NCBI RefSeq assembly: GCF_019970045.1 | Contig: NZ_JAHXYI010000009.1 | Span: 62,001-126,000, forward strand | Direction: 5' to 3' | DNA length: 64,000 nt | DNA from: Chryseobacterium sp. GVT01B | GTDB lineage: Bacteria > Bacteroidota > Bacteroidia > Flavobacteriales > Weeksellaceae | Shown: piece by piece, positions 1-64,000 of the stretch | How positions within the stretch are numbered: position 1 is the first letter of the stretch | Layout of the letters: each line of letters starts with the position of its first letter | Made by a program: the position numbers and the translations under genes | Notes under the pieces: model-generated | Databases searched by the model: none | Told to the model about the DNA's origin: nothing | What the model saw: the letters and a program-made list of their open reading frames with translations, nothing else

Positions 1-2
1 AA

Positions 3-113
3 AAACTCTGTATTAACAATGGTCTTGACTTCAATTGGTTTGAATGTGAAAAAATACCAGAAAATATTGATCAAATCATGAAGGAAATAAAAAGTCAGGG
101 ATTTTTAAGATAA
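3..113 (+). CDS. C-terminal end of an unidentified protein (left-edge fragment)
   Basis: An open frame enters from the left edge and gives about 36 residues ending in KEIKSQGFLR and a TAA stop at 111-113. The residue mix (charged, with a hydrophobic heptad-like tail) looks like a real protein C-terminus, and the frame ends only 9 bases inside the convergent Kdo transferase gene, as expected for tail-to-tail genes. Too little remains to name a family. The gene's start and most of its body lie outside the window. Confidence 0.4.
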   Translation, partial: KLCINNGLDFNWFECEKIPENIDQIMKEIKSQGFLR

Positions 114-1343
114 AATTTTCTGCAGAATCATTTGGGTAGAATTAGGTTTTCCGTCTACGAATTTTCCTGCATTCTGAGACATTTCTGTTAGCTCTTCCTG
201 ATTATCTTCATTCATAAGAAATAAAACAAATTCTGCTGCTGTATATTCGTCTGGAAATGATTTTCCGCCATTCGCAGCGATCAGATCATCGGCTTCCGGA
301 TTCTTTTTATAATGATTTCCAAAAACCACAGGAACACCAAAAGTTGCCGCTTCCAGAATATTATGAAGTCCGGCATCATGAAATCCTCCTCCTACAACAG
401 CTGCATCTGCATAAGAATATAGTTTTGATAATAAACCGATACTGTCTATAATCAGAATTTGAGCATTGTTGGTTAATGGCTGAGCATTTTGTATCTCACT
501 GTATAATAATACATTCGGAAATATACTTTTCAAATGCTCTACTCTTTTCAGATCATGTGGGGCGATAATAAGTTTCACCTTATTATTTTTACGGGAAACT
601 ATTTCTGCTATTTTTTCTTCGGCCTGCCATGAACTCCCAAAAACCACAGCTTTATTTTCTCCTATAAAATCCGCTATAAAATCAACGTGATTGTTTCGAT
701 CACGAAGTTGCTTTACTCTGTCAAACCTTGTATCTCCCGTTACGGAAGACTTCATCAACCCCACGCTTTTAGCCAGGGCTAAGGAAAACTGAGTCTGATG
801 AAAAAACCAATCTACATCTTTCTGAAGCTGCTTTACAAACCATTTACCATAGGAAGTAAAGAAGGATTGTCTTTCATAGAACAGAGCTGAAATAACGTAG
901 ATTTTTGTCCCTTTACTTTTCAGTTCAGCTAGCAGATTATACCAGTAATCATATTTAACCGTAAAAAATAGTTCAGTATTAAACTGTGATATAAATTCTT
1001 TCACAGTGCTTTTTTTATCGAATGGCAAATAACAAATGACGTCTGCGATATGTTTCTTTTTAACGACATTCTCATACCCTGATGGAGAAAAAAATGTCAC
1101 CAGAACTTTATAATGGGGAAAATTCTCCTTAAGCTTTTCCAAAACAGGCAGTCCCTGCTCATATTCTCCCAAACTGGCAGCATGCATCCAGATTACTTTA
1201 TCTGTTTTTGTAAATGCAGATTTTACTTTATCTAGCGACTGCTTTCTTCCTTCAACGCCTTTTTTAGTTTTGCTGTCAATTAATGCAAAAACCTTCATTC
1301 CGAAAGTAAGGAGACTGATAAATATATTGTATAGAAAAGCCAT
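105..1343 (-). CDS. waaA: 3-deoxy-D-manno-octulosonic acid (Kdo) transferase
   Basis: Glycosyltransferase family 30 enzyme that moves Kdo from CMP-Kdo to lipid A precursor at the inner face of the cytoplasmic membrane, starting the LPS inner core. The 412 residues match family length. An N-terminal hydrophobic anchor (about 1-20) is followed by HAASLGE at 54-60; the glutamate in this motif is the family's catalytic base. A GDTRFDR stretch lies near 200, and the C-terminal nucleotide-sugar site GGGFHDAGLHNILEAA lies near 316 with an NPEADDL tail. It is the last gene of a tight minus-strand group: only five bases separate it from the upstream cupin gene. Whether it adds one or two Kdo residues cannot be read from sequence. 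Confidence 0.95.
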   Translation of the reverse strand: MAFLYNIFISLLTFGMKVFALIDSKTKKGVEGRKQSLDKVKSAFTKTDKVIWMHAASLGEYEQGLPVLEKLKENFPHYKVLVTFFSPSGYENVVKKKHIADVICYLPFDKKSTVKEFISQFNTELFFTVKYDYWYNLLAELKSKGTKIYVISALFYERQSFFTSYGKWFVKQLQKDVDWFFHQTQFSLALAKSVGLMKSSVTGDTRFDRVKQLRDRNNHVDFIADFIGENKAVVFGSSWQAEEKIAEIVSRKNNKVKLIIAPHDLKRVEHLKSIFPNVLLYSEIQNAQPLTNNAQILIIDSIGLLSKLYSYADAAVVGGGFHDAGLHNILEAATFGVPVVFGNHYKKNPEADDLIAANGGKSFPDEYTAAEFVLFLMNEDNQEELTEMSQNAGKFVDGKPNSTQMILQKILS

Positions 1344-1348
1344 GTTTA

Positions 1349-1693
1349 TTATTCTTTTATTTCAATTCTATCATGATCCGCAGGTGGATTGGATATGACT
1401 AAAAATTCGATTTCTTCGGTGGATTCATTGGAGATAAAATGTTTTGATTCCGGTGCAACAGAAATAGATTCTCCTTGTTTAACCGGGTATTTCTCTTCAT
1501 TAATATAGAATACAGCCTCTCCTTTCAGAATATAAAAAAACTGTTCTGACACTTTATGATAGTGTGGTTTTTCTGACGTTCCTGCAGGCATCTTTTCCTG
1601 CTTCACAGATAAGCTTTGCGTATTTTTCAGGATCCAGCTGTCACAATGGTTTCCCCAGGTATAGTGTTCTGAATTATCTTTAGAATATATCAT
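1349..1693 (-). CDS. Small single-domain cupin protein
   Basis: A 114-residue beta-barrel cupin. Metal-binding residues of cupin motif 1 are visible as H44, H46 and E50, with H85 in motif 2 (PESKHF). There is no signal peptide, so it is cytoplasmic. Substrate is unknown; small cupins of this type include sugar isomerases, dioxygenases and simple binding proteins. It starts inside the stop codon of the DUF1648 gene (ATGA overlap, 1690-1693) and lies five bases before waaA, so it is translationally coupled in the same transcript. No functional tie to Kdo transfer is evident beyond position. Confidence 0.8.
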   Translation of the reverse strand: MIYSKDNSEHYTWGNHCDSWILKNTQSLSVKQEKMPAGTSEKPHYHKVSEQFFYILKGEAVFYINEEKYPVKQGESISVAPESKHFISNESTEEIEFLVISNPPADHDRIEIKE

Positions 1694-2157
1694 TTGAATA
1701 GATGGGCAATAAAAAGCAGTGTTGGAGTAAATAACACGACTGATATAAAAATAGTGGCAAATGAAATTCTGGGTTTAGCTTTATCATCAACAGCATATCT
1801 GAACATATAGTCCTGAATATTTGTAAAAATGACTGCCAGAACCACAAAAAGAATTCTCAATCCAATTTTCATAATTAAAAACTGAGCATTCATATTCTGA
1901 TCTGTAATTTCTACAGGGAAATTAGTATCTTCAGGATGTTTTAATCCATACACGAACACAGCATATAGTCCAAGAGCTAATACAGGCATCAGAAATGCAT
2001 ATATTTTCCCACCAAATCCATCAGCTTTTCCTTCCATATCAAAATGTACCGGAATTCTCTCCGGCAATGCGATATAGTTTTTCAGGGTAAACCACCACAA
2101 GAAAGCGACCCATCCAAAATTAAAAATATCAAAAATTGTAAAAAGAATATTTTCCAT
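1690..2157 (-). CDS. DUF1648-type integral membrane protein
   Basis: A 155-residue protein with about four hydrophobic segments (near 10-25, 50-70, 92-112 and 133-152). The loop after the first helix, ALPERIPVHFDMEGKADG, is typical of the DUF1648 domain, which is also found at the N-terminus of SdpI-like immunity proteins. The SdpI C-terminal half is absent, so immunity function is not implied by homology alone. It follows the NlpC/P60 gene by 22 bases and overlaps the cupin gene by four bases. The proximity (about 2 kb) of an HTTM/SdpB-like gene is interesting but may be chance. Confidence 0.7.
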   Translation of the reverse strand: MENILFTIFDIFNFGWVAFLWWFTLKNYIALPERIPVHFDMEGKADGFGGKIYAFLMPVLALGLYAVFVYGLKHPEDTNFPVEITDQNMNAQFLIMKIGLRILFVVLAVIFTNIQDYMFRYAVDDKAKPRISFATIFISVVLFTPTLLFIAHLFK

Positions 2158-2179
2158 TTCAGATGAGATTGAATGAGAA

Positions 2180-2896
2180 TTAAATTACACTTTTCAACAC
2201 TCTCAGTTTGTGAGTATGTTTGTTCATTTCTTTGTTGAAAATCCCTGTAGAATCCAACGTGTCAATTCTTACTTTTCCGGAAGCGTGAATGATCTTTTGA
2301 TTATCCAGCATAATCCCTACGTGAATAATTTTTCCTTCTGCATTTTCAAAGAAAGCAAGATCTCCTGGCTGTGCTTCTTCTACAAAGGTAAGTGGTTCTC
2401 CTACCTCAGCCTGTTGTGAAGCATCTCTTGGAATTTTAATATTGTGAATTTTATAGACCAATTGAGTAAATCCTGAGCAGTCTACTGCAAAAAAACTTTT
2501 GCCACCCCATAAATAAGGTACATTAAGGAATTCTTTTGCCGCCATAGCAATACTTTCACGCACATCATGACTTCTCCTTGAAGCAACCACCGGAAACTCC
2601 ACTTCTGACCCCATAGACAATAGTGTCTTCCCGTCATTCATCAATACAGAGGAAAAATCTTCAGTAACCACAGTCACTTTTCTTGCTGCCAGTTCTTCAT
2701 CTGTTACCGGTTTCAACTGTTTGGTATCCATCCATCCTTCATAGCCGTCATAGTGCATTTTTATTTTGGTCCAGTTTTTATCTACTTCCAAAATATCTGC
2801 ACTTTCTCCAAACAATATTTCCGTAACAATTTCAGCTCTGTCAGAATTCTCTGCACGAACCGGCGCTACTGTAACAATACAAATTCCTTTATTCAT
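2180..2896 (-). CDS. C40 (NlpC/P60) peptidase, DPP VI-like, probably intracellular
   Basis: Cysteine endopeptidase cleaving gamma-D-Glu to diamino acid bonds in peptidoglycan peptides. Two bacterial SH3-like segments occupy about 10-65 and 70-105; the catalytic domain follows with C140 (DCSGFTQ), H192 (IIHVGI) and H204 (IIHASGK). The 238-residue length and architecture resemble dipeptidyl peptidase VI / YkfC murein-recycling enzymes. No signal peptide or lipobox is seen: the N-terminus MNKGICIVTVAPVR goes straight into the SH3 fold. That points to trimming of imported muropeptides in the cytoplasm rather than wall cleavage. First gene of the C40-DUF1648-cupin-waaA group. Confidence 0.9.
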   Translation of the reverse strand: MNKGICIVTVAPVRAENSDRAEIVTEILFGESADILEVDKNWTKIKMHYDGYEGWMDTKQLKPVTDEELAARKVTVVTEDFSSVLMNDGKTLLSMGSEVEFPVVASRRSHDVRESIAMAAKEFLNVPYLWGGKSFFAVDCSGFTQLVYKIHNIKIPRDASQQAEVGEPLTFVEEAQPGDLAFFENAEGKIIHVGIMLDNQKIIHASGKVRIDTLDSTGIFNKEMNKHTHKLRVLKSVI

Positions 2897-2981
2897 TAAC
2901 TCTCAGTTTAAAGATTGAATAATTTAAAGATTAAAAATACGATATGTACCTCTTTAAATGTTTAATCCTTGAATGTTTTAA

Positions 2982-3629
2982 TTACTTTCTGCGAAGAAAG
3001 TTGACTCCATCACGCAAAGGTAAAATAAGATTTTCAAAATCTTCGTCTTTTGCCGCCAAATCATTCAATTCCTGGATAGACTGGGTAGATTTCAGCTTTG
3101 GATTTTCTTCAAGTACTTTTCCATACCACAAAACATTATCAAACAGGACTACCGTTCCGGACTTAGTGTGAGGTTTTATCAGTCTAAAATATTCCGCATA
3201 ATTTTCCTTATCAGCATCCACAAAAATCAGATCAAAAAACTCGTCTGTTTCTTTTAAAAATTCTTTAGCATCCTGAAGTTTAAAATCAATCTGACTGGCA
3301 TATTCACTGGACTCAAAATATTTTTTCGGCAGATAAGCAAGATCTTCGTTCACATCCAGCGTAGTAATTTTCCCGCCTTTCGCTAGTCCTGATGCAAGAC
3401 ATAGTGTAGCATATCCTGTGAAGGTTCCTATTTCCAAAATACTTTTTGGCTGCAGCATCTGGGAAATAATAGTCAATAACCTTCCCTGCTGATATCCGGA
3501 AATCATATGAGGCTGTGTCGTCTTCTGGTAAGTCTCTCTTCTCAGTTTTTTCAGCATTTCGGATTCTGAAGAAGCGTGTGCTTCCAAATATCTGTCCATT
3601 TCAGGATTCTTTTCTTCAAAAAAACTCAT
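2982..3629 (-). CDS. SAM-dependent O-methyltransferase (caffeoyl-CoA OMT-like family)
   Basis: Class I methyltransferase of 215 residues, the usual length for the O-methyltransferase-3 family. The SAM-binding motif I, ILEIGTFTGYATLCLASGL, begins near 64; the acidic ribose-binding and metal-binding region follows with TLDVNED and later DLIFVDADKENY, where the aspartates chelate a divalent metal that positions a catechol-type hydroxyl. The natural substrate in flavobacteria is unknown. A TAAATTTG -7 box (minus strand, 3647-3654) lies 18 bases before the start. It is separated by 85 bases from the following C40 peptidase gene, so it may be its own unit. Confidence 0.9.
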   Translation of the reverse strand: MSFFEEKNPEMDRYLEAHASSESEMLKKLRRETYQKTTQPHMISGYQQGRLLTIISQMLQPKSILEIGTFTGYATLCLASGLAKGGKITTLDVNEDLAYLPKKYFESSEYASQIDFKLQDAKEFLKETDEFFDLIFVDADKENYAEYFRLIKPHTKSGTVVLFDNVLWYGKVLEENPKLKSTQSIQELNDLAAKDEDFENLILPLRDGVNFLRRK

Positions 3630-3646
3630 ACCATTTTAATTTAAAA

Positions 3647-3654
3647 CAAATTTA
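3647..3654 (-). promoter_or_regulatory. -7 box for the O-methyltransferase gene
   Basis: Reads TAAATTTG on the minus strand, an exact match to the Bacteroidetes TAnnTTTG consensus, 17 bases upstream of the ATG at 3629. Confidence 0.5.
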
Positions 3655-3696
3655 AGGATTTTAAAGCTAGTTTTTAAATTCAACAATAAGATACAA

Positions 3697-3726
3697 AAAA
3701 AGAGAGAAATTAATCCCTCTCTTTTT
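3697..3726 (-). terminator. Terminator after the first six-cysteine leader peptide gene
   Basis: AAAAAGAGAG (3697-3706) pairs with CTCTCTTTTT (3717-3726) around a 10-base loop. On the minus strand it lies 32 bases past the peptide stop codon and ends in a T run, so the peptide gene appears monocistronic. Confidence 0.75.
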
Positions 3727-3758
3727 CTTAGCCAGATCTAAATTTTATATAAAAATCA

Positions 3759-3914
3759 TTATACGGCTATACAATATTGTCTTATACCAGCACAAACCCA
3801 TCCCGGGCAGCACTCTGTTTGTGGGCTAGTACAAAATATCTGTGGGTTACACCCTCTGATAGCACCTTGTACAGTTTTCATTTCCACTCTTGAAAGTTTT
3901 TTTGAATTTTTCAT
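3759..3914 (-). CDS. Bacteriocin-like double-glycine leader peptide with six-cysteine knottin-type core
   Basis: Encodes 51 residues. The leader MKNSKKLSRVEMKTVQGA (1-18) has the hydrophobic/charged pattern and G-A ending of double-glycine leaders that C39-peptidase ABC exporters cleave. The predicted core (19-51) has cysteines at 22, 28, 35, 36, 41 and 48: C-x5-C-x6-CC-x4-C-x6-C, the inhibitor-cystine-knot order, including CCPGWVC. A longer in-frame start at 4019 exists, but the 51-residue start is chosen because it aligns residue for residue with the second peptide gene at 56657 and because the shared upstream block (3939-3963) would otherwise be coding. No exporter, maturase or immunity gene is adjacent. 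The core sequence is not one I recognise; family membership of the leader is likely (Chryseobacterium bacteriocin-like leader), activity is inferred. Confidence 0.85.
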   Translation of the reverse strand: MKNSKKLSRVEMKTVQGAIRGCNPQIFCTSPQTECCPGWVCAGIRQYCIAV

Positions 3915-3938
3915 AATTATTTTGTTTAGTATTAATTT

Positions 3939-3963
3939 CCTACTCTTTAGATTTTCGGATACC
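3939..3963 (-). promoter_or_regulatory. Shared upstream block, copy A
   Basis: On the minus strand: GGTATCCGAAAA, a 5-base spacer, then AGAGTAGG, ending 24 bases before the leader peptide ATG at 3914. The same two words occur upstream of the genes at 4740 and 56657. A TATATTTA sequence resembling a -7 box lies further upstream (3992-3999, minus), which would place the block in the 5' untranslated RNA. Confidence 0.75.
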
Positions 3964-4108
3964 TCTTTAATTATTTCCTTTAATAGAGATTTAAATATAC
4001 ATATTCTTTTATTAATCAACTAATTAAATGCATAAAAATCTACATATCAGTGAAAACCCCATATAAAATACCGTGAAAACACGGATGGTATTTTTGTGGT
4101 ATTAGTTA

Positions 4109-4116
4109 TAAGTTTG
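4109..4116 (+). promoter_or_regulatory. -7 box of a short transcription unit
   Basis: TAAGTTTG, an exact TAnnTTTG match, followed about 200 bases later by a strong terminator (4319-4351). It would drive a transcript of roughly 230 bases covering 4122-4351. Confidence 0.45.
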
Positions 4117-4118
4117 CA

Positions 4119-4310
4119 ATGAGAATAAGGGGTAAAAACACTAAGAGAAACAAGATGATTGCAGGAGAGACACAAACTAACCATGAGAATCACAAAAAAG
4201 TTATGCTGAAAGGCACAACTGATTCTTCTGCAGCAAAAACTAAGAAAGAAATATCCACTTCATTTTTGCTACGAATTATTTCGCTCCTGAAAAAGGAAGA
4301 ATTAATTTGA
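4119..4310 (+). CDS. Uncertain small ORF (or untranslated small RNA) between promoter and terminator
   Basis: An open frame of 63 codons, strongly basic and polar (many K, N, T, E), ending ISLLKKEELI. The first ATG (4119) is only three bases after the -7 box, so translation from it would need a leaderless message; an internal ATG at 4152 giving 52 residues is more plausible. No recognisable domain, signal peptide or good ribosome site. A complete small unit exists (promoter 4109, terminator 4319), so the segment is probably transcribed; whether it is translated or acts as RNA is unresolved. Confidence 0.3.
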   Translation: MRIRGKNTKRNKMIAGETQTNHENHKKVMLKGTTDSSAAKTKKEISTSFLLRIISLLKKEELI

Positions 4311-4318
4311 TTAAAAAT

Positions 4319-4351
4319 AAATCCCGGCCACCTTCGGGATTTGTTTTTTTT
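4319..4351 (+). terminator. Terminator of the short unit
   Basis: AAATCCCG (4319-4326), 8-base loop, CGGGATTT (4335-4342), then a T run to 4351. The same AAATCCCG stem is reused at 6933-6956. Confidence 0.8.
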
Positions 4352-4644
4352 AAAGTCATCCTATTTCTATTTAAGCCACTTCAGTTATTCTATCTGATCT
4401 TCTGATCAAAACCTAATTCCATTCCGAAATTACGTTTTCCCAAACTTCAACTCAAAAAAACTTTTCTGAGTTCATCCAAAAAAATATTTCTTCCAAGCAT
4501 CAACAAAAACAGTCTGAATTAGCCTTGGACAGCCCGTTCTTTCGGGATTCTCATTCTTTACATTCTTTACATTTCAATCTTAACAGGGTAAAGTCCTTGT
4601 AAAAAAACAGGATAAACACTTATTCTTAAGCACTCACATAATTC

Positions 4645-4652
4645 TACATTTG
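4645..4652 (+). promoter_or_regulatory. -7 box for the gene at 4740
   Basis: TACATTTG matches TAnnTTTG exactly. It would start RNA near 4658, leaving a leader of about 80 bases that contains shared block B. Confidence 0.45.
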
Positions 4653-4690
4653 ATCTAAGTTTCTCGACCATGAAACACTCATACCAAGGA

Positions 4691-4720
4691 GGTATCCGAA
4701 AATCCTAAAAACAGAGTAGG
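4691..4720 (+). promoter_or_regulatory. Shared upstream block, copy B
   Basis: GGTATCCGAAAA (4691-4702), a 10-base spacer, AGAGTAGG (4713-4720), ending 19 bases before the ATG at 4740. The same two words precede both six-cysteine peptide genes, linking this otherwise unrelated exported-protein gene to them. Confidence 0.75.
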
Positions 4721-4739
4721 GATATTTTAAAACAACCAC

Positions 4740-5333
4740 ATGAAAACAAAGACTTTATTTTTAATTGGAGCAATAGTGGGAATTGTGATGATATTTTCCC
4801 AGCTAAAGCCTCAGGAAATGTCTTTTTATAAAGAAAAAGGCAATTACATTGTAGACAACAATTACATCCTTAAAGATGTCAAAAAAATTTCTGATGAAGA
4901 CATAAAGAGTTTACTAAGACTACAAAAACTCCATCAGAACAGTTTGGGTACCAATTTTATTATTTACAAAATCAACAGACAGTATATCATCCGCGGATGT
5001 TTAATGAAAGCGAATATTGACTGGAAAAAATATGGAGATCTGAGAGCTAAGGTAGATGGCATCCTGAAAAAATACGGAGCCAAAGAACTTGGAACAGATT
5101 ATTATGCCATTCAAAATAATCAGGTGGCCACTAATGTGGCATTGTTGACTCAGAAAGATATTGCATCTTTAGGTAAACTTACCATAAGAGGAGCTGAAGA
5201 ATACACGATCTGTCCGCCAACTATGGGAAGAAAGAATCTTACCAATGTGATTATAAAATCTTACAAAGTCAATACAGCTATTGATCCAAGAATCAATGTT
5301 AAGCTTAATAATGTATTGGTTAACTACAAATAA
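4740..5333 (+). CDS. Exported or membrane-anchored protein of unknown family, first gene of the HTTM locus
   Basis: A 197-residue protein. Residues 5-21 form one hydrophobic segment without a clear cleavage site, so it is either anchored in the inner membrane facing the periplasm or released. The remainder is soluble, lysine-rich and mixed alpha/beta by appearance, with two cysteines (C87 in RGCLMK, C158 in TICPP) that could form a disulfide after export. I do not recognise the family. Its start is fixed by the shared upstream block ending 19 bases before the ATG. A terminator (5339-5374) follows, then two genes in the same direction whose products resemble an SdpA/SdpB-like pair; by analogy it could be a toxin precursor or accessory factor, but this is speculation from context. 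Confidence 0.75.
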   Translation: MKTKTLFLIGAIVGIVMIFSQLKPQEMSFYKEKGNYIVDNNYILKDVKKISDEDIKSLLRLQKLHQNSLGTNFIIYKINRQYIIRGCLMKANIDWKKYGDLRAKVDGILKKYGAKELGTDYYAIQNNQVATNVALLTQKDIASLGKLTIRGAEEYTICPPTMGRKNLTNVIIKSYKVNTAIDPRINVKLNNVLVNYK

Positions 5334-5338
5334 CCGTT

Positions 5339-5374
5339 AAAGGCTGTTTTTGTTCTGAAGGCAGCCTTTTTTTT
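5339..5374 (+). terminator. Terminator or attenuator between the genes at 4740 and 5387
   Basis: AAAGGCTG (5339-5346) pairs with CAGCCTTT (5362-5369), followed by T residues to 5374. The next start codon is only 13 bases further on, leaving no room for a promoter, so genes downstream must depend on read-through or on a promoter inside the gene at 4740. Confidence 0.75.
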
Positions 5375-5386
5375 AAATCTTTTGTC

Positions 5387-5959
5387 ATGAAAAAAAAGCT
5401 TCAGTTATCGGGAATTTTTATTGTTCTTTTGATCGTATTTACAATAGGCATGAAGGGAACATTTGATGGCTACTACGGTTTTTATTATGAAAACAAGAAT
5501 TATGATAAACCTCTGGCGTATGTGATATCAGAGAATATTGCCCAATCAAAACCTATCAATATGCTTACTTCTTATACCGGTTTTGATACAGGATATGGTT
5601 TTTATGCACCGAATGTTGCCAGTGACTTTGTGATGAGCTTTGAAATGAAAGATAAAAATGGAAATATCTTAGAACAAAAGAATATGCCTTATTTCAAAAG
5701 TAAGGAAAGCAGAGTGAGATATACTACCGTCTTCAATATGTTTCTGGATAAAATTTCCGACAAGAACACTTATGACCGCAAATATTATCAGTATCTGGAC
5801 ATTATTATCAAACAGATTGCAACACATGTGATGAAAGAAAATCCAAAAGCATCAAGTGTTACGACAAAACTTTATCTGTACGACTACCCCACCATTGCAG
5901 ATTTCAAACAGGGAAGAACGAATGAAAATCTTATTCTTATTGATGAATTCAAACATTAA
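5387..5959 (+). CDS. Membrane-anchored protein partner of the HTTM protein (SdpA-like position)
   Basis: A 190-residue protein with one hydrophobic segment near 7-24 followed by a soluble domain containing YTGFDTGYGFYAPNVAS near 62-78, then many aromatic and lysine residues. Proteins with this kind of domain sit beside HTTM membrane proteins in other flavobacteria; the arrangement (small single-anchor protein followed by HTTM protein) parallels SdpA-SdpB of Bacillus subtilis, which are needed to mature the SDP peptide toxin. I see no direct sequence identity to SdpA that I could cite. It ends four bases before the HTTM start, so the two are translationally close. Confidence 0.7.
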   Translation: MKKKLQLSGIFIVLLIVFTIGMKGTFDGYYGFYYENKNYDKPLAYVISENIAQSKPINMLTSYTGFDTGYGFYAPNVASDFVMSFEMKDKNGNILEQKNMPYFKSKESRVRYTTVFNMFLDKISDKNTYDRKYYQYLDIIIKQIATHVMKENPKASSVTTKLYLYDYPTIADFKQGRTNENLILIDEFKH

Positions 5960-5963
5960 AGTG

Positions 5964-6926
5964 ATGAAAAAGCTAGATGTACTTTATACCAAAATTGAAA
6001 ACTTCTTTTTCAAACAGGATAATCAAACGGAATTCTTAAGCTTCTTCCGCGTTGCTATAGGAAGTGTTATCCTTCTACAATTTATCGCAGTGATACCGGA
6101 TTTTGACAAATTATTTTCAAGCAGCAGTATCATTCCACAGGATATTATGAGTGTTTTCACGCCCGACTGGCTGATTACTTTCTCAAAAATCGTCACCTTT
6201 TTACAGGGTTTCGGTATTGAAGAAAGCACAACAATTATAATGACCAAAATATCATTTATTACGTTGTGTATTTTGATTATTACCGGATTTTATTCCAGAG
6301 TTTCTGCACTTCTTTTACTTATACTGCAGATTGCATTACTCAAGGGTAGTTCTTTCTTTGCGTATGGTGCAGACTTTTTCACAAGCATGTCTTTATTTTA
6401 TCTGATCCTATTCCCTTCAGATCAATATTTTTCACTCAGGAATTTTATTTTCAACAGAAAACCACGGGAAATAAATATCACACCTGCCAAAAGGTTATTT
6501 CAGATTCACATTTCTATTGCTTATTTCTTTTCCGGACTGGATAAAGCTTTAGGTTTCAACTGGTGGAACGGCGAATCCATCTGGAAAGCCATTCATCTAC
6601 CCTATTCCAACAGAGATCTGAATTTTGATTTCAGTTGGCTTATAGAACATTCTTATGTCTTAAGCTTTATTGGGTGGAGTACGATTATCATTGAGATGTG
6701 CTATCCGTTTTTCATCTGGTACAAACCGACTCAGAAGACATGGCTGTTTCTAACTGTTTCTATGCATCTGGGAATTGCACTCGTTCTCAATTTATATTAC
6801 TTTTCAGCCATTATGATCGTATGGAATATCACCAATTTTTATTTTGAGCAAACCGCTAAAAAAGCAGTTCCTTCATCAAAGAAGAAAATATCAACTCAAT
6901 ATATTCCAAAACAGATTAACTCATAA
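5964..6926 (+). CDS. HTTM-domain membrane protein (SdpB / vitamin K carboxylase-like superfamily)
   Basis: A 320-residue polytopic protein using the ATG at 5964 (a GTG at 5961 is also possible); an upstream in-frame extension to 5856 is rejected because it would overlap the previous gene by over 100 bases. Multiple membrane segments are visible near 26-45, 95-125, 135-152, 180-192, 231-252 and 258-292. Landmarks of the HTTM fold: FRVAIGSVILLQF near 28-40, the HISIAYFFSGLDKALGFNWWNG block at 182-203, and a conserved histidine in SMHLGIALVLN near 268. HTTM proteins include SdpB, required for SDP toxin production, and gamma-carboxylase. A catalytic role in peptide maturation is inferred from family and from the shared 5' element upstream of this locus. 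Confidence 0.8.
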   Translation: MKKLDVLYTKIENFFFKQDNQTEFLSFFRVAIGSVILLQFIAVIPDFDKLFSSSSIIPQDIMSVFTPDWLITFSKIVTFLQGFGIEESTTIIMTKISFITLCILIITGFYSRVSALLLLILQIALLKGSSFFAYGADFFTSMSLFYLILFPSDQYFSLRNFIFNRKPREINITPAKRLFQIHISIAYFFSGLDKALGFNWWNGESIWKAIHLPYSNRDLNFDFSWLIEHSYVLSFIGWSTIIIEMCYPFFIWYKPTQKTWLFLTVSMHLGIALVLNLYYFSAIMIVWNITNFYFEQTAKKAVPSSKKKISTQYIPKQINS

Positions 6927-6932
6927 AAAAAT

Positions 6933-6956
6933 AAATCCCGAATTGCTTCGGGATTT
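6933..6956. terminator. Bidirectional terminator between HTTM and OmpA genes
   Basis: AAATCCCG, 8-base loop, CGGGATTT. The minus-strand side has the better T run (ATTTTTTT), so it mainly serves the OmpA gene while also closing the HTTM unit. Confidence 0.8.
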
Positions 6957-6978
6957 ACTATTATGTATGGTTGAGTGA

Positions 6979-7812
6979 TTATTTCTTAGGAGCGATATCC
7001 ATCAGTTTCATAAACTCATCCAGCTTAGGCATAATGATGATTTCCGTTCTTCTGTTTTCACCTCTGCCTGAAACACTCATGTTTGTCGCTTTAGGGTTAT
7101 ACTCAGAACGACCTCCAGCTGTAATTCTTGCAGGATCTACTCCAAACTGAGTCTGAAGAACTTTAGCTACAGAAGTACCTCTTAATGCAGAAAGATCCCA
7201 GTTGTCTCTTGGAAGATTTGGAGAATTCAACGGAGCGTTATCCGTATTACCTTCAATCAATACTGAATATTTATCATAATCATTGATTACTTTAGCCACT
7301 TTTCCCAACACTTCCTGAGCAGCAGGCAAAATATTGTAATCTCCTGTTTTATACAACATATTGTCTGAAAGAGAGATCATTACAACTCCTTTCAATACCT
7401 TCACCTGTACATCCTGATCTGATACATTATCCAATGATCTTTTCAGCTTGTTAGATAATGCCAGATTCAAGCTGTCATTCTTAGCATTATTAGAGATCAA
7501 TTGTTTGATATAAGAATTGGAAGCATTGATTTCTCCTACCAATTTATCAATGTTAGCAGAGCTTTTCCCAGTGTTGGAAAGACATGCATCAAGTGATGAT
7601 TTTAAAGCATCATGCTGGCTTTTCAGCAAGTTGTTTTCACCGGACAATGCAGAGTTCTGAGACTTCAAATCCTGGATTTCTCTCTGTCTTTCTCCGATAT
7701 TTTCAATACACTGCTTATAGTTTGTGCTCAAAGCATCATATTGCTTCTTGCTGACACAAGATGTCATTCCCAGCGCCATTGCAGAAACTGCTACAATTTT
7801 TAAAATCTTCAT
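6979..7812 (-). CDS. OmpA-family peptidoglycan-binding lipoprotein
   Basis: A 277-residue outer-membrane lipoprotein. The signal peptide ends in the lipobox GMTSC (C19), after which the cysteine is acylated. Residues about 25-130 are a long coiled coil rich in Q, N, L and S. The OmpA/MotB-type domain (about 145-265) carries the peptidoglycan-binding signature LIEGNTDNAP and later SALRGTSVAKVL and GRGENRRTEIIIMP, which contact diaminopimelate in the murein stem. It tethers the outer membrane to the wall. Divergent from tilS; a TAACTTTG -7 box lies on the minus strand at 7835-7842. Confidence 0.92.
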   Translation of the reverse strand: MKILKIVAVSAMALGMTSCVSKKQYDALSTNYKQCIENIGERQREIQDLKSQNSALSGENNLLKSQHDALKSSLDACLSNTGKSSANIDKLVGEINASNSYIKQLISNNAKNDSLNLALSNKLKRSLDNVSDQDVQVKVLKGVVMISLSDNMLYKTGDYNILPAAQEVLGKVAKVINDYDKYSVLIEGNTDNAPLNSPNLPRDNWDLSALRGTSVAKVLQTQFGVDPARITAGGRSEYNPKATNMSVSGRGENRRTEIIIMPKLDEFMKLMDIAPKK

Positions 7813-7834
7813 AAATAATCATTTTTAGACTACT

Positions 7835-7842
7835 CAAAGTTA
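7835..7842 (-). promoter_or_regulatory. -7 box for the OmpA lipoprotein gene
   Basis: TAACTTTG on the minus strand, matching TAnnTTTG, 22 bases before the start codon at 7812. Confidence 0.5.
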
Positions 7843-7868
7843 GGAAAATTCAATTGAATTATATCGGT

Positions 7869-7876
7869 TATCTTTG
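7869..7876 (+). promoter_or_regulatory. -7 box for tilS-dsbD
   Basis: TATCTTTG, exact TAnnTTTG match, 23 bases upstream of the tilS ATG. Confidence 0.55.
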
Positions 7877-7899
7877 CATAAAAGAAATTCTCAACATCT

Positions 7900-9249
7900 A
7901 TGTTGGAAAAATCAAGCTTTATCAGTCAATTAAAAAATCTTGTTCACGAACCGGAAAATCATACGTATCTTCTGGCAGTAAGCGGAGGTGCAGACTCTAT
8001 GGTTCTTGCCTCTTTGTTCAAGGATTTAGGGAACAAAATCAAAGGCTCAGAATTCAAATTTCAGGTTGCCCATATCAATTATAAACTCCGTGGTAATGAT
8101 TCGGATCTGGATCAGAAAACGGTGCAGGATTTTTGTGAGAAAAATCATATAAAATTTCATTTGTATGAAGTTTCGGAAAAAGATCGAAAGCCTGACAATT
8201 CTATTCAGCTTTGGGCGAGGGAACTCCGATATGCTTTTTTTAAAGAAATTCAGGAAAAGGAAAACCTGGAATTTATGGTTACTGCTCATCATCTGAATGA
8301 CCAGCTGGAAACTTTTATCATCAATCTTTCCAAAGCTGCGGGCATCAACGGACTAAGTGGAATTCCATCCAATGATAATTATATTCTCAGACCGCTTTTA
8401 AATTTTTCGAAAAAAGAAATTTATCAGTTTGCGAAGGAGAACACGATTGAGTTCAGGGAGGATCTGTCGAATAAAAAAAATGATTATCTGAGGAATAAGA
8501 TTAGAAATGAGATTGTTCCGATGCTGATGGAAACCAACGATCATTTTCTGGAAAACTTCAAAAAAAGTTCTTTGTATCTGAATCAAACCAAAGATTTTGT
8601 TCAGAAACAGATTCAGGAGATAGAAAATCGTATTACAATATTTAACCAAAACAATAAAATCTTATCAAAGGAAAAGCTGGATCAGGAAAGCGATTTCGTA
8701 AAATTTGAAATTTTAAAAAAATACGGATTCAACCAGGAGGAAGAAATCCCCAAAATTTTTAAAGCCGAAAACAACAGTTCATTTTTTTCAAAAGAATATC
8801 AGTTGATTGTCAACCGTGATGAGCTGATTTTTATTGACAAAAGCAACGAAAAAGAAATTGAAGAAGAAATTGTACTGATCAATCATTTTGATTTTTCCGA
8901 AAACCAAATCAACATCAACCTCGTAGATTATATTGAAAGCATTGATGGAATCAATAAGGGGTTTGAATGGGATTTTGATGCTGACAAACTTCATTTCCCA
9001 CTACGTTTGAGAAAACAAAAAGAGGGTGACGAGTTGTATCCATCCGGTTTTTCCGGGAAAAAGAAAGTTTCTAAGTTTTTTAGGGACGAAAAATTATCTA
9101 TTTTAGCGAGGCAAAAAATCTGGATACTGACGGACAGTAATGATTCTGTACTTGGGATTATCCCTTTCAGACAGGATAGAAGATATGCAAAGAATGAGAA
9201 GACAAAATGGAGTCTCAAAATTTTTAATGAAATGAACAATGAAATTTAG
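7900..9249 (+). CDS. tilS: tRNA(Ile)-lysidine synthase
   Basis: ATP-dependent enzyme that attaches lysine to the wobble cytidine of tRNA-Ile(CAU), changing both its codon reading and its charging identity. The P-loop pyrophosphatase motif SGGADS is at 28-33; the second conserved block HHLNDQLETFIINL lies near 130; the C-terminal substrate-binding domain contains LRLRKQKEGDELYPSGFSG near 366 and ends in the TilS-C fold. At 449 residues it is full-length. The last 11 bases overlap the start of dsbD, so the two are co-transcribed and probably translationally coupled. Confidence 0.96.
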   Translation: MLEKSSFISQLKNLVHEPENHTYLLAVSGGADSMVLASLFKDLGNKIKGSEFKFQVAHINYKLRGNDSDLDQKTVQDFCEKNHIKFHLYEVSEKDRKPDNSIQLWARELRYAFFKEIQEKENLEFMVTAHHLNDQLETFIINLSKAAGINGLSGIPSNDNYILRPLLNFSKKEIYQFAKENTIEFREDLSNKKNDYLRNKIRNEIVPMLMETNDHFLENFKKSSLYLNQTKDFVQKQIQEIENRITIFNQNNKILSKEKLDQESDFVKFEILKKYGFNQEEEIPKIFKAENNSSFFSKEYQLIVNRDELIFIDKSNEKEIEEEIVLINHFDFSENQININLVDYIESIDGINKGFEWDFDADKLHFPLRLRKQKEGDELYPSGFSGKKKVSKFFRDEKLSILARQKIWILTDSNDSVLGIIPFRQDRRYAKNEKTKWSLKIFNEMNNEI

Positions 9250-11308
9250 AAATTGGTTTTTATTAATTCTACTATTTTTAGCGACAGGGATTAATGCGCA
9301 GATAAAAAATCCCGTAAAGTTTAAATTCACCATCAATGACCTGGGAAACAATCAGTACGAAGCGGTATTGAATGCTACTATGGAAAGCGGATGGCATATT
9401 TACTCAAAAGATTTACCGGAAGACACCGGAATTCCTACTGAATATAAGGTTACAGGAAAGAATATTGAACTTATCGGGAAATTTACCGAAGTTGGTAAAA
9501 AGCATGAAGAGTTTTCTGAAGCTTTTGGTGGAACAATTGTTTTTTACTCCAATTCAGCAGGATTTAAGCAGAAATTTAAATTAAAAGATCCTGCAAAACC
9601 TGCGGATGTCACTTCTGAAATTACGTATCAGACCTGTGATGACAGGGTTTGTCTGGCTCCCAATACATTAGAATTCAACCAAAAAGTTACCCCAAAAGGA
9701 GCAACGGAAGAAGTTGCAACTGAGGAAACCACAGGCCCTGTAAAAGATTCAGTGAAAATAACGGAGACTGTTACCGAAAACCCTGCAAAAATAGAAGCTA
9801 CAGTCACAGAAACGTCAAAACTGGATCCTAAGCAGCTGAAAATTGCAACGATAGATTTCAAAAAACCATTGACAGATTGCGGTACAGCATCTACTAAAGT
9901 GGATGAAAATTACTGGACCTATTTATTCCTAGGGTTTATTGGCGGTCTGATCGCTTTGCTTACACCTTGTGTTTTCCCAATGATTCCACTGACTGTTTCA
10001 TTCTTTACAAAAGGAAGTAAAAACAAGGCGAAAGGAAAAAGAGATGCTCTTATTTATGGGTTTTTCATCCTTCTTATTTTCGTGTTATTAAGTATTCCTT
10101 TTCATGTTATTGACGGAATTGCAGGGAATATCTTTAACGAGATTTCTACAAGTGTATGGCTGAACATCGCTTTCTTCATCATATTTATCTTCTTTGCCGG
10201 AAGTTTCTTTGGGTATTATGATATCACGTTACCAAGTTCAATCGCTAATAAATCTTCTAAAGCGGAAGAAGCTGGAGGACTTATCGGTATTTTCTTCATG
10301 GCATTGACATTGGTTATTGTTTCTTTCTCTTGTACAGGACCTATTTTAGGAAGTTTACTGGGAAGTGCAGTAACCGGTTCTACCAATGTTCCGATGTTAT
10401 TGACATTCGCATTGGCAGGTTTTGGTCTTGCATGGGCAATCGTTTTCGGATTATTGGCTCTATTCCCGCAAGCATTACAAAGTCTTCCGAAATCCGGAGG
10501 ATGGATGAATACGGTAAAAGTAGTTTTAGGTTTCGTAGAATTGGCTTTAGCCTTGAAATTCTTATCTAAAGCAGATCTTGTTTCTAAGACATTCTTCTTA
10601 AAAAGAGAACTTTTCATCGCCATCTGGATCATCGTTGCATTAGGATTAGCATTATACTTATTAGGATTCATCAGATTCCCGCATGATGATAAAAAACCTA
10701 AAATATCCATTACAAGAAAGATATTAGGCGTATTAGGAATTGGTTTTGTAATCTACCTAATTCAAGGTTTAATACCATCTGACCGTCCTAAGCTTCAGTT
10801 ATTAAGTGGAATTTTACCTCCGCTGAACGTAAGCTACTTCCATGATGAGAAAGACGGAATTTTGGGAATGCATCCGGAACACGACTTCTTTAAAGCAATA
10901 GAACTTGCTAAAAAAGAGGATAAACCAATCCTTATTGACTTCACCGGATACGGTTGTGAAAACTGTAGAAAAATGGAGGAGTTTGTATGGAGCGAACCGG
11001 ATATTTTACCTATCCTTCAGAATGATGTAGTATTAGCATCTTTGTATGTGGACGACAAAGAAGAGCTTCCAGAGGATCAAAAAACTAAAATTGACCTTGG
11101 TGAAGGACAGATCAAAAAGGTAAAAACAATTGGTGACAGATGGAGCTTATTCCAGCAGGTTAACTTTAACAATAACTCACAGCCTCACTACGTTTTGATA
11201 ACTCCGGATGGAAAAGTAATCAACACGCCCGTTTCAGGATATATGCCCAAAGAGGATTTCAAGAAATTCTTAGAATGCGGGGTTAATTACTATAAAAAGA
11301 GTAAATAA
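9239..11308 (+). CDS. dsbD: Protein-disulfide reductase, DsbD family
   Basis: Carries electrons from cytoplasmic thioredoxin across the inner membrane to periplasmic thiol proteins. A signal peptide (1-20, ending GINAQ) leads into an N-terminal DsbD-alpha immunoglobulin-like domain with the cysteine pair in TCDDRVC near 131-137. A Thr/Glu-rich linker (about 150-190) precedes eight or so membrane helices with the redox cysteines of LLTPCVFPMIPL (about 242) and SFSCTGP (about 364). The C-terminal thioredoxin-like domain carries GCENC near 571-575. The full 689 residues are present with all three cysteine pairs. Starts within the tilS stop region. Confidence 0.93.
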   Translation: MKFRNWFLLILLFLATGINAQIKNPVKFKFTINDLGNNQYEAVLNATMESGWHIYSKDLPEDTGIPTEYKVTGKNIELIGKFTEVGKKHEEFSEAFGGTIVFYSNSAGFKQKFKLKDPAKPADVTSEITYQTCDDRVCLAPNTLEFNQKVTPKGATEEVATEETTGPVKDSVKITETVTENPAKIEATVTETSKLDPKQLKIATIDFKKPLTDCGTASTKVDENYWTYLFLGFIGGLIALLTPCVFPMIPLTVSFFTKGSKNKAKGKRDALIYGFFILLIFVLLSIPFHVIDGIAGNIFNEISTSVWLNIAFFIIFIFFAGSFFGYYDITLPSSIANKSSKAEEAGGLIGIFFMALTLVIVSFSCTGPILGSLLGSAVTGSTNVPMLLTFALAGFGLAWAIVFGLLALFPQALQSLPKSGGWMNTVKVVLGFVELALALKFLSKADLVSKTFFLKRELFIAIWIIVALGLALYLLGFIRFPHDDKKPKISITRKILGVLGIGFVIYLIQGLIPSDRPKLQLLSGILPPLNVSYFHDEKDGILGMHPEHDFFKAIELAKKEDKPILIDFTGYGCENCRKMEEFVWSEPDILPILQNDVVLASLYVDDKEELPEDQKTKIDLGEGQIKKVKTIGDRWSLFQQVNFNNNSQPHYVLITPDGKVINTPVSGYMPKEDFKKFLECGVNYYKKSK

Positions 11309-11330
11309 ACCATTTACATATTATTTTAAA

Positions 11331-11358
11331 AACTCACACTTTATCGTGTGAGTTTTTT
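11331..11358 (+). terminator. Terminator after dsbD
   Basis: AACTCACAC (11331-11339) pairs with GTGTGAGTT (11346-11354) around a 6-base loop, followed by a T run. Confidence 0.88.
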
Positions 11359-11408
11359 TATTTTGAATTAAATAAACCATAAAACACCAAACGTAGTGTA
11401 AAATTAAT

Positions 11409-11416
11409 TATATTTG
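11409..11416 (+). promoter_or_regulatory. -7 box for the T9SS repeat protein
   Basis: TATATTTG, exact TAnnTTTG match, 26 bases before the ATG at 11443; no clear -33 TTG at the usual distance. Confidence 0.45.
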
Positions 11417-11442
11417 AATAACTATCACCAATTCAAATACAT

Positions 11443-12978
11443 ATGAGATATTATACATTTACTTTTTTATTTCTTACCTGTTCATTACTCACAGCTCAGA
11501 CTGCTCCATCCATAGAGTGGCAAAAGGCATTGGGAGGAACCCAAAGCGACACTGCCTATTCTACCCAGCAAACTTCTGATGGGGGTTACATCATGGCTGG
11601 AGCTTCATCATCCAACGACGGAGATGTAAACGGAAATCATGGCGAAGGAGATGGATGGGTGGTAAAAATGAATGGCAATGGAAATATAGAATGGCAAAAA
11701 GCACTGGGAGGAAGTAATAATGATATAATCCAGTCTATCCGTCAGACTACAGATGGAGGATACATTGCCGCCGGATCTTCCAAGTCCAGTGACGGAGATA
11801 CTACAGTAAACCATGGAAATTTTGATTTCTGGGTGATAAAACTTGATAGCTCCGGAAATATACAATGGCAGAAATCTTTAGGAGGAAGCGGTTCTGATGA
11901 AGCGCAATCTGTTCAGCAGACTAGTGAAGGAGGATATATTGTAGCCGGAATCTCCAGTTCTAACGATGGGGATGTGAGTGGAAATCAGGGAGCACAGGAT
12001 TATTGGATCGTAAAACTGGATAACACCGGGAATATACAATGGCAGAAGTCATTGGGAGGAAGTGACAGCGATCAGGCGCTTTCTGTTCAGCAAACTTTTG
12101 ACGGCGGATATATTATTGCAGGAAATACAGTTTCTACAGACGGACATATTACCATAAGCTATGGAAACTACGATTATTGGGTTGTAAAACTTGATTACTC
12201 CGGAAATATGCAATGGCAAAAAACACTGGGTAATTTTGGTGACAATATGGGATATTCTGCACAACAGACTTTCGATGGCGGTTATATTGTGGTGGGTACT
12301 TCTTATGATCCTTCTAATATTGAAAATGGTCTTCCTGATTATTGGGTTGTTAAATTAAATAATAGCGGAGTCATCCAGTGGGATAAATATCTGGGCGGAA
12401 GTGCTCACGATAACGCCATCACAATACGGCAAACTCCTGAATGGGATTATATCGTTGGTGGCTGGACCTTTTCCAACAACGGACAGGTAACCGGAAATCA
12501 TGGTTATCTGGATTACTGGATTGTAAAACTGAACAGTAATGGAAACCTGAAATGGGAAAAGACCTTGGGAGGACCAAATGTTGAATACTTTAGCTCTATT
12601 GAACCAACCAGTGATAATGGTTATATTGTTTCAGGAAATACGCTTTCTACAAGTGGAGATGTAACGGGAAATCATGGTAGTATTGATGCCTGGATTGTAA
12701 AACTAAGCCCAGAACAATTAGGAATCTCAGAAAACCAACCTATAAATAAACCTAATCTCTACCCTAATCCGGCAAAAGATTTCTTTTATGCAGATCATCT
12801 TCCAAAAGAAACTATTATCAGCATCACCGATATGTCAGGAAGAAAACTCTTCTCTCAAAAATATAACGAAGAAAAAATTAAGATCAGTACATCAGCATTC
12901 ACTGAAGGAATTTATATTGTACAGATAAAAAACAAAGAAGAAATTATTGTTTCAAAGAAAATAACAATCAACCGATAA
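11443..12978 (+). CDS. Secreted seven-repeat (propeller-like) protein with type A T9SS sorting tail
   Basis: A 511-residue exported protein. The signal peptide (1-18) ends SLLTAQ. Seven repeats of about 57 residues follow, each starting W-[QDE]-K-x-L-G and containing GGYIVAG, DGD and DYWIVKL; these resemble beta-propeller blades. Some neighbouring repeats are nearly identical in DNA, a sign of recent internal duplication. The C-terminal about 80 residues form a Por/T9SS type A sorting domain (LYPNPAKDFFY ... SGRKLF ... GIYIVQIKN ... SKKITINR), which directs passage through the type IX secretion system and attachment or release at the cell surface. Ligand unknown. Confidence 0.88.
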   Translation: MRYYTFTFLFLTCSLLTAQTAPSIEWQKALGGTQSDTAYSTQQTSDGGYIMAGASSSNDGDVNGNHGEGDGWVVKMNGNGNIEWQKALGGSNNDIIQSIRQTTDGGYIAAGSSKSSDGDTTVNHGNFDFWVIKLDSSGNIQWQKSLGGSGSDEAQSVQQTSEGGYIVAGISSSNDGDVSGNQGAQDYWIVKLDNTGNIQWQKSLGGSDSDQALSVQQTFDGGYIIAGNTVSTDGHITISYGNYDYWVVKLDYSGNMQWQKTLGNFGDNMGYSAQQTFDGGYIVVGTSYDPSNIENGLPDYWVVKLNNSGVIQWDKYLGGSAHDNAITIRQTPEWDYIVGGWTFSNNGQVTGNHGYLDYWIVKLNSNGNLKWEKTLGGPNVEYFSSIEPTSDNGYIVSGNTLSTSGDVTGNHGSIDAWIVKLSPEQLGISENQPINKPNLYPNPAKDFFYADHLPKETIISITDMSGRKLFSQKYNEEKIKISTSAFTEGIYIVQIKNKEEIIVSKKITINR

Positions 12979-13116
12979 AACTTCTTGAAAATATTACAAA
13001 ATCAATTCACAAACAATCAATAGATTCATGAATTTATAAAGTTTTTAATAATCGAGGCATATGTTTTGTATGAATTTTACAAAAAAAATACCGTTTAACA
13101 TTTAAAAACTTTAATC

Positions 13117-13641
13117 ATGGCAGAAGTAATTGCACAAGAAAAACAGGGCAGCAAGCAAAAGAAAAAAATGATCAGAGTAGATATGACTCCTATGGTAGAT
13201 CTGGGATTTTTACTCATCACATTCTTTATGTTCACCACCAATTTTACAAAACCTAATGTAATGGATTTAGGGCTACCCGCAAAAGATCCAAACCCTCATC
13301 CTATAGATAATCCTGTAATTGGAGATAAAAACCAGATTACATTTATCCTCGGAAAGGACAACCGCGTATTTTATCATCAAAGCAATGCTACAGATCTGAA
13401 TTCCGCTAATCTTAAAGAAACCGATTTCAGTGGAATAAAAATTTCAAAAATCATTGCAGAAGCTTATAAAAATGCTCCGGCACCTAACAAATTCACAGTG
13501 ATTGTAAAACCAACGGATGACGCAAATTATAAGAATTTTGTGGATATGCTGGACAACCTTGCGATTTCCAAAAAGGAACGATATGGCGTAACAGATATCA
13601 AGCCTTGGGAAACAAAGATTTACAAGGAATTAACTCAATAA
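13117..13641 (+). CDS. ExbD/TolR-family biopolymer transport protein
   Basis: A 174-residue single-span inner-membrane protein: a basic cytoplasmic start, then RVDMTPMVDLGFLLITFFMFTT near 20-41 with the conserved aspartate (VDLGF) that conducts protons in ExbD/TolR channels, then a periplasmic domain. It should form a stator complex with an ExbB/MotA-like partner to energise TonB receptors or gliding/secretion machinery. No exbB or tonB gene lies next to it; it is flanked by unrelated genes and closed by its own terminator. Bacteroidetes usually carry several exbD copies, so this is probably one of several. Confidence 0.88.
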   Translation: MAEVIAQEKQGSKQKKKMIRVDMTPMVDLGFLLITFFMFTTNFTKPNVMDLGLPAKDPNPHPIDNPVIGDKNQITFILGKDNRVFYHQSNATDLNSANLKETDFSGIKISKIIAEAYKNAPAPNKFTVIVKPTDDANYKNFVDMLDNLAISKKERYGVTDIKPWETKIYKELTQ

Positions 13642-13649
13642 AACACAAA

Positions 13650-13676
13650 GGGCATTTTTAAAATGCTCTTTTTTGT
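13650..13676 (+). terminator. Terminator after the exbD-like gene
   Basis: GGGCATTTTT pairs with AAATGCTC (one G-T type wobble) and is followed by TTTTTTG; it lies within ten bases of the stop codon. Confidence 0.75.
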
Positions 13677-13738
13677 TTATTTTTGAAAGAAGAAATGGAT
13701 CTGCAGCAGATAACCTGCTGTATTATTTTTAACCTTCT

Positions 13739-13746
13739 ATAATTTT
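13739..13746 (+). promoter_or_regulatory. -7 box for the alpha/beta hydrolase gene
   Basis: TAATTTTG, exact TAnnTTTG match; the ATG follows only six bases later (13753), so the message would be almost leaderless. Confidence 0.4.
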
Positions 13747-13752
13747 GGAATT

Positions 13753-14535
13753 ATGCTGAACTTTGAAAGAACAGGAAACGGAAAAGAAACGTTGGTACTT
13801 CTTCACGGATTTATGGAGAATTTATCCATCTGGAGCGATATGGAACACCATCTTTCCAAAGATTTTTCACTGCTTAAAATTGACCTTCCCGGTCATGGAC
13901 AGTCAGAAATTCTAGCTGAAGTTCATACCATGGAACTGATGGCAGAGGAAGTAAAAAAAGTTTTAGATCAGCAAAATTTAGAAAAAGTACACCTTCTGGG
14001 ACATTCTATGGGAGGATATACTTCACTTGCCTTTGCTGAAAAATATCCCAATTCTTTAAAAAGTCTCACTTTATTTTTCTCTACTTACTTTCCTGACGAC
14101 GAAGAGAAAAAACAGCAGCGTATTAAAAGCTATAGAATCATAAAAGATGCATTTGCTCATTATGCGAGAGCCGGAGTTCCTAATTTATTCAATCCGAACG
14201 AAAGAGATATTCTGGAAGGAAAAATAGAAACCGCTCTTGAAACTGCACTATCTACCAACAATCTGGGAGCACTTGCCTGTGTGAAAGGCATGGTAGAAAG
14301 AACCGACAAAAAACATATCCTGGAAAATCTGGAGGCTAAAATTTTAGTATTGGCAGGGAAGCACGATAATGCTGTAAAAACAGATGTGATGATCAAACAC
14401 CTTCCGGACAGAACCAATATTAAATCTTATATTCTGGACTGCGGGCACAACGGACATTGGGAAAAACCAGGCATCTGTGCAGAAATTATCAATACGGAAC
14501 TTCTTCACAACCTTCCTAAAAAACTGGTTTTATAA
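13753..14535 (+). CDS. Alpha/beta-fold hydrolase
   Basis: A 260-residue cytoplasmic serine hydrolase. The oxyanion-hole region LLHGFMEN is near 17-24, the nucleophile elbow GHSMGG places S85, an acid lies in LAGKHDNAV near 205, and the histidine is in CGHNGHWEKP near 232-237. Order and spacing fit the MenH/esterase-like branch of the fold, but nothing points to a particular ester or thioester. It is followed 72 bases later by the patatin gene in the same direction; a lipid-related pairing is possible but not shown. Confidence 0.85.
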   Translation: MLNFERTGNGKETLVLLHGFMENLSIWSDMEHHLSKDFSLLKIDLPGHGQSEILAEVHTMELMAEEVKKVLDQQNLEKVHLLGHSMGGYTSLAFAEKYPNSLKSLTLFFSTYFPDDEEKKQQRIKSYRIIKDAFAHYARAGVPNLFNPNERDILEGKIETALETALSTNNLGALACVKGMVERTDKKHILENLEAKILVLAGKHDNAVKTDVMIKHLPDRTNIKSYILDCGHNGHWEKPGICAEIINTELLHNLPKKLVL

Positions 14536-14607
14536 AATAGATTACCTCACAAATTAAAACCACCCTTAATGAAAAATCCTGTATATTAGTAGAGGATAAT
14601 TTTGGTA

Positions 14608-15414
14608 ATGGCTTTATTTTCATTCAAAAAAAAGAAACCACCGGCACCACCGGTTATCGGGCTTACACTTTCAGGCGGAGGAATGCGTGGAATTGCGCAT
14701 ATTGCTGTATTGAAAGCGCTGGAAGAATATAATCTGAAACCGCACATTATCTCCGGAACCAGTGCAGGTTCTATCATTGGTGCTTTTTATTCTTTTGGAA
14801 AAACACCGGATGAAATGATGGAAATTGTAAGACAGACCTCTTTCTTTTCCCGATCAGCTTTAAAATTATCAAAAAACGGAATTTTCAGCTCCAATTTCAT
14901 TTTAAAACTGCTTAAAGACTATTTACCGGAGGACAATTTTAATATTTTGGAAATCCCTGTATATGTTGCTGCAACAGAGATGACTCATGGTATTGTCGAC
15001 TTCTTTTCTGAAGGAGAACTTTTCGGACCGTTGCTGGCCTCTTCCAGCGTTCCTTTTATTCTTCCTCCGGTAAGGATAGGGGAAAAAATCTATGTGGATG
15101 GTGGCGTTCTCGACAATCTTCCCATTGAACCTATCATGGATAAATGCAATTTTCTGATTGCCTCCCATGTGAACTCCATCAGCTACGATCAATTAAACAA
15201 AATGAGTCTGATGAAAGAATTCGACAGGATCCTTCACTTAGCCATCGCAAAATCGGTGTATTCTAAAGCAAAATACTGCAATATTTTTTTAGATCCGCCT
15301 AAGATGACGAAATACAGTCTTTTCAACAAACGGTATATGGATGAAATGTTTCAGCAGGTGTATGAATATACCTGTCAGGAACTCGAAGAGAAAGGGTTTC
15401 GTAAAAGTGTCTAG
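14608..15414 (+). CDS. Patatin-like phospholipase (RssA/YlbK-like)
   Basis: A 268-residue lipid acyl hydrolase using a Ser-Asp dyad. The oxyanion loop LSGGGMRG is at 21-28, the nucleophile S52 sits in GTSAG (50-54), and the catalytic aspartate in YVDGGVLDN is near 164. The ATG at 14608 is chosen over an upstream in-frame TTG at 14602. There is no signal peptide or outer-membrane barrel domain, so this is the small cytoplasmic RssA-like form rather than the secreted PlpD/PNPLA-barrel form. Substrate unknown. Confidence 0.9.
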   Translation: MALFSFKKKKPPAPPVIGLTLSGGGMRGIAHIAVLKALEEYNLKPHIISGTSAGSIIGAFYSFGKTPDEMMEIVRQTSFFSRSALKLSKNGIFSSNFILKLLKDYLPEDNFNILEIPVYVAATEMTHGIVDFFSEGELFGPLLASSSVPFILPPVRIGEKIYVDGGVLDNLPIEPIMDKCNFLIASHVNSISYDQLNKMSLMKEFDRILHLAIAKSVYSKAKYCNIFLDPPKMTKYSLFNKRYMDEMFQQVYEYTCQELEEKGFRKSV

Positions 15415-15449
15415 AATTTGAGATACGGAGAATTTACAGATCTTCCCTC

Positions 15450-16454
15450 CTACAAACCTTCCTCTTTTACTTTCTCTTTAAAGTTGGCTATAGTTCCGGA
15501 TAAAGAGTCTAAAGATTTTCCTCCGGCTGCGTTGATGTGTCCTCCACCGCTAAAGTACTTCCTGGAGAATTGGTTTACATCAACATCATCTTTACTCCTG
15601 AACGAAATTTTAACAAAATCCTCATACAAATCTTCCATAAAGAATGCAGACATTTTTACACCGCCAATACTTAAACCATAGTTTACAAAACCTTCCGTAT
15701 CTCCTTTCTGGAAACCAAATTCTTTCAATTCGTTTCTTGTAAGGCTTAATACTGCTACTGTTCCATCGTTCACCACTTCTATTCTTCCCAGAACCAAAGC
15801 AAGCAAATGCAGACGGGAAACTGTGTTGGTATCCCAGGTATTGGATGTAATCATCGCCGGATCTGCACCATTTTCGATCAAATTGGCAATAATTCTATGT
15901 GTAGTCGCGCTGGTAGAACGAAAACGGAAACCACCTGTATCGGTCATAATTCCCGTATAAAGACATTCCGCCATATCCTGATTCACCAGCTTTTCATCAT
16001 TCATTGCTTCAATGAAATGATAGATCATCTGTGAAGTTGCCGGAATTACGGTATCGGAATAAACAAAATCAAATTTTTCCGGTTGTTGGTGGTGGTCAAT
16101 AAGAATTTTTTTTCCCTGAGCTTTCACCAGCCAGTCTCCTAATAATCCAATTCGTGATGGAGAATTAAAATCCAGACAGAAAATAACATCCGCTCCTGCA
16201 ATCATGTCAGAGGCCAGCTTTCTTTTATATTCTGCAATAATAACTTTTTTAGACTCCGGCATCCATTTCAGAAATTTAGGAAAATCATTAGGCACGATAA
16301 CTTCTGCATGAATTCCTTTTGCTTTCAGATAATGTTTCAATCCCAGACTTGAACCAATAGCATCTCCATCCGGATTGTAGTGGGTAAGGATAACTATTTT
16401 GCTTTCTTGAGTAAGTAATGTATTGATATCTAAAAGTTCTGCTGGTGTAAACAT
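15450..16454 (-). CDS. nrnA: DHH-family phosphoesterase (NrnA-like nanoRNase / pAp phosphatase)
   Basis: Mn-dependent enzyme expected to degrade 2-5-base RNA fragments and to dephosphorylate 3'-phosphoadenosine 5'-phosphate. The DHH domain shows HYNPDGDAIGSS at 25-36, a metal aspartate in FCLDFNSPSRIG, and the signature DHHQQ near 121. The C-terminal DHHA1 domain ends in GGGHINAAGG near 305. Length (334) fits NrnA. A minus-strand TATCTTTG box at 16487-16494 lies upstream. It converges with the patatin gene, 35 bases apart with no clear terminator. Confidence 0.9.
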   Translation of the reverse strand: MFTPAELLDINTLLTQESKIVILTHYNPDGDAIGSSLGLKHYLKAKGIHAEVIVPNDFPKFLKWMPESKKVIIAEYKRKLASDMIAGADVIFCLDFNSPSRIGLLGDWLVKAQGKKILIDHHQQPEKFDFVYSDTVIPATSQMIYHFIEAMNDEKLVNQDMAECLYTGIMTDTGGFRFRSTSATTHRIIANLIENGADPAMITSNTWDTNTVSRLHLLALVLGRIEVVNDGTVAVLSLTRNELKEFGFQKGDTEGFVNYGLSIGGVKMSAFFMEDLYEDFVKISFRSKDDVDVNQFSRKYFSGGGHINAAGGKSLDSLSGTIANFKEKVKEEGL

Positions 16455-16486
16455 CTGGTGTTTATTTTCGTTAAAATTAAAGTTTT

Positions 16487-16494
16487 CAAAGATA
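16487..16494 (-). promoter_or_regulatory. -7 box for the DHH phosphoesterase gene
   Basis: TATCTTTG on the minus strand, matching TAnnTTTG, 32 bases before the start codon at 16454. Confidence 0.5.
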
Positions 16495-16614
16495 GAGCTT
16501 TTATATAAATCATTTAAATATTATTTTTGCACAGAGAAATGGTATTCTTATCAGGGGTTTGCCATTGTCCGGTAAAAAAACATTGCATTTAATTTCAAAA
16601 AAAAATAATTAAAG

Positions 16615-16645
16615 TTTGTAACTTATAAAAATTTATATATCTTTG
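16615..16645 (+). promoter_or_regulatory. Complete promoter of rpmH
   Basis: -33 box TTTG (16615-16618), 19-base spacer, -7 box TATCTTTG (16638-16645). Both words and the spacing match the Bacteroidetes housekeeping sigma consensus; the identical spacing recurs before the DUF177 gene at 21731. Confidence 0.75.
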
Positions 16646-16689
16646 CAACCTGAAAATTAATAGATTAATTACGATTTAAACATATAGTA

Positions 16690-16848
16690 ATGAGTAAAAG
16701 AACATTCCAGCCATCAGAAAGAAAAAGAAGAAACAAACACGGTTTCAGAGAAAGAATGTCTACGCCAAATGGAAGAAGAGTTTTGGCTGCGAGAAGAGCT
16801 AAAGGCAGAAAGAGTTTAACTGTAAGTGCTGCACGCGCTAAGAGATAA
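16690..16848 (+). CDS. rpmH: 50S ribosomal protein L34
   Basis: Encodes 52 very basic residues beginning [20 protein letters not shown] and containing [19 protein letters not shown], the standard L34 sequence; it lines a pocket of 23S rRNA in the large subunit. It has a textbook promoter 45 bases upstream and a terminator 25 bases downstream, so it is transcribed alone here. The usual neighbours of rpmH in many bacteria (rnpA, dnaA, yidC) are absent from this locus. Confidence 0.97.
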
Positions 16849-16872
16849 TCTTTTTATTATCATATACAAAAC

Positions 16873-16904
16873 ATGCTTGAGAAGTTTCTTTTCAGGCATT
16901 TTTT
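16873..16904 (+). terminator. Terminator after rpmH
   Basis: ATGCTTGAGAAG (16873-16884) pairs with CTTTTCAGGCAT (16888-16899) through several G-T wobbles, followed by TTTTT. Confidence 0.7.
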
Positions 16905-16967
16905 GTTGTTAAAATTTACTAAAATTTAGGCTAAATCAACATCTTTTTCTATTTTTAAAAGTTGAAA

Positions 16968-16975
16968 TATTTTTG
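16968..16975 (+). promoter_or_regulatory. -7 box for ftsE
   Basis: TATTTTTG, exact TAnnTTTG match, 26 bases before the ftsE ATG. Confidence 0.5.
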
Positions 16976-17001
16976 CTAGAAACAGCCTTTAAAATTAAAT
17001 T

Positions 17002-17712
17002 ATGCCACATACAAATATCTCCGGAGACAATATTATAAGTTTACAAAACGCAAAGATTGCGCAAAAAAACTTTACTGTACTTTCTGATGTAAATCTTAAC
17101 ATTAAAAAAGGTAGATTCTGCTATCTTATCGGAAAAACAGGTTCCGGAAAAAGTTCTCTTCTGAAAACGCTTTACGGACACATTCCATTGGCATCAGGAC
17201 ACGGAGCTGTTGTAGGATTTGACCTGGCAAAGCTAAAACCTTCTGATATTCCTAACTTAAGAAGAAAATTAGGAATCGTATTCCAGGATTTCCAGTTACT
17301 TTCTGACAGAACAGTTGAAAAAAACTTAAAATTTGTTCTTGAAGCAACAGGCTGGAATGATAAAGTAAAAATAGAAGACCGTATCAATGAGGTTTTGGGA
17401 AGCGTGAACATGAAAAGCAAAAAGCACAAAATGCCACACGAGCTTTCCGGAGGTGAGCAGCAGCGTATTGCCATCGCAAGAGCCCTTCTTAACCACCCGG
17501 ATCTTATCTTAGCGGATGAGCCTACGGGAAACCTGGACCCTGAAACTTCTAACGAAATTATGACGCTATTGAAGCAGGTTGCCCTTGAAAATGGTGCTGC
17601 AGTAGTAATGGCGACACACGATTACCACATGATTCAAAACTTCCCTGGTGAAGCTATCAGATGCGAAGATGGAAAAGTATCTGTACTGGATACGGCAGAA
17701 TTGTTTGAGTAA
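17002..17712 (+). CDS. ftsE: Cell-division ABC transporter ATPase FtsE
   Basis: A 236-residue ATP-binding subunit that with membrane partner FtsX controls septal peptidoglycan hydrolysis. Walker A GKTGSGKS (44-51), the signature LSGGEQQR near 147-154, Walker [13 protein letters not shown] near 167-178 and the switch histidine in MATHDYH near 202 are all intact. ftsX is not adjacent, which is normal for Bacteroidetes, where ftsE and ftsX are unlinked. LolD-type lipoprotein transporters are close relatives; the FtsE assignment rests on overall length and the absence of a neighbouring lolC/E. Confidence 0.85.
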
Positions 17713-17773
17713 GAATTAAAAAATTGAGAGATTAAGAAATTCAGGCTTACAGAATTTTTAACCCTTTCTAATT

Positions 17774-18466
17774 CTATTTAAAAACATGAAACTCTTTAGT
17801 GAGTTCAAGATATTGGTCCGAGTATTGCCTCGGACTTTTTTCTATAATAAAGTAAGATTCATCGATTTCTTTTTCTTGTGATGAAAATTCCAGAATCAGC
17901 CTTTTAGCTTTTGAATTTTCAATTCCTTTGATATTAATCCTCCTGTTTAAAAACAGATGATTCTCTTTACCTATTGAAATAAAAACTTCTCCCGCTTCAA
18001 CAGGAATAATCACGGAAAAAATCCCATTTTCAGATAATAATCGAGCCGCATTAGCAATTAACTGTCCAAAGTTTAATTCTACAGTCTGGCGTGCAATCTT
18101 GTCTTTTTCGGATCCTGATTCTTCAAAATAGGGAGGATTGGAAACAATAAGATCAAACCGCTCTTCTGTCTCGAAAGTTTTAAAATCCTGATGTCTATTT
18201 TTCAACCTTGCATGAAAAGGCGCGTTTTTAAAATTAAGCTTAGTAAGCGCTGCTGCATCTTCATTAATATCCAGTCCTAAAAAATAAGCCTGCGGATTTC
18301 TTTGCGCCAGCATTAAGGAGATCAATCCAGTTCCCGTTCCTACTTCCAAAACATTGAACGCATTGCCAACACTTGCTAAAGCACCAATCAAAACTCCGTC
18401 TGTTCCTACCCGGAAGACGTCTTTGGACTGTTCTATTTTAAATTGTTTAAATGTAAAAGGTTTCAC
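17774..18466 (-). CDS. trmN6: tRNA1(Val) (adenine37-N6)-methyltransferase
   Basis: A SAM-dependent N6-adenine methyltransferase (YfiC/TrmN6 family) of 230 residues. It has EVGTGTGLISLMLAQR at 41-56 for SAM binding and the amino-methyltransferase catalytic motif NPPY at 110-113. The start is GTG at 18464-18466, which overlaps the last base of the sensor kinase stop codon (TAGTG), so it is translationally coupled as the last gene of the ribE-kinase-trmN6 operon. Confidence 0.88.
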   Translation of the reverse strand: MKPFTFKQFKIEQSKDVFRVGTDGVLIGALASVGNAFNVLEVGTGTGLISLMLAQRNPQAYFLGLDINEDAAALTKLNFKNAPFHARLKNRHQDFKTFETEERFDLIVSNPPYFEESGSEKDKIARQTVELNFGQLIANAARLLSENGIFSVIIPVEAGEVFISIGKENHLFLNRRINIKGIENSKAKRLILEFSSQEKEIDESYFIIEKSPRQYSDQYLELTKEFHVFK

Positions 18467-19920
18467 TATAAATTGGTAGGCAGTGTAATGATGAATGTAG
18501 ATCCTTTTCCTATTTCAGATTTTACAGAGATTTCTCCTTTATAATCTTCAATCATCTTTCTTACCATAGATAAGCCCAGCCCCATTCCGCTGCTTTTAGA
18601 CGTAAAATTCGGCTCAAAGATTCTTTCGTACATACTTTCAGGAATTCCTATTCCGTTATCCTGAACAGAAATAATCACTCTCCTCTGATGCTGCTCCACA
18701 TCTACGTTAATGATGAGTTTTCTCTCATCGCTTTCGGCCTGTTTTGCATTGGTAACAAGATTCGTTATAATTCTGGAAAGATAAATTCTATCCATATTGA
18801 TCATAATATTACTCTTATTGGCATGCATAAAGATACTGTCATCATTGAAAACACGGAGAATATCTTCAACCTCTGTATTCAGATTGATAACCTCATTATT
18901 TTTTTCAGGAAGTTTCGCAAATTCTGAAAAGGCTGAAGCTACCGTTGCAATCAAATCTATCTGATCTACAATTGTTTTACTCATCTGTTTTACCCTTTCT
19001 CTGATATTCGGATCTTCAGGATCAAATTTTCTTTCAAAATTCTGAATGGTCAGTTTCATCGGAGTCAATGGGTTTTTCACCTCATGAGCTACCTGCTTGG
19101 CCATCTCTCTCCAGGCTTCTTCAGACGCTTTGAACCTAAGTCTTTCTTTCTGGTCCTGGATCTGCAGAATCATTCTGTTATAAGCTCTTGCCAAGGCATT
19201 AAGCTCATCGTTTTTATAATATCTGATAGGCCGCATTTCATTTTCGAATAATGTAATACGGGTAATCATATCAGAGAACTTTGTAATTGTTTTCGCAAGA
19301 CTGTTGGAAGTCACCCAACTGATCCAGATACTGAACAGAATAAGAAATATATCGACTAAAAGAATGTATTTTACATATTGATGAAGAACTCCCAGGTAAG
19401 CAGACTCATCATGATATAAAGGAATATAAACAACCCCTATTGGTTTCAGTTCATTGTTTTTCAAAAGAAGGTAAGAAGAGGTAAGCCTGGCATCTTTAGC
19501 AGCGTCATACCTTGTCAAATCAACCCTGGCATCTGTTGCCAATATCCTGTTAATGATTTCCATGGGAATTGTTTTCTGCTCAACCAAAGCTTCGTCTTTA
19601 TTGGAAAGCAGATAATCTCCCTTTAGATCATAAATAATAATATCATGTTGGTTAATATCCCCTATTTCGAAAATTTTATTTCCTAAAACCGTTGGTAAAT
19701 CTTTAGTTTCTACAAGGGTACGGCTTACGGCATAATCCAGATACCTCATTACGGCAGTAGTCTTCTCCTGCATGTCAATATTACTTTGCTTTAAAGAATT
19801 ATTCCTTAAAACAAAGTAGGGAACAAGTGAAGTCGCTACAACACTTAAAAAACATACCAGCAGGAAACCGAAAAACACACGATTCCTTAAGCTATATCCT
19901 TTATACTTATTAATTGACAT
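18466..19920 (-). CDS. Orphan sensor histidine kinase, NtrY-like
   Basis: A 484-residue inner-membrane kinase. Membrane helices at about 16-37 and 184-204 bracket a periplasmic sensor domain of about 145 residues. A HAMP linker follows (about 205-258), then the phospho-acceptor H279 in HEVKNPLTPMKL. The ATP-binding domain has the N box NLVTNAKQA near 391, DNGIG near 425 and GMGLGLS near 455. The first H-box lysine/asparagine pair (HEVKNP) is typical of NtrY/NtrB-like kinases, which often pair with sigma-54-type regulators. No response regulator is adjacent: its neighbours are ribE (one base upstream) and trmN6 (one-base overlap), so its partner must be elsewhere. Confidence 0.9.
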   Translation of the reverse strand: MSINKYKGYSLRNRVFFGFLLVCFLSVVATSLVPYFVLRNNSLKQSNIDMQEKTTAVMRYLDYAVSRTLVETKDLPTVLGNKIFEIGDINQHDIIIYDLKGDYLLSNKDEALVEQKTIPMEIINRILATDARVDLTRYDAAKDARLTSSYLLLKNNELKPIGVVYIPLYHDESAYLGVLHQYVKYILLVDIFLILFSIWISWVTSNSLAKTITKFSDMITRITLFENEMRPIRYYKNDELNALARAYNRMILQIQDQKERLRFKASEEAWREMAKQVAHEVKNPLTPMKLTIQNFERKFDPEDPNIRERVKQMSKTIVDQIDLIATVASAFSEFAKLPEKNNEVINLNTEVEDILRVFNDDSIFMHANKSNIMINMDRIYLSRIITNLVTNAKQAESDERKLIINVDVEQHQRRVIISVQDNGIGIPESMYERIFEPNFTSKSSGMGLGLSMVRKMIEDYKGEISVKSEIGKGSTFIITLPTNL

Positions 19921-19921
19921 T

Positions 19922-20506
19922 CTACTTTTTAATTAACCTAGCAATATACTTACCAATGATGTCAAATTCCAGGTTTACTTTATCACCAATTTTTAAATGT
20001 TTCATATTGGTAAATTCCCATGTATAAGGAATAATGGCTACAGAAAACTGAGCATCTTCACTTTTTGCAACAGTAAGGCTGATTCCATTTACCGTGATTG
20101 ATCCCTGCGGTACCGTTACAAAACTTCCGTCATGAGCATATTTCATGGTAATAAAATAGCTTCCGTCTTTGTTTTCAATTCCCACAACTTCACCGGTTTT
20201 ATCAACATGCCCCTGAACGATATGCCCATCCAGTCTTCCATCCATCTTCATGCATCGCTCCAGATTCACTACGGTTCCCAATTCCCATTTTCCAAGGTTG
20301 GTTTTTTCCAGAGTTTCGTTGATGGCTGTTACCACATATTGATTATCTTTTATTTCAACAACTGTAAGGCAGCAGCCGTTGTGTGCAAGACTTTGGTCTA
20401 TTTTTAATTCGTTTGTAAAGGGGCATGTCAAGGTAAAATCTATATTGCTTCCTTTTTCTTCAATCTTCTCAATAACACCAACTGCTTCAATAATTCCTGT
20501 GAACAT
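19922..20506 (-). CDS. ribE: Riboflavin synthase alpha chain
   Basis: Dismutates two molecules of 6,7-dimethyl-8-ribityllumazine into riboflavin and a pyrimidine. The 194-residue protein shows the typical duplicated lumazine-binding barrel: MFTGIIEAVG at the start and the second copy from about 95 (HIVQGHVDKTG, GSITVNGISLTV). It heads the ribE-kinase-trmN6 operon. Its promoter (minus TATCTTTG at 20541-20548) lies within the 48 bases shared with pdxA. No FMN riboswitch could fit in that space. Confidence 0.96.
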   Translation of the reverse strand: MFTGIIEAVGVIEKIEEKGSNIDFTLTCPFTNELKIDQSLAHNGCCLTVVEIKDNQYVVTAINETLEKTNLGKWELGTVVNLERCMKMDGRLDGHIVQGHVDKTGEVVGIENKDGSYFITMKYAHDGSFVTVPQGSITVNGISLTVAKSEDAQFSVAIIPYTWEFTNMKHLKIGDKVNLEFDIIGKYIARLIKK

Positions 20507-20518
20507 ATTATTTTTTGC

Positions 20519-20526
20519 TAAATTTG
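20519..20526 (+). promoter_or_regulatory. -7 box for pdxA
   Basis: TAAATTTG, exact consensus match, 28 bases before the pdxA ATG and already inside the presumed ribE leader on the other strand. Confidence 0.5.
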
Positions 20527-20540
20527 TAAATTATAATCTT

Positions 20541-20548
20541 CAAAGATA
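20541..20548 (-). promoter_or_regulatory. -7 box for ribE
   Basis: TATCTTTG on the minus strand, exact match; it lies downstream of the pdxA -7 box, so the two divergent promoters overlap in opposite directions. Confidence 0.5.
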
Positions 20549-20554
20549 ATCAAA

Positions 20555-21646
20555 ATGAGCCCAAAAAACCATAAAGTACGAGTAGGAATTTCAATCGGTG
20601 ATTTCAACGGCATCGGCCCGGAGATCATTATGAAGTCTCTGAAAGACAAAACTATTACGGATTTTTTCACTCCTGTAATTTTTGGTTCGGGAAAATTATT
20701 CACTTATCAGAAAAACATTTTTAAGCTGAATCTTAATTTCAACTATATTAATGAGGCTTCACAGGCTCAGGCAGGGAAACTTAATATGCTTAACCTGACG
20801 AAGGAAAACGTTAATGTAGAATTGGGAGTTCCTACAGAAGAATCTACCAAAATGGCTATTGATTCTCTGGAAGCAGCAACTGAAGCTTTGATGAAAGGAG
20901 AAATTGATGTTTTAGTAACCGCTCCTATCAACAAAGATGAAATGGTGAAAATGGGCTTTAAACATGCCGGACATACAGGATACTTCGAGGAGAAATTCAG
21001 TAAAAAAGGATTGATGTTCCTGGTAACAGAGGATCTTAAAGTAGCTGTATCTACACATCATATTCCAATTTCGCAGGTAGCTGAAAATATTTCCAAAGAA
21101 AAAATAAAGAAACAGATCAGAGTACTAAACCAAACCCTTATAGAAGATTTCTGTATCCAGAAGCCTAAAATTGCAGTATTAGGATTAAATCCTCATGCCG
21201 GAGATGGCGGTGTTATTGGAAATGAAGAAATTGAAATCATCAGCCCGGCAATCAAGGAACTTTCTGACAACGGAACATTGGCATTTGGTCCTTTCCCGGC
21301 AGACAGCTTTTTCCAGCCAAGCAAATACAAAAATTTCGATGCGGTTTTAGCAATGTATCATGATCAGGGATTAGCTCCTTTCAAAACATTAGCCTATGAA
21401 GAAGGTGTAAACTATACAGCAGGACTTCCTTTTATCAGAACCTCTCCGGATCACGGTGTAGCTTATGATATTGCAGGAAAAAATATTGCTGATGAGCAGA
21501 GTTTTACAGAAGCAATATTCACAGCTATTAAGATTTTCAAGAACAGAAGTGAATACAGCGAACTCATGAATGACCGTATGCAGCCTAGAAAAATGGTTGT
21601 AGACAACGGAATAGATGAGGATCTACCGGAGGAAACTGAAGGATAA
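20555..21646 (+). CDS. pdxA: 4-hydroxythreonine-4-phosphate dehydrogenase
   Basis: NAD-dependent, metal-requiring enzyme of DXP-dependent pyridoxal 5'-phosphate synthesis; its product condenses with DXP through PdxJ. The 363 residues cover the whole family: GISIGDFNGIGPE near 11-23, the metal-ligand histidines in FKHAGHTGYFEE near 136 and MYHDQGLAPFK near 268, and the C-terminal TSPDHGVAYDIAGKN near 299. Divergent from ribE and followed by DUF177-rpmF-acc genes, a gene order common in flavobacteria. Confidence 0.95.
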   Translation: MSPKNHKVRVGISIGDFNGIGPEIIMKSLKDKTITDFFTPVIFGSGKLFTYQKNIFKLNLNFNYINEASQAQAGKLNMLNLTKENVNVELGVPTEESTKMAIDSLEAATEALMKGEIDVLVTAPINKDEMVKMGFKHAGHTGYFEEKFSKKGLMFLVTEDLKVAVSTHHIPISQVAENISKEKIKKQIRVLNQTLIEDFCIQKPKIAVLGLNPHAGDGGVIGNEEIEIISPAIKELSDNGTLAFGPFPADSFFQPSKYKNFDAVLAMYHDQGLAPFKTLAYEEGVNYTAGLPFIRTSPDHGVAYDIAGKNIADEQSFTEAIFTAIKIFKNRSEYSELMNDRMQPRKMVVDNGIDEDLPEETEG

Positions 21647-21687
21647 ATCTTTAAAACAAATTTTAAATTAATTTGTTTCAGATTTTA

Positions 21688-21718
21688 TTTGTTATTATAA
21701 AAAAAATGCATATTTTTG
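21688..21718 (+). promoter_or_regulatory. Complete promoter of the DUF177-rpmF unit
   Basis: -33 box TTTG (21688-21691), 19-base spacer, -7 box TATTTTTG (21711-21718), the same geometry as the rpmH promoter; the ATG follows at 21731. Confidence 0.72.
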
Positions 21719-21730
21719 CACACTCATTTT

Positions 21731-22261
21731 ATGGACAAGTTAAGAAACTATGACGTAAGCTTTTCCGGACTAAAAAACGGAAAACACGAGTTCAAGTTTG
21801 AGATAGATAAAACGTTCTTTCAATTATTTGACACTGAGCAGGAATTTACAAATCCTAGAATAGAAGTGAATGTATCGCTTGATAAACACACTACTTTTCT
21901 AGAATTTGAGATTAAAATTAATGGATTGGTTGAGTTGGTTTGTGATATTACAAACGAAGATTTTGACTATCCTATTGAGAATGAAATCAAGATTTTGGTG
22001 AATTTCGGGGAAGAATATGATGACAGCAATGAAGATGTCATTACCATTCCTACTGCAGAGCATGCTTTCAATGTAGCACATTTGATTTATGAAAATGTAA
22101 TGCTTTCTATCCCTATGAAAAAGATTTCACCCAATGTAAATGATGAAGATCTTGAAATTCTTGACCAGTTCAGTCCGAAAGATATTGAGGAAGCAGAAGA
22201 GGAAGAACATGAAAGTGATCCCAGATGGGATGCTTTAAGAAAGTTAAGAGACAATAATTAA
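21731..22261 (+). CDS. DUF177 (YceD-family) protein, 23S rRNA accumulation factor
   Basis: A 176-residue acidic cytoplasmic protein. DUF177/YceD members lie upstream of rpmF in very many bacteria and in E. coli and plants are needed for normal 23S rRNA accumulation. The conserved LVCDITNEDFDYPIENE segment (around 72-90) and the acidic tail are typical, ending with DPRWDALRKLRDNN. An in-frame TTG at 21716 is rejected because it falls inside the -7 box; the ATG at 21731 gives the normal family N-terminus MDKLRNYDVSFSGL. Confidence 0.88.
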   Translation: MDKLRNYDVSFSGLKNGKHEFKFEIDKTFFQLFDTEQEFTNPRIEVNVSLDKHTTFLEFEIKINGLVELVCDITNEDFDYPIENEIKILVNFGEEYDDSNEDVITIPTAEHAFNVAHLIYENVMLSIPMKKISPNVNDEDLEILDQFSPKDIEEAEEEEHESDPRWDALRKLRDNN

Positions 22262-22279
22262 ATAGAATAATTTAAATAT

Positions 22280-22300
22280 GATGAGATGATGAATCTCATC
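22280..22300 (+). repeat. Hairpin in the DUF177-rpmF spacer
   Basis: GATGAGA and TCTCATC form a perfect 7-base stem with a 7-base loop, 28 bases before the rpmF start. There is no T run, so it is not a plain terminator; it may mark an RNA processing or translation-control site. Confidence 0.45.
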
Positions 22301-22328
22301 GCTCATCAATTAAAAAAGTTATTAGAAA

Positions 22329-22532
22329 ATGGCACATCCAAAGAGAAGACAGTCGTCGACAAGAAGAGATAAGAGAAGAACTCACTACAAAGCTGTAGTT
22401 CCTCAATTAGCTAAAGATGCAACAACAGGAGAGCTTCACCTATACCACAGAGCTCACTGGCATGAAGGAAAACTTTACTACAGAGGTAAAGTAGTATTGG
22501 AAAAAGAAGTAGCTGCTACTGAAGAAAACTAA
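22329..22532 (+). CDS. rpmF: 50S ribosomal protein L32
   Basis: A 67-residue basic protein starting [20 protein letters not shown], followed by [19 protein letters not shown]: standard L32. The zinc-binding cysteines seen in some L32 paralogs are absent, so this is the zinc-independent form. It follows DUF177 as in most bacteria and is closed by a strong terminator before accB. In many genomes plsX or fabH follows rpmF; here the next gene is accB. Confidence 0.96.
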
Positions 22533-22568
22533 GAGTCGCTTTTCATTGAAAAAGCCTCGTTTTAATAC

Positions 22569-22606
22569 AAAAACCGCCCAATTTTGATAAAATTTGGCGG
22601 TTTTTT
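22569..22606 (+). terminator. Terminator after rpmF
   Basis: AAAAACCGCC pairs with GGCGGTTTTT; an inner AATTTT/AAAATT pair extends the stem. The right arm's T run and the following bases supply the accB promoter region. Confidence 0.85.
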
Positions 22607-22636
22607 GTTGTTTTTTACGTTTTTTTGGTATCTTTG
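22604..22636 (+). promoter_or_regulatory. Promoter of accB
   Basis: A TTTG word at 22604-22607 inside the terminator's T run and a -7 box TATCTTTG at 22629-22636, spaced 21 bases; the ATG follows at 22660. Confidence 0.55.
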
Positions 22637-22659
22637 ACCCAAAATCAAATATCAAATTT

Positions 22660-23142
22660 ATGGACATTAAAGACATACAAAATCTTATTAAGTTTGTATC
22701 TAAAGCTGAAGTTTCAGAAGTAAAATATAAGACTAAAGATTTCGAAATCACTATTAAAACTCCATTAGCTGGAAGCGATGCTGTATATGCACAGCCAGCA
22801 GTATACCACACTGCACCACAAGCTGTAGCTGCTCCAGCACCTGTTGCAACTCCTGCTGCTCCTGCTGCTGAGAAAGCTGAAGCTGCATCTGATGACAGCA
22901 AGTATGTAACAATCAAGTCTCCTATGATTGGTACTTTCTATAGAAAACCATCTCCTGATAAAGATGTATTTGTAAATGTAGGTGACGAAGTTTCTGTTGG
23001 TAAAGTAGTTTGCGTTATTGAAGCAATGAAGCTATTCAACCAGATTGAATCTGAAATCAGCGGAAAAATCGTTAAAATCTTAGTTGACGATGCTACTCCT
23101 GTAGAATATGACCAACCTTTATTCTTAGTAGATCCATCTTAA
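22660..23142 (+). CDS. accB: Biotin carboxyl carrier protein of acetyl-CoA carboxylase
   Basis: A 160-residue carrier of the biotin used by acetyl-CoA carboxylase, the first step of fatty-acid synthesis. An N-terminal domain (MDIKDIQNLIKFV) is joined through an Ala/Pro/Val linker (about 45-80) to the lipoyl/biotinyl domain. Biotin attaches to K124 in VIEAMKLFN. The ATG at 22660 is preferred to an in-frame start 66 bases upstream, which would lie in the terminator and promoter. accC follows 93 bases later; accA is 14 kb away at 37426. Confidence 0.96.
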   Translation: MDIKDIQNLIKFVSKAEVSEVKYKTKDFEITIKTPLAGSDAVYAQPAVYHTAPQAVAAPAPVATPAAPAAEKAEAASDDSKYVTIKSPMIGTFYRKPSPDKDVFVNVGDEVSVGKVVCVIEAMKLFNQIESEISGKIVKILVDDATPVEYDQPLFLVDPS

Positions 23143-23235
23143 GGAATTTTAGATTAAAGATTATAAATTTTAGATGAATCTTTTTCATTTAAAATAATTT
23201 AAAATTCAAAATTTATAATTTAAAATTTCGGAGAG
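23143..23235 (+). other. AT-rich accB-accC spacer with short direct repeats
   Basis: Contains AATTTAAAATT twice (about 23198-23229) and related words such as ATTATAAATTTTAGAT. No terminator or promoter consensus, so accB and accC are presumably co-transcribed. Similar low-complexity words occur in other spacers here (2897-2960, 57781-57850). Confidence 0.4.
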
Positions 23236-24591
23236 ATGTTCAAAAAAATATTAATAGCCAATCGTGGCGAAATTGCAATGCGTATTTTACGTACTTGTAA
23301 AGAAATGGGGATCAAAACCGTTGCAGTATACTCTACTGCTGATAAAGACAGTCTTCACGTAAGATTTGCTGATGAAGCGGTATGTATTGGCCCTGCAATG
23401 AGTAAAGACTCCTATCTTAAAATCCCTAACATTATTGCGGCTGCGGAAATTACCAATGCCGACGCCATTCACCCGGGTTACGGATTCTTATCTGAAAATG
23501 CTAACTTCTCAAGAATCTGTCAAAAGAACGGTATCAAATTCATTGGTGCTTCTCCAGAACAGATTGAAAAGATGGGAGATAAAGCGAACGCTAAGGCTAC
23601 CATGAAAGCTGCAGGTGTACCATGTGTACCAGGTTCTGACGGATTGATCGAATCTTACGAGCACGCTGTAAAAGTGGCTGAAGAAACAGGATATCCGGTA
23701 ATGATCAAAGCAACTGCCGGTGGTGGTGGAAAAGGAATGAGAGCTGTATGGAAAGCTGAAGACCTTAAAGATCACTGGGAATCTGCAATTCAGGAAGCTG
23801 TAGCTGCCTTCGGAAATGGAGGTATGTATATGGAAAAACTGATTGAAGAGCCCAGACACATCGAAATTCAGGTTGCCGGTGACCAGTTCGGTAAAGCCTG
23901 CCACCTTTCTGAAAGAGACTGTTCTGTACAGAGAAGAAATCAGAAATTAACTGAAGAAACACCTTCTCCTTTCATGACAGATGAACTTCGTGAAAAAATG
24001 GGTGACGCTGCTGTAAAAGCTGCTGAATTCATTGGATACGAAGGGGTAGGAACTATCGAATTCCTTGTAGACAAGCACAGAAATTTCTATTTCATGGAAA
24101 TGAATACAAGAATCCAGGTAGAACACCCTATTACTGAGCAGGTAATTGATTATGACCTGATCAGAGAACAAATTCTTCTTGCAGCAGGAACTCCTATTTC
24201 AGGAATCAACTATTACCCTAAATTACATTCAATCGAATGTAGAATCAATGCAGAAGATCCTTACGCAGACTTCAGACCGTCTCCAGGAAAAATCACAGGA
24301 TTAAACATCCCTGGCGGACACGGAATCAGAGTAGACACTCACGTATATTCAGGATACAGTATTCCTTCTAACTATGACTCGATGATTGCTAAGCTTATCA
24401 CCACGGCTCAAACCCGTGAAGAAGCTATCGCGAAAATGAGACGTGCTCTTGAGGAATTCTATATTGAAGGAGTAAAAACTACCATTCCTTTCCACAGACA
24501 ACTGATGGATAATGAAGATTATCTTGCAGGAAACTATACTACAAAATTCATGGAAGATTTTGTAATGGATAGAAAATATGATAATCACTAA
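23236..24591 (+). CDS. accC: Biotin carboxylase subunit of acetyl-CoA carboxylase
   Basis: ATP-grasp enzyme that carboxylates the biotin on AccB with bicarbonate. The 451 residues are colinear with the family: [17 protein letters not shown] at the start, the glycine-rich ATP loop [12 protein letters not shown] near 156-167, the [12 protein letters not shown] strand near 210, the catalytic block [16 protein letters not shown] near 290-305, and the biotin-carboxylase C domain to residue 451. Complete, with a terminator directly behind it. Confidence 0.97.
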
Positions 24592-24612
24592 GATTATTTT
24601 AAATATAAAACG

Positions 24613-24642
24613 AAACTGCCTCTTTTTGAGGCAGTTTTTTTT
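24613..24642 (+). terminator. Terminator after accC
   Basis: AAACTGCCTC pairs with GAGGCAGTTT around a 5-base loop, followed by eight T residues. Confidence 0.9.
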
Positions 24643-24893
24643 CGTCCATTACTATCAAATATTTCAGACTACATATCATAAAAATTATTGGCAGCATTCC
24701 ATCGTTAATGATTAACAAAAAGTTAATAAAGAAGCAGAAAATAAAATTCTGTTATTAGAAAGATATAAAACCTAAAACAAACCGTCAACAAAGAAAATAT
24801 TTTCTGATACGGCATTATTACGCCTTAAAATCTACTTCAATTACACCTCCATACGACACTAGTTATTTGTTCAGGCATATCATTAATATTATG

Positions 24894-24901
24894 TAAATTT
24901 G
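24894..24901 (+). promoter_or_regulatory. -7 box for rocD and the glycan cluster
   Basis: TAAATTTG, exact TAnnTTTG match, 16 bases before the rocD ATG; no other promoter is evident before 31946. Confidence 0.5.
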
Positions 24902-24917
24902 TTGAAAACCAAAATAT

Positions 24918-26165
24918 ATGTCAACAGCAGAACAAACAAAAAACTCACAGTATTTTATTGACCTTGAAGACAAACATGGAGCACATAATTATCACCCGCT
25001 TCCAGTAGTTCTGGACCGCGGAGAAGGTGTTTTCGTTTGGGATGTAGAAGGCAAAAGGTATTATGATTTTCTTTCAGCATATTCTGCTGTAAACCAGGGA
25101 CACTCTCACCCTAAAATTGTAGAAGCATTGGTAGAACAGGCAAAAAAACTGGCTTTAACATCAAGAGCGTTCTACAACTCTAAATTGGGAGAATATGAAC
25201 AAAAAATCACGACTCTTTTCGGGTTTGATAAAGTTTTACCTATGAACTCCGGAGCTGAAGCTGTGGAAACTGCAGTAAAACTGGCGAGAAAATGGAGTTA
25301 TGAAGTAAAAGGAATTTCTGAAAACGCAGCCAAAATAATTGTTTGCGAAAATAATTTCCACGGAAGAACAACAACTATTGTTTCTTTCTCTAACGATCCG
25401 GATGCTAATCAAAACTACGGACCTTTTACCCCAGGATTTATCAAAATTCCTTACAACGATATTGCAGCCCTAGAAGAAGTTCTGAGCAGAGAAGCAGATA
25501 CTATTGCGGCGTTCCTTGTAGAACCTATTCAGGGAGAAGCCGGAGTATATGTTCCGGATGAAAACTTCCTTAAAAAGGCTTCTGAACTATGTAAAAAACA
25601 TAATGTTCTTTTTATTGCTGATGAAGTTCAAACTGGTATTGCAAGAACAGGAAGACTGATTGCATGTCATCATGAAGATGTACAACCGGATATCTTAATT
25701 TTAGGAAAAGCTCTTTCCGGAGGAATGTACCCCGTATCAGCAGTTTTAGCTAACGACAGCATTATGAATGTTATCAAGCCGGGACAGCATGGTTCTACAT
25801 TCGGAGGAAACCCTATTGCCTGTGCAGTAGCAGTAGCAGCATTGGACGTTGTAGCTGAAGAAAAATTATCTGAAAGAGCTGAAGTGCTTGGACAGTTATT
25901 CAGAGCTGAAATCAATAAGCTGATCGGAAAGACAGATCTTATTACCAAAGTAAGAGGAAAGGGACTTTTAAATGCGATCCTGATCAATGACACTCCTGAA
26001 AGTTCCACTGCATGGAACCTTTGCTTACAGTTGAAAGAAAACGGATTACTGGCAAAACCTACCCATGGTAATATCATCAGACTGGCGCCGCCATTGGTAA
26101 TTACTGAAGAGCAATTACTGGATTGTGTGAAGATTATTGAAAAGACTATTCTTGAGTATAAATAA
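24918..26165 (+). CDS. rocD: Ornithine--oxo-acid transaminase
   Basis: PLP enzyme converting ornithine and 2-oxoglutarate to glutamate 5-semialdehyde and glutamate in arginine/proline metabolism. The 415-residue class III aminotransferase shows [18 protein letters not shown] near 111-128, the PLP aspartate in [14 protein letters not shown] near 233-246 and the Schiff-base lysine in [11 protein letters not shown] near 263. The stop codon is followed immediately by the ATG of a glycosyltransferase (26166), so it appears to head the transcript of the glycan cluster although its reaction is unrelated. Confidence 0.93.
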
Positions 26166-26954
26166 ATGGCTCTTTCCCTTGCAATCATTACTTATAATGA
26201 AGAAGAGAACATCGTAAGACTTTTAGATTCGTTAACAGATACTGTTGATGAGATTATTATTGTTGACAGCTTTTCGACTGACAGAACCAAAGAGATTTGC
26301 ACTCAAAAATATCCTCAGGTAAAATTCTCTGAGAAAAAATTTAACGGGTATGGTGAACAAAAAAACCATGCCCTTACTTTATGCTGTCATGAATGGGTTC
26401 TGTTTCTGGATGCTGACGAAGTTCCTGACGAAGACATGAAAAGATCCATAACGGAAATTGTGTCTTCAGAAAGAACAGAGTTCAATGTGTATAAAGCAAG
26501 ATTTAACAATCATCTTGGAGTTCACCTGATCAGATTTGGAGGATGGGGAAATGTATGCCGTGAAAGATTGTTCAGAAAAAAATACGCCAGGTATTCTGAT
26601 GATAAAGTTCATGAATTTCTGATTACCGATCAGAAAGCCGGTCTTCTGGAAGGAAAACTGAATCATTATACCTACAAAAGCATTCATCATCATGTCTCGA
26701 AAATCAATAAATATTCTGATATGATGGCTGAGAAAATGTATGAGAGAGGAAAAAAAATCAATAGATTTAAAATTATTGTAAGTCCTATCTTTGAATTTAT
26801 CAAAGTATTTATTTTCAAAAGAGGCTTTTTGGATGGATTTCCCGGTTTTTACATTGCCAAAACGATGTCTTATTACACTTTTTTAAAATATATTAAATTG
26901 CGTGAAAAAATAAGACTAGTGGAAATAGAAAAGGAAAAAAACAGAATAAAATAG
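26166..26954 (+). CDS. Family 2 glycosyltransferase, WaaE/KdtX-like
   Basis: A 262-residue inverting GT-A enzyme. The N-terminus LAIITYNEEENIVRLLDSL and VDSFSTDRTKEIC are typical of the WaaE/KdtX group that adds the first hexose to the LPS inner core. The metal-binding DAD lies in LFLDADEVPDE near 78-88. The C-terminal basic, amphipathic tail (about 195-262) probably binds the membrane. Abuts rocD without a spacer and is one base from the next gene. The sugar donor and acceptor cannot be read from sequence. Confidence 0.85.
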   Translation: MALSLAIITYNEEENIVRLLDSLTDTVDEIIIVDSFSTDRTKEICTQKYPQVKFSEKKFNGYGEQKNHALTLCCHEWVLFLDADEVPDEDMKRSITEIVSSERTEFNVYKARFNNHLGVHLIRFGGWGNVCRERLFRKKYARYSDDKVHEFLITDQKAGLLEGKLNHYTYKSIHHHVSKINKYSDMMAEKMYERGKKINRFKIIVSPIFEFIKVFIFKRGFLDGFPGFYIAKTMSYYTFLKYIKLREKIRLVEIEKEKNRIK

Positions 26955-26955
26955 T

Positions 26956-27720
26956 ATGATTCTTTATCTTATTCCTGTTATATTGGCGGTATTTATCGTT
27001 TTATATTTCCGTCTCTATCTATTTGCTTTCCCGCACAACAGACTGGTCATTCTTATGTACCATCAGATTGAAAAGGAAAGCCATGAAGATCTTACGGTAA
27101 GTTTAAAAAATCTTGAACAGCAGTTTTCTTACCTGAGCCGTAAAAGATTTATTTCGCATTTTTTTTCAGAACTTACTGCTTCCACGAAAAAAAACATCAT
27201 CATCACCTTTGATGACGGCTACAGAAATAACCTTGAATATCTGCCGTCTTTACTGGAAAAATATAATCTGAAAGCTACTATTTTTATTCCAACCGGATTT
27301 ATTGAAAAGGGATATAACAATTATCCTATGATGACCTTTGATGAAATCAGAAATCTGGATAAAAAATATTTTGAGATTGCCCTTCATAGCCATGCTCATG
27401 AAAATCTAAAAAATGCTTCTCTTGATTTTATAGAAAAAGATCTAAAAAAAAATATGGAAATTCTTGATGCCCAAAACATCAGGTATTCAAGAGTTTTAGC
27501 ATATCCGTATGGAAAATATCCACAAAAAAAAGATGATAAATTAGCATTTTTTTCTATTTTAAAAAAAATAGGAATCGATTTTGCAGTAAGAATTGGAAAT
27601 AAGGTGAATTATTACCCTACCCGGCATCCATACGAGCTATGTAGAATTGATATAAAAGGCAAAGATTCGATCATAAAATTCAAATTAAAACTTATCTTTG
27701 GCAGATTAAAACTATTTTAA
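26956..27720 (+). CDS. Polysaccharide deacetylase-family (NodB-like) membrane-anchored enzyme
   Basis: A 254-residue carbohydrate esterase 4 protein. An N-terminal helix (1-22) anchors it to the membrane. The NodB domain has the catalytic/metal motif TFDDGYRNN near 79-87 and the metal histidines in HSHAHEN near 138-144. It should remove acetyl groups from N-acetylated glycans, probably modifying the saccharide made by neighbouring glycosyltransferases. It sits between two WaaE-like GT2 genes. Confidence 0.85.
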   Translation: MILYLIPVILAVFIVLYFRLYLFAFPHNRLVILMYHQIEKESHEDLTVSLKNLEQQFSYLSRKRFISHFFSELTASTKKNIIITFDDGYRNNLEYLPSLLEKYNLKATIFIPTGFIEKGYNNYPMMTFDEIRNLDKKYFEIALHSHAHENLKNASLDFIEKDLKKNMEILDAQNIRYSRVLAYPYGKYPQKKDDKLAFFSILKKIGIDFAVRIGNKVNYYPTRHPYELCRIDIKGKDSIIKFKLKLIFGRLKLF

Positions 27721-27772
27721 AAACAATATTAAAGGAGTATTCACGTACTTCTCTATCAAACAAATCGTTGTG

Positions 27773-28519
27773 ATGAATATAAGTGGTTTGATCATAACAT
27801 ATAATGAGGAAAAAAATATACAGGATGTCCTTGAGTCTTTTGATTTCTGTGATGAAATAGTAGTGATAGACTCATTTAGCACGGACAAAACTGTAGAAAT
27901 TGCAAAGAAATTCCCTAATGTAAAGGTGGTTCAAAATAAATTTGAAGACTTTACAAAGCAAAGAAATTTGGCTCTGGATTCTGCAAAAAATGACTGGGTG
28001 CTGTTTTTAGATGGTGACGAAAGACTTACACCGGCCCTGAAGCAGGAAATTATAGATGAGCTGAATAAACCCGGGCAAAAAGATGCCTACTATTTTTACA
28101 GGAAATTCTTTTTTGCTCAGAAACCGATTCATTTTTCAGGAACACAGTCTGATAAAAATTTCAGGCTTTTCAGAAAATCGAAGGCCAGATACATGGCAGG
28201 AAAAAAAGTACACGAAACTCTGGAAGTCAACGGAACCATTGGGATTTTAAAAAATAAATTACTACATTACTCCGTTTCAGATTATGAATCTTATAGAAAA
28301 AAAATGATTCATTACGGAGTTTTAAAGGGGAAAGAACTGGCTGCAAAAGGGAAAAAGTACAATGTTTTAATGCAATATCTTAAAACAGCTTTTAAATTCT
28401 TTAAGGCCTATATAATGAGACTGGGTATTTTAGACGGAAAAGAAGGGTATCAGTTATCTTACCTGCAATCTTTAAGCGTTTATGAAACCTATGAATCATT
28501 AAAAAAAGAGCAAAATTAG
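27773..28519 (+). CDS. Family 2 glycosyltransferase, WaaE/KdtX-like (second copy)
   Basis: A 248-residue relative of the gene at 26166: MNISGLIITYNEEKNI, VIDSFSTDKTVEI and FLDGDERLTP (the metal-binding DGD). The pair shares the whole fold, including a basic C-terminal tail, so it arose by duplication; the two may add successive sugars. The ATG at 27773 is preferred to a GTG one codon earlier. A 52-base spacer with no promoter separates it from the deacetylase gene. Confidence 0.85.
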   Translation: MNISGLIITYNEEKNIQDVLESFDFCDEIVVIDSFSTDKTVEIAKKFPNVKVVQNKFEDFTKQRNLALDSAKNDWVLFLDGDERLTPALKQEIIDELNKPGQKDAYYFYRKFFFAQKPIHFSGTQSDKNFRLFRKSKARYMAGKKVHETLEVNGTIGILKNKLLHYSVSDYESYRKKMIHYGVLKGKELAAKGKKYNVLMQYLKTAFKFFKAYIMRLGILDGKEGYQLSYLQSLSVYETYESLKKEQN

Positions 28520-28523
28520 TTGA

Positions 28524-29510
28524 ATGAAGATTTGTATCATTAGTTATGATTTTTGGGATTATGATAAGTATATTGTTGAAGCATTATGCAAACGGGGTAT
28601 TGATGCCCATCATATAAAGATCAGCTCAGTTACTCATTCCAATTTCAATGAAAGAGCTGTAAATGCTTTAAGCAAAACCTTTTTAAACAAAAATCTTAAG
28701 ACTGAGAAAAGACAGAAATATGTTCTGGATGCCCTGGAAAAATTAGGACATCAAGATCAGATACTGGTGATGAACCCTGATACATTTGATCTTTCAACGC
28801 TTAAAAAAATCCGAAAATATACAGACCGTCTGGTTACTTATCTTTATGACAACCTTGAAAGAGTACCTGTAGAAGATAAGCTGTACCTTTTTGACAAAGT
28901 ATTTTCCTTTGATTATATAGATGTTAAAAAGCATGGTTTTGAAAAGCTGACGAATTATATCTATCTGCCGCACTGCGCAAAAGAAATTCAGCAGCCTGAA
29001 ATGGATCTTTTCTATATCACTTCTTATGATAACAGAAGGGTTTCACTGATAAAATTACTGGCTAAAAAGCTGATTGAACAAGGTCTGAAGTTTCAGATTA
29101 TGATCATCGGAAAAAAATCATGGAAACATCAGCTGACGAATATTTTCATGACAGTACCTAAAAACCTATTTCTGATTTTCAGCATCAAAAAGATCCCTCA
29201 TAATGATCTTCCTAAATATTATAAAAATTCAAAAGTATTGCTTGACCTGATGCGTGAAGGTCAATATGGGCTTAGTTTCAGAGTTTTTGAAGCGATGTCT
29301 CTGGAGAAGAAAATCATTACTGATAATGAAGCCATTAAAACCTATGATTTTTACAACCCCAATAATATTTTGATTTTAAACAAAAATATTAGTAATCTTG
29401 ACAAATCTTTTTTTGAAACACCTTACGAAAAAATTCCTGAGGAAATCTACTACAGATATACTTTGGATAGTTGGGTAAATAAAGTTTTTGAACTTGATAC
29501 TAAAAGCTAG
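28524..29510 (+). CDS. Glycosyltransferase, GT-B fold (CgeB/GT1-like)
   Basis: A 328-residue predicted transferase. The first half shows Rossmann-like strands (MKICIISYDFWDYDKYIV, LVMNPDTFDLSTLK); the second half ends with the nucleotide-sugar pocket GQYGLSFRVFEAMSLEKKIITDNEAI near 251-276, where the glutamate of the E-x7-E-type region contacts the donor. Resembles the CgeB/DUF3880-type transferases found in O-antigen and capsule loci. Starts four bases after the preceding stop; the next gene follows three bases after its own. Confidence 0.75.
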   Translation: MKICIISYDFWDYDKYIVEALCKRGIDAHHIKISSVTHSNFNERAVNALSKTFLNKNLKTEKRQKYVLDALEKLGHQDQILVMNPDTFDLSTLKKIRKYTDRLVTYLYDNLERVPVEDKLYLFDKVFSFDYIDVKKHGFEKLTNYIYLPHCAKEIQQPEMDLFYITSYDNRRVSLIKLLAKKLIEQGLKFQIMIIGKKSWKHQLTNIFMTVPKNLFLIFSIKKIPHNDLPKYYKNSKVLLDLMREGQYGLSFRVFEAMSLEKKIITDNEAIKTYDFYNPNNILILNKNISNLDKSFFETPYEKIPEEIYYRYTLDSWVNKVFELDTKS

Positions 29511-29513
29511 CAA

Positions 29514-30701
29514 ATGGGAATCTTAAAAAAAATAAAAAAACACTTCGAAAGAAAAGAAAAGCTTAAATATCTTCAGTCTAAGGATATAGTCAATATCAAT
29601 CTGTATGACGATTCCCAAAAAACAATCCTGTTTGCTTCAAGAGATTTCCCTGCCCATGATAAAGAATCCGGGGCTAACAGACTGAAAGAACTTATATTAA
29701 TCTACAAAGAATTAGGTTACAACTGCATTTTATTTGCTCCTCATATTTTTGAAGACGATTCTTATGTGAAATTTTATCAGCATCACCAAGTTATGGTGTA
29801 TGTAGAGAACAATAAATATAAGAATATCTATGATTTCCTGTCTGCTTTCAAAAAGATAGATTACGTTTGGTTTAATGGACCTCTTGCCCTGAATCTGTTT
29901 TACAAAAAGATGAAAGCTATCCTGCCTTCTACCCGATTCATTTATGATATGGTAGATATTCATTTTTTAAGGTTTAAAAGAGCAATTGAACTGGAACCTA
30001 CCCGCATTTCTTTAAAGAAAAATTATAAACACTTCTTCCGTTTGGAAACAGTTGTTGCCCCACAGCTGGACTACATTATTGCCATCTCCGATAAAGAGAA
30101 AGAAATCATGAGCCAGTACGCAGATAAAAACAAGATCATTACCATATCGAATATTCACTATCCTAAGATTGATATTTCGGAAAGGAAGAACTTTAGTGAA
30201 AGTAAAGGAATTACCTTTATTGGATCTATCCATGAACCGAATATTGATGCGGTAAAATTCCTTTATGAAAAAATAATGCCCATTGTCTGGAAAACCAATC
30301 CTGAGCTGGAAGTAAGCATCATTGGGAATGTTTCTGAAAAACTGGATCTTAAACTATATCCTAAGTTTAAATTTTTAGGATTTGTAGAAAGTATTGAAGA
30401 GCATTTCATGAATTCTAAAATCATGGTGGCTCCTTTACGGTTCGGAGCTGGGGTAAAAGGAAAAATCGGGCAGGCCTTTGAATATTTTTTCCCGGTGGTC
30501 ACTACAGAGATCGGCGCTGAAGGAATGAAGCTTACAGATAAAAAGAATGTGTTGATTGCCAATGATGAAAATAGTTTTGCAGAAGCCATCATTCAGCTAA
30601 ATACTAATGAAGAGCTTTGGAACACATTAAGCCAAAATTCTGTGGACAGCCTGAGAGCATTTTCACCAGAAGAAGTAAAAGAAAAACTTAAAACACTATA
30701 A
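29514..30701 (+). CDS. Family 4 glycosyltransferase
   Basis: A 395-residue GT-B retaining transferase. The N-terminal acceptor domain contains FASRDFPAHDKESGANRLKE near 40-58; the C-terminal donor domain has FIGSIHEPNIDAVKFL near 232 and MVAPLRFGAGVKGKIGQAFEYFFPVVTTEIGAEG near 308-340, the GT4 donor-binding block with its conserved glutamate. Some related enzymes are fused to methyltransferase or GT2 domains; here it stands alone. Tightly packed with neighbours (three bases each side). Confidence 0.85.
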   Translation: MGILKKIKKHFERKEKLKYLQSKDIVNINLYDDSQKTILFASRDFPAHDKESGANRLKELILIYKELGYNCILFAPHIFEDDSYVKFYQHHQVMVYVENNKYKNIYDFLSAFKKIDYVWFNGPLALNLFYKKMKAILPSTRFIYDMVDIHFLRFKRAIELEPTRISLKKNYKHFFRLETVVAPQLDYIIAISDKEKEIMSQYADKNKIITISNIHYPKIDISERKNFSESKGITFIGSIHEPNIDAVKFLYEKIMPIVWKTNPELEVSIIGNVSEKLDLKLYPKFKFLGFVESIEEHFMNSKIMVAPLRFGAGVKGKIGQAFEYFFPVVTTEIGAEGMKLTDKKNVLIANDENSFAEAIIQLNTNEELWNTLSQNSVDSLRAFSPEEVKEKLKTL

Positions 30702-30704
30702 TAT

Positions 30705-31946
30705 ATGTCATTAAGCGTAAACTATCACGGTTTTTTTGAGGGAAATTTTGGGATAGCAGAGGCAACAAGGCTTAATGCTGCTGCTATGGAAAGCCAGGGC
30801 ATTACAGTAAACCGCATCAGCTACTCAAGTGACACTCTTGAAAAGTCTAAAAGTGACGCACAGCCCAATGCATTAATTAATATTTTTCACATTAACAGTA
30901 ATGTGACCCACGAATTTTTTTCAAAAAACCAAAATATCAATCTTGCAGGTCATTACAACATTGTTTATTGGGCCTGGGAATTTCCCGAAGTTTCAGATAA
31001 AACAGTTGAGTTTCTGAATATTTTTGATGAATTATGGGTTCCTAGTGATTTCTGTGTCAATATTTTTACAAAATATACTGGGATTCCCGTGATGAGATTC
31101 TCCCACCCGATTCAGAAGCTGCCTCCTTCTGATGAATTTAATTTTGAAGAATATAATATTAAGCCCGGAACCAATGTATATATTACAATTTTTGATTCGT
31201 TAAGTACTACCATCAGAAAAAATCCTGAAGCTACAATTGAGGCCTTTATGAATGTTTTCAAAAATGATCCGGAAAGTGTTCTCATTGTAAAAACGCATAA
31301 TCTTGACAGGAGTAAAGATGCACAGACAGTATTGGAAAAATACGCCGGCATTTCAAATATTATCATTATTAATGAGCATTTCTCAAAAGAAAAACTTCAT
31401 TCATTGATTCAGAAATCTGATGTTCTTATTTCTTTACATGGTTCTGAAGGCTTCGGACTCACTATGGCAGAGGCTATGTCGTACGGAAAAATTGTTGTAG
31501 GAACCGGATATTCCGGAAATCTGGACTTTATGAATGTGAACAACAGTTTTCTTGTTCAATATGATTTTATTAAAACTTCAAACACAAAAGGATTGATTGC
31601 TGAAGGACTTACTTTAGCAAGGCCAAATTTGGAGGATGCTACCCAAAAGCTTCAGTATATAAAAAATAATTTCAAGTCCTTAACTTCTATTAAGCAGAGT
31701 GCAGAGGCTCAGATCAGAGATCACTTTTCTCTTGAAGCTATAGGAAAACTGCTTAAGCTAAGACTTTCTTTTATTGACCAGATGGATAAAAAAGAAAATA
31801 CTTCAGAAAATAGTGTCGGGAACGTTTTTTATCTTGCTGAAATAGACAGATTGAGTGGCAGAGTAAATTACCTGGAAAAAACATTGTACAATAAAATCAG
31901 GAAAAAAGTAAATATCTTTTTGAAGAAAATAAAAGGCAAAAAATAA
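30705..31946 (+). CDS. Family 4 glycosyltransferase, paralog of the gene at 31997
   Basis: A 413-residue GT-B enzyme. It opens with NYHGFFEGNFGIAEATRLNA, a first-strand motif shared nearly word for word with its convergent neighbour at 31997-33262. The donor-site block LHGSEGFGLTMAEAMSYGK near 246-264 is the E-x7-E motif of GT4. The C-terminal 50 residues include a short predicted coiled coil (DRLSGRVNYLEKTL) and a very basic end, probably for membrane contact. Last gene of the plus-strand cluster; the terminator at 31949 follows. Confidence 0.85.
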   Translation: MSLSVNYHGFFEGNFGIAEATRLNAAAMESQGITVNRISYSSDTLEKSKSDAQPNALINIFHINSNVTHEFFSKNQNINLAGHYNIVYWAWEFPEVSDKTVEFLNIFDELWVPSDFCVNIFTKYTGIPVMRFSHPIQKLPPSDEFNFEEYNIKPGTNVYITIFDSLSTTIRKNPEATIEAFMNVFKNDPESVLIVKTHNLDRSKDAQTVLEKYAGISNIIIINEHFSKEKLHSLIQKSDVLISLHGSEGFGLTMAEAMSYGKIVVGTGYSGNLDFMNVNNSFLVQYDFIKTSNTKGLIAEGLTLARPNLEDATQKLQYIKNNFKSLTSIKQSAEAQIRDHFSLEAIGKLLKLRLSFIDQMDKKENTSENSVGNVFYLAEIDRLSGRVNYLEKTLYNKIRKKVNIFLKKIKGKK

Positions 31947-31948
31947 AG

Positions 31949-31980
31949 AGAGCGGTGGTTTCATTTGAATCTACCGCTCT
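31949..31980. terminator. Bidirectional terminator between convergent GT4 paralogs
   Basis: AGAGCGGT (31949-31956) pairs with ACCGCTCT (31973-31980). The minus-strand side reads into CTTTATTTTTTG, a better T run than the plus side. Confidence 0.7.
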
Positions 31981-31996
31981 TCAATTTTACTGGAAA

Positions 31997-33262
31997 CTAT
32001 TTTTTCCCTTTCCTATTTCTGAAATACATTTTGATATCATATATCCACTGAATAGGTTTACTCTTTTTATAAATTCTCAGATCTTTTTTCAAAAATATAC
32101 TGTCTGCATATAATTTTATTAATGCCGATCTGCTTTGTTGAATCTTACCTTCAGAAATCAGTTCTTCGGATCTTTTTCTAATCAATTTCCCTACTCCTTC
32201 GAGTGAAAAGTCATTGGTAATTGTTTTACGTGCATTATCTGATGCGGCTTTTACATCATCTCCACCCTGATATATTTTTTTTAGATATTTTGAAGCTTCT
32301 TCCAGGGAAGGCTCAGACCAGATGGTATTGGAATCATAATTAAGATCATCTGAACCGTAAGATACTTTCTCAGCATTCACTAAAAAGCTGTTTTCAGCGT
32401 TCATAAATTGTAAATTTCCGGAATATCCTGTAGCAATAACAGGTTTTCCAAAATACATAGCCTCTGCCATAGTGAGTCCGAAACCTTCAGATCTGTGAAG
32501 AGAAATATAGCTATCACAGGTACTGATCACATAGTTCAGAGCATTTTTATCAAAAATCTTTTCTACCACTTTGATCTTCACAGAGTCTCCGATGGCATCT
32601 TTTATCTGTTGTTTTTCCAAAGAAAACTTATCAGATTTAGAGGTTTTAATGGTTAAAAAAGCATTGTTTTCTTTTCCATCAAAAGTCTCTCTGAACACCT
32701 TAATAAGATTGAGTACATTTTTCCTTTGGATAGAGCTATTATAATCGAATATGAATAAAAAATTAAAGAAGTCGGTGTTATAAAAATTCAATGCATCAAC
32801 ATCTTCCGTCGGTTTCAGATTAATATCAATGGGATGAGGAATCACTTTTACCGGAGAAGCGATATATTTTTCAATACATTTTTTGCAATATTCTGAAGGA
32901 GTCCATACCTCATCGAAAAGATTAATATTCAAAAGATAATCTTCCGGAATAGTTTCTGATTCCCAGGCCATATACAGAATATTGTATTTTCTTTCAAAAA
33001 GAGAATAATCAAAATATTCAAAGAAGTTCGACATTTCCGAAACAGATGCTGAAACCTGAACCAAATTGATAGGATGATCTGCTTTATCAGAAAACTTGGT
33101 AAAGGTCTGATCATTAGCTTCATGATTGGTTCTCACATCATAATTCATCAAATTAATGGGAATATCTGCACTCTGCATTGCTTTACAATTAAGCCTTGTT
33201 GCTTCCGCAATACCAAATTCGCCATTAATAAATCCAAAAACGTTAATTCCTAAATCTGCCAT
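31997..33262 (-). CDS. Family 4 glycosyltransferase, paralog of the gene at 30705
   Basis: A 421-residue GT-B enzyme beginning with NVFGFINGEFGIAEATRLNC and containing LHRSEGFGLTMAEAMYFGK near 264-282, both closely matching the plus-strand neighbour. It retains the whole fold and a basic C-terminal tail (YFRNRKGKK). It is the third gene of a minus-strand trio (33947, 33290, 31997), transcribed toward the plus-strand cluster. The two copies face each other tail to tail, an inverted duplication, and presumably act on related acceptors. Confidence 0.85.
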   Translation of the reverse strand: MADLGINVFGFINGEFGIAEATRLNCKAMQSADIPINLMNYDVRTNHEANDQTFTKFSDKADHPINLVQVSASVSEMSNFFEYFDYSLFERKYNILYMAWESETIPEDYLLNINLFDEVWTPSEYCKKCIEKYIASPVKVIPHPIDINLKPTEDVDALNFYNTDFFNFLFIFDYNSSIQRKNVLNLIKVFRETFDGKENNAFLTIKTSKSDKFSLEKQQIKDAIGDSVKIKVVEKIFDKNALNYVISTCDSYISLHRSEGFGLTMAEAMYFGKPVIATGYSGNLQFMNAENSFLVNAEKVSYGSDDLNYDSNTIWSEPSLEEASKYLKKIYQGGDDVKAASDNARKTITNDFSLEGVGKLIRKRSEELISEGKIQQSRSALIKLYADSIFLKKDLRIYKKSKPIQWIYDIKMYFRNRKGKK

Positions 33263-33289
33263 TTTAGTTGTGTAATAAATTCAATCTGA

Positions 33290-33943
33290 TTAATCTTCCA
33301 AAGTTTCATAAAAATTATTCTGCTTTTGCTGTTTTTCAAAATTCTTCTTATGAATCAATGATAGCTCATATTTTTTGGGAATTTCTGTAAAATTTTTATT
33401 TCCATAGAGTACTTCATGTACTTTGTTTTTCCAGAAGATTTTTTTATTATTCTTAATAATCCTTGCCTGGTAATCAGGAAAATTAATGTAACCTTCATTA
33501 TTCATATTCCAGCCCATTTGCTGCACATATTCTTCTGTAATTCCTTCTACGATATTAATTCTGGGAACGTAAAATATTTCGACACTTTTTTCTTTTTTAA
33601 GGTAAGGTTTCAATGTTTTGATGAAATGTTCAGTAGGATATTCATCTGCATCAATCTGAAATAGGTATTGACAGGTTGCCTTTTCTATTAATCTGTTTTT
33701 AAAAGTAGCAAAGTCTCCTTCCAGTTTTGCTTCAAGTTTTATAATATTATCATAGTTACCCAGCAATTCTGTCACCTCTTTATTTTTATTGGTAATATCC
33801 TGAAGAACAATGACCTCATCATTCTTGTCAATCAAAGGAAGAAGGACATCCAATAAATTTTTCAGTTCGTTTGCTTCATCATTGACCGTAATACCATAAG
33901 AAACTGTTATAAATTTGCTGGAAATTCGTGAAAGTAGGCTCAT
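33290..33943 (-). CDS. Family 2-type glycosyltransferase
   Basis: A 217-residue GT-A protein. GITVNDEANELKNLLDVLLP near 18-37 and DEVIVLQDITN near 42 form the nucleotide-binding start; the metal-binding acidic cluster is in FQIDADEYPTEHF near 96-108. The ring of tryptophan and basic residues near FWKNKVHEVLYG resembles the WaaE-like GT2 genes on the plus strand. It starts three bases after the stop of the gene at 33947, so they are one operon. Confidence 0.8.
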   Translation of the reverse strand: MSLLSRISSKFITVSYGITVNDEANELKNLLDVLLPLIDKNDEVIVLQDITNKNKEVTELLGNYDNIIKLEAKLEGDFATFKNRLIEKATCQYLFQIDADEYPTEHFIKTLKPYLKKEKSVEIFYVPRINIVEGITEEYVQQMGWNMNNEGYINFPDYQARIIKNNKKIFWKNKVHEVLYGNKNFTEIPKKYELSLIHKKNFEKQQKQNNFYETLED

Positions 33944-33946
33944 AAT

Positions 33947-34744
33947 TTAATTGTAGATTATAGGATAATTGCCGGAAAAATGAGTAAAATAATTTTCAGC
34001 AATGACTTGTTGTACGTAATTCTTATACTTCTTTGTGGGATAAAAACAGTATCCTGATTTTTTGTAATAATATTTCCTGAAAAACTGCGGAAGTTTTTTC
34101 TCACCATGTTCTACCTCTTTTCCTTTTTCCGTTCCTTTTATTTTGTATAAAATCTGAACATTGAAAGCGGGTGGTAAGGCTTCAAACCAATTATTAATCT
34201 GGGAAAAATAAGCGAATGGTGTTTCTTCAAAACTATTCAGTTCACCTTGATTATGTGCTGAAAAATAATATTCTTTAAAGATATCAGCTACTTTTTCCGG
34301 TCTGAAAATAAATACACCACCATTGATACTTCCCTGCAGTAAAGGATTCGCTTCAAAATGACGGTCAGTAAAATACATCTCGCTGGTCTCTTCCAGTATT
34401 CTCGGAATATGCCCCCAGGTTTTGTTAAATTCTTCAGTACCTCTCGGATCAAGGATAGCCCCGAAATATTTATCTTCCGGAAGATAATCAAAAACAGAAG
34501 GTGCTTTATCCGAAATAATGATATCAAGGTCTAAAAAAAGAACCATATCATACTCCTTTGTTTCTGAAGGAATCAAAAGCTTCTGAGAAAGAAGCGGACG
34601 ATGAAAACTATCATCCATAGGTTTATCAATGATCTTTAAATCTGCACCACACTTTTTAGCATAGCTTTCAAATCCAGCTCTGTTTTTATTATACATTTTC
34701 CAGTACTTCTCTCCTACGATAAAAAGGCAGATTGCTTTTTTCAT
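33947..34744 (-). CDS. Nucleotide-diphospho-sugar transferase, family 8-like
   Basis: A 265-residue GT-A fold protein without membrane segments. The Mn-binding motif DLD in DMVLFLDLDIIISD lies near 66-79, and GSINGGVFIFRPEKV near 138-152 is the typical substrate-side GG-V-x-x-F block of GT8/glycogenin-like enzymes. Long aromatic C-terminus. First gene of the minus-strand trio; a TATTTTTG -7 box lies 23 bases upstream (34768-34775, minus). Confidence 0.75.
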   Translation of the reverse strand: MKKAICLFIVGEKYWKMYNKNRAGFESYAKKCGADLKIIDKPMDDSFHRPLLSQKLLIPSETKEYDMVLFLDLDIIISDKAPSVFDYLPEDKYFGAILDPRGTEEFNKTWGHIPRILEETSEMYFTDRHFEANPLLQGSINGGVFIFRPEKVADIFKEYYFSAHNQGELNSFEETPFAYFSQINNWFEALPPAFNVQILYKIKGTEKGKEVEHGEKKLPQFFRKYYYKKSGYCFYPTKKYKNYVQQVIAENYFTHFSGNYPIIYN

Positions 34745-35140
34745 TGATCATCTAAATTTATAAGCTACAAAAATACATTTTTAATGATAAGACTACCGGA
34801 AATATTCATACAGACAACAAAAATCACTTCCATTTATCATCTTAATCCATAGTTTATACAGGAAAAACTGCCCCAGATGAGACGTTTCTTTTATCAGTAT
34901 GAAATACTTCTTTACTTAATAAGTATAAACTCAATATTTTCATATACATATCTTGGACATTTTGCTTTACTTTTTGTGTAATAGAGATCTTTTCCATTCT
35001 AATATCTGTAAATAAGAATAGTATTAGGTTGCTTACTAGGGAATTGCAATAATAAGTGCAAAATAATGATAAAAGTCATACATGTAAAAATCCCCAACCT
35101 GTGATCTTTATATAATTTAGCCTGAAAATAATTAATAACC
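34745..35140. other. 396-base divergent spacer
   Basis: Contains the minus-strand -7 box at 34768-34775 for the glycosyltransferase trio, an ACTTA-A-TAAGT palindrome near 34914-34924, and on the plus side only a weak TAATTTAG -7-like word about 25 bases before the lipoprotein start. Both strands were read; no gene-like frame was found. Confidence 0.45.
34768..34775 (-). promoter_or_regulatory. -7 box for the minus-strand glycosyltransferase trio
   Basis: TATTTTTG on the minus strand, exact TAnnTTTG match, 23 bases before the start at 34744. Confidence 0.5.
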
Positions 35141-35680
35141 ATGCGAAAAATAATTTTAAGCTCTTTATTGGGCCTATCAGTTTTAGGTCTATTCTCTTGT
35201 TCTAGTGAAAATGATATCACCAATGATTTAAATCAGAGCGATTTAAAAAATTCACAAAAGGAACAGCTTGTATCTAGGGCTTCTTTGGGGCCAAATGATG
35301 ATCCCAGACAAGATGGGGCATTTATAAAAAATTATGATAACGGAAAAGTTTACATAAAATTTGAAGGTAAGCTTAGACATGTTATGTCCTTACAAACTTT
35401 AGAAGGTTTGTTTAAAAGGAGCGAGATTGAAATATTTCCGGCTAACTCCCAATCTCTTCTTACAAACGCTAATGCAACTATGGGAGAGCCGATCGGTCCG
35501 GATAATGAATTAATCAACCATGTCCCTACAGGTAAGGTATATTTTAGAGAAGGCAATATTATTCGACACATTCCTACGATGCCAATACTTAATAGATATA
35601 GATTCGATTTAGGAAATGTAAGACACGTATCCGATATCAGTAATTACACTGAACATCAGCCAATTTTTATTACATATTAA
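35141..35680 (+). CDS. Lipoprotein with an internal two-fold repeat, family unknown
   Basis: A 179-residue lipoprotein: the signal sequence ends in the lipobox LFSC (C20), followed by serine and acidic residues that in Bacteroidetes may act as an outer-membrane or surface export signal (SSEND). Residues 68-92 (GKVYIKFEGKLRHV...) and 131-155 (GKVYFREGNIIRHI...) are clear repeats, with a shorter third echo RHVSDISNY at 161-169. Such GKVYxxxGKxRHI units look like short beta-meander repeats found in bacterial surface proteins. No known partner; it is monocistronic with its own terminator. Confidence 0.78.
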   Translation: MRKIILSSLLGLSVLGLFSCSSENDITNDLNQSDLKNSQKEQLVSRASLGPNDDPRQDGAFIKNYDNGKVYIKFEGKLRHVMSLQTLEGLFKRSEIEIFPANSQSLLTNANATMGEPIGPDNELINHVPTGKVYFREGNIIRHIPTMPILNRYRFDLGNVRHVSDISNYTEHQPIFITY

Positions 35681-35723
35681 TCTGAAATTATATAGAGTCT
35701 TCAGAAAAATTTAACAAAATACA

Positions 35724-35755
35724 AAAGGTGATCTCCACATGAGATCACCTTTTTC
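35724..35755 (+). terminator. Terminator after the repeat lipoprotein
   Basis: AAAGGTGATCTC and GAGATCACCTTT form a perfect 12-base stem with a 5-base loop and T run. Confidence 0.9.
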
Positions 35756-35842
35756 TATCCTTAAACCGTATAAAAACATATTGGTTAAGATATTGAGAAT
35801 ACAACTCAGAATTAATCATTCTTAAAAACGCATAATTTTAAG

Positions 35843-35850
35843 TAAATTTG
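35843..35850 (+). promoter_or_regulatory. -7 box for gltX
   Basis: TAAATTTG, exact consensus match, 17 bases before the gltX ATG. Confidence 0.5.
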
Positions 35851-35867
35851 CAAAAATTAAAATTGAA

Positions 35868-37376
35868 ATGGAGAAAGTAAGAGTACGTTTTGCTCCAAGT
35901 CCTACAGGGCCATTACATTTGGGAGGCGTAAGAACCGCATTATATGATTATCTTTTTGCTAAAAATCAAGGGGGAGAATTTGTATTGAGAATAGAAGATA
36001 CAGATACTGCCAGATATGTAGAAGGTGCTGAAGAATATATTGAAGAAGCTTTGGAATGGTGCGGAATCATCCCGGATGAAAGTCCTAAGAAAGGAGGAAA
36101 GTTTGCTCCTTACAGACAATCTGAAAGAAGAGACATCTATGACCGATATACAGAGCAGATCCTAAAAACAGATTATGCTTACATCGCTTTTGATACAGCT
36201 GAAGAATTGGATGCCATTCGTGCACAGTACGAAGCTAAAGGTGATGTTTTCTCATACGATAACAAAACCAGAAACGGTCTTAGAAACAGCCTGACTCTTT
36301 CTGAGGATGAAGTTGAAGCTTTGTTGCTTAACAAAACACCTTATGTAGTAAGATTCAAAATGCCTGTTGACAGAGTATTGAATCTGGAAGATATCATCCG
36401 TGGAAAATTCTCTGTAAATACCAATACTTTAGATGATAAAGTTCTGGTAAAGAATGACGGAATGCCAACTTATCATTTCGCCAACATCATTGATGACCAC
36501 GAAATGGAAATTTCTCACGTAATCCGTGGAGAAGAATGGCTGCCATCTTTAGGACTTCACACTCTATTATATGAAGCAATGCAGTGGGAAGCACCACAAT
36601 TTGCACACCTTTCTTTAATTTTAAAACCTGAAGGAAAAGGAAAACTAAGTAAAAGAGATGGGGATAAATTCGGATTTCCGGTATTCCCGCTTGATTTCAA
36701 AGATCCGGCAACGGGTATAGTTTCCAAAGGATACAGAGAAAACGGTTATCTTCCTGATGCTTTCATCAACATGGTTGCATTATTAGGCTGGTCTCCGGCA
36801 GACGATAAAGAAATCCTTCCTTTAGAAGAAATGATCAAGGAATTTGACCTTCATAAAGTACATAAAGCGGGGGCAAGATTCAGTAAAGAAAAATCAGAGT
36901 GGTTCAACCATCAGTATATTCAGATGAAGTCTGACGAAGAACTTCTTCAGATATTGAAAAACACAGCTATTGATTTTGCAGGTGCTTCTGATGAAAAACT
37001 GTTGAAGGTAATTCACCTGATGAAAGAAAGAGCAACTTTCCCGAAAGATATTTATGAAAACGGAAAATTCTTCTTTGAAGCTCCAACTTCTTATGATGAA
37101 AAAGCTTCGAAAAAAGCATGGAACGATGAAACATCTGCAATTTTAGCAGAATTGGCCACTGCTTTTGGTTCTACAGACTTTACTGCAGAGACATTAAAGA
37201 AGACCATGCATGATTTTGCGGAAAGCAAAGGGCTGGGTATGGGTAAAGTAATGATGCCGTTACGTTTATCTTTAGTAGGAGAATTGAAAGGACCAGACGT
37301 TCCGGACATTCTGGAAACCCTTGGTAAAGAGGAAAGTACCTCCAGAATAAACAATGCAATAAATAATTTTAAATAG
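35868..37376 (+). CDS. gltX: Glutamyl-tRNA synthetase
   Basis: Class I synthetase of 502 residues, charging tRNA-Glu. The N-terminus [22 protein letters not shown] carries the HIGH-equivalent HLGG; the KMSKS-equivalent is KLSKRDG near 262. The C-terminal anticodon-binding helical domain continues to residue 502. A single-copy essential gene in an apparently monocistronic position, with accA starting 49 bases later from its own -7 box. Confidence 0.97.
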
Positions 37377-37394
37377 AATAACCATAATTTTTCA

Positions 37395-37402
37395 TACATT
37401 TG
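37395..37402 (+). promoter_or_regulatory. -7 box for accA
   Basis: TACATTTG, exact consensus match, 23 bases before the accA ATG. Confidence 0.5.
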
Positions 37403-37425
37403 AAAGATTTAATTTACTTCAAGAA

Positions 37426-38382
37426 ATGGAATATTTAAGTTTCGAACTTCCTATCAAAGAATTGATGGATCAATACCAGACGTGTTCTTTAGTAGGAGAA
37501 GAAAGTGGTGTTGATGTAAAATTAGCATGCAGCCAGATTGAGGATAAGATTTTAGAAAAGAAAAAAGAAATCTATGGAAATCTTACACCTTGGCAAAGAG
37601 TACAACTGTCCCGTCACCCGGATCGTCCTTATACATTGGATTATATCAATGGGATGGCAGACAAAGGCAGTTTCTTAGAACTTCATGGAGACAGAAATTT
37701 CGCTGATGATCCGGCAATGATTGGAGGATTGATTACCCTTGATGGTCAAAAAGTAATGATCATAGGTACTCAAAAAGGAAGAACAACTAAAGAAAGACAA
37801 TACAGAAGATTTGGAATGCCAAATCCTGAGGGATACAGAAAAGCTTTAAGACTAATGAAGCTTGCTGAAAAATTCAATATTCCTGTGGTAACTTTAGTAG
37901 ATACACCGGGAGCTTATCCAGGATTGGAAGCTGAAGAAAGAGGACAGGGAGAAGCTATTGCAAGAAATATTTTTGAAATGGTGCAGCTGAAAACGCCTAT
38001 CTTCACTTACATCATCGGAGAAGGTGCCAGTGGTGGCGCATTAGGAATAGGTGTTGGAAATAAAGTATATATGTTGGAAAATACATGGTATACTGTAATT
38101 GCACCGGAAAGCTGTTCTTCTATCTTATGGAGAAACTGGGATCACAAGGAAGATGCAGCCAATGCATTGAACCTTACTCCAGCAGATGCTTTAAGAGAAA
38201 AGTTCATCGACGGAATCATTGAAGAACCACTTGGTGGGGCTCAGTATGATCAGGAGACAACTTATTTAAACCTGAAAAATTCAATCTTACAGAATATCAA
38301 AGCTTTCTCCAAATTTACAGGACAGGAGCTTGAAACCCAGAGACAGGATAAATTCATTGCGATGGGTCAGTTTAAAGGATAA
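37426..38382 (+). CDS. accA: Acetyl-CoA carboxylase carboxyltransferase, alpha subunit
   Basis: Transfers the carboxyl group from biotin on AccB to acetyl-CoA, with AccD. The 318 residues fit the family: the alpha-specific N-terminal helix region (DQYQTCSLV ... [17 protein letters not shown]), [19 protein letters not shown] near 59-77, and the crotonase-like core with the oxyanion glycines in [12 protein letters not shown] near 200-211. accD is not in the window; accBC are 14 kb upstream. Confidence 0.97.
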
Positions 38383-38388
38383 AAAAAT

Positions 38389-38421
38389 AAAAAGGTTAAG
38401 AATTTCTTCTTAACCTTTTTT
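38389..38421. terminator. Terminator between accA and the convergent small-family gene
   Basis: AAAAAGGTTAAG and CTTAACCTTTTT pair as a perfect 12-base stem with an 8-base loop, T runs on both strands. Confidence 0.88.
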
Positions 38422-38443
38422 CTTTAGCTTTCTTCTATCTGTT

Positions 38444-39217
38444 TTATTCGGCAACATTCAGTGCAATTTCAATATCCTGTGTAATCTTCTTCGGGGCAGA
38501 ATATTTTGCATCACATACCATCGTTGTCATTATATACTCTCCTTTATCTACCAGAATAAAGTTTTCTCCTTTTGCAGGGACACTCAGATTATAATATTTT
38601 TTACCACTTATCTTAACAATAAGATTACAGGAAGATCTGTTTTTAATATTGATATATGCTTCATTTTTGTTAATATCATTATTAAAAAGGTGTGTAAGCA
38701 TTGCTGCTGTTCTTTTATTTTCTTCACTTGGCCCTGCTTTAGAAGTACCGGCACTTTTTGCTGAACCTGCAGAACCTACCGATGCAAAAGTGGTTGTTCT
38801 CCTTTCTTCTTTTAAGGCTTCAATAGCAGCTGCTGTGTTATTGGAAACAGGCTTTCCGTTCGCCGTATACGTTTTATTTGCAGCAATTGTTTTACCGCTG
38901 TTTAACTCATTATTCTTAACGATATTTTCAATTTTATCTTTACTGATCGGCCTGATCGTAGGTTTTGCTTCAGGAGAATTACCTGCCATGATAATATCAA
39001 TCAGTTTTCTTTTAAAATAATCTGTTTTAGCATGTCCCGGATTCTGTTTCAAAAAGCCTGCAATGACTCTGGCTTCTTTTGAAATCTCAGCTTCCTGCTC
39101 TGTATAGATAATTACAGTTTCTTTTTCAACAACAGCTTTAGATTTTGTTTTCTTCTTTTTTTGGGAAAAACCAAGTGAGAAAATGCATATAAATAGAAGG
39201 AATAAGATTTTTTTCAT
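38444..39217 (-). CDS. Exported protein of a local two-cysteine family (member 1)
   Basis: A 257-residue protein with a signal peptide (1-18, LFICIFSLGFSQ). After a low-complexity middle (about 90-175) comes a C-terminal domain of about 85 residues: LTHLFNNDI, NRSSCNLIVKISG, VPAKGENFILVDKGEY and MVCDAKY. The two cysteines (in SSCN and MVCD) and the VPAxGE block are shared with the proteins at 51476, 53035 and, more weakly, 53743. The conserved pair probably makes a disulfide in the periplasm. Function unknown. It lies apart from the other three and on the opposite strand, beyond tsf and the giant T9SS genes. Confidence 0.75.
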   Translation of the reverse strand: MKKILFLLFICIFSLGFSQKKKKTKSKAVVEKETVIIYTEQEAEISKEARVIAGFLKQNPGHAKTDYFKRKLIDIIMAGNSPEAKPTIRPISKDKIENIVKNNELNSGKTIAANKTYTANGKPVSNNTAAAIEALKEERRTTTFASVGSAGSAKSAGTSKAGPSEENKRTAAMLTHLFNNDINKNEAYINIKNRSSCNLIVKISGKKYYNLSVPAKGENFILVDKGEYIMTTMVCDAKYSAPKKITQDIEIALNVAE

Positions 39218-39292
39218 TAATCAAATCTTTAAAATAGTATTAAATATATTAATAACGTGAAAAGTCATTTTTTAGTTTATCATTAAAATCAT

Positions 39293-39300
39293 TATCTTTG
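39293..39300 (+). promoter_or_regulatory. -7 box for tsf
   Basis: TATCTTTG, exact consensus match, 62 bases before the tsf ATG; shows that tsf is expressed independently of rpsB here. Confidence 0.55.
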
Positions 39301-39362
39301 CACTGCTCTAAATTTAAGCTAAAAATTAATACTAATCTTAAATAAAAAAAATAATAGATATT

Positions 39363-40187
39363 ATGTCTTATACACCAGCTGCTGCAGACGTAGCAAAATT
39401 GAGAAACCAAACAGGTGCAGGTATGATGGACTGCAAAAAAGCTCTAGTTGAAGCTGAAGGAGACTTCGAAAAAGCGGTAGATATCCTTAGAAAAAAAGGA
39501 CAAAAAGTTGCTGCTAACAGAGCTGACAGAGAATCTGCTGAAGGTGCAGTAATCGCAAGAGTAAACGAAGACAACACTTTAGGTGTAGTAATCTCTCTAA
39601 ACTGTGAAACTGACTTCGTTGCTAAAAATGAAGCTTTCATCGAGCTAGCTTACGAATTAGCTGAAATGGCTATCTTCGCTGCTACTAAAGAAGAACTTTT
39701 AGCTACTGATTTCCACGGAATGACTGTTGCTGAGAAATTAGTAGAGCAAACAGGAGTTATCGGTGAGAAAATCGAAATCGGATCTTTCGAAAGAATCCAG
39801 GGAGATTTCTTAGGAGCTTACATCCACGCTGGAAACAAGATCGCTGCAATCTCTTCTCTTTCTGCTAAAGTAGACGGAGCTGACGAAGCTGCTAAAGCTG
39901 TTTCTATGCAGGTTGCTGCTATGAACCCAATCGCTTTGGACGAAACAAGAGTTTCTCAAGAGACTATTGATAAAGAATTAGAGATCGAAAGACACAAACT
40001 TACTGAAGAAGGTAAGCCTGCAAACATTATTGATAATATCCTTAAAGGTAAAATGCAGAGATTCTACAAAGACAACACTTTGGTACACCAGGACTTCATT
40101 AAAGACGGAAGTATCTCAGTTGCTGACTATGTAAAATCTGTAAATGCAGATCTAAAAGTAACAGGATTTGTAAGAGTAAGCCTATAA
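39363..40187 (+). CDS. tsf: Translation elongation factor Ts
   Basis: Nucleotide-exchange factor for EF-Tu. The N-terminal UBA-like domain (KLRNQTGAGMMDCKKALVEA near 12-31, with the TGAGMMDCK signature) and the core with CETDFVAKNEAF near 79-90 are canonical; 274 residues is normal for this phylum. In most bacteria tsf directly follows rpsB. Here rpsB is 17 kb away on the opposite strand, and tsf has its own promoter and terminator. Confidence 0.96.
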   Translation: MSYTPAAADVAKLRNQTGAGMMDCKKALVEAEGDFEKAVDILRKKGQKVAANRADRESAEGAVIARVNEDNTLGVVISLNCETDFVAKNEAFIELAYELAEMAIFAATKEELLATDFHGMTVAEKLVEQTGVIGEKIEIGSFERIQGDFLGAYIHAGNKIAAISSLSAKVDGADEAAKAVSMQVAAMNPIALDETRVSQETIDKELEIERHKLTEEGKPANIIDNILKGKMQRFYKDNTLVHQDFIKDGSISVADYVKSVNADLKVTGFVRVSL

Positions 40188-40210
40188 GCTCATCTTCAAA
40201 AAAAATATTG

Positions 40211-40240
40211 AATCCCGGTGAATTTCACCGGGATTTTTTT
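40211..40240 (+). terminator. Terminator after tsf
   Basis: AATCCCGGTGAA pairs with TTCACCGGGATT, a near-perfect palindrome, followed by seven T residues. Confidence 0.9.
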
Positions 40241-40339
40241 ATACTTCTGTACTCTCAATCATACAGAATATTACTATTAAAATTAATGGCAGGCAAAAGC
40301 ATTCTCTCATAGATTTTTTATGACTTGGAAAATCAACCA

Positions 40340-40365
40340 AAATAAGTCTTACAAATAAGTCTTAC
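40340..40365 (+). repeat. 13-base perfect tandem repeat
   Basis: AAATAAGTCTTAC occurs twice head to tail, about 150 bases upstream of the first giant T9SS gene's -7 box. Confidence 0.7.
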
Positions 40366-40510
40366 AAAAGGGATATATCAACATATTATCTGATAGTGTG
40401 ATCAGAAGCCCAATTACCAGTTTGACACTCAGGATAGCTTTTATTTAGAAATCGATAATATTTTTTTAACATTTATTTACATTTTATTAAAAGTATTTCA
40501 TTTTTTATTT

Positions 40511-40518
40511 TAATTTTG
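40511..40518 (+). promoter_or_regulatory. -7 box for the first giant T9SS protein
   Basis: TAATTTTG, exact consensus match, 22 bases before the ATG at 40541. Confidence 0.5.
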
Positions 40519-40540
40519 TAGAAATCCTAATTCCATACAC

Positions 40541-43366
40541 ATGAAAAGATTTCTACTCAGTCTGGTATTAATTTTTTTTACAATTAATACACTCTTTGCA
40601 CAAAGGGATAGTGAGCACTGGATTGCTCCTTACTTTGACAGTGTCGGAGGATATAACAATATGATATACCTTTCCACTGATTCAACCACTCCTTTTGATG
40701 TAACCATTTACAATAACAATGCTGTAGTTACTACAGTTACCATCAGTAAAGGTAGCCCACAAACCTACAAGGTTGCCAACAACCTTATTTCTACAGGCAC
40801 CACTACTGAAGCATTCAATGTGGGTAATAAAGGACTTTATTTAAAAGCAGCAAAACCTTTTTACTGCAGTTTAAGACTTGCCCAAAGTGTTCACGGGGAA
40901 GTAATCACCAGTAAAGGAAGAGCAGGAATTGGAAAAACATTTTTCGTTGCTGCCGCTCCCAATACCAATACCAGCAGTATTCAGAACTTTACAGCAGGGG
41001 TGCTTGCCACTGAAGATAATACCAATGTAACAGTATCATGGAACCCTACTGCCGGAGTAGTTTTCATCAATGGAAGCCCTACCGGAAATACTCAAACTTT
41101 TACATTACAGAAAGGACAGTCTTTCATTCTTGCAGGATCGGGATCCCAGTCTGGAAACAAGACGGGTTTTATTGGTGCAAAAATAGTTTCTGATAAGCCA
41201 GTAACTCTTACCAATGGAAGCTGTAATGCTAACTTTTCCGCCAGTACAACGGGAAGTGACCCGGTTTTGGATCAATCTGTACCGGTTGACAGACTTGGAA
41301 ATACCTTTGCAATGGTAAAAACAAGATCTACTGCTCCAAATTTAAATATGGAGGGCGGGCTTATTGTTGCTACTGAAGATAATACTGAAGTGTTTTTAAA
41401 TGGAGGAGGAACTTCCGTTGCTACACTTGCAGCAGGAGAATGGTATAGAATTAATGAAACCAGCTATGTGGCTCAAGGCACTTCAGGACATTCAAACATG
41501 TTCATTTCAACTACTAAAAATGTATACTTATATCAATTTATTGGAATATTATCAAGTGATGCAACCAATGGATTCAACTATATCCCACCATTAAACTGTT
41601 TCCTTCCAAGGAAAATTGATGAAATCGGGAAGATTAACGAAATGCCTCTTGGATCAGGAGGAGCCAGTACAACACCTGGCGACCTTGTGGTTAAATTAAA
41701 TATTTTAACAGAAACAGGAGCGACTGTAATGGTAAATGATACCCCAGTTGCAGCGACAGACGGACCATATCCAGTAACGGGAAATACGAACTGGGTAACA
41801 TATGGAATCACCGGAGTAAGCGGAAATATTAAAATTACTTCTACAAAGGCTGTAACAGCTGGTATCAACGGAGGATTCAGTTCTGCAGGATACGGAGGTT
41901 ACTTTGCAGGGTTCTCGTCAATCCCTGTAATTGCGAAAAAAACAGGAGAATGTGTACCGGGAATCATTCTTGAACTGGATGACGGATATGAAACATACCA
42001 ATGGTACCGCGACGGAGTTGTAATACCGGGTGCTACTTCTTATACATATACTCCTACACAATCAGGAAACTATACTGTAAAAGTAACGATGGGAACATGT
42101 CCTCCTGTGACAACTCCTATCTATAAAGTACAAACTTGTTTAAAAGAAACAACTCAAGCCCTTAATGCTTGTTCTACTAAAATTATTACCCCTACGTTTA
42201 CTTCGTCTACACAGACAGTGGTACCAACTACAGTAGTAATTTTAACTCCCCCTACAAAAGGAACAGCAGTGGTTAATCCAAACGGAACAATCACTTATAC
42301 TCCAAATCCTGGATATTTAGGACCCGATAAAATAGTTTATAAATTCTGTGGAAACTCAGTTGAGTTTACAGATTGTGAGCAGGTAACCCTAAACCTTACT
42401 GTAGTACCATTCATTGTAACGGATACTTCTATTAAGGCATGTTGGTATGATGTAGATCCTTATGCTTACTTTGATCTTACAAAAGCTAAGGTAACAGATT
42501 ATAATGCCGTTACTAAAAAATACTACCGTACACTGAATGACCTTACTGCAGGTATCAACGAAATCACTACGCCAGATAACTTCCCTTCAACAGGAGGATT
42601 TGTATACGTGAAAGTAACTACTGCTGAAGGATGTACGGCAAATGCAAAAATTGAATTGATTGTACTTCCAATCAAAAAATCTCCGATATTGGTAGATCAG
42701 TATATCTGTATGGATGCTAAAACCAATCTTGACGCAGGTTCAGGATATGACTCTTACCAATGGAGCACAGGTGCTACCACTTCAGGTATCAGAGATATAG
42801 GTGTTGGAGAATATACTGTAATACTTGGAAAGAACGGATGTTTCCTTACTCAGACAGTAAAAGTTAAAAAAGTTGAAGATCCGGTAATCCAAACAATTGA
42901 GATCAACAACAATACAGCAACAGTAATTGTAAGCGGGGGTAAAGCACCTTTCAAATATGCGGTTGACGGAACTGCCAACTGGCAGGATTCGAATGTCTTC
43001 ACAGGTTTAAGCAGAGGACAACATACATTCTATGTAAAAGATTTCTACAACTGTACTCCTACTTCCGTAGAAATTACAATCCCTAATCTATTGAATGCCA
43101 TTACACCTAATGGAGATAACGTAAATGATTACATAGATTACAGCGAACTTGCTTACAAAGAAAACCTAAGTTTTGTAGTATATGACAGATATGGAAATAT
43201 GGTATTTACCGGAAATAAATTCAACAACTACAGATGGGATGGAAAACACTTTGATAAGAAACTTGGAACAGGAACATACTGGTATCATATCAACTGGAAT
43301 GAATCCAACAAAGAAAAGACTCCAATAAAATACACAGGTTGGATTCTTGTTAAAAACAGAGAGTAA
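40541..43366 (+). CDS. Giant secreted adhesin-like protein 1 (IgGFc-binding-like N-domain, T9SS type B tail)
   Basis: A 941-residue surface protein. A signal peptide (1-20, ending LFAQ) is followed by RDSEHWIAPYFD and about 450 residues resembling the IgGFc-binding N-terminal domain, with repeated ATEDNTxV words (VLATEDNTNVTV, IVATEDNTEVFL) and LDQSVPVDRLGN. An Ig-like domain follows (YETYQWYRDGVVIPGATSY near 486), then a cadherin-like/Big domain (ITYTPNPGYLGPDKIVYKFC near 585), a further repeat, and a C-terminal gliding-motility-associated (CHU_C) domain, about 855-941: ITPNGDNVNDYIDY, YDRYGNMVF, GTGTYWYHINW. Type B T9SS cargo is secreted and attached outside the cell. Paralogs follow at 43788 and 46795; terminator at 43390. 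Confidence 0.88.
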   Translation: MKRFLLSLVLIFFTINTLFAQRDSEHWIAPYFDSVGGYNNMIYLSTDSTTPFDVTIYNNNAVVTTVTISKGSPQTYKVANNLISTGTTTEAFNVGNKGLYLKAAKPFYCSLRLAQSVHGEVITSKGRAGIGKTFFVAAAPNTNTSSIQNFTAGVLATEDNTNVTVSWNPTAGVVFINGSPTGNTQTFTLQKGQSFILAGSGSQSGNKTGFIGAKIVSDKPVTLTNGSCNANFSASTTGSDPVLDQSVPVDRLGNTFAMVKTRSTAPNLNMEGGLIVATEDNTEVFLNGGGTSVATLAAGEWYRINETSYVAQGTSGHSNMFISTTKNVYLYQFIGILSSDATNGFNYIPPLNCFLPRKIDEIGKINEMPLGSGGASTTPGDLVVKLNILTETGATVMVNDTPVAATDGPYPVTGNTNWVTYGITGVSGNIKITSTKAVTAGINGGFSSAGYGGYFAGFSSIPVIAKKTGECVPGIILELDDGYETYQWYRDGVVIPGATSYTYTPTQSGNYTVKVTMGTCPPVTTPIYKVQTCLKETTQALNACSTKIITPTFTSSTQTVVPTTVVILTPPTKGTAVVNPNGTITYTPNPGYLGPDKIVYKFCGNSVEFTDCEQVTLNLTVVPFIVTDTSIKACWYDVDPYAYFDLTKAKVTDYNAVTKKYYRTLNDLTAGINEITTPDNFPSTGGFVYVKVTTAEGCTANAKIELIVLPIKKSPILVDQYICMDAKTNLDAGSGYDSYQWSTGATTSGIRDIGVGEYTVILGKNGCFLTQTVKVKKVEDPVIQTIEINNNTATVIVSGGKAPFKYAVDGTANWQDSNVFTGLSRGQHTFYVKDFYNCTPTSVEITIPNLLNAITPNGDNVNDYIDYSELAYKENLSFVVYDRYGNMVFTGNKFNNYRWDGKHFDKKLGTGTYWYHINWNESNKEKTPIKYTGWILVKNRE

Positions 43367-43389
43367 TAATTAGTTAAAACCATATTGGT

Positions 43390-43419
43390 AAGCCACGATT
43401 TCATAATCGTGGCTTTTTT
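43390..43419 (+). terminator. Terminator after giant T9SS gene 1
   Basis: AAGCCACGATT and AATCGTGGCTT form an 11-base stem with a 4-base loop and T run. Confidence 0.9.
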
Positions 43420-43499
43420 ATTAATAATGCCCATTGCATCTACAGTAATGATCTTCTACTGAATGTTATAAAGATTTCGCTATCAGACTATAACAAATC

Positions 43500-43527
43500 A
43501 TCTCTTCAGCATTTTCAATGAAGAGAT
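43500..43527 (+). repeat. Inverted repeat upstream of giant T9SS gene 2
   Basis: ATCTCTTCA and TGAAGAGAT, perfect 9-base arms with a 10-base loop; no T run follows, so a terminator is unlikely. Confidence 0.6.
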
Positions 43528-43664
43528 AAAGAAATTGATGAAAAATATACAACCAATTGAGTTTTTATAATTAATTTTTCAATCAAAATCACATATAACA
43601 AACCTGTATGCAATAAAATAAACAATTAATTAAACAATTACTATAAATCAAGTATTTATTATAA

Positions 43665-43672
43665 TATATTTG
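43665..43672 (+). promoter_or_regulatory. -7 box for giant T9SS gene 2
   Basis: TATATTTG, exact consensus match. It lies 115 bases before the ATG at 43788, leaving a long leader. Confidence 0.45.
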
Positions 43673-43787
43673 CAATAAACCAATCACTAAAAAACACACA
43701 TATTGACTTAATTAAGCTCCCTCCGTTACTTACTGCAATTTTATCTGCCCACGAAAGAAAATTATTTATAAAAAAAACACTGAAAAT

Positions 43788-46682
43788 ATGTTAAAAACAT
43801 TATTATTTAAAAAACTGCAGACAATGGCTGCACTCCACCAAAAAACGTTTATTTTCCTACTCACCATACTCACCCTGAATACAGCCTATGCTCAAAGAGA
43901 TACAGATCACTGGTTTGCCCCAATGATGAAAAGAAATACAAATGCAACAGAACAGCAGGGATTATATTTTTCAACAGATTCTGTGACTCCTTTTCCCATA
44001 GAGATCTATAGCAACAATACCTTAATAGGAACAGTCACAGTCAGCAAGGGTAATCCACAGGTATTTAATGTTCCTTTTCAAAACATGATGACGACTTCTG
44101 AGGCAGATTTATTTAAACCTGTCAAAATGGGATTGTATACAAAAGGAACCAAACCTTATTTCGTAACGTTTAGATTTTCGTCGGTAAATCATGCAGAAAT
44201 ATTAACATCTAAGGGTAAGGCAGGAATAGGAAAAATCTTCTATGTTGCAACGGCTCCTATAACAGATGCGAACCCTAATGGTATAAATTTCACTACAGGA
44301 ATACTAGCTACAGAAGACAATACCACTATTACAGTCTCCGGATATTCGCCCAATGTAATATTTGCTAATAATATGACAGGTACCACAAATCCTACCATGA
44401 CTTTTACTCTTAATAAGGGACAATCATACATCATAGAAGGTGATGGGACTTTAGCTCAGAACCGTAAAGGTTTTATCGGTGCAAAAATTACCGCAGACAA
44501 ACCGGTTTCTGTTACCAATGGTAATTTCAACGGACAATTTACTCTTACTCCCAATTCTTTTTTGGGTTTCGGAACGGATATTATTATGGATCAATCTGTT
44601 CCGGTGGATAGACTAGGCAATGAATTCGTGCTAGTAAAAGGAAATGCCAATATTAGTGAACGAATGGAGGATGCGCTGATCATCGCAACAGAAGATAACA
44701 CACAGGTATTTATCAACAATGCCACCACTCCTGCAGTAACCCTTGATGAGGGACAAAGTTACAGAGTTAATGAGGTATCAAATACAAACTACATTAACCA
44801 GGGTAACAACCATTATAATATGTACATCAGAACGACTAAAAATGTTTATGTATATCAGCTGCTGGCAGGTGTTGCCAATGATATTCAGGCTGCCACAGGC
44901 GGATTCAATTATATTCCTCCCCTCAATTGTTTCTTACCCAGAAAAATTGATGAAATCGGAATGATTAATATCCTTCCTCCTTCTACCAATACTGTGAAAC
45001 TAAATATTCTAACAGAAACCGGGGCTACTATTATGGTTAACGGGAATCCCCCAGCTGCTGCCCAGGGTCCCTATCCGGTAAGCGGAACCAGTAACTGGGT
45101 TTCTTATTCGATTCCTAATATTACAGGAAATGTAACAGTGACTTCCAATAAAGCAGTAACCGCAGGAATTGCCGGCGGAAGCGGTGCTGTAGGATATGGC
45201 GGATATTTTGCCGGCTTTTCTTCCATTCCCGTTATTGCCAAGCAGACAGGTGATTGTATTCCCGGAATCATACTAGAAGTAGATGACAGTTTTGATACTT
45301 ATCAATGGTATAAAGAAAACGTTCCTGTTCCCGGAGCCAATACCAATACCTACACTCCCACCCAATCAGGAAATTATTCAGTAAGAATTACTATAGGATC
45401 ATGCCCTCCTGTTGAAACTCCGGTATACAAAGTATACACCTGTCTTACTAACACAACAGTAAATGAAACTATGTGTGATGGAGTGAAACAGATTATTCCT
45501 ACGTTTACCAATTCTACACAAACCGTAGTTCCGGCAACAGTAAAAATCATTACCCCTCCTACGAATGGTACAGCAACAATTGACCCAACTACCGGATTTA
45601 TAAGCTATTCCCCCAACTCTAATTATCAGGGACCAGAAACTATTGTTTATCAATTTTGCGGAAATAATCCTGATTTTACAGATTGTGAAAAAGTAACTTT
45701 GAATATAACAGTATCTGAAAAGCCTAAAGTAAATGATACCTCCATAAGAACCTGCTTCCTTGAATCCAATATTGCAACAGGATTATTTAATCTTACCAAT
45801 GCGAATGTAACAACAGCTACAAACATCACTAAAAAGTATTATCCTTCCCTTGCAGATGCTCATGCAGGAACCAATGAAATTTTAACGCCGGTCAATTACA
45901 TTGCTCCCAATGGAGTCGTTTATGTAAAGGTTATTAACGGAAATAGCTGTTATAATATTGCAATAATAACTCTGATTGTAATGCCTCCCGTAAAGTCTGA
46001 TATTCTCTCAGATAAAACCATCTGTATGGAAAGTAAAACCACTCTTGATGCAGGTCCGGGTTTTAAAAGCTATGAATGGAGCACTGGAGCTACAACTCAG
46101 ACCATTAAAGATGTTGGAGTGGGAACTTATTGGGTTAAACTTAAAACCGGAGAGTGTACTGTCACACAAACAGTGAAAGTTTATTCTTCAGAAAATCCGG
46201 TTATTTCAAATATTGATATCTCAAATAATACCATTACATTAAATGTGACCGGAGGTACACCTCCCTATAAATATTCTATTGACAATATTAACTGGCAGGA
46301 TTCTAATGTATTCACCAATGTTGCAAGAGGAAATGCAAGTGTATATGTAAAGGATGATAATAATTGTGACCCTGTAAAAGTAGATATTACCATTCCTAAT
46401 CTGATCAATGTGATTACTCCTAACGAAGACGGGATTAATGATGTTATAGATTACTCTTCACTGGCAGTGAAAAATAATCTGGTAATTAATATTTTTGACC
46501 GCTATGGAAATAAGATCTTTCAAGCAGATAAGACGAACGGATACAAATGGAACGGAACATTTGATGGAGGAAAGAGAGCTCCTACCGCAACATATTGGTA
46601 TCAGATTTCATGGAATGAGCCTAATAATAAGCAGACCATAGTGAAATTCACAGGCTGGATCCTGGTAAAAAACAGAGAATAA
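43788..46682 (+). CDS. Giant secreted adhesin-like protein 2 (paralog of the 40541 protein)
   Basis: A 964-residue paralog colinear with its neighbour. The hydrophobic signal core (FIFLLTILTLNTAYAQ) lies at about 20-36, unusually far in; an internal ATG at 43824 would give a normal-length signal peptide and may be the true start. Next come RDTDHWFAPMM, the IgGFc-binding-like region with ATEDNTTITV and ATEDNTQVFI, the Ig-like domain (FDTYQWYKENVPVPGAN), the cadherin-like domain, one FNLTNANVTT-type repeat, the PGFKSYEWSTGATT domain and the CHU_C tail (ITPNEDGINDVIDY, FDRYGNKIF, TATYWYQISW). Confidence 0.87.
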   Translation: MLKTLLFKKLQTMAALHQKTFIFLLTILTLNTAYAQRDTDHWFAPMMKRNTNATEQQGLYFSTDSVTPFPIEIYSNNTLIGTVTVSKGNPQVFNVPFQNMMTTSEADLFKPVKMGLYTKGTKPYFVTFRFSSVNHAEILTSKGKAGIGKIFYVATAPITDANPNGINFTTGILATEDNTTITVSGYSPNVIFANNMTGTTNPTMTFTLNKGQSYIIEGDGTLAQNRKGFIGAKITADKPVSVTNGNFNGQFTLTPNSFLGFGTDIIMDQSVPVDRLGNEFVLVKGNANISERMEDALIIATEDNTQVFINNATTPAVTLDEGQSYRVNEVSNTNYINQGNNHYNMYIRTTKNVYVYQLLAGVANDIQAATGGFNYIPPLNCFLPRKIDEIGMINILPPSTNTVKLNILTETGATIMVNGNPPAAAQGPYPVSGTSNWVSYSIPNITGNVTVTSNKAVTAGIAGGSGAVGYGGYFAGFSSIPVIAKQTGDCIPGIILEVDDSFDTYQWYKENVPVPGANTNTYTPTQSGNYSVRITIGSCPPVETPVYKVYTCLTNTTVNETMCDGVKQIIPTFTNSTQTVVPATVKIITPPTNGTATIDPTTGFISYSPNSNYQGPETIVYQFCGNNPDFTDCEKVTLNITVSEKPKVNDTSIRTCFLESNIATGLFNLTNANVTTATNITKKYYPSLADAHAGTNEILTPVNYIAPNGVVYVKVINGNSCYNIAIITLIVMPPVKSDILSDKTICMESKTTLDAGPGFKSYEWSTGATTQTIKDVGVGTYWVKLKTGECTVTQTVKVYSSENPVISNIDISNNTITLNVTGGTPPYKYSIDNINWQDSNVFTNVARGNASVYVKDDNNCDPVKVDITIPNLINVITPNEDGINDVIDYSSLAVKNNLVINIFDRYGNKIFQADKTNGYKWNGTFDGGKRAPTATYWYQISWNEPNNKQTIVKFTGWILVKNRE

Positions 46683-46703
46683 TAATGGATAAGTAAAATT
46701 TTC

Positions 46704-46733
46704 AAAACCACGATAACGAAATCGTGGTTTTTT
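46704..46733 (+). terminator. Terminator after giant T9SS gene 2
   Basis: AAACCACGAT and ATCGTGGTTT form a 10-base stem with a 6-base loop; its CCACGAT core is the same as in the terminator of gene 1. Confidence 0.9.
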
Positions 46734-46767
46734 ATTACATTTTCAAGCATTTAATACTTTTTATTGT

Positions 46768-46775
46768 TAAATTTG
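46768..46775 (+). promoter_or_regulatory. -7 box for giant T9SS gene 3
   Basis: TAAATTTG, exact consensus match, 19 bases before the ATG at 46795. Confidence 0.5.
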
Positions 46776-46794
46776 TGATAAATACTACTACTGA

Positions 46795-49700
46795 ATGAAG
46801 AAAATTCTATCTTTTTTATTTATATTTTATATTTTCACCTCTGCTTTTGCCCAATTGGACCGAGAGCATTGGTTTGCTCCGATGGTAGACAGGACTGGTG
46901 CACCCAATCCTTATCAGAAACTGTATTTATCCACCAGCAGAACAACTCCTTTTCCTGTAAATATTTACAACAATAATGTTCTGATCGGAACAGTGAATAT
47001 CAGTAAAAATAATCCACAAAAATTTGATGTATTAAGGAATTATATAATTACCACACAACAGACGGATTTATTTACCCCTACAACCAAAGGATTATATCTT
47101 AAAGCAGAATTCCCTTTTTATGCCAATTTAAGGTTTTCGGTATTCAATCATGCGGAAATCATTACTTCCAAAGGAATTCCTTCCACGGGAAAATCGTTTT
47201 ATGCAGCCTCCGCTCCTATCACTGTGAGCAACAATATTCTGAACTTCATGACCAGTGTACTGGCAACTGAAGATAACACAACCGTAACCATCTCCGGATA
47301 CACCCCTACGGTTCAATTTTCTAACGGAACTACCGGAGCAACCAATCCGACAATGACTTTCACTTTAAATAAAGGACAGTCTTATATCATTGACGGAATC
47401 GGGGATATAGCAGGAAACTCTGATGGTTTCATCGGCTCCAAAATTATTTCAGACAAGCCCATCAATGTCACTAATGGAAATTTTAACGGACAGTACGCAG
47501 GAAATTTCCCTTCCAGTTCTGATATTTTAATGGACCAGGCAGTTCCTGTCAATAGACTTGGAAATGAATTTGCCCTAGTAAAAGGTAACGGACCGATAGG
47601 TGCCAATATGGAAGGTGCTGTTGTTATTGCCACTGAAGACAACACTCAGATCTTTGTTAATAATGAAATACCTCCTGTAGCGACCATTAATGCCGGGAAA
47701 TATTTCGTTATTCCTGATTCAAAATATATCCTTCAGGGAAACGGACATTATAATTTATATTTAAAAACATCAAAAAATGCTTATGTCTACCAGATTTTAG
47801 CCGGAGATTCAAATTCGGGGAATGAAACGGCTACTGGAGGATTCAATTTCATTCCAGCTTTGAACTGTTACTTACCCAAACAGATTAATGAATTGGGACT
47901 TATCAATGAAAACTTTGTTCATTCCAATGGTAATCCCGGAGGTATTCTGAACATCCCGACAAAACTAAATCTTATAACTGAAAGAGGAGCTATTATTACA
48001 GTAAACGGAGCTAATCCACCTGCAATAACAGGTCCTTACAATATGACAGGAACCACTAACTGGGTTACATATGGAATTCCCAATGTGACGGGTACTATTA
48101 CAGTGGTTTCAAATAAGGCTATTATGGCTGGCATCACTGCCGGAAGTGATGCCGTAGGATACGGAGGTTTTTTCGCTGGTTTTCCTACGCAGCCTGTTAT
48201 TTTACAATCAGGTGTCGGCTGTATTCCTGGTATTGTTCTTACTGTGGATCCACTGATATATGACTCTTATCAATGGTACAGAAACGGAACGCTTGTTCCG
48301 GGAGCTACGGCCTCTTCGATAACCCCTACACTACCCGGATATTATACATGTTCTGTAACAATGGGAAGCTGCGCACCTTTAGTTACTGAAAAGTTTAAAG
48401 TTCTGAATTGTACAAAACTTACCAATGCTTCTTACAATGTTTGTACTTCACAGACCATAACACCTGCTTTCAGCAGCTCATCACAAACTCCTGTTCCCGG
48501 TACAGTAGCAATTACAACAGCACCTTCTTTGGGTACTGCAGTGATAAATCCTGTTACAGGAATCATTACTTATACTGTAAATACTCCCGGTACCTCAGGA
48601 ACAGATACATTCACTTATACATTCTGCGGAAATGATCCGGATTTCCCGGATTGTGAAACGATAACAGTTACCATCAACATTCAGGCTCTTACGGTAATGA
48701 ATACCACGTTATCTGCCTGTGATATAAACGGACAGGGAACATTCAATTTGACAACCGCCAATATCACCAACAACTCCCCTGTTACCATCACTTATTACCC
48801 TACTCTTACAGATGCTCAGAATGAAAATGCCGCAGCACTGATCACCAATACAACATCATATACAGCACCCAATGCAACTATCATATACGCTGTTGTCAAA
48901 AACAATATCGGATGTAAAAGTATTGCACAGATTACTTTATCTCTTTTCAATAAAGCGATCGTTCTGGATAACTACAATGGTATTTTCTGTGATGATAATC
49001 TGGATGGAACAGTTACTCTCATCCTTTCCAATATCACTCCTATTGTCCTTAATAATCCTAATTATTTTACCAATGTAAGATATTATGCAAATCTGGCAGA
49101 TGCTAATGCAGGAAACAACAATACTCTTCCTAACAGCTGGAGCTATACAGCAACAACTACAATTTACATCAGAGTAGATTCTCCTGACGGCTGTGCCTCT
49201 GTGATCAAGCCTTTACAGTTCAGTATCGGGGCTAAAATAACATTGATTACCAAAACCGTTACGGAAAGTGTTTGTGATGATGATCTGGACGGAATAAAAA
49301 GCGTGAACTTAGCTCAGTTTATTCCTCAGTTTACATTAGATCCCAATGTTACTTTCACTTTTCATGCAACCTTAGCGGATGCTCAGAATAATGTAAATAT
49401 TGTTTCATCACCGGTTAATATTACAACATCCCAAACATATTATATCCGTTTCGAAAAAAATGGAGTATGCCCGGAAGTAGGCACTCTTAAAATCAACATT
49501 AAAATTCCTAAAAAATCGGATGTATTACAAGATAAAGCTATTTGCCCTAAAACAACTACCACACTGGATGCAGGACCCGGTTTTGAAAGGTATTTGTGGA
49601 GCACCGGAGCTACCACTCCTTCCATCACCAATGTAGCTCCTGGAAGTTATTGGGTAGAACTCACTTTCAATGGCTGTGTTTACAAACAGTATGTAAATGT

Positions 49701-50193
49701 TACCGAACTGCCACTTCCTATGATTACATCTATTGAAATTGATGGAACAACGGTAAAAGTCGGAGTAAGTGGTGGTACACCTCCTTATGAATATTCTTTG
49801 GATGGTGTGGTGTGGCAGAGTTCCAATATTTTCTACAACGTACCAAGAGGTGCACACAATGTATTTGTAAGGGACTCTAAAATGTGTGAAGAAGTCAAAA
49901 AACCATTTGCCATTATTAACCTGATCAACACGATTACTCCGAATGGAGATGGCTATAACGAAGGAATAGATTATTCTGCTTTAATGGCCAATGATAATCT
50001 TGTATTCAGGGTCTTTGACCGATATGGCGCAGAAGTATTCAGAGGAACTCCGGAAAACAGATATACCTGGGACGGAAGAATAGGTGGAAGATACGTACCT
50101 ACAGCAACCTACTGGTATTTCATCACCTGGACAGAATACGGTTCATCCCTCACTGTAAAATACTCGAGCTGGCTGCTTGTAAAACATAGATAA
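46795..50193 (+). CDS. Giant secreted adhesin-like protein 3, expanded (third paralog)
   Basis: A 1132-residue protein with signal peptide (1-20, TSAFAQ), LDREHWFAPMVD and the IgGFc-binding-like domain (ATEDNTTVTI, ATEDNTQIFV), Ig-like and cadherin-like domains as in its two neighbours. It differs by carrying three consecutive copies of the roughly 90-residue FNLTTANIT-type domain (begins near 640, 725 and 820, the last two with CDDxLDG) where the others have one; the acidic CDDNLDG/CDDDLDG words look like calcium-binding loops. The PGFERYLWSTGATT domain and CHU_C tail (ITPNGDGYNEGIDY, FDRYGAEVF, TATYWYFITW) complete it. Likely a surface adhesin or matrix protein; ligand unknown. Confidence 0.87.
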   Translation: MKKILSFLFIFYIFTSAFAQLDREHWFAPMVDRTGAPNPYQKLYLSTSRTTPFPVNIYNNNVLIGTVNISKNNPQKFDVLRNYIITTQQTDLFTPTTKGLYLKAEFPFYANLRFSVFNHAEIITSKGIPSTGKSFYAASAPITVSNNILNFMTSVLATEDNTTVTISGYTPTVQFSNGTTGATNPTMTFTLNKGQSYIIDGIGDIAGNSDGFIGSKIISDKPINVTNGNFNGQYAGNFPSSSDILMDQAVPVNRLGNEFALVKGNGPIGANMEGAVVIATEDNTQIFVNNEIPPVATINAGKYFVIPDSKYILQGNGHYNLYLKTSKNAYVYQILAGDSNSGNETATGGFNFIPALNCYLPKQINELGLINENFVHSNGNPGGILNIPTKLNLITERGAIITVNGANPPAITGPYNMTGTTNWVTYGIPNVTGTITVVSNKAIMAGITAGSDAVGYGGFFAGFPTQPVILQSGVGCIPGIVLTVDPLIYDSYQWYRNGTLVPGATASSITPTLPGYYTCSVTMGSCAPLVTEKFKVLNCTKLTNASYNVCTSQTITPAFSSSSQTPVPGTVAITTAPSLGTAVINPVTGIITYTVNTPGTSGTDTFTYTFCGNDPDFPDCETITVTINIQALTVMNTTLSACDINGQGTFNLTTANITNNSPVTITYYPTLTDAQNENAAALITNTTSYTAPNATIIYAVVKNNIGCKSIAQITLSLFNKAIVLDNYNGIFCDDNLDGTVTLILSNITPIVLNNPNYFTNVRYYANLADANAGNNNTLPNSWSYTATTTIYIRVDSPDGCASVIKPLQFSIGAKITLITKTVTESVCDDDLDGIKSVNLAQFIPQFTLDPNVTFTFHATLADAQNNVNIVSSPVNITTSQTYYIRFEKNGVCPEVGTLKINIKIPKKSDVLQDKAICPKTTTTLDAGPGFERYLWSTGATTPSITNVAPGSYWVELTFNGCVYKQYVNVTELPLPMITSIEIDGTTVKVGVSGGTPPYEYSLDGVVWQSSNIFYNVPRGAHNVFVRDSKMCEEVKKPFAIINLINTITPNGDGYNEGIDYSALMANDNLVFRVFDRYGAEVFRGTPENRYTWDGRIGGRYVPTATYWYFITWTEYGSSLTVKYSSWLLVKHR

Positions 50194-50194
50194 A

Positions 50195-50251
50195 AAAGAA
50201 GCCGCAAGAAGGCACCGCTGAAAATTCAGTATTCTTTCTTCCGGCTTCTTT
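50195..50251 (+). terminator. Long hairpin terminator after giant T9SS gene 3
   Basis: AAAGAAGCCG (50195-50204) pairs with CGGCTTCTTT (50242-50251), enclosing a second small hairpin (CTGAAAATTCAG). The T run after the stem is short. Confidence 0.7.
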
Positions 50252-50311
50252 ACTTATATACACTCTTTTTTAAGGGAATTGCAGATTTCTAACAGTCCTT
50301 AACAGTTTAAT

Positions 50312-50335
50312 GTTAAAGTTTAATATAACTTTAAC
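50312..50335 (+). repeat. Perfect inverted repeat upstream of the gene at 50395
   Basis: GTTAAAGTT and AACTTTAAC, 9-base arms with a 6-base centre (TAATAT), 43 bases upstream of the -7 box. Dyad symmetry of this length suggests a regulator-binding site. Confidence 0.6.
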
Positions 50336-50378
50336 CACTATTCTTTATCTAACTAGGGAAAATTGCTTTATTTCTATG

Positions 50379-50386
50379 TAATTTTG
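50379..50386 (+). promoter_or_regulatory. -7 box for the gene at 50395
   Basis: TAATTTTG, exact consensus match; the ATG follows eight bases later. Confidence 0.45.
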
Positions 50387-50394
50387 CGCATTAT

Positions 50395-51189
50395 ATGAAG
50401 AAACTGTTTACTCTACTGCTATTGGTTTTTCTGGCAAAAATTAATGCTCAAATATATTCCGGGGAGGTATTTCTGAGAGACAACTCTATTTTATATCTCA
50501 ATCAGGTATATGTCACAAACCTGAACACCCAGAAAACCGTTCTTACGGACTATAATGGTAATTTTAATATCCCTGCCAATACCGGAGATGTAATCCGGTT
50601 TACCTCTATTGTTACTGAAAGAAAAGATATTAAGCTAACTCCTCAATCCATGGTACAAAAAAATCTGGTTGAGCTTAAAATTGCTTACTATGAGATTCAG
50701 GAAATTGTACTCAGCAGGTTCAAACCTACCGGAAACCTTCGGTATGATGTCAATTCTTTAAGAAAAGAAGATAAGGCATATGCTCTTAAGAAAGTAATCG
50801 GGCTTCCTGAACCAAAAGGTGACGGAACTCCTCCTGAACTTCCTGTTGCCGGATTACGAGATGGCGGTCTTACCTTCAGTCTTGAAAGTATCTATGATAT
50901 CCTTTCCGGGGAGAGAAAGAAAAAACAACGTTATCAGGCCTACGAAAGAATGAACAGTTCTGTTGCACAGATCAAAAACTATCTGGGGAAAGATTATTTT
51001 ACAAGGTTTAAAATTCCTGAGAATTTAATTGATAACTTCCTTCAATTCGTTTATACTTCTGAAAATATTCAGGCTTATGTATTAGCCGGAAACTTTGAAG
51101 CCGTAAAAGTTCCTATTGAAAAATATCTGCCAATCTATCAGAAGAGACTTAGAAGCTCACATCTTCAGGAAGTTGTAAGCAATAATTAG
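50395..51189 (+). CDS. Exported protein with carboxypeptidase-regulatory-like N-domain
   Basis: A 264-residue protein. The signal peptide ends KINAQ (about 19). Residues 20-85 resemble the CarboxypepD-regulatory-like beta-sandwich common at the start of Bacteroidetes TonB receptors: GEVFLRDNSILYLNQVYVTN, TDYNGNFNIPANTGDVIRFTSI. The C-terminal half is alpha-helical and charged (GERKKKQRYQAYERMNS) and has no barrel, so it is a stand-alone periplasmic protein rather than a receptor. Unknown role; preceded by a perfect inverted repeat and followed by a terminator, so it is its own regulated unit. Confidence 0.78.
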   Translation: MKKLFTLLLLVFLAKINAQIYSGEVFLRDNSILYLNQVYVTNLNTQKTVLTDYNGNFNIPANTGDVIRFTSIVTERKDIKLTPQSMVQKNLVELKIAYYEIQEIVLSRFKPTGNLRYDVNSLRKEDKAYALKKVIGLPEPKGDGTPPELPVAGLRDGGLTFSLESIYDILSGERKKKQRYQAYERMNSSVAQIKNYLGKDYFTRFKIPENLIDNFLQFVYTSENIQAYVLAGNFEAVKVPIEKYLPIYQKRLRSSHLQEVVSNN

Positions 51190-51212
51190 AGAAATGACTC
51201 CCAATATAGATA

Positions 51213-51248
51213 AAATAATCCATGTCCTTCACATGGATTATTTTTTTT
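51213..51248 (+). terminator. Terminator after the gene at 50395
   Basis: AAATAATCCATGT pairs with ACATGGATTATTT around CCTTC, then a T run. Confidence 0.9.
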
Positions 51249-51475
51249 GAAATAAACATAAATCCCGTGGAATCTCCCTTCCACACTGTATCCAATGCAG
51301 ATTATTCAACTTTTATTGCATATCATTCTTCAATATTCAAAAATATGTTTAATTTTATCTCACAAACAAGTGTTTAAAATAAAAACACTGGTATTTCGTT
51401 ATCCAAATAAAAACTAACCGACCCAAAACGCAAATTAAAAGAGAAGCACCTATTTTTTAAACTTAATATTAATTA

Positions 51476-52240
51476 ATGAAACAAGTACTTTTACTTCTTT
51501 GCTGTATGTTTTTCTTTACTATGTCTGCTCAAAAAAAAGGGAAAGACTATAGTAATATTCTGAAAAGTAATAATATCTACGAGATCAATGCTTTCTTAAG
51601 AGATGCCCATCCTGATGATCCCCGGAGGTCTGTTCTGAAACCAAGGGTAATGGAAATGATGAAAGAATACATTAAAAATGCTCATCCTGCCGATCAGAAA
51701 GTAAAAGACATGCAGGAAATGCTTGCCATGCTGAGGAGAAGACCTTCCACAAAGATCACTTTTGATGAAATGAATGCTATCATCAAACAGAAACAGATAG
51801 CAAAATATAAGGCGGAACTGGCAGCAAAACAGCCTACTACCGTTTATACACCAAGTACTGCCCAAAATACATTTGTTGTAAATGCTGCAGCCAATACGGC
51901 AATTCCCAATGCAGAAGCTGAAGAATTTAATATGCTTATGGCAGTTTCTCCCATAGAACACAAAAATAAAACTGTAAAAATCCTCAACTCTTTATTTGAT
52001 AATGACCCAAATGCTAAAGAATGCATAGTTCTGATTCAAAATAAATCTGACTGTAATATCATTGTAAGAATGGAGGGTGTAGGAACTACCAAATACAGAC
52101 TTGCTGTTCCGGCCCAGGGAGAAGGCTCCATTGTTATAGAAAAGGGCCAGTATCTTTTCACCAGTTTGGTTTGCGGAGCACAATATGCCTCACAAAAGAC
52201 AATACAAAGACCTATTATGGTGGCTTTAGGAAGTCAATAA
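51476..52240 (+). CDS. Exported protein of the local two-cysteine family (member 2)
   Basis: A 254-residue protein with signal peptide (1-18, FFFTMSAQ). An N-terminal helical region contains ILKSNNIYEINAFLRDAHPDDPRRSVLKPR, closely matched by the protein at 53035 (ILKSVDIKEIEEYIKNTHPDDPKKSVLKPK). The C-terminal domain has LNSLFDNDP, NKSDCNIIVRMEG, VPAQGEGSIVIEKGQY and LVCGAQY with the two family cysteines. The family also includes 38444 and 53743. Function unknown; the secretion signal and disulfide-ready domain suggest a periplasmic or surface role. Confidence 0.78.
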   Translation: MKQVLLLLCCMFFFTMSAQKKGKDYSNILKSNNIYEINAFLRDAHPDDPRRSVLKPRVMEMMKEYIKNAHPADQKVKDMQEMLAMLRRRPSTKITFDEMNAIIKQKQIAKYKAELAAKQPTTVYTPSTAQNTFVVNAAANTAIPNAEAEEFNMLMAVSPIEHKNKTVKILNSLFDNDPNAKECIVLIQNKSDCNIIVRMEGVGTTKYRLAVPAQGEGSIVIEKGQYLFTSLVCGAQYASQKTIQRPIMVALGSQ

Positions 52241-52310
52241 CCTCAATCATAAACGGATTATCTCTCTGTCTTTTACCTCCAAAAGGCAGAGATTCTCCAT
52301 AAATTTTCAC

Positions 52311-52318
52311 TATTTTTG
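52311..52318 (+). promoter_or_regulatory. -7 box for trmB
   Basis: TATTTTTG, exact consensus match, 18 bases before the trmB ATG at 52337. Confidence 0.5.
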
Positions 52319-52336
52319 CACTCATTTTATAACTCA

Positions 52337-53014
52337 ATGGGCAAGAATAAATTAGCAAGATTTGCAGAAAACAAAATATTACCAAATGTAATCCAACCTA
52401 CAAGGGAGGATGCCTTACAAGGTTTCGAACTGAAAGGAAAATGGAGAGAAAGTTTCTTTAAAAATGACAATCCGATTGTATTGGAATTAGGTTGTGGAAA
52501 AGGAGAATATTCTGTAGGACTGGCAAAAACATTTCCTGAAAAAAACTTTATCGGAATTGATATTAAGGGGGCAAGATTTTGGTTTGGTGCTAAAGAAGCG
52601 GTAGATAACAACATGACTAATGTCGCTTTTCTGAGATCACAGATCGAACTTGTTGATCACTTTTTTGCTGAAAATGAAGTAGATGAAATCTGGATTACGT
52701 TCCCGGATCCACAAATCAAATACAGAAGAACAAAACACAGATTGACCCATCCTGATTTCTTAAACCGATATAAAAAGTTTCTGAAACCTGGCGGTATTAT
52801 TCATTTAAAAACCGATTCAGAGTTTTTACATGGGTATACACTGGGGTATTTGCAGGGAGCCGGCTATGAAATTATTAGCGCTCATCATGATATCTACGGA
52901 GCGCCGGAATATAATCCTGATACCGAACACCTTAGAGATATCAAAACCTATTATGAAGAACTTTTCTCAGCAAAAGGAAAAACAATTACTTACATTAAAT
53001 TCCGGATAAGCTGA
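52337..53014 (+). CDS. trmB: tRNA (guanine46-N7)-methyltransferase
   Basis: SAM-dependent enzyme that methylates G46 in the variable loop of many tRNAs. The 225 residues include LELGCGKGEYSVGLAKTFP near 57-75 for SAM binding, the FIGIDIKGARFWFGAKEA helix, and the catalytic EIWITFPDPQIKYRRTKHRL near 123-142. The ATG at 52337 is used; an in-frame TTG at 52316 lies inside the -7 box. A housekeeping gene sandwiched between two members of the two-cysteine family. Confidence 0.94.
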   Translation: MGKNKLARFAENKILPNVIQPTREDALQGFELKGKWRESFFKNDNPIVLELGCGKGEYSVGLAKTFPEKNFIGIDIKGARFWFGAKEAVDNNMTNVAFLRSQIELVDHFFAENEVDEIWITFPDPQIKYRRTKHRLTHPDFLNRYKKFLKPGGIIHLKTDSEFLHGYTLGYLQGAGYEIISAHHDIYGAPEYNPDTEHLRDIKTYYEELFSAKGKTITYIKFRIS

Positions 53015-53034
53015 TGAAATAAAAATAACAATTG

Positions 53035-53736
53035 ATGAAAAAAAAACTTTTAACTGTTTTCTTTTTATTCTTCACATTTCTGTTCCCCAACTTGATATCC
53101 GCTCAGAAGAAAGGTAGTAATGACATCCTGAAAAGCGTTGATATTAAAGAAATTGAAGAGTATATTAAGAATACCCATCCGGATGATCCGAAAAAAAGCG
53201 TGCTGAAACCTAAGCTTATCGCTTTAAAAAACGCAGAATGGACTAAAGGAGCCCGTACCGCCAAGCCTATGGAAGCAAGGCCTATTATCTCCGATATTCC
53301 TAAAAGCATCATGAGAAACCCTCATTCAGATGATGCTGAGGAGTTTAAAAAACTCATTGCTGAAACTTCTGCTGAGCATAAAGAAAAAACAGTGAAACTT
53401 CTGAATGCAATGTTCAATGAAGATATTACGCGAAAGGAAGCGATACTCTTATTCAAAAATAATTCAGATTGCAATATTGTACTGAGGGTTGAAGGAAAAG
53501 ATTATTACAACCTTGCTGTTCCTGCTCACGGAGAAAACTTTATTGTGATCAATAAGGGCTCATATACGCTCAGCAGTAATATCTGCGATATGAAATACAT
53601 CTCCCGGAAAGACATTAAAAAAAGTATATTTGTAACGATTGATAATTCGAGACTCCCTGAAATTGAAGCAAAACCTGCCAAAAAGGAACCTTCTAAAGTA
53701 AAGAAGTCTTCGAAAAAAAGAAAAACCAAAAAGTAA
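53035..53736 (+). CDS. Exported protein of the local two-cysteine family (member 3)
   Basis: A 233-residue protein with a signal peptide (about 1-23, ending NLISAQ). N-terminal block ILKSVDIKEIEEYIKNTHPDD, C-terminal domain LNAMFNEDI, NNSDCNIVLRVEG, VPAHGENFIVINKGSY and ICDMKY. Unlike its relatives, it ends in a highly basic tail (KKEPSKVKKSSKKRKTKK) that could bind peptidoglycan teichoic-like polymers, LPS or nucleic acid. It follows trmB by 20 bases and precedes the lipoprotein member by six, so the last two are one operon. Confidence 0.78.
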   Translation: MKKKLLTVFFLFFTFLFPNLISAQKKGSNDILKSVDIKEIEEYIKNTHPDDPKKSVLKPKLIALKNAEWTKGARTAKPMEARPIISDIPKSIMRNPHSDDAEEFKKLIAETSAEHKEKTVKLLNAMFNEDITRKEAILLFKNNSDCNIVLRVEGKDYYNLAVPAHGENFIVINKGSYTLSSNICDMKYISRKDIKKSIFVTIDNSRLPEIEAKPAKKEPSKVKKSSKKRKTKK

Positions 53737-53742
53737 ACTAGT

Positions 53743-54183
53743 ATGAAAAAACTATTAGTTTTTGCCGGGATCTCAGTTGTCCTTGCCAGCTGTAATGTAA
53801 ATTATGGCAGCTATCCGGGAAGAACCTCCTACCCATCCTCTACCAGCAATTCAGGTAACAGAGCCAATACGGAAAGAGAATATAGTGAACTTATAAAGAC
53901 CTATAAACCGGAAACAGCGGAAGTTCTTAACGATCTTTTGAATAATGATGACCCTGCTAATCCCAGAACATCTATTTCCGTAGAAAACAAATCTCCGTGC
54001 AATATGGTTCTTACCGTAAGCGGGAACGGGTTCTTTAAAAAGATTCCTATAGGGGCAGGAAAGATAGGCTACACAATGGTTCCTAAAAATCAGAATTACA
54101 GATTATCCGGTATGCTTTGTAATTCATCTTACCAGTCTACAAAGTTTATAACCACTTCCTATTCTATAAAACTTTCACAATAA
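53743..54183 (+). CDS. Lipoprotein of the local two-cysteine family (member 4, divergent)
   Basis: A 146-residue lipoprotein. The lipobox LASC (C17) follows a short signal; a Ser/Tyr/Pro-rich linker (about 20-45) then leads to the shared domain: LNDLLNNDD, NKSPCNMVLTVSG, IPIGAGKIGYTM and LCNSSYQS. Both family cysteines are kept although the rest has diverged and the VPAxGE block is degenerate. Starts six bases after the stop of the gene at 53035, suggesting that the soluble and lipid-anchored forms act together. Confidence 0.75.
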   Translation: MKKLLVFAGISVVLASCNVNYGSYPGRTSYPSSTSNSGNRANTEREYSELIKTYKPETAEVLNDLLNNDDPANPRTSISVENKSPCNMVLTVSGNGFFKKIPIGAGKIGYTMVPKNQNYRLSGMLCNSSYQSTKFITTSYSIKLSQ

Positions 54184-54187
54184 TATA

Positions 54188-54220
54188 AAAGCTCCATCAA
54201 TTTAGATGGAGCTTCTTTTT
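54188..54220 (+). terminator. Terminator after the two-cysteine lipoprotein gene
   Basis: AAGCTCCATC and GATGGAGCTT form a 10-base stem with a 6-base loop; the right flank reads CTTTTT. Confidence 0.85.
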
Positions 54221-54249
54221 GCATTATATTCTATCTCTTATTCTATCAT

Positions 54250-56367
54250 TTAATTTTTTATAAACTTATAAGTTCCTTTTCCATCAATAGAAAAAACATA
54301 AGTACCTTTTGGCAGCACAGATACATTTACTTTATTATTTGATACATTCCCTTCCTGTATCAGCTGACCGGCCATATTATTAATTTTATATTGCAGTTTA
54401 TTCACTTCCAGTTTTGAAGACGAAATTATATTCAGCTCATGGCTTACCGGGTTAGGATATATACTGAAAATCGGTATACTTTTAGCTTCATTTACAGACA
54501 AAGTGTTATTAACACATTCTCCTCCGGTTGTAACACCTACGGCGCACCATGCTGCCTTTACTGCTAAAACCTCTGGAGAGTTTGCCCCATACAATATACC
54601 TGCTTCCTGGATTGTAAAATCCCGTACATCCGCATAAACAGACTGTGATTGCACATAGCTTGCCTGTGTAGAATACACAAGATCTGCTGCTTTCTTTATA
54701 CCTATTCCGGAAACATTATAAGAATAGCCATTATCATTAGTCCCTGATCCCCCTTCTGTCAATAAATAATACCAGTGATTTAACACTCCGGAATTAGTAT
54801 GAACACCACATTTATCATTCGTGCTATCAGGTGTTGCACACCCCGTAGTGGTGGCATCTTTCCAATATTGTCCCAAATAAGTATCAGGTTGGTTAAATAA
54901 TTTAGGATTAACAAAAGATCTTACTCCATCCGGTTGAGACAGTACAAAATCTTCACCCATGACCCATCTTTGCTTTTCCGGTGCCATTTTAGCTTCCACT
55001 GTTGCTCCCCAAATATCTGCAAATCCCTCATCTAAGGCTCCGGACTCTCTTTCATATACAAGATTTCCAAATGCCGTATCCACACCATGACCAAATTCAT
55101 GAGCATCAACATCAAGTCCTGTTACAATATCAAAATTCAATGATGTGTTAGGCTGACCACCATTACCAATGAACATATAACCTCCGGAAAAGCTAGGATT
55201 TAAAGTAGCTAAACTTACCCACGCAGCATTATAAGGTGTACCGCTAATAGTCGGATGAATGAAAGATCTTACCTGTGAATTCTGATTATCAAATCCGTTT
55301 CTGTTATATTCGGTCTTAAAAAAATCATAGACTTTGGAAAATGCCCAATGTGTTTCCAGAGCTCCATCATCTTTCGTTGCCGCATACTCAGCACTTGTCC
55401 AATTGTTATCTGTGTCTATGTATTTTGTAGCTGATGATTCTGCCAGGTCAGGCCCCAAAAACAAGGTCGCAAAAAGAAGATTAGTAGCTTCTCCTCCTGT
55501 ATAATTTAAAGTTTTAACAAATCTGGAGCTATCATTTAATTCATAGCCATTTGCAGCTTGTAATGTTTCTATTTGTCGGGAACCACTATATCTTGTCTGG
55601 GCTGTACCTTGGGTAAAAAAAGGTATAACAGTTCTGGATGAAGAAATTTCCTGCTTTTTATTTAATTCTGCCAGATTACTAATATAGTCTGTTTGTTCTT
55701 TATTTAATACTGTGGTTTTTGCTTGATGTGTCTTAAGAATCCCTTCTTTTTTCAGAACATCTCCTGTAACTGCATCTATATAAATCTTTTCAACATCACC
55801 AGGTTTTATTGAGACAAGACTAAATACATAAGCAAACCGATCTGCTGTACCTGAAATATCTTTAGCCAGAACAACCAAGGTATTATAAGGAGTTTTATCT
55901 TTAAACTCATCAGGTAATTGGTAGCTGTTTCCTAATTGAGCCAATCCAATTTTGTAAATTTCATCAGGACTTTTAATTGATGACTTTCCGGATGGAATGT
56001 CTATTGGGCTAAAATCCCCGTTCATAGAAGTAATAAATCCATTTTTTGAATGAATTGTATAAGATTTATGAGCTACTTCTACTTCGTTGAAATATTGTTT
56101 ATAGAAATCATGCTGCCCTCCCCAAAGATCAGTTTCAGATTTTATTTTCTTCAGAGTGTTGATTGTTCCATCCAGTTTTGTAATTTCCTTAAGCAAACTT
56201 TCAGTATTTTCTAAAGGAATTTTAGATTCTGGTTTAAATGAAATAAACCTAATCATTCCTGAACCATTAACTCTCTTTGTATCAACATACTCGGATTTAA
56301 GATAATGCTGAGCAATACATAATGAACTTAGTGTCAATGCAACACTTAAAAATAATTGTTTTTTCAT
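54250..56367 (-). CDS. Secreted M4 (thermolysin-like) metallopeptidase with T9SS type A tail
   Basis: A 705-residue zymogen. Signal peptide (1-19, LSSLCIAQ), then an inhibitory FTP/PepSY propeptide region (about 20-220), then the catalytic domain with the zinc site HEFGH in DVDAHEFGHGVD near 420-431, the third ligand glutamate in ESGALDEGFADIWG near 443-456, and the transition-state histidine in CGVHTNSGVLNHW near 525. The C-terminal 80 residues form a T9SS type A sorting domain (IYPNPVSHELNI ... MAGQLIQEG ... PKGTYVFSIDGKGTYKFIKN). It should digest external protein or process surface proteins. Divergent from the second six-cysteine peptide gene, 289 bases away. Confidence 0.93.
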   Translation of the reverse strand: MKKQLFLSVALTLSSLCIAQHYLKSEYVDTKRVNGSGMIRFISFKPESKIPLENTESLLKEITKLDGTINTLKKIKSETDLWGGQHDFYKQYFNEVEVAHKSYTIHSKNGFITSMNGDFSPIDIPSGKSSIKSPDEIYKIGLAQLGNSYQLPDEFKDKTPYNTLVVLAKDISGTADRFAYVFSLVSIKPGDVEKIYIDAVTGDVLKKEGILKTHQAKTTVLNKEQTDYISNLAELNKKQEISSSRTVIPFFTQGTAQTRYSGSRQIETLQAANGYELNDSSRFVKTLNYTGGEATNLLFATLFLGPDLAESSATKYIDTDNNWTSAEYAATKDDGALETHWAFSKVYDFFKTEYNRNGFDNQNSQVRSFIHPTISGTPYNAAWVSLATLNPSFSGGYMFIGNGGQPNTSLNFDIVTGLDVDAHEFGHGVDTAFGNLVYERESGALDEGFADIWGATVEAKMAPEKQRWVMGEDFVLSQPDGVRSFVNPKLFNQPDTYLGQYWKDATTTGCATPDSTNDKCGVHTNSGVLNHWYYLLTEGGSGTNDNGYSYNVSGIGIKKAADLVYSTQASYVQSQSVYADVRDFTIQEAGILYGANSPEVLAVKAAWCAVGVTTGGECVNNTLSVNEAKSIPIFSIYPNPVSHELNIISSSKLEVNKLQYKINNMAGQLIQEGNVSNNKVNVSVLPKGTYVFSIDGKGTYKFIKN

Positions 56368-56587
56368 ATTTTCATTTTTTAGTCTTCAAAAATGAAAAAC
56401 CCATCACAAAAAAACAATCTTAACGGCACAAAAATCAAATAAATGCCACAAATACCATTAAATAAATAAAAAATGATAAAAAAATTAAATATAAATACAG
56501 AAAACAATTGAATAATATTTAGTGTTCTTCAATTATATAGAACATAACTTTTTATTTTTTAACCACTTATACATTCAAATAATTCCA

Positions 56588-56595
56588 TATATTTA
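56588..56595 (+). promoter_or_regulatory. -7-like box for the second six-cysteine peptide gene
   Basis: TATATTTA, one base off TAnnTTTG, the same word seen upstream of the first peptide gene (3992-3999, minus); places shared block C in the 5' leader. Confidence 0.4.
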
Positions 56596-56610
56596 GAAAT
56601 ACATAATTGC

Positions 56611-56636
56611 GGTATCCGAAAAGCATATAGAGTAGG
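56611..56636 (+). promoter_or_regulatory. Shared upstream block, copy C
   Basis: GGTATCCGAAAA (56611-56622), 6-base spacer, AGAGTAGG (56629-56636), ending 20 bases before the ATG at 56657. Third copy of the block found before the genes at 3914 and 4740. Confidence 0.75.
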
Positions 56637-56656
56637 AAAAAACTAAAACTAAAACC

Positions 56657-56845
56657 ATGAAAAATTTAAAAAAAGTCTCAAGAAATGAGCTAAGAACCAT
56701 CAAAGGAGGATACAGAAGCTGTATAGACGGCTGTAGCATGGAGCTCGGAGAAATGTGTTGCAGCGGTGTATGCAGAATTGGAGTAATTATTCCTAGTACC
56801 GACCCTAATCTGCCTGACCTTATGGTATGCCCTAAAAAACCTTAG
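56657..56845 (+). CDS. Bacteriocin-like double-glycine leader peptide with six-cysteine knottin-type core (second gene)
   Basis: Encodes 62 residues. The leader MKNLKKVSRNELRTIKGG (1-18) is a textbook double-glycine leader; 10 of 18 positions are identical to the peptide at 3759. The core begins YRSC (the other has IRGC) and has cysteines at 22, 26, 34, 35, 39 and 58: C-x3-C-x7-CC-x3-C-x18-C, again in C-C-CC-C-C order and with MCCSGVC. The last loop is much longer and Pro/Asp-rich (PSTDPNLPDLM). Cleavage after GG would release 44 residues. It has its own terminator (56858) and sits between the M4 peptidase and the ribosomal operon. No exporter or maturase is adjacent. Confidence 0.88.
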   Translation: MKNLKKVSRNELRTIKGGYRSCIDGCSMELGEMCCSGVCRIGVIIPSTDPNLPDLMVCPKKP

Positions 56846-56857
56846 TATGAACAATAA

Positions 56858-56887
56858 AAAAACGCTGGACCAAAATCCAGCGTTTTT
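56858..56887. terminator. Bidirectional terminator between the peptide gene and rpsB
   Basis: AAAAACGCTGGA and TCCAGCGTTTTT form a perfect 12-base stem with a 6-base loop; T runs on both sides. It ends both the peptide gene and the rplM-rpsI-rpsB operon. Confidence 0.92.
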
Positions 56888-56910
56888 CCTATATTAAAGA
56901 AAATCTTTAA

Positions 56911-57672
56911 TTATTCTGCATCGAAGTCAGCATCTTTATCAGCAGATACTACTTCTCCTTCTTCTTTAGATTTTTCTTTATCAGCTTTTCTTTGAGACTG
57001 ACCTTCTTTGATAGATTCTGAAACAATGCTCAAGATCATATCGATAGATTTAGAAGCATCATCGTTTCCTGGGATAACGAAGTCAACTTTTCTAGGGTCA
57101 GAGTTTGTATCAACAATACCGAAAACTGGAATACCTAATTTCTTAGCTTCAGTTACAGCGATGTGTTCTCTCAAGATATCTACAACAAAGATTGCAGAAG
57201 GAAGACGAACCATGTCAGAGATAGAACCTAAGTTCTTTTCTAAGTTAGCTCTTTGTCTGTCAACTTGTAATCTTTCTTTTTTAGATAAAGTTTCGAACGT
57301 ACCGTCTTTTTTCATTTTGTCGATAGCATTCATCTTCTTTACAGCCTTTCTGATAGTAACGAAATTCGTTAACATACCTCCTGGCCATCTTTCTGTAATA
57401 TAAGGCATATTAAGTTCAGAAGCGTGTTTTGCAACAACTTCTTTCGCTTGCTTCTTAGTAGCTACGAAAAGAACTTTTTTACCTGCAGAAGTTAATTTTT
57501 CTAAAGCGCTGCAAGCTTCATCTAATTTAACTGCTGTTTTATGTAAGTCTACAATGTGAATACCGTTTTTCTCCATAAAAATGTATGGAGCCATATTTGG
57601 GTTCCACTTTCTAGTCATGTGACCGAAGTGTACGCCAGCCTCTAAAAGGTCTTTTACATTTGCTTTTGCCAT
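56911..57672 (-). CDS. rpsB: 30S ribosomal protein S2
   Basis: A 253-residue protein: LLEAGVHFGHMTRKWNPNM near 10-28, FVATKKQAKEVV, the PYITERWPGGMLTNFVTIRKAV block near 93-116 and DTNSDPRKVDFVIPGNDDA near 188-206 are the standard S2 sequence. The acidic C-terminal tail (about 230-253) is typical of Bacteroidetes. It is the last gene of rplM-rpsI-rpsB; the usual follower tsf is missing here, and a terminator lies 23 bases behind the stop codon. Confidence 0.97.
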   Translation of the reverse strand: MAKANVKDLLEAGVHFGHMTRKWNPNMAPYIFMEKNGIHIVDLHKTAVKLDEACSALEKLTSAGKKVLFVATKKQAKEVVAKHASELNMPYITERWPGGMLTNFVTIRKAVKKMNAIDKMKKDGTFETLSKKERLQVDRQRANLEKNLGSISDMVRLPSAIFVVDILREHIAVTEAKKLGIPVFGIVDTNSDPRKVDFVIPGNDDASKSIDMILSIVSESIKEGQSQRKADKEKSKEEGEVVSADKDADFDAE

Positions 57673-57855
57673 GTTTTCTGTTTTTGTTAGTTTACTTTCC
57701 GTCTTTTAAACAATCAACAACTTCTTTAGATGGGAGAAGCGTTTGGATGCTAAACGTAACGGGCAATTTTTTTGTTTAGATAAATAGATTTTAGATAAAA
57801 GACAACAGACCGAAAAAATTCTGAAATCTGAGATCTTGAATCTGAAGTCTGAAAA
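57673..57855 (-). other. 183-base rpsI-rpsB spacer
   Basis: Longer than expected for two ribosomal genes in one operon. Contains a CGTTT-7-AAACG stem (57740-57756) in the presumed rpsB leader; no TAnnTTTG box on the minus strand. A site for S2 autoregulation is possible but unsupported. Confidence 0.35.
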
Positions 57856-58242
57856 TTAACGTTTTGAGAATTGGAATCTCTTTCTTGCTTTTTTCTGACC
57901 TGGCTTCTTTCTTTCCACCATTCTTGCGTCTCTTGTAAGTAAACCAGCTGGTTTCAATGCTAATCTGAATTCAGCGTTGATTTCGCATAAAGCTCTTGAA
58001 ATACCTAATCTGATAGCTTCTGCCTGACCTGTATTACCACCACCGAATACGTTTACGGTAACGTCATACTGACCAACAGTCTCAGAAAGGATAAACGGTT
58101 GGTTTAATTTGTAAACCATCACGTCTGTAGAGAAATATTCTTTAGCATCTTTACCGTTTACTGTAATAACACCAGAACCTGGTCTTACATAAACTCTTGC
58201 TACAGAAGTTTTTCTTCTTCCGATTTTGTGAACTATAGACAT
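57856..58242 (-). CDS. rpsI: 30S ribosomal protein S9
   Basis: A 128-residue protein with the full S9 pattern: [18 protein letters not shown] near 6-23, [22 protein letters not shown] near 68-89 and the C-terminal [18 protein letters not shown] whose last basic residues reach the P-site tRNA. Starts six bases after the rplM stop codon, the usual conserved pair. Confidence 0.97.
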
Positions 58243-58248
58243 AATTAA

Positions 58249-58704
58249 TTATTTAAATTCGTTAACATTAATTGTTTTAGGCTGTTGAGCTTCATGTTTG
58301 TGCTCAGTTCCTTCATATAAATAAAGGTTCTTAAGGATAGCAGCTCCTAATCTGTTTTTAGGTAACATACCTTTTACAGACTTCTCTAATACCTTTAAAG
58401 AATCTTTCTTTTGAAGTTCAGCCGCAGTCATAGACTTCTGTCCACCAGGGTATCCTGTATGCCAGATATAAGTCTTATCAGCCCACTTGTTTCCGGAAAG
58501 TGTAATTTTCCCAGCATTCAAAACGATCACGTTATCACCACAATCTACGTGAGGTGTAAAGTTCGTTTTGTGCTTACCTCTCAAAATCTTTGCAACCGTA
58601 GAAGCTAATCTACCTAACGGCTGTCCTTCAGCGTCTACCACAACCCATTCTTTATTCGCAGTAGCTTTGTTCGCTGAAACAGTTTTGTAACTTAATGTAT
58701 TCAC
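58249..58704 (-). CDS. rplM: 50S ribosomal protein L13
   Basis: A 151-residue L13 with VVDAEGQPLGRLASTVAKILRGKHKTNFTPHVDCGDNVIV near 22-61 and KDSLKVLEKSVKGMLPKNRLG near 105-125. The start codon is GTG (58702-58704), unusual among its neighbours. Complete promoter on the minus strand at 58751-58780. First gene of the rplM-rpsI-rpsB operon. Confidence 0.96.
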   Translation of the reverse strand: MNTLSYKTVSANKATANKEWVVVDAEGQPLGRLASTVAKILRGKHKTNFTPHVDCGDNVIVLNAGKITLSGNKWADKTYIWHTGYPGGQKSMTAAELQKKDSLKVLEKSVKGMLPKNRLGAAILKNLYLYEGTEHKHEAQQPKTINVNEFK

Positions 58705-58750
58705 ACGTTTTAGTTAAAGATTAAACATAATTTACCCCTAAAAGGGTGTG

Positions 58751-58780
58751 CAAAGGTACAAATTATTTTTGTAACCCAAA
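58751..58780 (-). promoter_or_regulatory. Complete promoter of the ribosomal operon
   Basis: Minus strand: -33 box TTTG (58780-58777), 18-base spacer, -7 box TACCTTTG (58758-58751). Good agreement with the Bacteroidetes consensus for a highly expressed operon. Confidence 0.72.
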
Positions 58781-58883
58781 AACATATTTTATTTTATCTA
58801 TATAATCGGGTCTACACACCCCTATATCAATAGATTTTAACACTATTATAATTTTGGCATGTATCTTGTAAATTGTTGTCGCG

Positions 58884-58964
58884 ATGAAAAAAAACGCCTG
58901 GAAGATTCTAGAAACACAAATGAAACAGCAAAGAGTTTATTCCCTCAACTCTTTCTTTTATTAA
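58884..58964 (+). CDS. Very small ORF, uncertain
   Basis: 26 codons, MKKNAWKILETQMKQQRVY then SLNSFFY. It follows a TAATTTTG box by 27 bases and overlaps a terminator-like hairpin. No family; basic N-terminus and possible amphipathic helix. Could equally be an untranslated RNA. Confidence 0.2.
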   Translation: MKKNAWKILETQMKQQRVYSLNSFFY

Positions 58965-59023
58965 GTTTACTTTAAAGATTTCCGCAAAACACATTAATAT
59001 AATTACAGTTTCATTGAAATAAT

Positions 59024-59031
59024 TATATTTG
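59024..59031 (+). promoter_or_regulatory. -7 box for the DUF3667 gene
   Basis: TATATTTG, exact consensus match, 22 bases before the ATG at 59054. Confidence 0.5.
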
Positions 59032-59053
59032 CGTTAATCATATTCCATAATTC

Positions 59054-60166
59054 ATGAGCCACGGAAAACTAAGAGATGATAAAACCTGCCTGAACTGCGG
59101 ACATCAGGTTGATGAAAGGTTTTGCCCCCACTGCGGACAAGAAAACATTGAAAGCAGACAACCCTTTCATTTTCTCTTTACTCATTTTATTGAGGATTTC
59201 ACCCATTATGACGGACAGTTCTGGAAAACCATGCAATATCTGTTTACCCGTCCGGGGACCCTTACCAAAGAATATCTGGCAGGTAAAAGACAACTGTATG
59301 TTGCTCCTGTAAAGCTGTATATATTCATAAGCTTCATTACATTCTTTCTACCTAACATCTTACCTCACGCGAAAGAGGAAGCAGAAAGACCCAGCCATAA
59401 TAAAGTAGAAACAAAGTCAAAAAAACAGAAAGAACTCCCCAAAGACATTGTAAAAGATTTGCAAAAAGAAGGAGTTTTATCTCATGAAGCTGCAGCGGCT
59501 ACTCAGAAAGCGCTGGATACTCTAAAAGCTGCAGATACTTTAAAGATAAAAGATGTTGAAGCAAAAAAGGAACTCTTTGACCGTACATTTGATACTAAAG
59601 AAGCATCTCTTATGAATGCTAATACTCTGAAACAGTACGATTCTATTCTTGCAAAAGACAAAACAGGGATTTATACATTAATGAGACCAATTGCCAAGAA
59701 AGGATTTGCTTTAAAAGACGAAGGATACAGTAAACATCAGATTTGGGAAAAATATAAGGAAAACTTTATTCATACAATTCCCAAAGCATTATTTGTATAT
59801 CTTCCCATATTCGCATTCTTTTTATGGCTGTTTCACAACAAAAAGAAATGGTGGTACTTTGATCACGGTATATTTACCCTTCACTACTTCTCTTTCCTTT
59901 TATTAGGAATATTGATATTTATAGTGGGAGAAAAGATAGTAAGCTATCTGCCGGACAGTAATTGGCTTACCCTATTATATGTCTTAGCCTGTTTAGGACT
60001 ATCTGCCTATATGACGATCTATTTCTTTGTTGCCCACCACAGAGTATATGAAACAAAAAAAAGAACGAGTATACTAAAAGGATTGCTACTATTTATTATC
60101 AACTATATCGGATTACTCCTGATGTTTATGGTATTGATGTACCTAAGTTTTATTATGCTTCACTAA
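59054..60166 (+). CDS. DUF3667 membrane protein with N-terminal zinc ribbon
   Basis: A 370-residue protein. A four-cysteine zinc-ribbon CLNCGHQVDERFCPHCGQEN (about 12-31) is followed by the DUF3667 signature FIEDFTHYDGQFWKTMQYLF and TRPGTLTKEYLAGKR, then a membrane segment (about 90-108). A long charged, helical loop (about 110-230) precedes four C-terminal helices (about 240-265, 275-300, 306-330 and 345-368). Function of the family is unknown; it is common in Bacteroidetes. Its stop overlaps by four bases the end of the convergent gene at 60163. Confidence 0.88.
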   Translation: MSHGKLRDDKTCLNCGHQVDERFCPHCGQENIESRQPFHFLFTHFIEDFTHYDGQFWKTMQYLFTRPGTLTKEYLAGKRQLYVAPVKLYIFISFITFFLPNILPHAKEEAERPSHNKVETKSKKQKELPKDIVKDLQKEGVLSHEAAAATQKALDTLKAADTLKIKDVEAKKELFDRTFDTKEASLMNANTLKQYDSILAKDKTGIYTLMRPIAKKGFALKDEGYSKHQIWEKYKENFIHTIPKALFVYLPIFAFFLWLFHNKKKWWYFDHGIFTLHYFSFLLLGILIFIVGEKIVSYLPDSNWLTLLYVLACLGLSAYMTIYFFVAHHRVYETKKRTSILKGLLLFIINYIGLLLMFMVLMYLSFIMLH

Positions 60167-60495
60167 TTTCTAAGGGATTTATTTCCTCTGAAGCTTGCAA
60201 ATAAATAATAGGCAACGAAAACGGTAGAAAATTTCAGGATAGACGGAATTGCCAATTCAAGATTAAAAATTAAAGTTCCTGCCAGAACAAGAATTCCCAT
60301 TCCTACAAATGACAGTCCTAATTTCTTAGGCAGTGAAAAATTGGGTGTATCCAGGTAATAAGCAAGCCCCCAGGCAGAACCAAAGGCAACAGCATAATAA
60401 ATATCAAGTCCGATATTCTCTGAACTTAAAAAGAAATAATTGATCAGGAAGCTAATTACGGTTCCTAATCCGAAGTACATCAAAGCTTTTTGCAT
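60163..60495 (-). CDS. Small four-helix membrane protein, unknown
   Basis: A 110-residue hydrophobic protein with segments near 5-22, 30-47, 60-78 and 81-103 separated by short polar loops. No recognisable family motif; length and topology resemble small Bacteroidetes hypothetical membrane proteins. A minus-strand TACTTTTG box lies 19 bases upstream (60515-60522), supporting a genuine gene. Ends four bases inside the DUF3667 gene. Confidence 0.65.
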   Translation of the reverse strand: MQKALMYFGLGTVISFLINYFFLSSENIGLDIYYAVAFGSAWGLAYYLDTPNFSLPKKLGLSFVGMGILVLAGTLIFNLELAIPSILKFSTVFVAYYLFASFRGNKSLRN

Positions 60496-60514
60496 GTCTG
60501 TAAAAAATATTCTG

Positions 60515-60522
60515 CAAAAGTA
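60515..60522 (-). promoter_or_regulatory. -7 box for the small membrane protein gene
   Basis: TACTTTTG on the minus strand, exact TAnnTTTG match, 19 bases before the start at 60495. Confidence 0.45.
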
Positions 60523-60710
60523 GAGAATTTAATTTGAGAATGTAAAGATGAGTGTCCTGGAAAACGAAGTCACTGCAACTTGTTTTAACTCTGTGGGTTC
60601 ACAACTTTCCGGGTATCCAATCCAAAAAGGGGATATATAATTAAATAAATCCAATTAATCAATTGACAATCAAAAGAATAAAATCAAACACCCGGTTCTT
60701 TTTTTATTGT

Positions 60711-60718
60711 TATATTTG
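60711..60718 (+). promoter_or_regulatory. -7 box for icmF
   Basis: TATATTTG, exact consensus match, 27 bases before the icmF ATG at 60746. Confidence 0.5.
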
Positions 60719-60745
60719 AAAACTTAGAAACTTTCTAGAATTTTT

Positions 60746-63700
60746 ATGGAAACCCAAAAATATACTCCAACCAACAAGGTAAGAATCGTAACTGCTGCCT
60801 CATTATTTGATGGGCATGATGCTGCGATCAATATTATGCGTCGTGTTATTCAGGGAACAGGATGCGAAGTGATCCATTTAGGACACGATAAATCAGCAGA
60901 GGAAGTTGTAAATACAGCAATCCAGGAAGATGCCAATGCTATTGCATTAACTTCATATCAGGGAGGTCACACAGAATATTTCAAATATATCTATGACCTT
61001 TTGAGAGAAAAAAATTCACCACAGATCAAAATTTTTGGCGGCGGTGGCGGTGTAATTCTTCCGGAAGAGATCAAGGACCTGATGTCTTATGGAATCGATA
61101 GAATTTATTCTCCGGATGACGGCCGTGAACTTGGACTTCAGGGAATGATTGACGATCTTGTACACAGATCAGATTTTGCGACAGGTAAAGAAGTAACTGC
61201 AAAAGACCTGGATACCATCAGCTTTGAAAACTCAACAAGTATCGCCAGCATTATCTCTGCTGTTGAAAACTTCTCAGAAGAAAAACCTGAGCTTGTAAAA
61301 GCGATTGACGAAAAGTCTAAAGATTTAACCATTCCAATTATTGGTATTACAGGTACCGGAGGAGCTGGTAAATCTTCTTTAACAGATGAATTGGTAAGAC
61401 GTTTCTTACGTTCAAATACTGATAAAAAAATCGCCATTATTTCTATTGACCCTTCCAAAAAGAAAACCGGAGGAGCTTTATTAGGAGACAGAATCCGTAT
61501 GAACGCAATCAACGATCCTAGAGTTTATATGCGTTCTATGGCCACCAGAGAAAATAACGTTTCCGTTTCACCATTCATTCATTCTGCATTGAACGTGTTG
61601 AAGCTGGCTCATCCTGATGTCATCATCCTTGAAACTTCAGGGATCGGACAGTCTGGTTCGGAAGTATCAGATTTTGCCGATGTTTCTATGTATGTAATGA
61701 CTCCTGAATACGGAGCGTCTACACAGCTGGAAAAAATCGACATGTTAGACTACGCGGATCTCGTAGCATTAAACAAATCTGACAAAAGAGGTGCTCTGGA
61801 TGCTCTTCAGGCAGTGAGAAAACAGTTCCAGAGAAACCACCTTCTATGGGAAAGTCCATTGGAAGACATGCCTGTATATGCTACAAAAGCATCTCAGTTT
61901 AATGACCACGGAACAACAGAACTATACAACAGATTAGTTTCTAAAGTAAACGAAAAATTTGCTGAATTAAAACTAAACGCTTTCGTAGAACAGGAAATTA
62001 CAGACGAAGTAACAATTATCCCTCCGAAAAGAGTTCGTTACCTTTCTGAAATCGTTGAAAACAATAAACAATACGACATCAATATTGAAAAACAGGCTGA
62101 ACTGGCCAGAACAATGTATCATATTGAAGGCGTAAAAAAAATAATTTCCAATGAGATTTTGGATGCTGAATATCAAAAGGCAGAAAAACATCTTCAACAG
62201 GAAAATATAGACTTCCTGAACACCTGGGATGATACGAAAAAAGCTTTCCAGGCAGAATTCTACTCTTATTTTGTAAGAGGAAAAGAGATCAAGGTGGAAA
62301 CTTCCACAGAATCTTTATCCCATTTGAGAATTCCAAAAATTGCATTACCAAAATACACTGACTGGGGTGATCTGATCAAATGGAAAGGACAGGAAAACCT
62401 TCCGGGAAGCTTCCCTTACACTGCAGGAATTTATCCGTTCAAGAGAACCGGTGAAGATCCGACAAGGATGTTTGCAGGAGAGGGAGGTCCTGAAAGAACA
62501 AACAGAAGATTCCATTATGTTTCTGCAGAAATGCCTGCAAAACGTTTATCTACAGCTTTTGACTCTGTAACGCTATACGGACAGGATCCTGCTTTACCAC
62601 CGGATATTTATGGTAAAATCGGAAATGCAGGGGTTTCTATCGCAACCTTGGATGATGCTAAAAAACTGTATTCCGGATTTGATCTGGTGAATGCACTGAC
62701 TTCAGTTTCTATGACCATCAATGGTCCTGCACCAATGCTACTGGCTTTCTTTATGAATGCAGCCATCGATCAGAATGTTGAAAAATATATCAAAGAAAAT
62801 GGTTTAGAAGCTAAAGTAGAGGCCAAACTTAAAGAGAAATTTGATGACAAAGGTTTAGAAAGGCCTAAATACAAAGGTGAACTTCCTCCATCCAATAATG
62901 GGTTAGGATTACAGCTTTTAGGATTAACGGGTGATGAAGTAATTCCTGCAGATGTATACGCAGAAATTAAAGCTAAAACAATTGCTACCGTTCGTGGTAC
63001 CGTTCAGGCTGACATCTTAAAAGAAGACCAGGCTCAGAATACCTGTATTTTCTCTACTGAATTTGCCCTTAGACTAATGGGTGACGTTCAGGAATATTTC
63101 ATCAGAGAGAAGGTAAGAAACTTCTATTCTGTGTCCATTTCGGGATATCATATTGCTGAAGCAGGAGCAAACCCTGTTTCTCAATTAGCATTTACACTGG
63201 CCAACGGCTTCACTTATGTGGAATATTACTTAAGCCGTGGAATGGACATCAATGATTTTGCACCAAACTTATCTTTCTTCTTTTCCAACGGTATCGACCC
63301 TGAGTATTCAGTAATCGGACGTGTAGCAAGAAGAATCTGGGCAAAAGCTATGAAATTAAAATACGGAGCTGACGAAAGAAGCCAGATGCTGAAATACCAC
63401 ATCCAGACTTCCGGACGTTCTCTTCACGCTCAGGAAATTGATTTCAATGACATCAGAACAACTCTTCAGGCGCTTTATGCGATCTATGATAACTGTAACT
63501 CACTTCATACCAATGCCTATGACGAGGCAATCACGACTCCTACTGAGCAATCGGTAAGAAGAGCGATGGCAATCCAGTTAATTATCAATAAAGAATTAGG
63601 ATTAGCTAAAAATGAGAATCCGCTTCAGGGATCATTTATCATTGAAGAATTAACAGATCTTGTGGAAGAAGCTGTATACACGGAATTTGACAGAATCACT

Positions 63701-64000
63701 GAAAGAGGTGGTGTTCTTGGCGCCATGGAAACAATGTACCAGCGTTCAAAAATCCAGGAAGAATCTATGCATTACGAATGGCTAAAACATACAGGTGAAT
63801 ATCCGATCATCGGAGTGAATACTTTCTTAGGAAAAGACGGTTCACCAACTGTTTTACCAGGAGAAGTTATCCGTTCTACAGAAGAGGAAAAACAAGCACA
63901 GATTGAATCTCTGCACAATTTCCAAAAAGCGAATGACAGCAGATCTGAAGAAGCTCTGAAACAACTTCAACATGCAGCTATCAACCAGCAAAACTTATTT
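60746..64000 (+). CDS. icmF: Fused isobutyryl-CoA mutase (IcmF), 3' end outside the window
   Basis: Open frame of 1085 codons from the ATG at 60746 to the right edge with no stop; IcmF proteins are about 1,100 residues, so only a few C-terminal residues are missing. Domain order is diagnostic: B12-binding domain (about 10-140, with [10 protein letters not shown] carrying the cobalt-ligand histidine), a MeaB-type G-protein chaperone (P-loop GTGGAGKS near 202-209; [13 protein letters not shown] near 345), then the methylmalonyl-CoA-mutase-type barrel ([20 protein letters not shown] near 645; QNTCIFSTE near 764). It isomerises isobutyryl-CoA and n-butyryl-CoA (some also pivalyl-CoA), with GTP hydrolysis protecting the cofactor. 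The exact substrate cannot be fixed by eye. Confidence 0.93.

Follow-up and report, generated by a model that had tools for sequence, protein, structure and literature searches.

A block of two short words is repeated upstream of three genes in the stretch of DNA analysed here (the window, 64,000 nucleotides of Chryseobacterium sp. GVT01B), which raises the question of what kind of signal it is and on which step of gene expression it acts. The pattern GGTATCCGAAAA-N(2-16)-GAGTAGG gave three exact matches in the window and none in 100 dinucleotide shuffles. As read from the sequence, the two words always stand in the same order, 5, 10 and 6 bases apart in copies 1, 2 and 3, and the distances described in an earlier note on this stretch, 24, 19 and 20 nt from the end of each copy to the ATG, were confirmed. 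No fourth copy was found in the window, either with the exact pattern or with the RF02914 model at the Rfam cut-off. The three copies and the genes behind them are the following:

3937..3968, minus strand: copy 1, DUF805b RNA (exact words 3939-3963; RF02914, 43.7 bits)
3759..3914, minus strand: CCPGW-family putative bacteriocin peptide, 51 aa (NF047792, 97.9 bits, cut-off 80; NF047798 leader_Chryseo, 35.3 bits, cut-off 23.5)
4686..4722, plus strand: copy 2, DUF805b RNA (exact words 4691-4720; RF02914, 48.2 bits)
4740..5333, plus strand: 197-aa protein, first gene behind copy 2 (ORF)
5387..5959, plus strand: 190-aa protein, second gene behind copy 2 (ORF)
5964..6926, plus strand: HTTM / SdpB-like membrane protein, third gene (HTTM, E 1e-5, 25.7 bits, cut-off 27.7)
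56606..56638, plus strand: copy 3, DUF805b RNA (exact words 56611-56636; RF02914, 40.9 bits)
56657..56845, plus strand: bacteriocin-like peptide, 62 aa, with a leader of the double-glycine type (NF047798, 37.6 bits, cut-off 23.5)

All three copies exceed the gathering score (35.6 bits) of RF02914, the DUF805b RNA, which is labelled "Cis-reg", and these are the only matches of the whole window at Rfam gathering scores. They are full-length matches (1-35), copies 1 and 3 each having a single non-standard pair among the four of P1, and they display the traits of RF02914, i.e., a hairpin P1 followed by the AGAGUAGG tail, upstream of a coding sequence. Hence, the window block is a member of a catalogued RNA family and not a new element. 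A 2017 report of 224 candidate RNAs is the likely source of the DUF805b motif. No function of DUF805b or DUF805 RNA was found in the literature searched, and the element is not mentioned in the available passages of the F. psychrophilum and B. thetaiotaomicron transcriptome papers.

The genome itself (5.15 Mb, 38 contigs) contains 18 RF02914 copies with E <= 5e-5, the next E-value being 0.14. Among these copies, 11 exceed the Rfam cut-off and two also exceed that of RF03081 (DUF805). The genome-wide search for the word pair, which the earlier note had suggested, returned four exact occurrences, the three of the window and one further copy elsewhere, and the reversed pattern returned none. The copies are not scattered at random positions but tied to gene starts, all 18 lying 19-26 nt before an ORF. 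Rfam searches on 12 loci (L001 and 11 exact-word loci) reached a cut-off at nine of them, L012, L018 and L033 remaining below. Besides, further genomes of the genus (G282, G227, G234) contain the core of copy 3 without a single changed letter. A -7-like box had also been noticed further upstream of each window copy. It is loosely present, as an exact TAnnTTTG (TACATTTG) at site 2 and as TATATTTA at sites 1 and 3, without a fixed distance. Over 295 sites, the 60 nt adjoining the element contain 28 exact TAnnTTTG and the next 60 nt contain 11 (summed bins), a loose enrichment without constant distance, and a fixed -7 box upstream of the element was therefore rejected.

The printed Rfam model structure shows the hairpin only. 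It lacks a second helix, in which the loop letters N-C-Y pair with R-G-N' of the tail, making the element an H-type pseudoknot. In copies 1 and 3, the letters read from the sequence are UCC with GGA. The parts of copy 2 are the following:

4687..4706, plus strand: stem P1, 4687-4690 with 4703-4706 (sequence and Rfam alignment)
4695..4697, plus strand: pseudoknot 5' strand UCC, pairing with 4719-4721 (GGG, one G-U; column covariation over many copies)
4698..4700, plus strand: GAA, proposed half of a sarcin-ricin/loop E motif (conserved in CM-located copies)
4715..4718, plus strand: AGUA, proposed other half of the motif (conserved in CM-located copies)
4719..4721, plus strand: pseudoknot 3' strand (covariation)

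The pairing was assessed on 383 unique sites collected with a pattern that left the tested positions free, 358 of them with an ORF 8-44 nt downstream. The exact-word contig scan contributed 132 of the 383 sites (119 of the 358), among the matches listed, with C-G at Y-R and T at N preset; because of these preset letters, the fair count of pairing is that of the other 239 sites. The loci from the RF02914 and RF03081 genome scans were the best-scoring among the matches listed and, since the Rfam models treat the pseudoknot columns as unpaired, the pairing is not a product of the search. At Y-R, 237 of the 239 sites were counted as paired (C-G 186, T-A 33, T-G 18, C-A 2), compared with a mean of 211.5 and a highest value of 219 in 2000 shuffles. 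At N-N', 187 sites were paired (T-A 86, G-C 65, C-G 22, A-T 8, T-G 4, G-T 2), compared with a mean of 91.3 and a highest value of 112. The 52 sites unpaired at N-N' belong mostly to the form with a 3-nt L1, where A-A prevails and two pairs remain, and in the common form, with a 4-nt L1, N-N' is paired in 166 of 172 sites. With the model-found loci alone (184 sites), 182 sites were paired at Y-R and 133 at N-N' (highest shuffles 172 and 81). In the own genome, the loop base that follows C varies in step with the tail base: CCGAAAA is combined with tails of the GAGTAGG type, and CTGAAAA stands in the four copies with GAGTAAG.

Covariance analysis of aligned copies, also suggested earlier, was carried out on 130 loci drawn at random from the 203 eligible ones (125 distinct rows), none from the exact-word scan, eligible meaning one site per locus, an ORF present, a gap of 4 or 5 and an L3 of up to 13. 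The three pseudoknot pairs gave 71 double-change cells versus 20.4 +/- 3.4 in shuffles, and none of 500 shuffles was as high, although this is not to be read as a probability, the rows being related by descent. Sliding the pairing by 1-3 columns left 0-35 double-change cells, and P1 and the pseudoknot together gave 142 versus 39.3. The middle C-G pair, preset by the site finder, is invariant and hence provides no evidence. A fourth pseudoknot pair was considered and rejected, the next position outward being at chance (47 versus 45.8). Such strong covariation between loop and tail indicates that the block works as RNA and not as a promoter.

The letters GAA and AGUA flank the pseudoknot helix on opposite strands, in the register of the sarcin-ricin/loop E motif, the consensus of which is 5'-AGUA-3' / 5'-GAA-3'. 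Both were kept in 121 of 123 CM-located copies, one row being empty and one carrying CCAAAAA, with the reservation that the CM too favours consensus letters; these copies comprised the 18 of the own genome, 29 loci from the phylum-wide RF02914 scan and 76 of 80 further regions. In the set of the site finder, GAAAA and AGTA were preset and their invariance is therefore partly imposed. From the letters and their register, GAA and AGUA probably form a sarcin-ricin/loop E fold stacked on the pseudoknot helix.

The position of the element relative to the start codon is nearly fixed. A first ATG-ORF was found 17-29 nt downstream at 338 of the 383 sites, compared with 590 of 7620 random positions in the same loci, and the knot ends at a median of 22 nt before the ATG. 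This usual distance leaves no room for a terminator. In F. johnsoniae, initiation proceeds without a Shine-Dalgarno signal in a region of low mRNA structure from -20 to +20, with A at -3 and -6 being favourable and -12 and -13 also discussed (PMC6847099). In our set, 61 of 358 sites lie less than 20 nt from the ATG, window copy 2 (19 nt) among them, so that some knots reach into the low-structure zone. G is scarce in the spacer, and A stands at -3, -6, -12 and -13 in 75, 57, 79 and 74% of cases, versus 47, 42, 51 and 44% in the 754 remaining long ORFs of these loci, a background in which starts are the ATGs of the longest ORFs, some of them surely wrong. In the 50 long ORFs of the window, the values are 32, 36, 60 and 62%, a smaller contrast at -12 and -13. 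Since the knot usually lies at the edge of the low-structure start region and a terminator would not fit in between, the simplest reading is that translation initiation is controlled.

Nine of the 18 targets in this genome are short bacteriocin-like leader peptides, seven over the NF047798 cut-off and two just below it. The others are the 197-aa first gene of the HTTM operon, a caspase-domain protein and the adjoining trypsin-like protein, a phage tail-collar-domain protein, a PixA inclusion-body protein, a DUF308 membrane protein, a DUF6520 protein and two proteins without a Pfam match. The caspase-domain and trypsin-like genes stand side by side at C11:251951-252901 (L122, L126), each with its own DUF805b element, and such a pair recurs together at six other loci. 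The CCPGW peptide (3762-3914, minus strand) also scores 21.9 against the Pfam Toxin_12 cut-off of 21, which probably reflects a likeness of the cysteine pattern. The order 197-aa protein, 190-aa protein, HTTM protein recurs at loci L020, L236 and L265, and the 197-aa protein has a 98.5% identical counterpart at a C. rhizoplanae locus. The element is kept before relatives of the operon in two genomes of another family of the same taxonomic order (L236, L265), where the first protein is 33-34% identical. The operon at 4740-6926 could be an SDP-like peptide toxin system, with weak scores for the third protein against the HTTM model and against the SdpB model (19.9 bits, cut-off 178.4).

The earlier note had tied the peptides to the HTTM locus as one regulon. 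Indeed, both peptide genes of the window and the HTTM operon carry the element, which makes them candidates for common control. The set is, however, far wider, with 18 sites in the genome and others in many Bacteroidota genera and in phage contigs, and it takes in a fraction of the peptides only. According to compared coordinates, seven of the 29 leader hits over the NF047798 cut-off in the genome have the element and 22 do not, which rules out a single regulon of all bacteriocin-like peptides and splits the peptide family between at least two control regimes. Inspection by eye of the upstream stretches listed (24 rows for 30 loci, five with the element) revealed no similar element in the 19 others.

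Beyond this genome, a search of the family set with a stricter pattern gave matches in 156 of 296 genomes, the reversed-pattern control being zero among the rows listed. At E 5e-5, RF02914 matched 104 of the 395 genomes searched across the phylum, in 54 of 170 genera; 76 of the 104 were over the cut-off, and none of the 14 controls gave a match. When E was relaxed to 10, all 14 control genomes gave matches, none over the cut-off. At E 1e-5, RF03081 matched 131 of the 395 genomes searched from the class, the cut-off being exceeded in 109; a single control genome of the 14, a Bacteroides, also gave a match. The downstream proteins were examined in two scans, for each of which the 25 most-matched families were listed. 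The first covered 150 proteins, i.e., 149 non-redundant ones out of 156 (seven close repeats dropped) plus one. Its Pfam matches included tail-collar (10), Trypsin_2 (7), DUF6345 (6), PixA, caspase and DUF6520 (5 each), DUF2589 (4) and DUF805 (3), and its NCBIfam matches included 20 leader_Chryseo. The second covered 117 of 188 proteins, 73 from DUF805-model loci and the rest chosen from the exact-word set, and yielded nine T9SS sorting domains and seven bacteriorhodopsins. A cluster of 10 proteins behind DUF805b elements reads as rhodopsin (L208, L007, L009, L026, L035, L055 and others). Besides, two DUF805b elements stand in direct tandem before one gene at L108 and L120.

The element also occurs in phage contigs. 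Two exact patterns matched 10 and 60 contigs of IMG/VR (L416-L425 and L456-L515), and three other exact-word viral scans gave no matches, bearing in mind that exact words can miss real copies. In total, 71 sites were located in 69 of these 70 contigs, 67 of them with an ORF, at a distance of 18-27 nt for 58 sites, 34-35 nt for eight and 14 nt for one. As the search pattern preset the pairing at the viral sites, they provide no test of the pseudoknot. Thirty of the 67 sites precede one protein family, the scanned member of which is ParB-like; other viral targets are a DNA methyltransferase, a DNA-binding protein and a few peptides resembling double-glycine leaders by eye. Some of the IMG/VR contigs that carry the element may be prophages.

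Taken together, covariation and the nearly fixed distance to the ATG support the view, already held in the earlier note, of an element of the 5' untranslated RNA (a regulator site, an RNA switch or a translation signal), and translation is the step that it most likely controls. The best explanation, to which we give good though not full confidence, is a DUF805b pseudoknot RNA predicted to act on translation initiation from within the 5' UTR. The block would be transcribed as part of the 5' UTR of these genes. Hairpin P1 (3-4 bp) would form, its loop N-C-Y would pair with R-G-N' of the GAGUARGN' tail, and the conserved loop GAA and tail AGUA would stack on the pseudoknot helix and probably adopt a sarcin-ricin/loop E fold. 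The end of the knot lies at the edge of the ribosome-landing zone, at the median of 22 nt before the start, and formation of the knot, or binding to it, would change the access of the 30S subunit to the unstructured, adenine-rich start region. A trans-acting ligand, either a metabolite or an RNA-binding protein, would set the state of the knot and could switch translation either on or off. The targets (putative antagonism peptides, lectin-like and inclusion proteins, a caspase, a rhodopsin) do not point to a metabolite, and the case for one is weakened because they share no single pathway.

How the knot would be read is the point on which several explanations compete. It might be a constitutive element of translation or stability, always folded and without ligand, shielding the 5' end or docking on the 30S platform, the docking then substituting for the Shine-Dalgarno signal that is unused in the phylum. 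The diversity of the targets, without a common pathway among the families listed, the adenine-rich start context and its position in phage contigs ahead of genes for ParB-like, methyltransferase and DNA-binding proteins would fit such an element. It would, however, be expected at many genes, and the genome has 18 sites only; moreover, 291 of 395 genomes have no RF02914 match at E 5e-5 under strict filters, which makes this explanation possible but rather unlikely. The knot and its loop E-like surface may instead be the binding site of an RNA-binding protein acting as translational repressor or activator. Loop E / sarcin-ricin surfaces are common protein sites, and the many unlinked targets and the two-element forms, in tandem (L108, L120) or in the DUF805 layout, are consistent with such a protein, but no regulator family appears among the 25 most-matched families listed for either target set, and this reading, too, is possible but rather unlikely. 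Somewhat more doubtful is a small-molecule riboswitch of about 35 nt, similar in size to preQ1-I. Indeed, a short H-type pseudoknot with conserved unpaired bases would suit it, but metabolic proteins are not among the most-matched targets: the families listed contain phosphatidylserine decarboxylase (in 2 of 117 proteins) and a carbonic anhydrase (in 1 of 150), yet no recurring set for biosynthesis or transport. In addition, no Rfam riboswitch family matched positions 3900-4760 at E up to 10.

Two further explanations do without the folded knot. The conserved words look single-stranded and could be a pairing site for a trans-encoded small RNA, such RNAs being present in Bacteroidota (PMC7366714); a trans partner would not cause loop and tail to covary within each copy, and this explanation is very improbable. 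Conserved words upstream of several genes might also be promoter elements of an alternative sigma factor, as the earlier note had considered, or the site of a DNA-binding regulator, to which we assign a negligible probability. The promoter reading was rejected on three observations: the stretch from P1 to the 3' strand of the pseudoknot varies from 6 to 18 nt and so lacks the fixed spacing of promoter boxes, loop and tail covary as RNA pairs including G-U, and the distance is nearly fixed to the ATG and not to a box. Returning to the pseudoknot acting on translation initiation, it is conceivable, though we consider it unlikely as a whole, that it represents a Bacteroidota-wide mode of translation control, in which a loop E pseudoknot at the edge of the 30S landing zone would be recognised by a single host factor or by the platform of the ribosome itself; hosts would employ it for antagonism-type genes and their phages for replication genes.

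DUF805b and DUF805 RNAs are widespread in Bacteroidota, and the structural model accounts for their conserved letters. The additions made here are the pseudoknot, compared with the printed Rfam structure, the interpretation of GAA and AGUA as a loop E motif, the list of targets and the occurrence in phage contigs. With a structure, a position relative to the ribosome, 18 targets and a link to phages, an orphan motif becomes a testable translation element, in a phylum whose rules of translation start are still being worked out. The element also offers a way into part of the large set of bacteriocin-like peptides that this genome encodes.

Among known RNA systems, the T-box shares with the element the loop E (sarcin-ricin) motif, a likeness that is local only, AGUA standing opposite GAA as in the consensus, and no T-box match was obtained at E up to 10 in 3900-4760, which contains copies 1 and 2. 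The preQ1-I riboswitch is an H-type pseudoknot of about 35 nt next to the start region. The comparison concerns the way of working only: preQ1-I gave no CM match at E up to 10 in the same interval, and no queuosine-type genes appear among the 25 most-matched target families listed per scan. The closest relatives are the two Rfam families themselves. RF02914 (clan CL00115) differs from the present model by the loop-tail pseudoknot, which was added in this analysis. The 3' half of RF03081 (DUF805) is the same module with the same tail, ending at a median of 20 nt before the ATG versus 22 nt for DUF805b, but DUF805 has a second hairpin upstream. The window copies do not have this 68-nt two-hairpin form, copies 1 and 3 scoring 24.6 and 22.9 bits versus 51.1 and copy 2 being unlisted at E <= 10. 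The upstream hairpin likely has a loop-tail pairing of its own: in 98 rows, loop Y versus the ACG-R-G tail gave C-G 58, T-G 7, T-A 5, C-A 0 and 3 others, the remaining 25 rows being without the tail pattern, many of them like chance hairpins, with L397 (ACAGGG) as a true-looking one. From these few changes, DUF805 may be two knots in a row.
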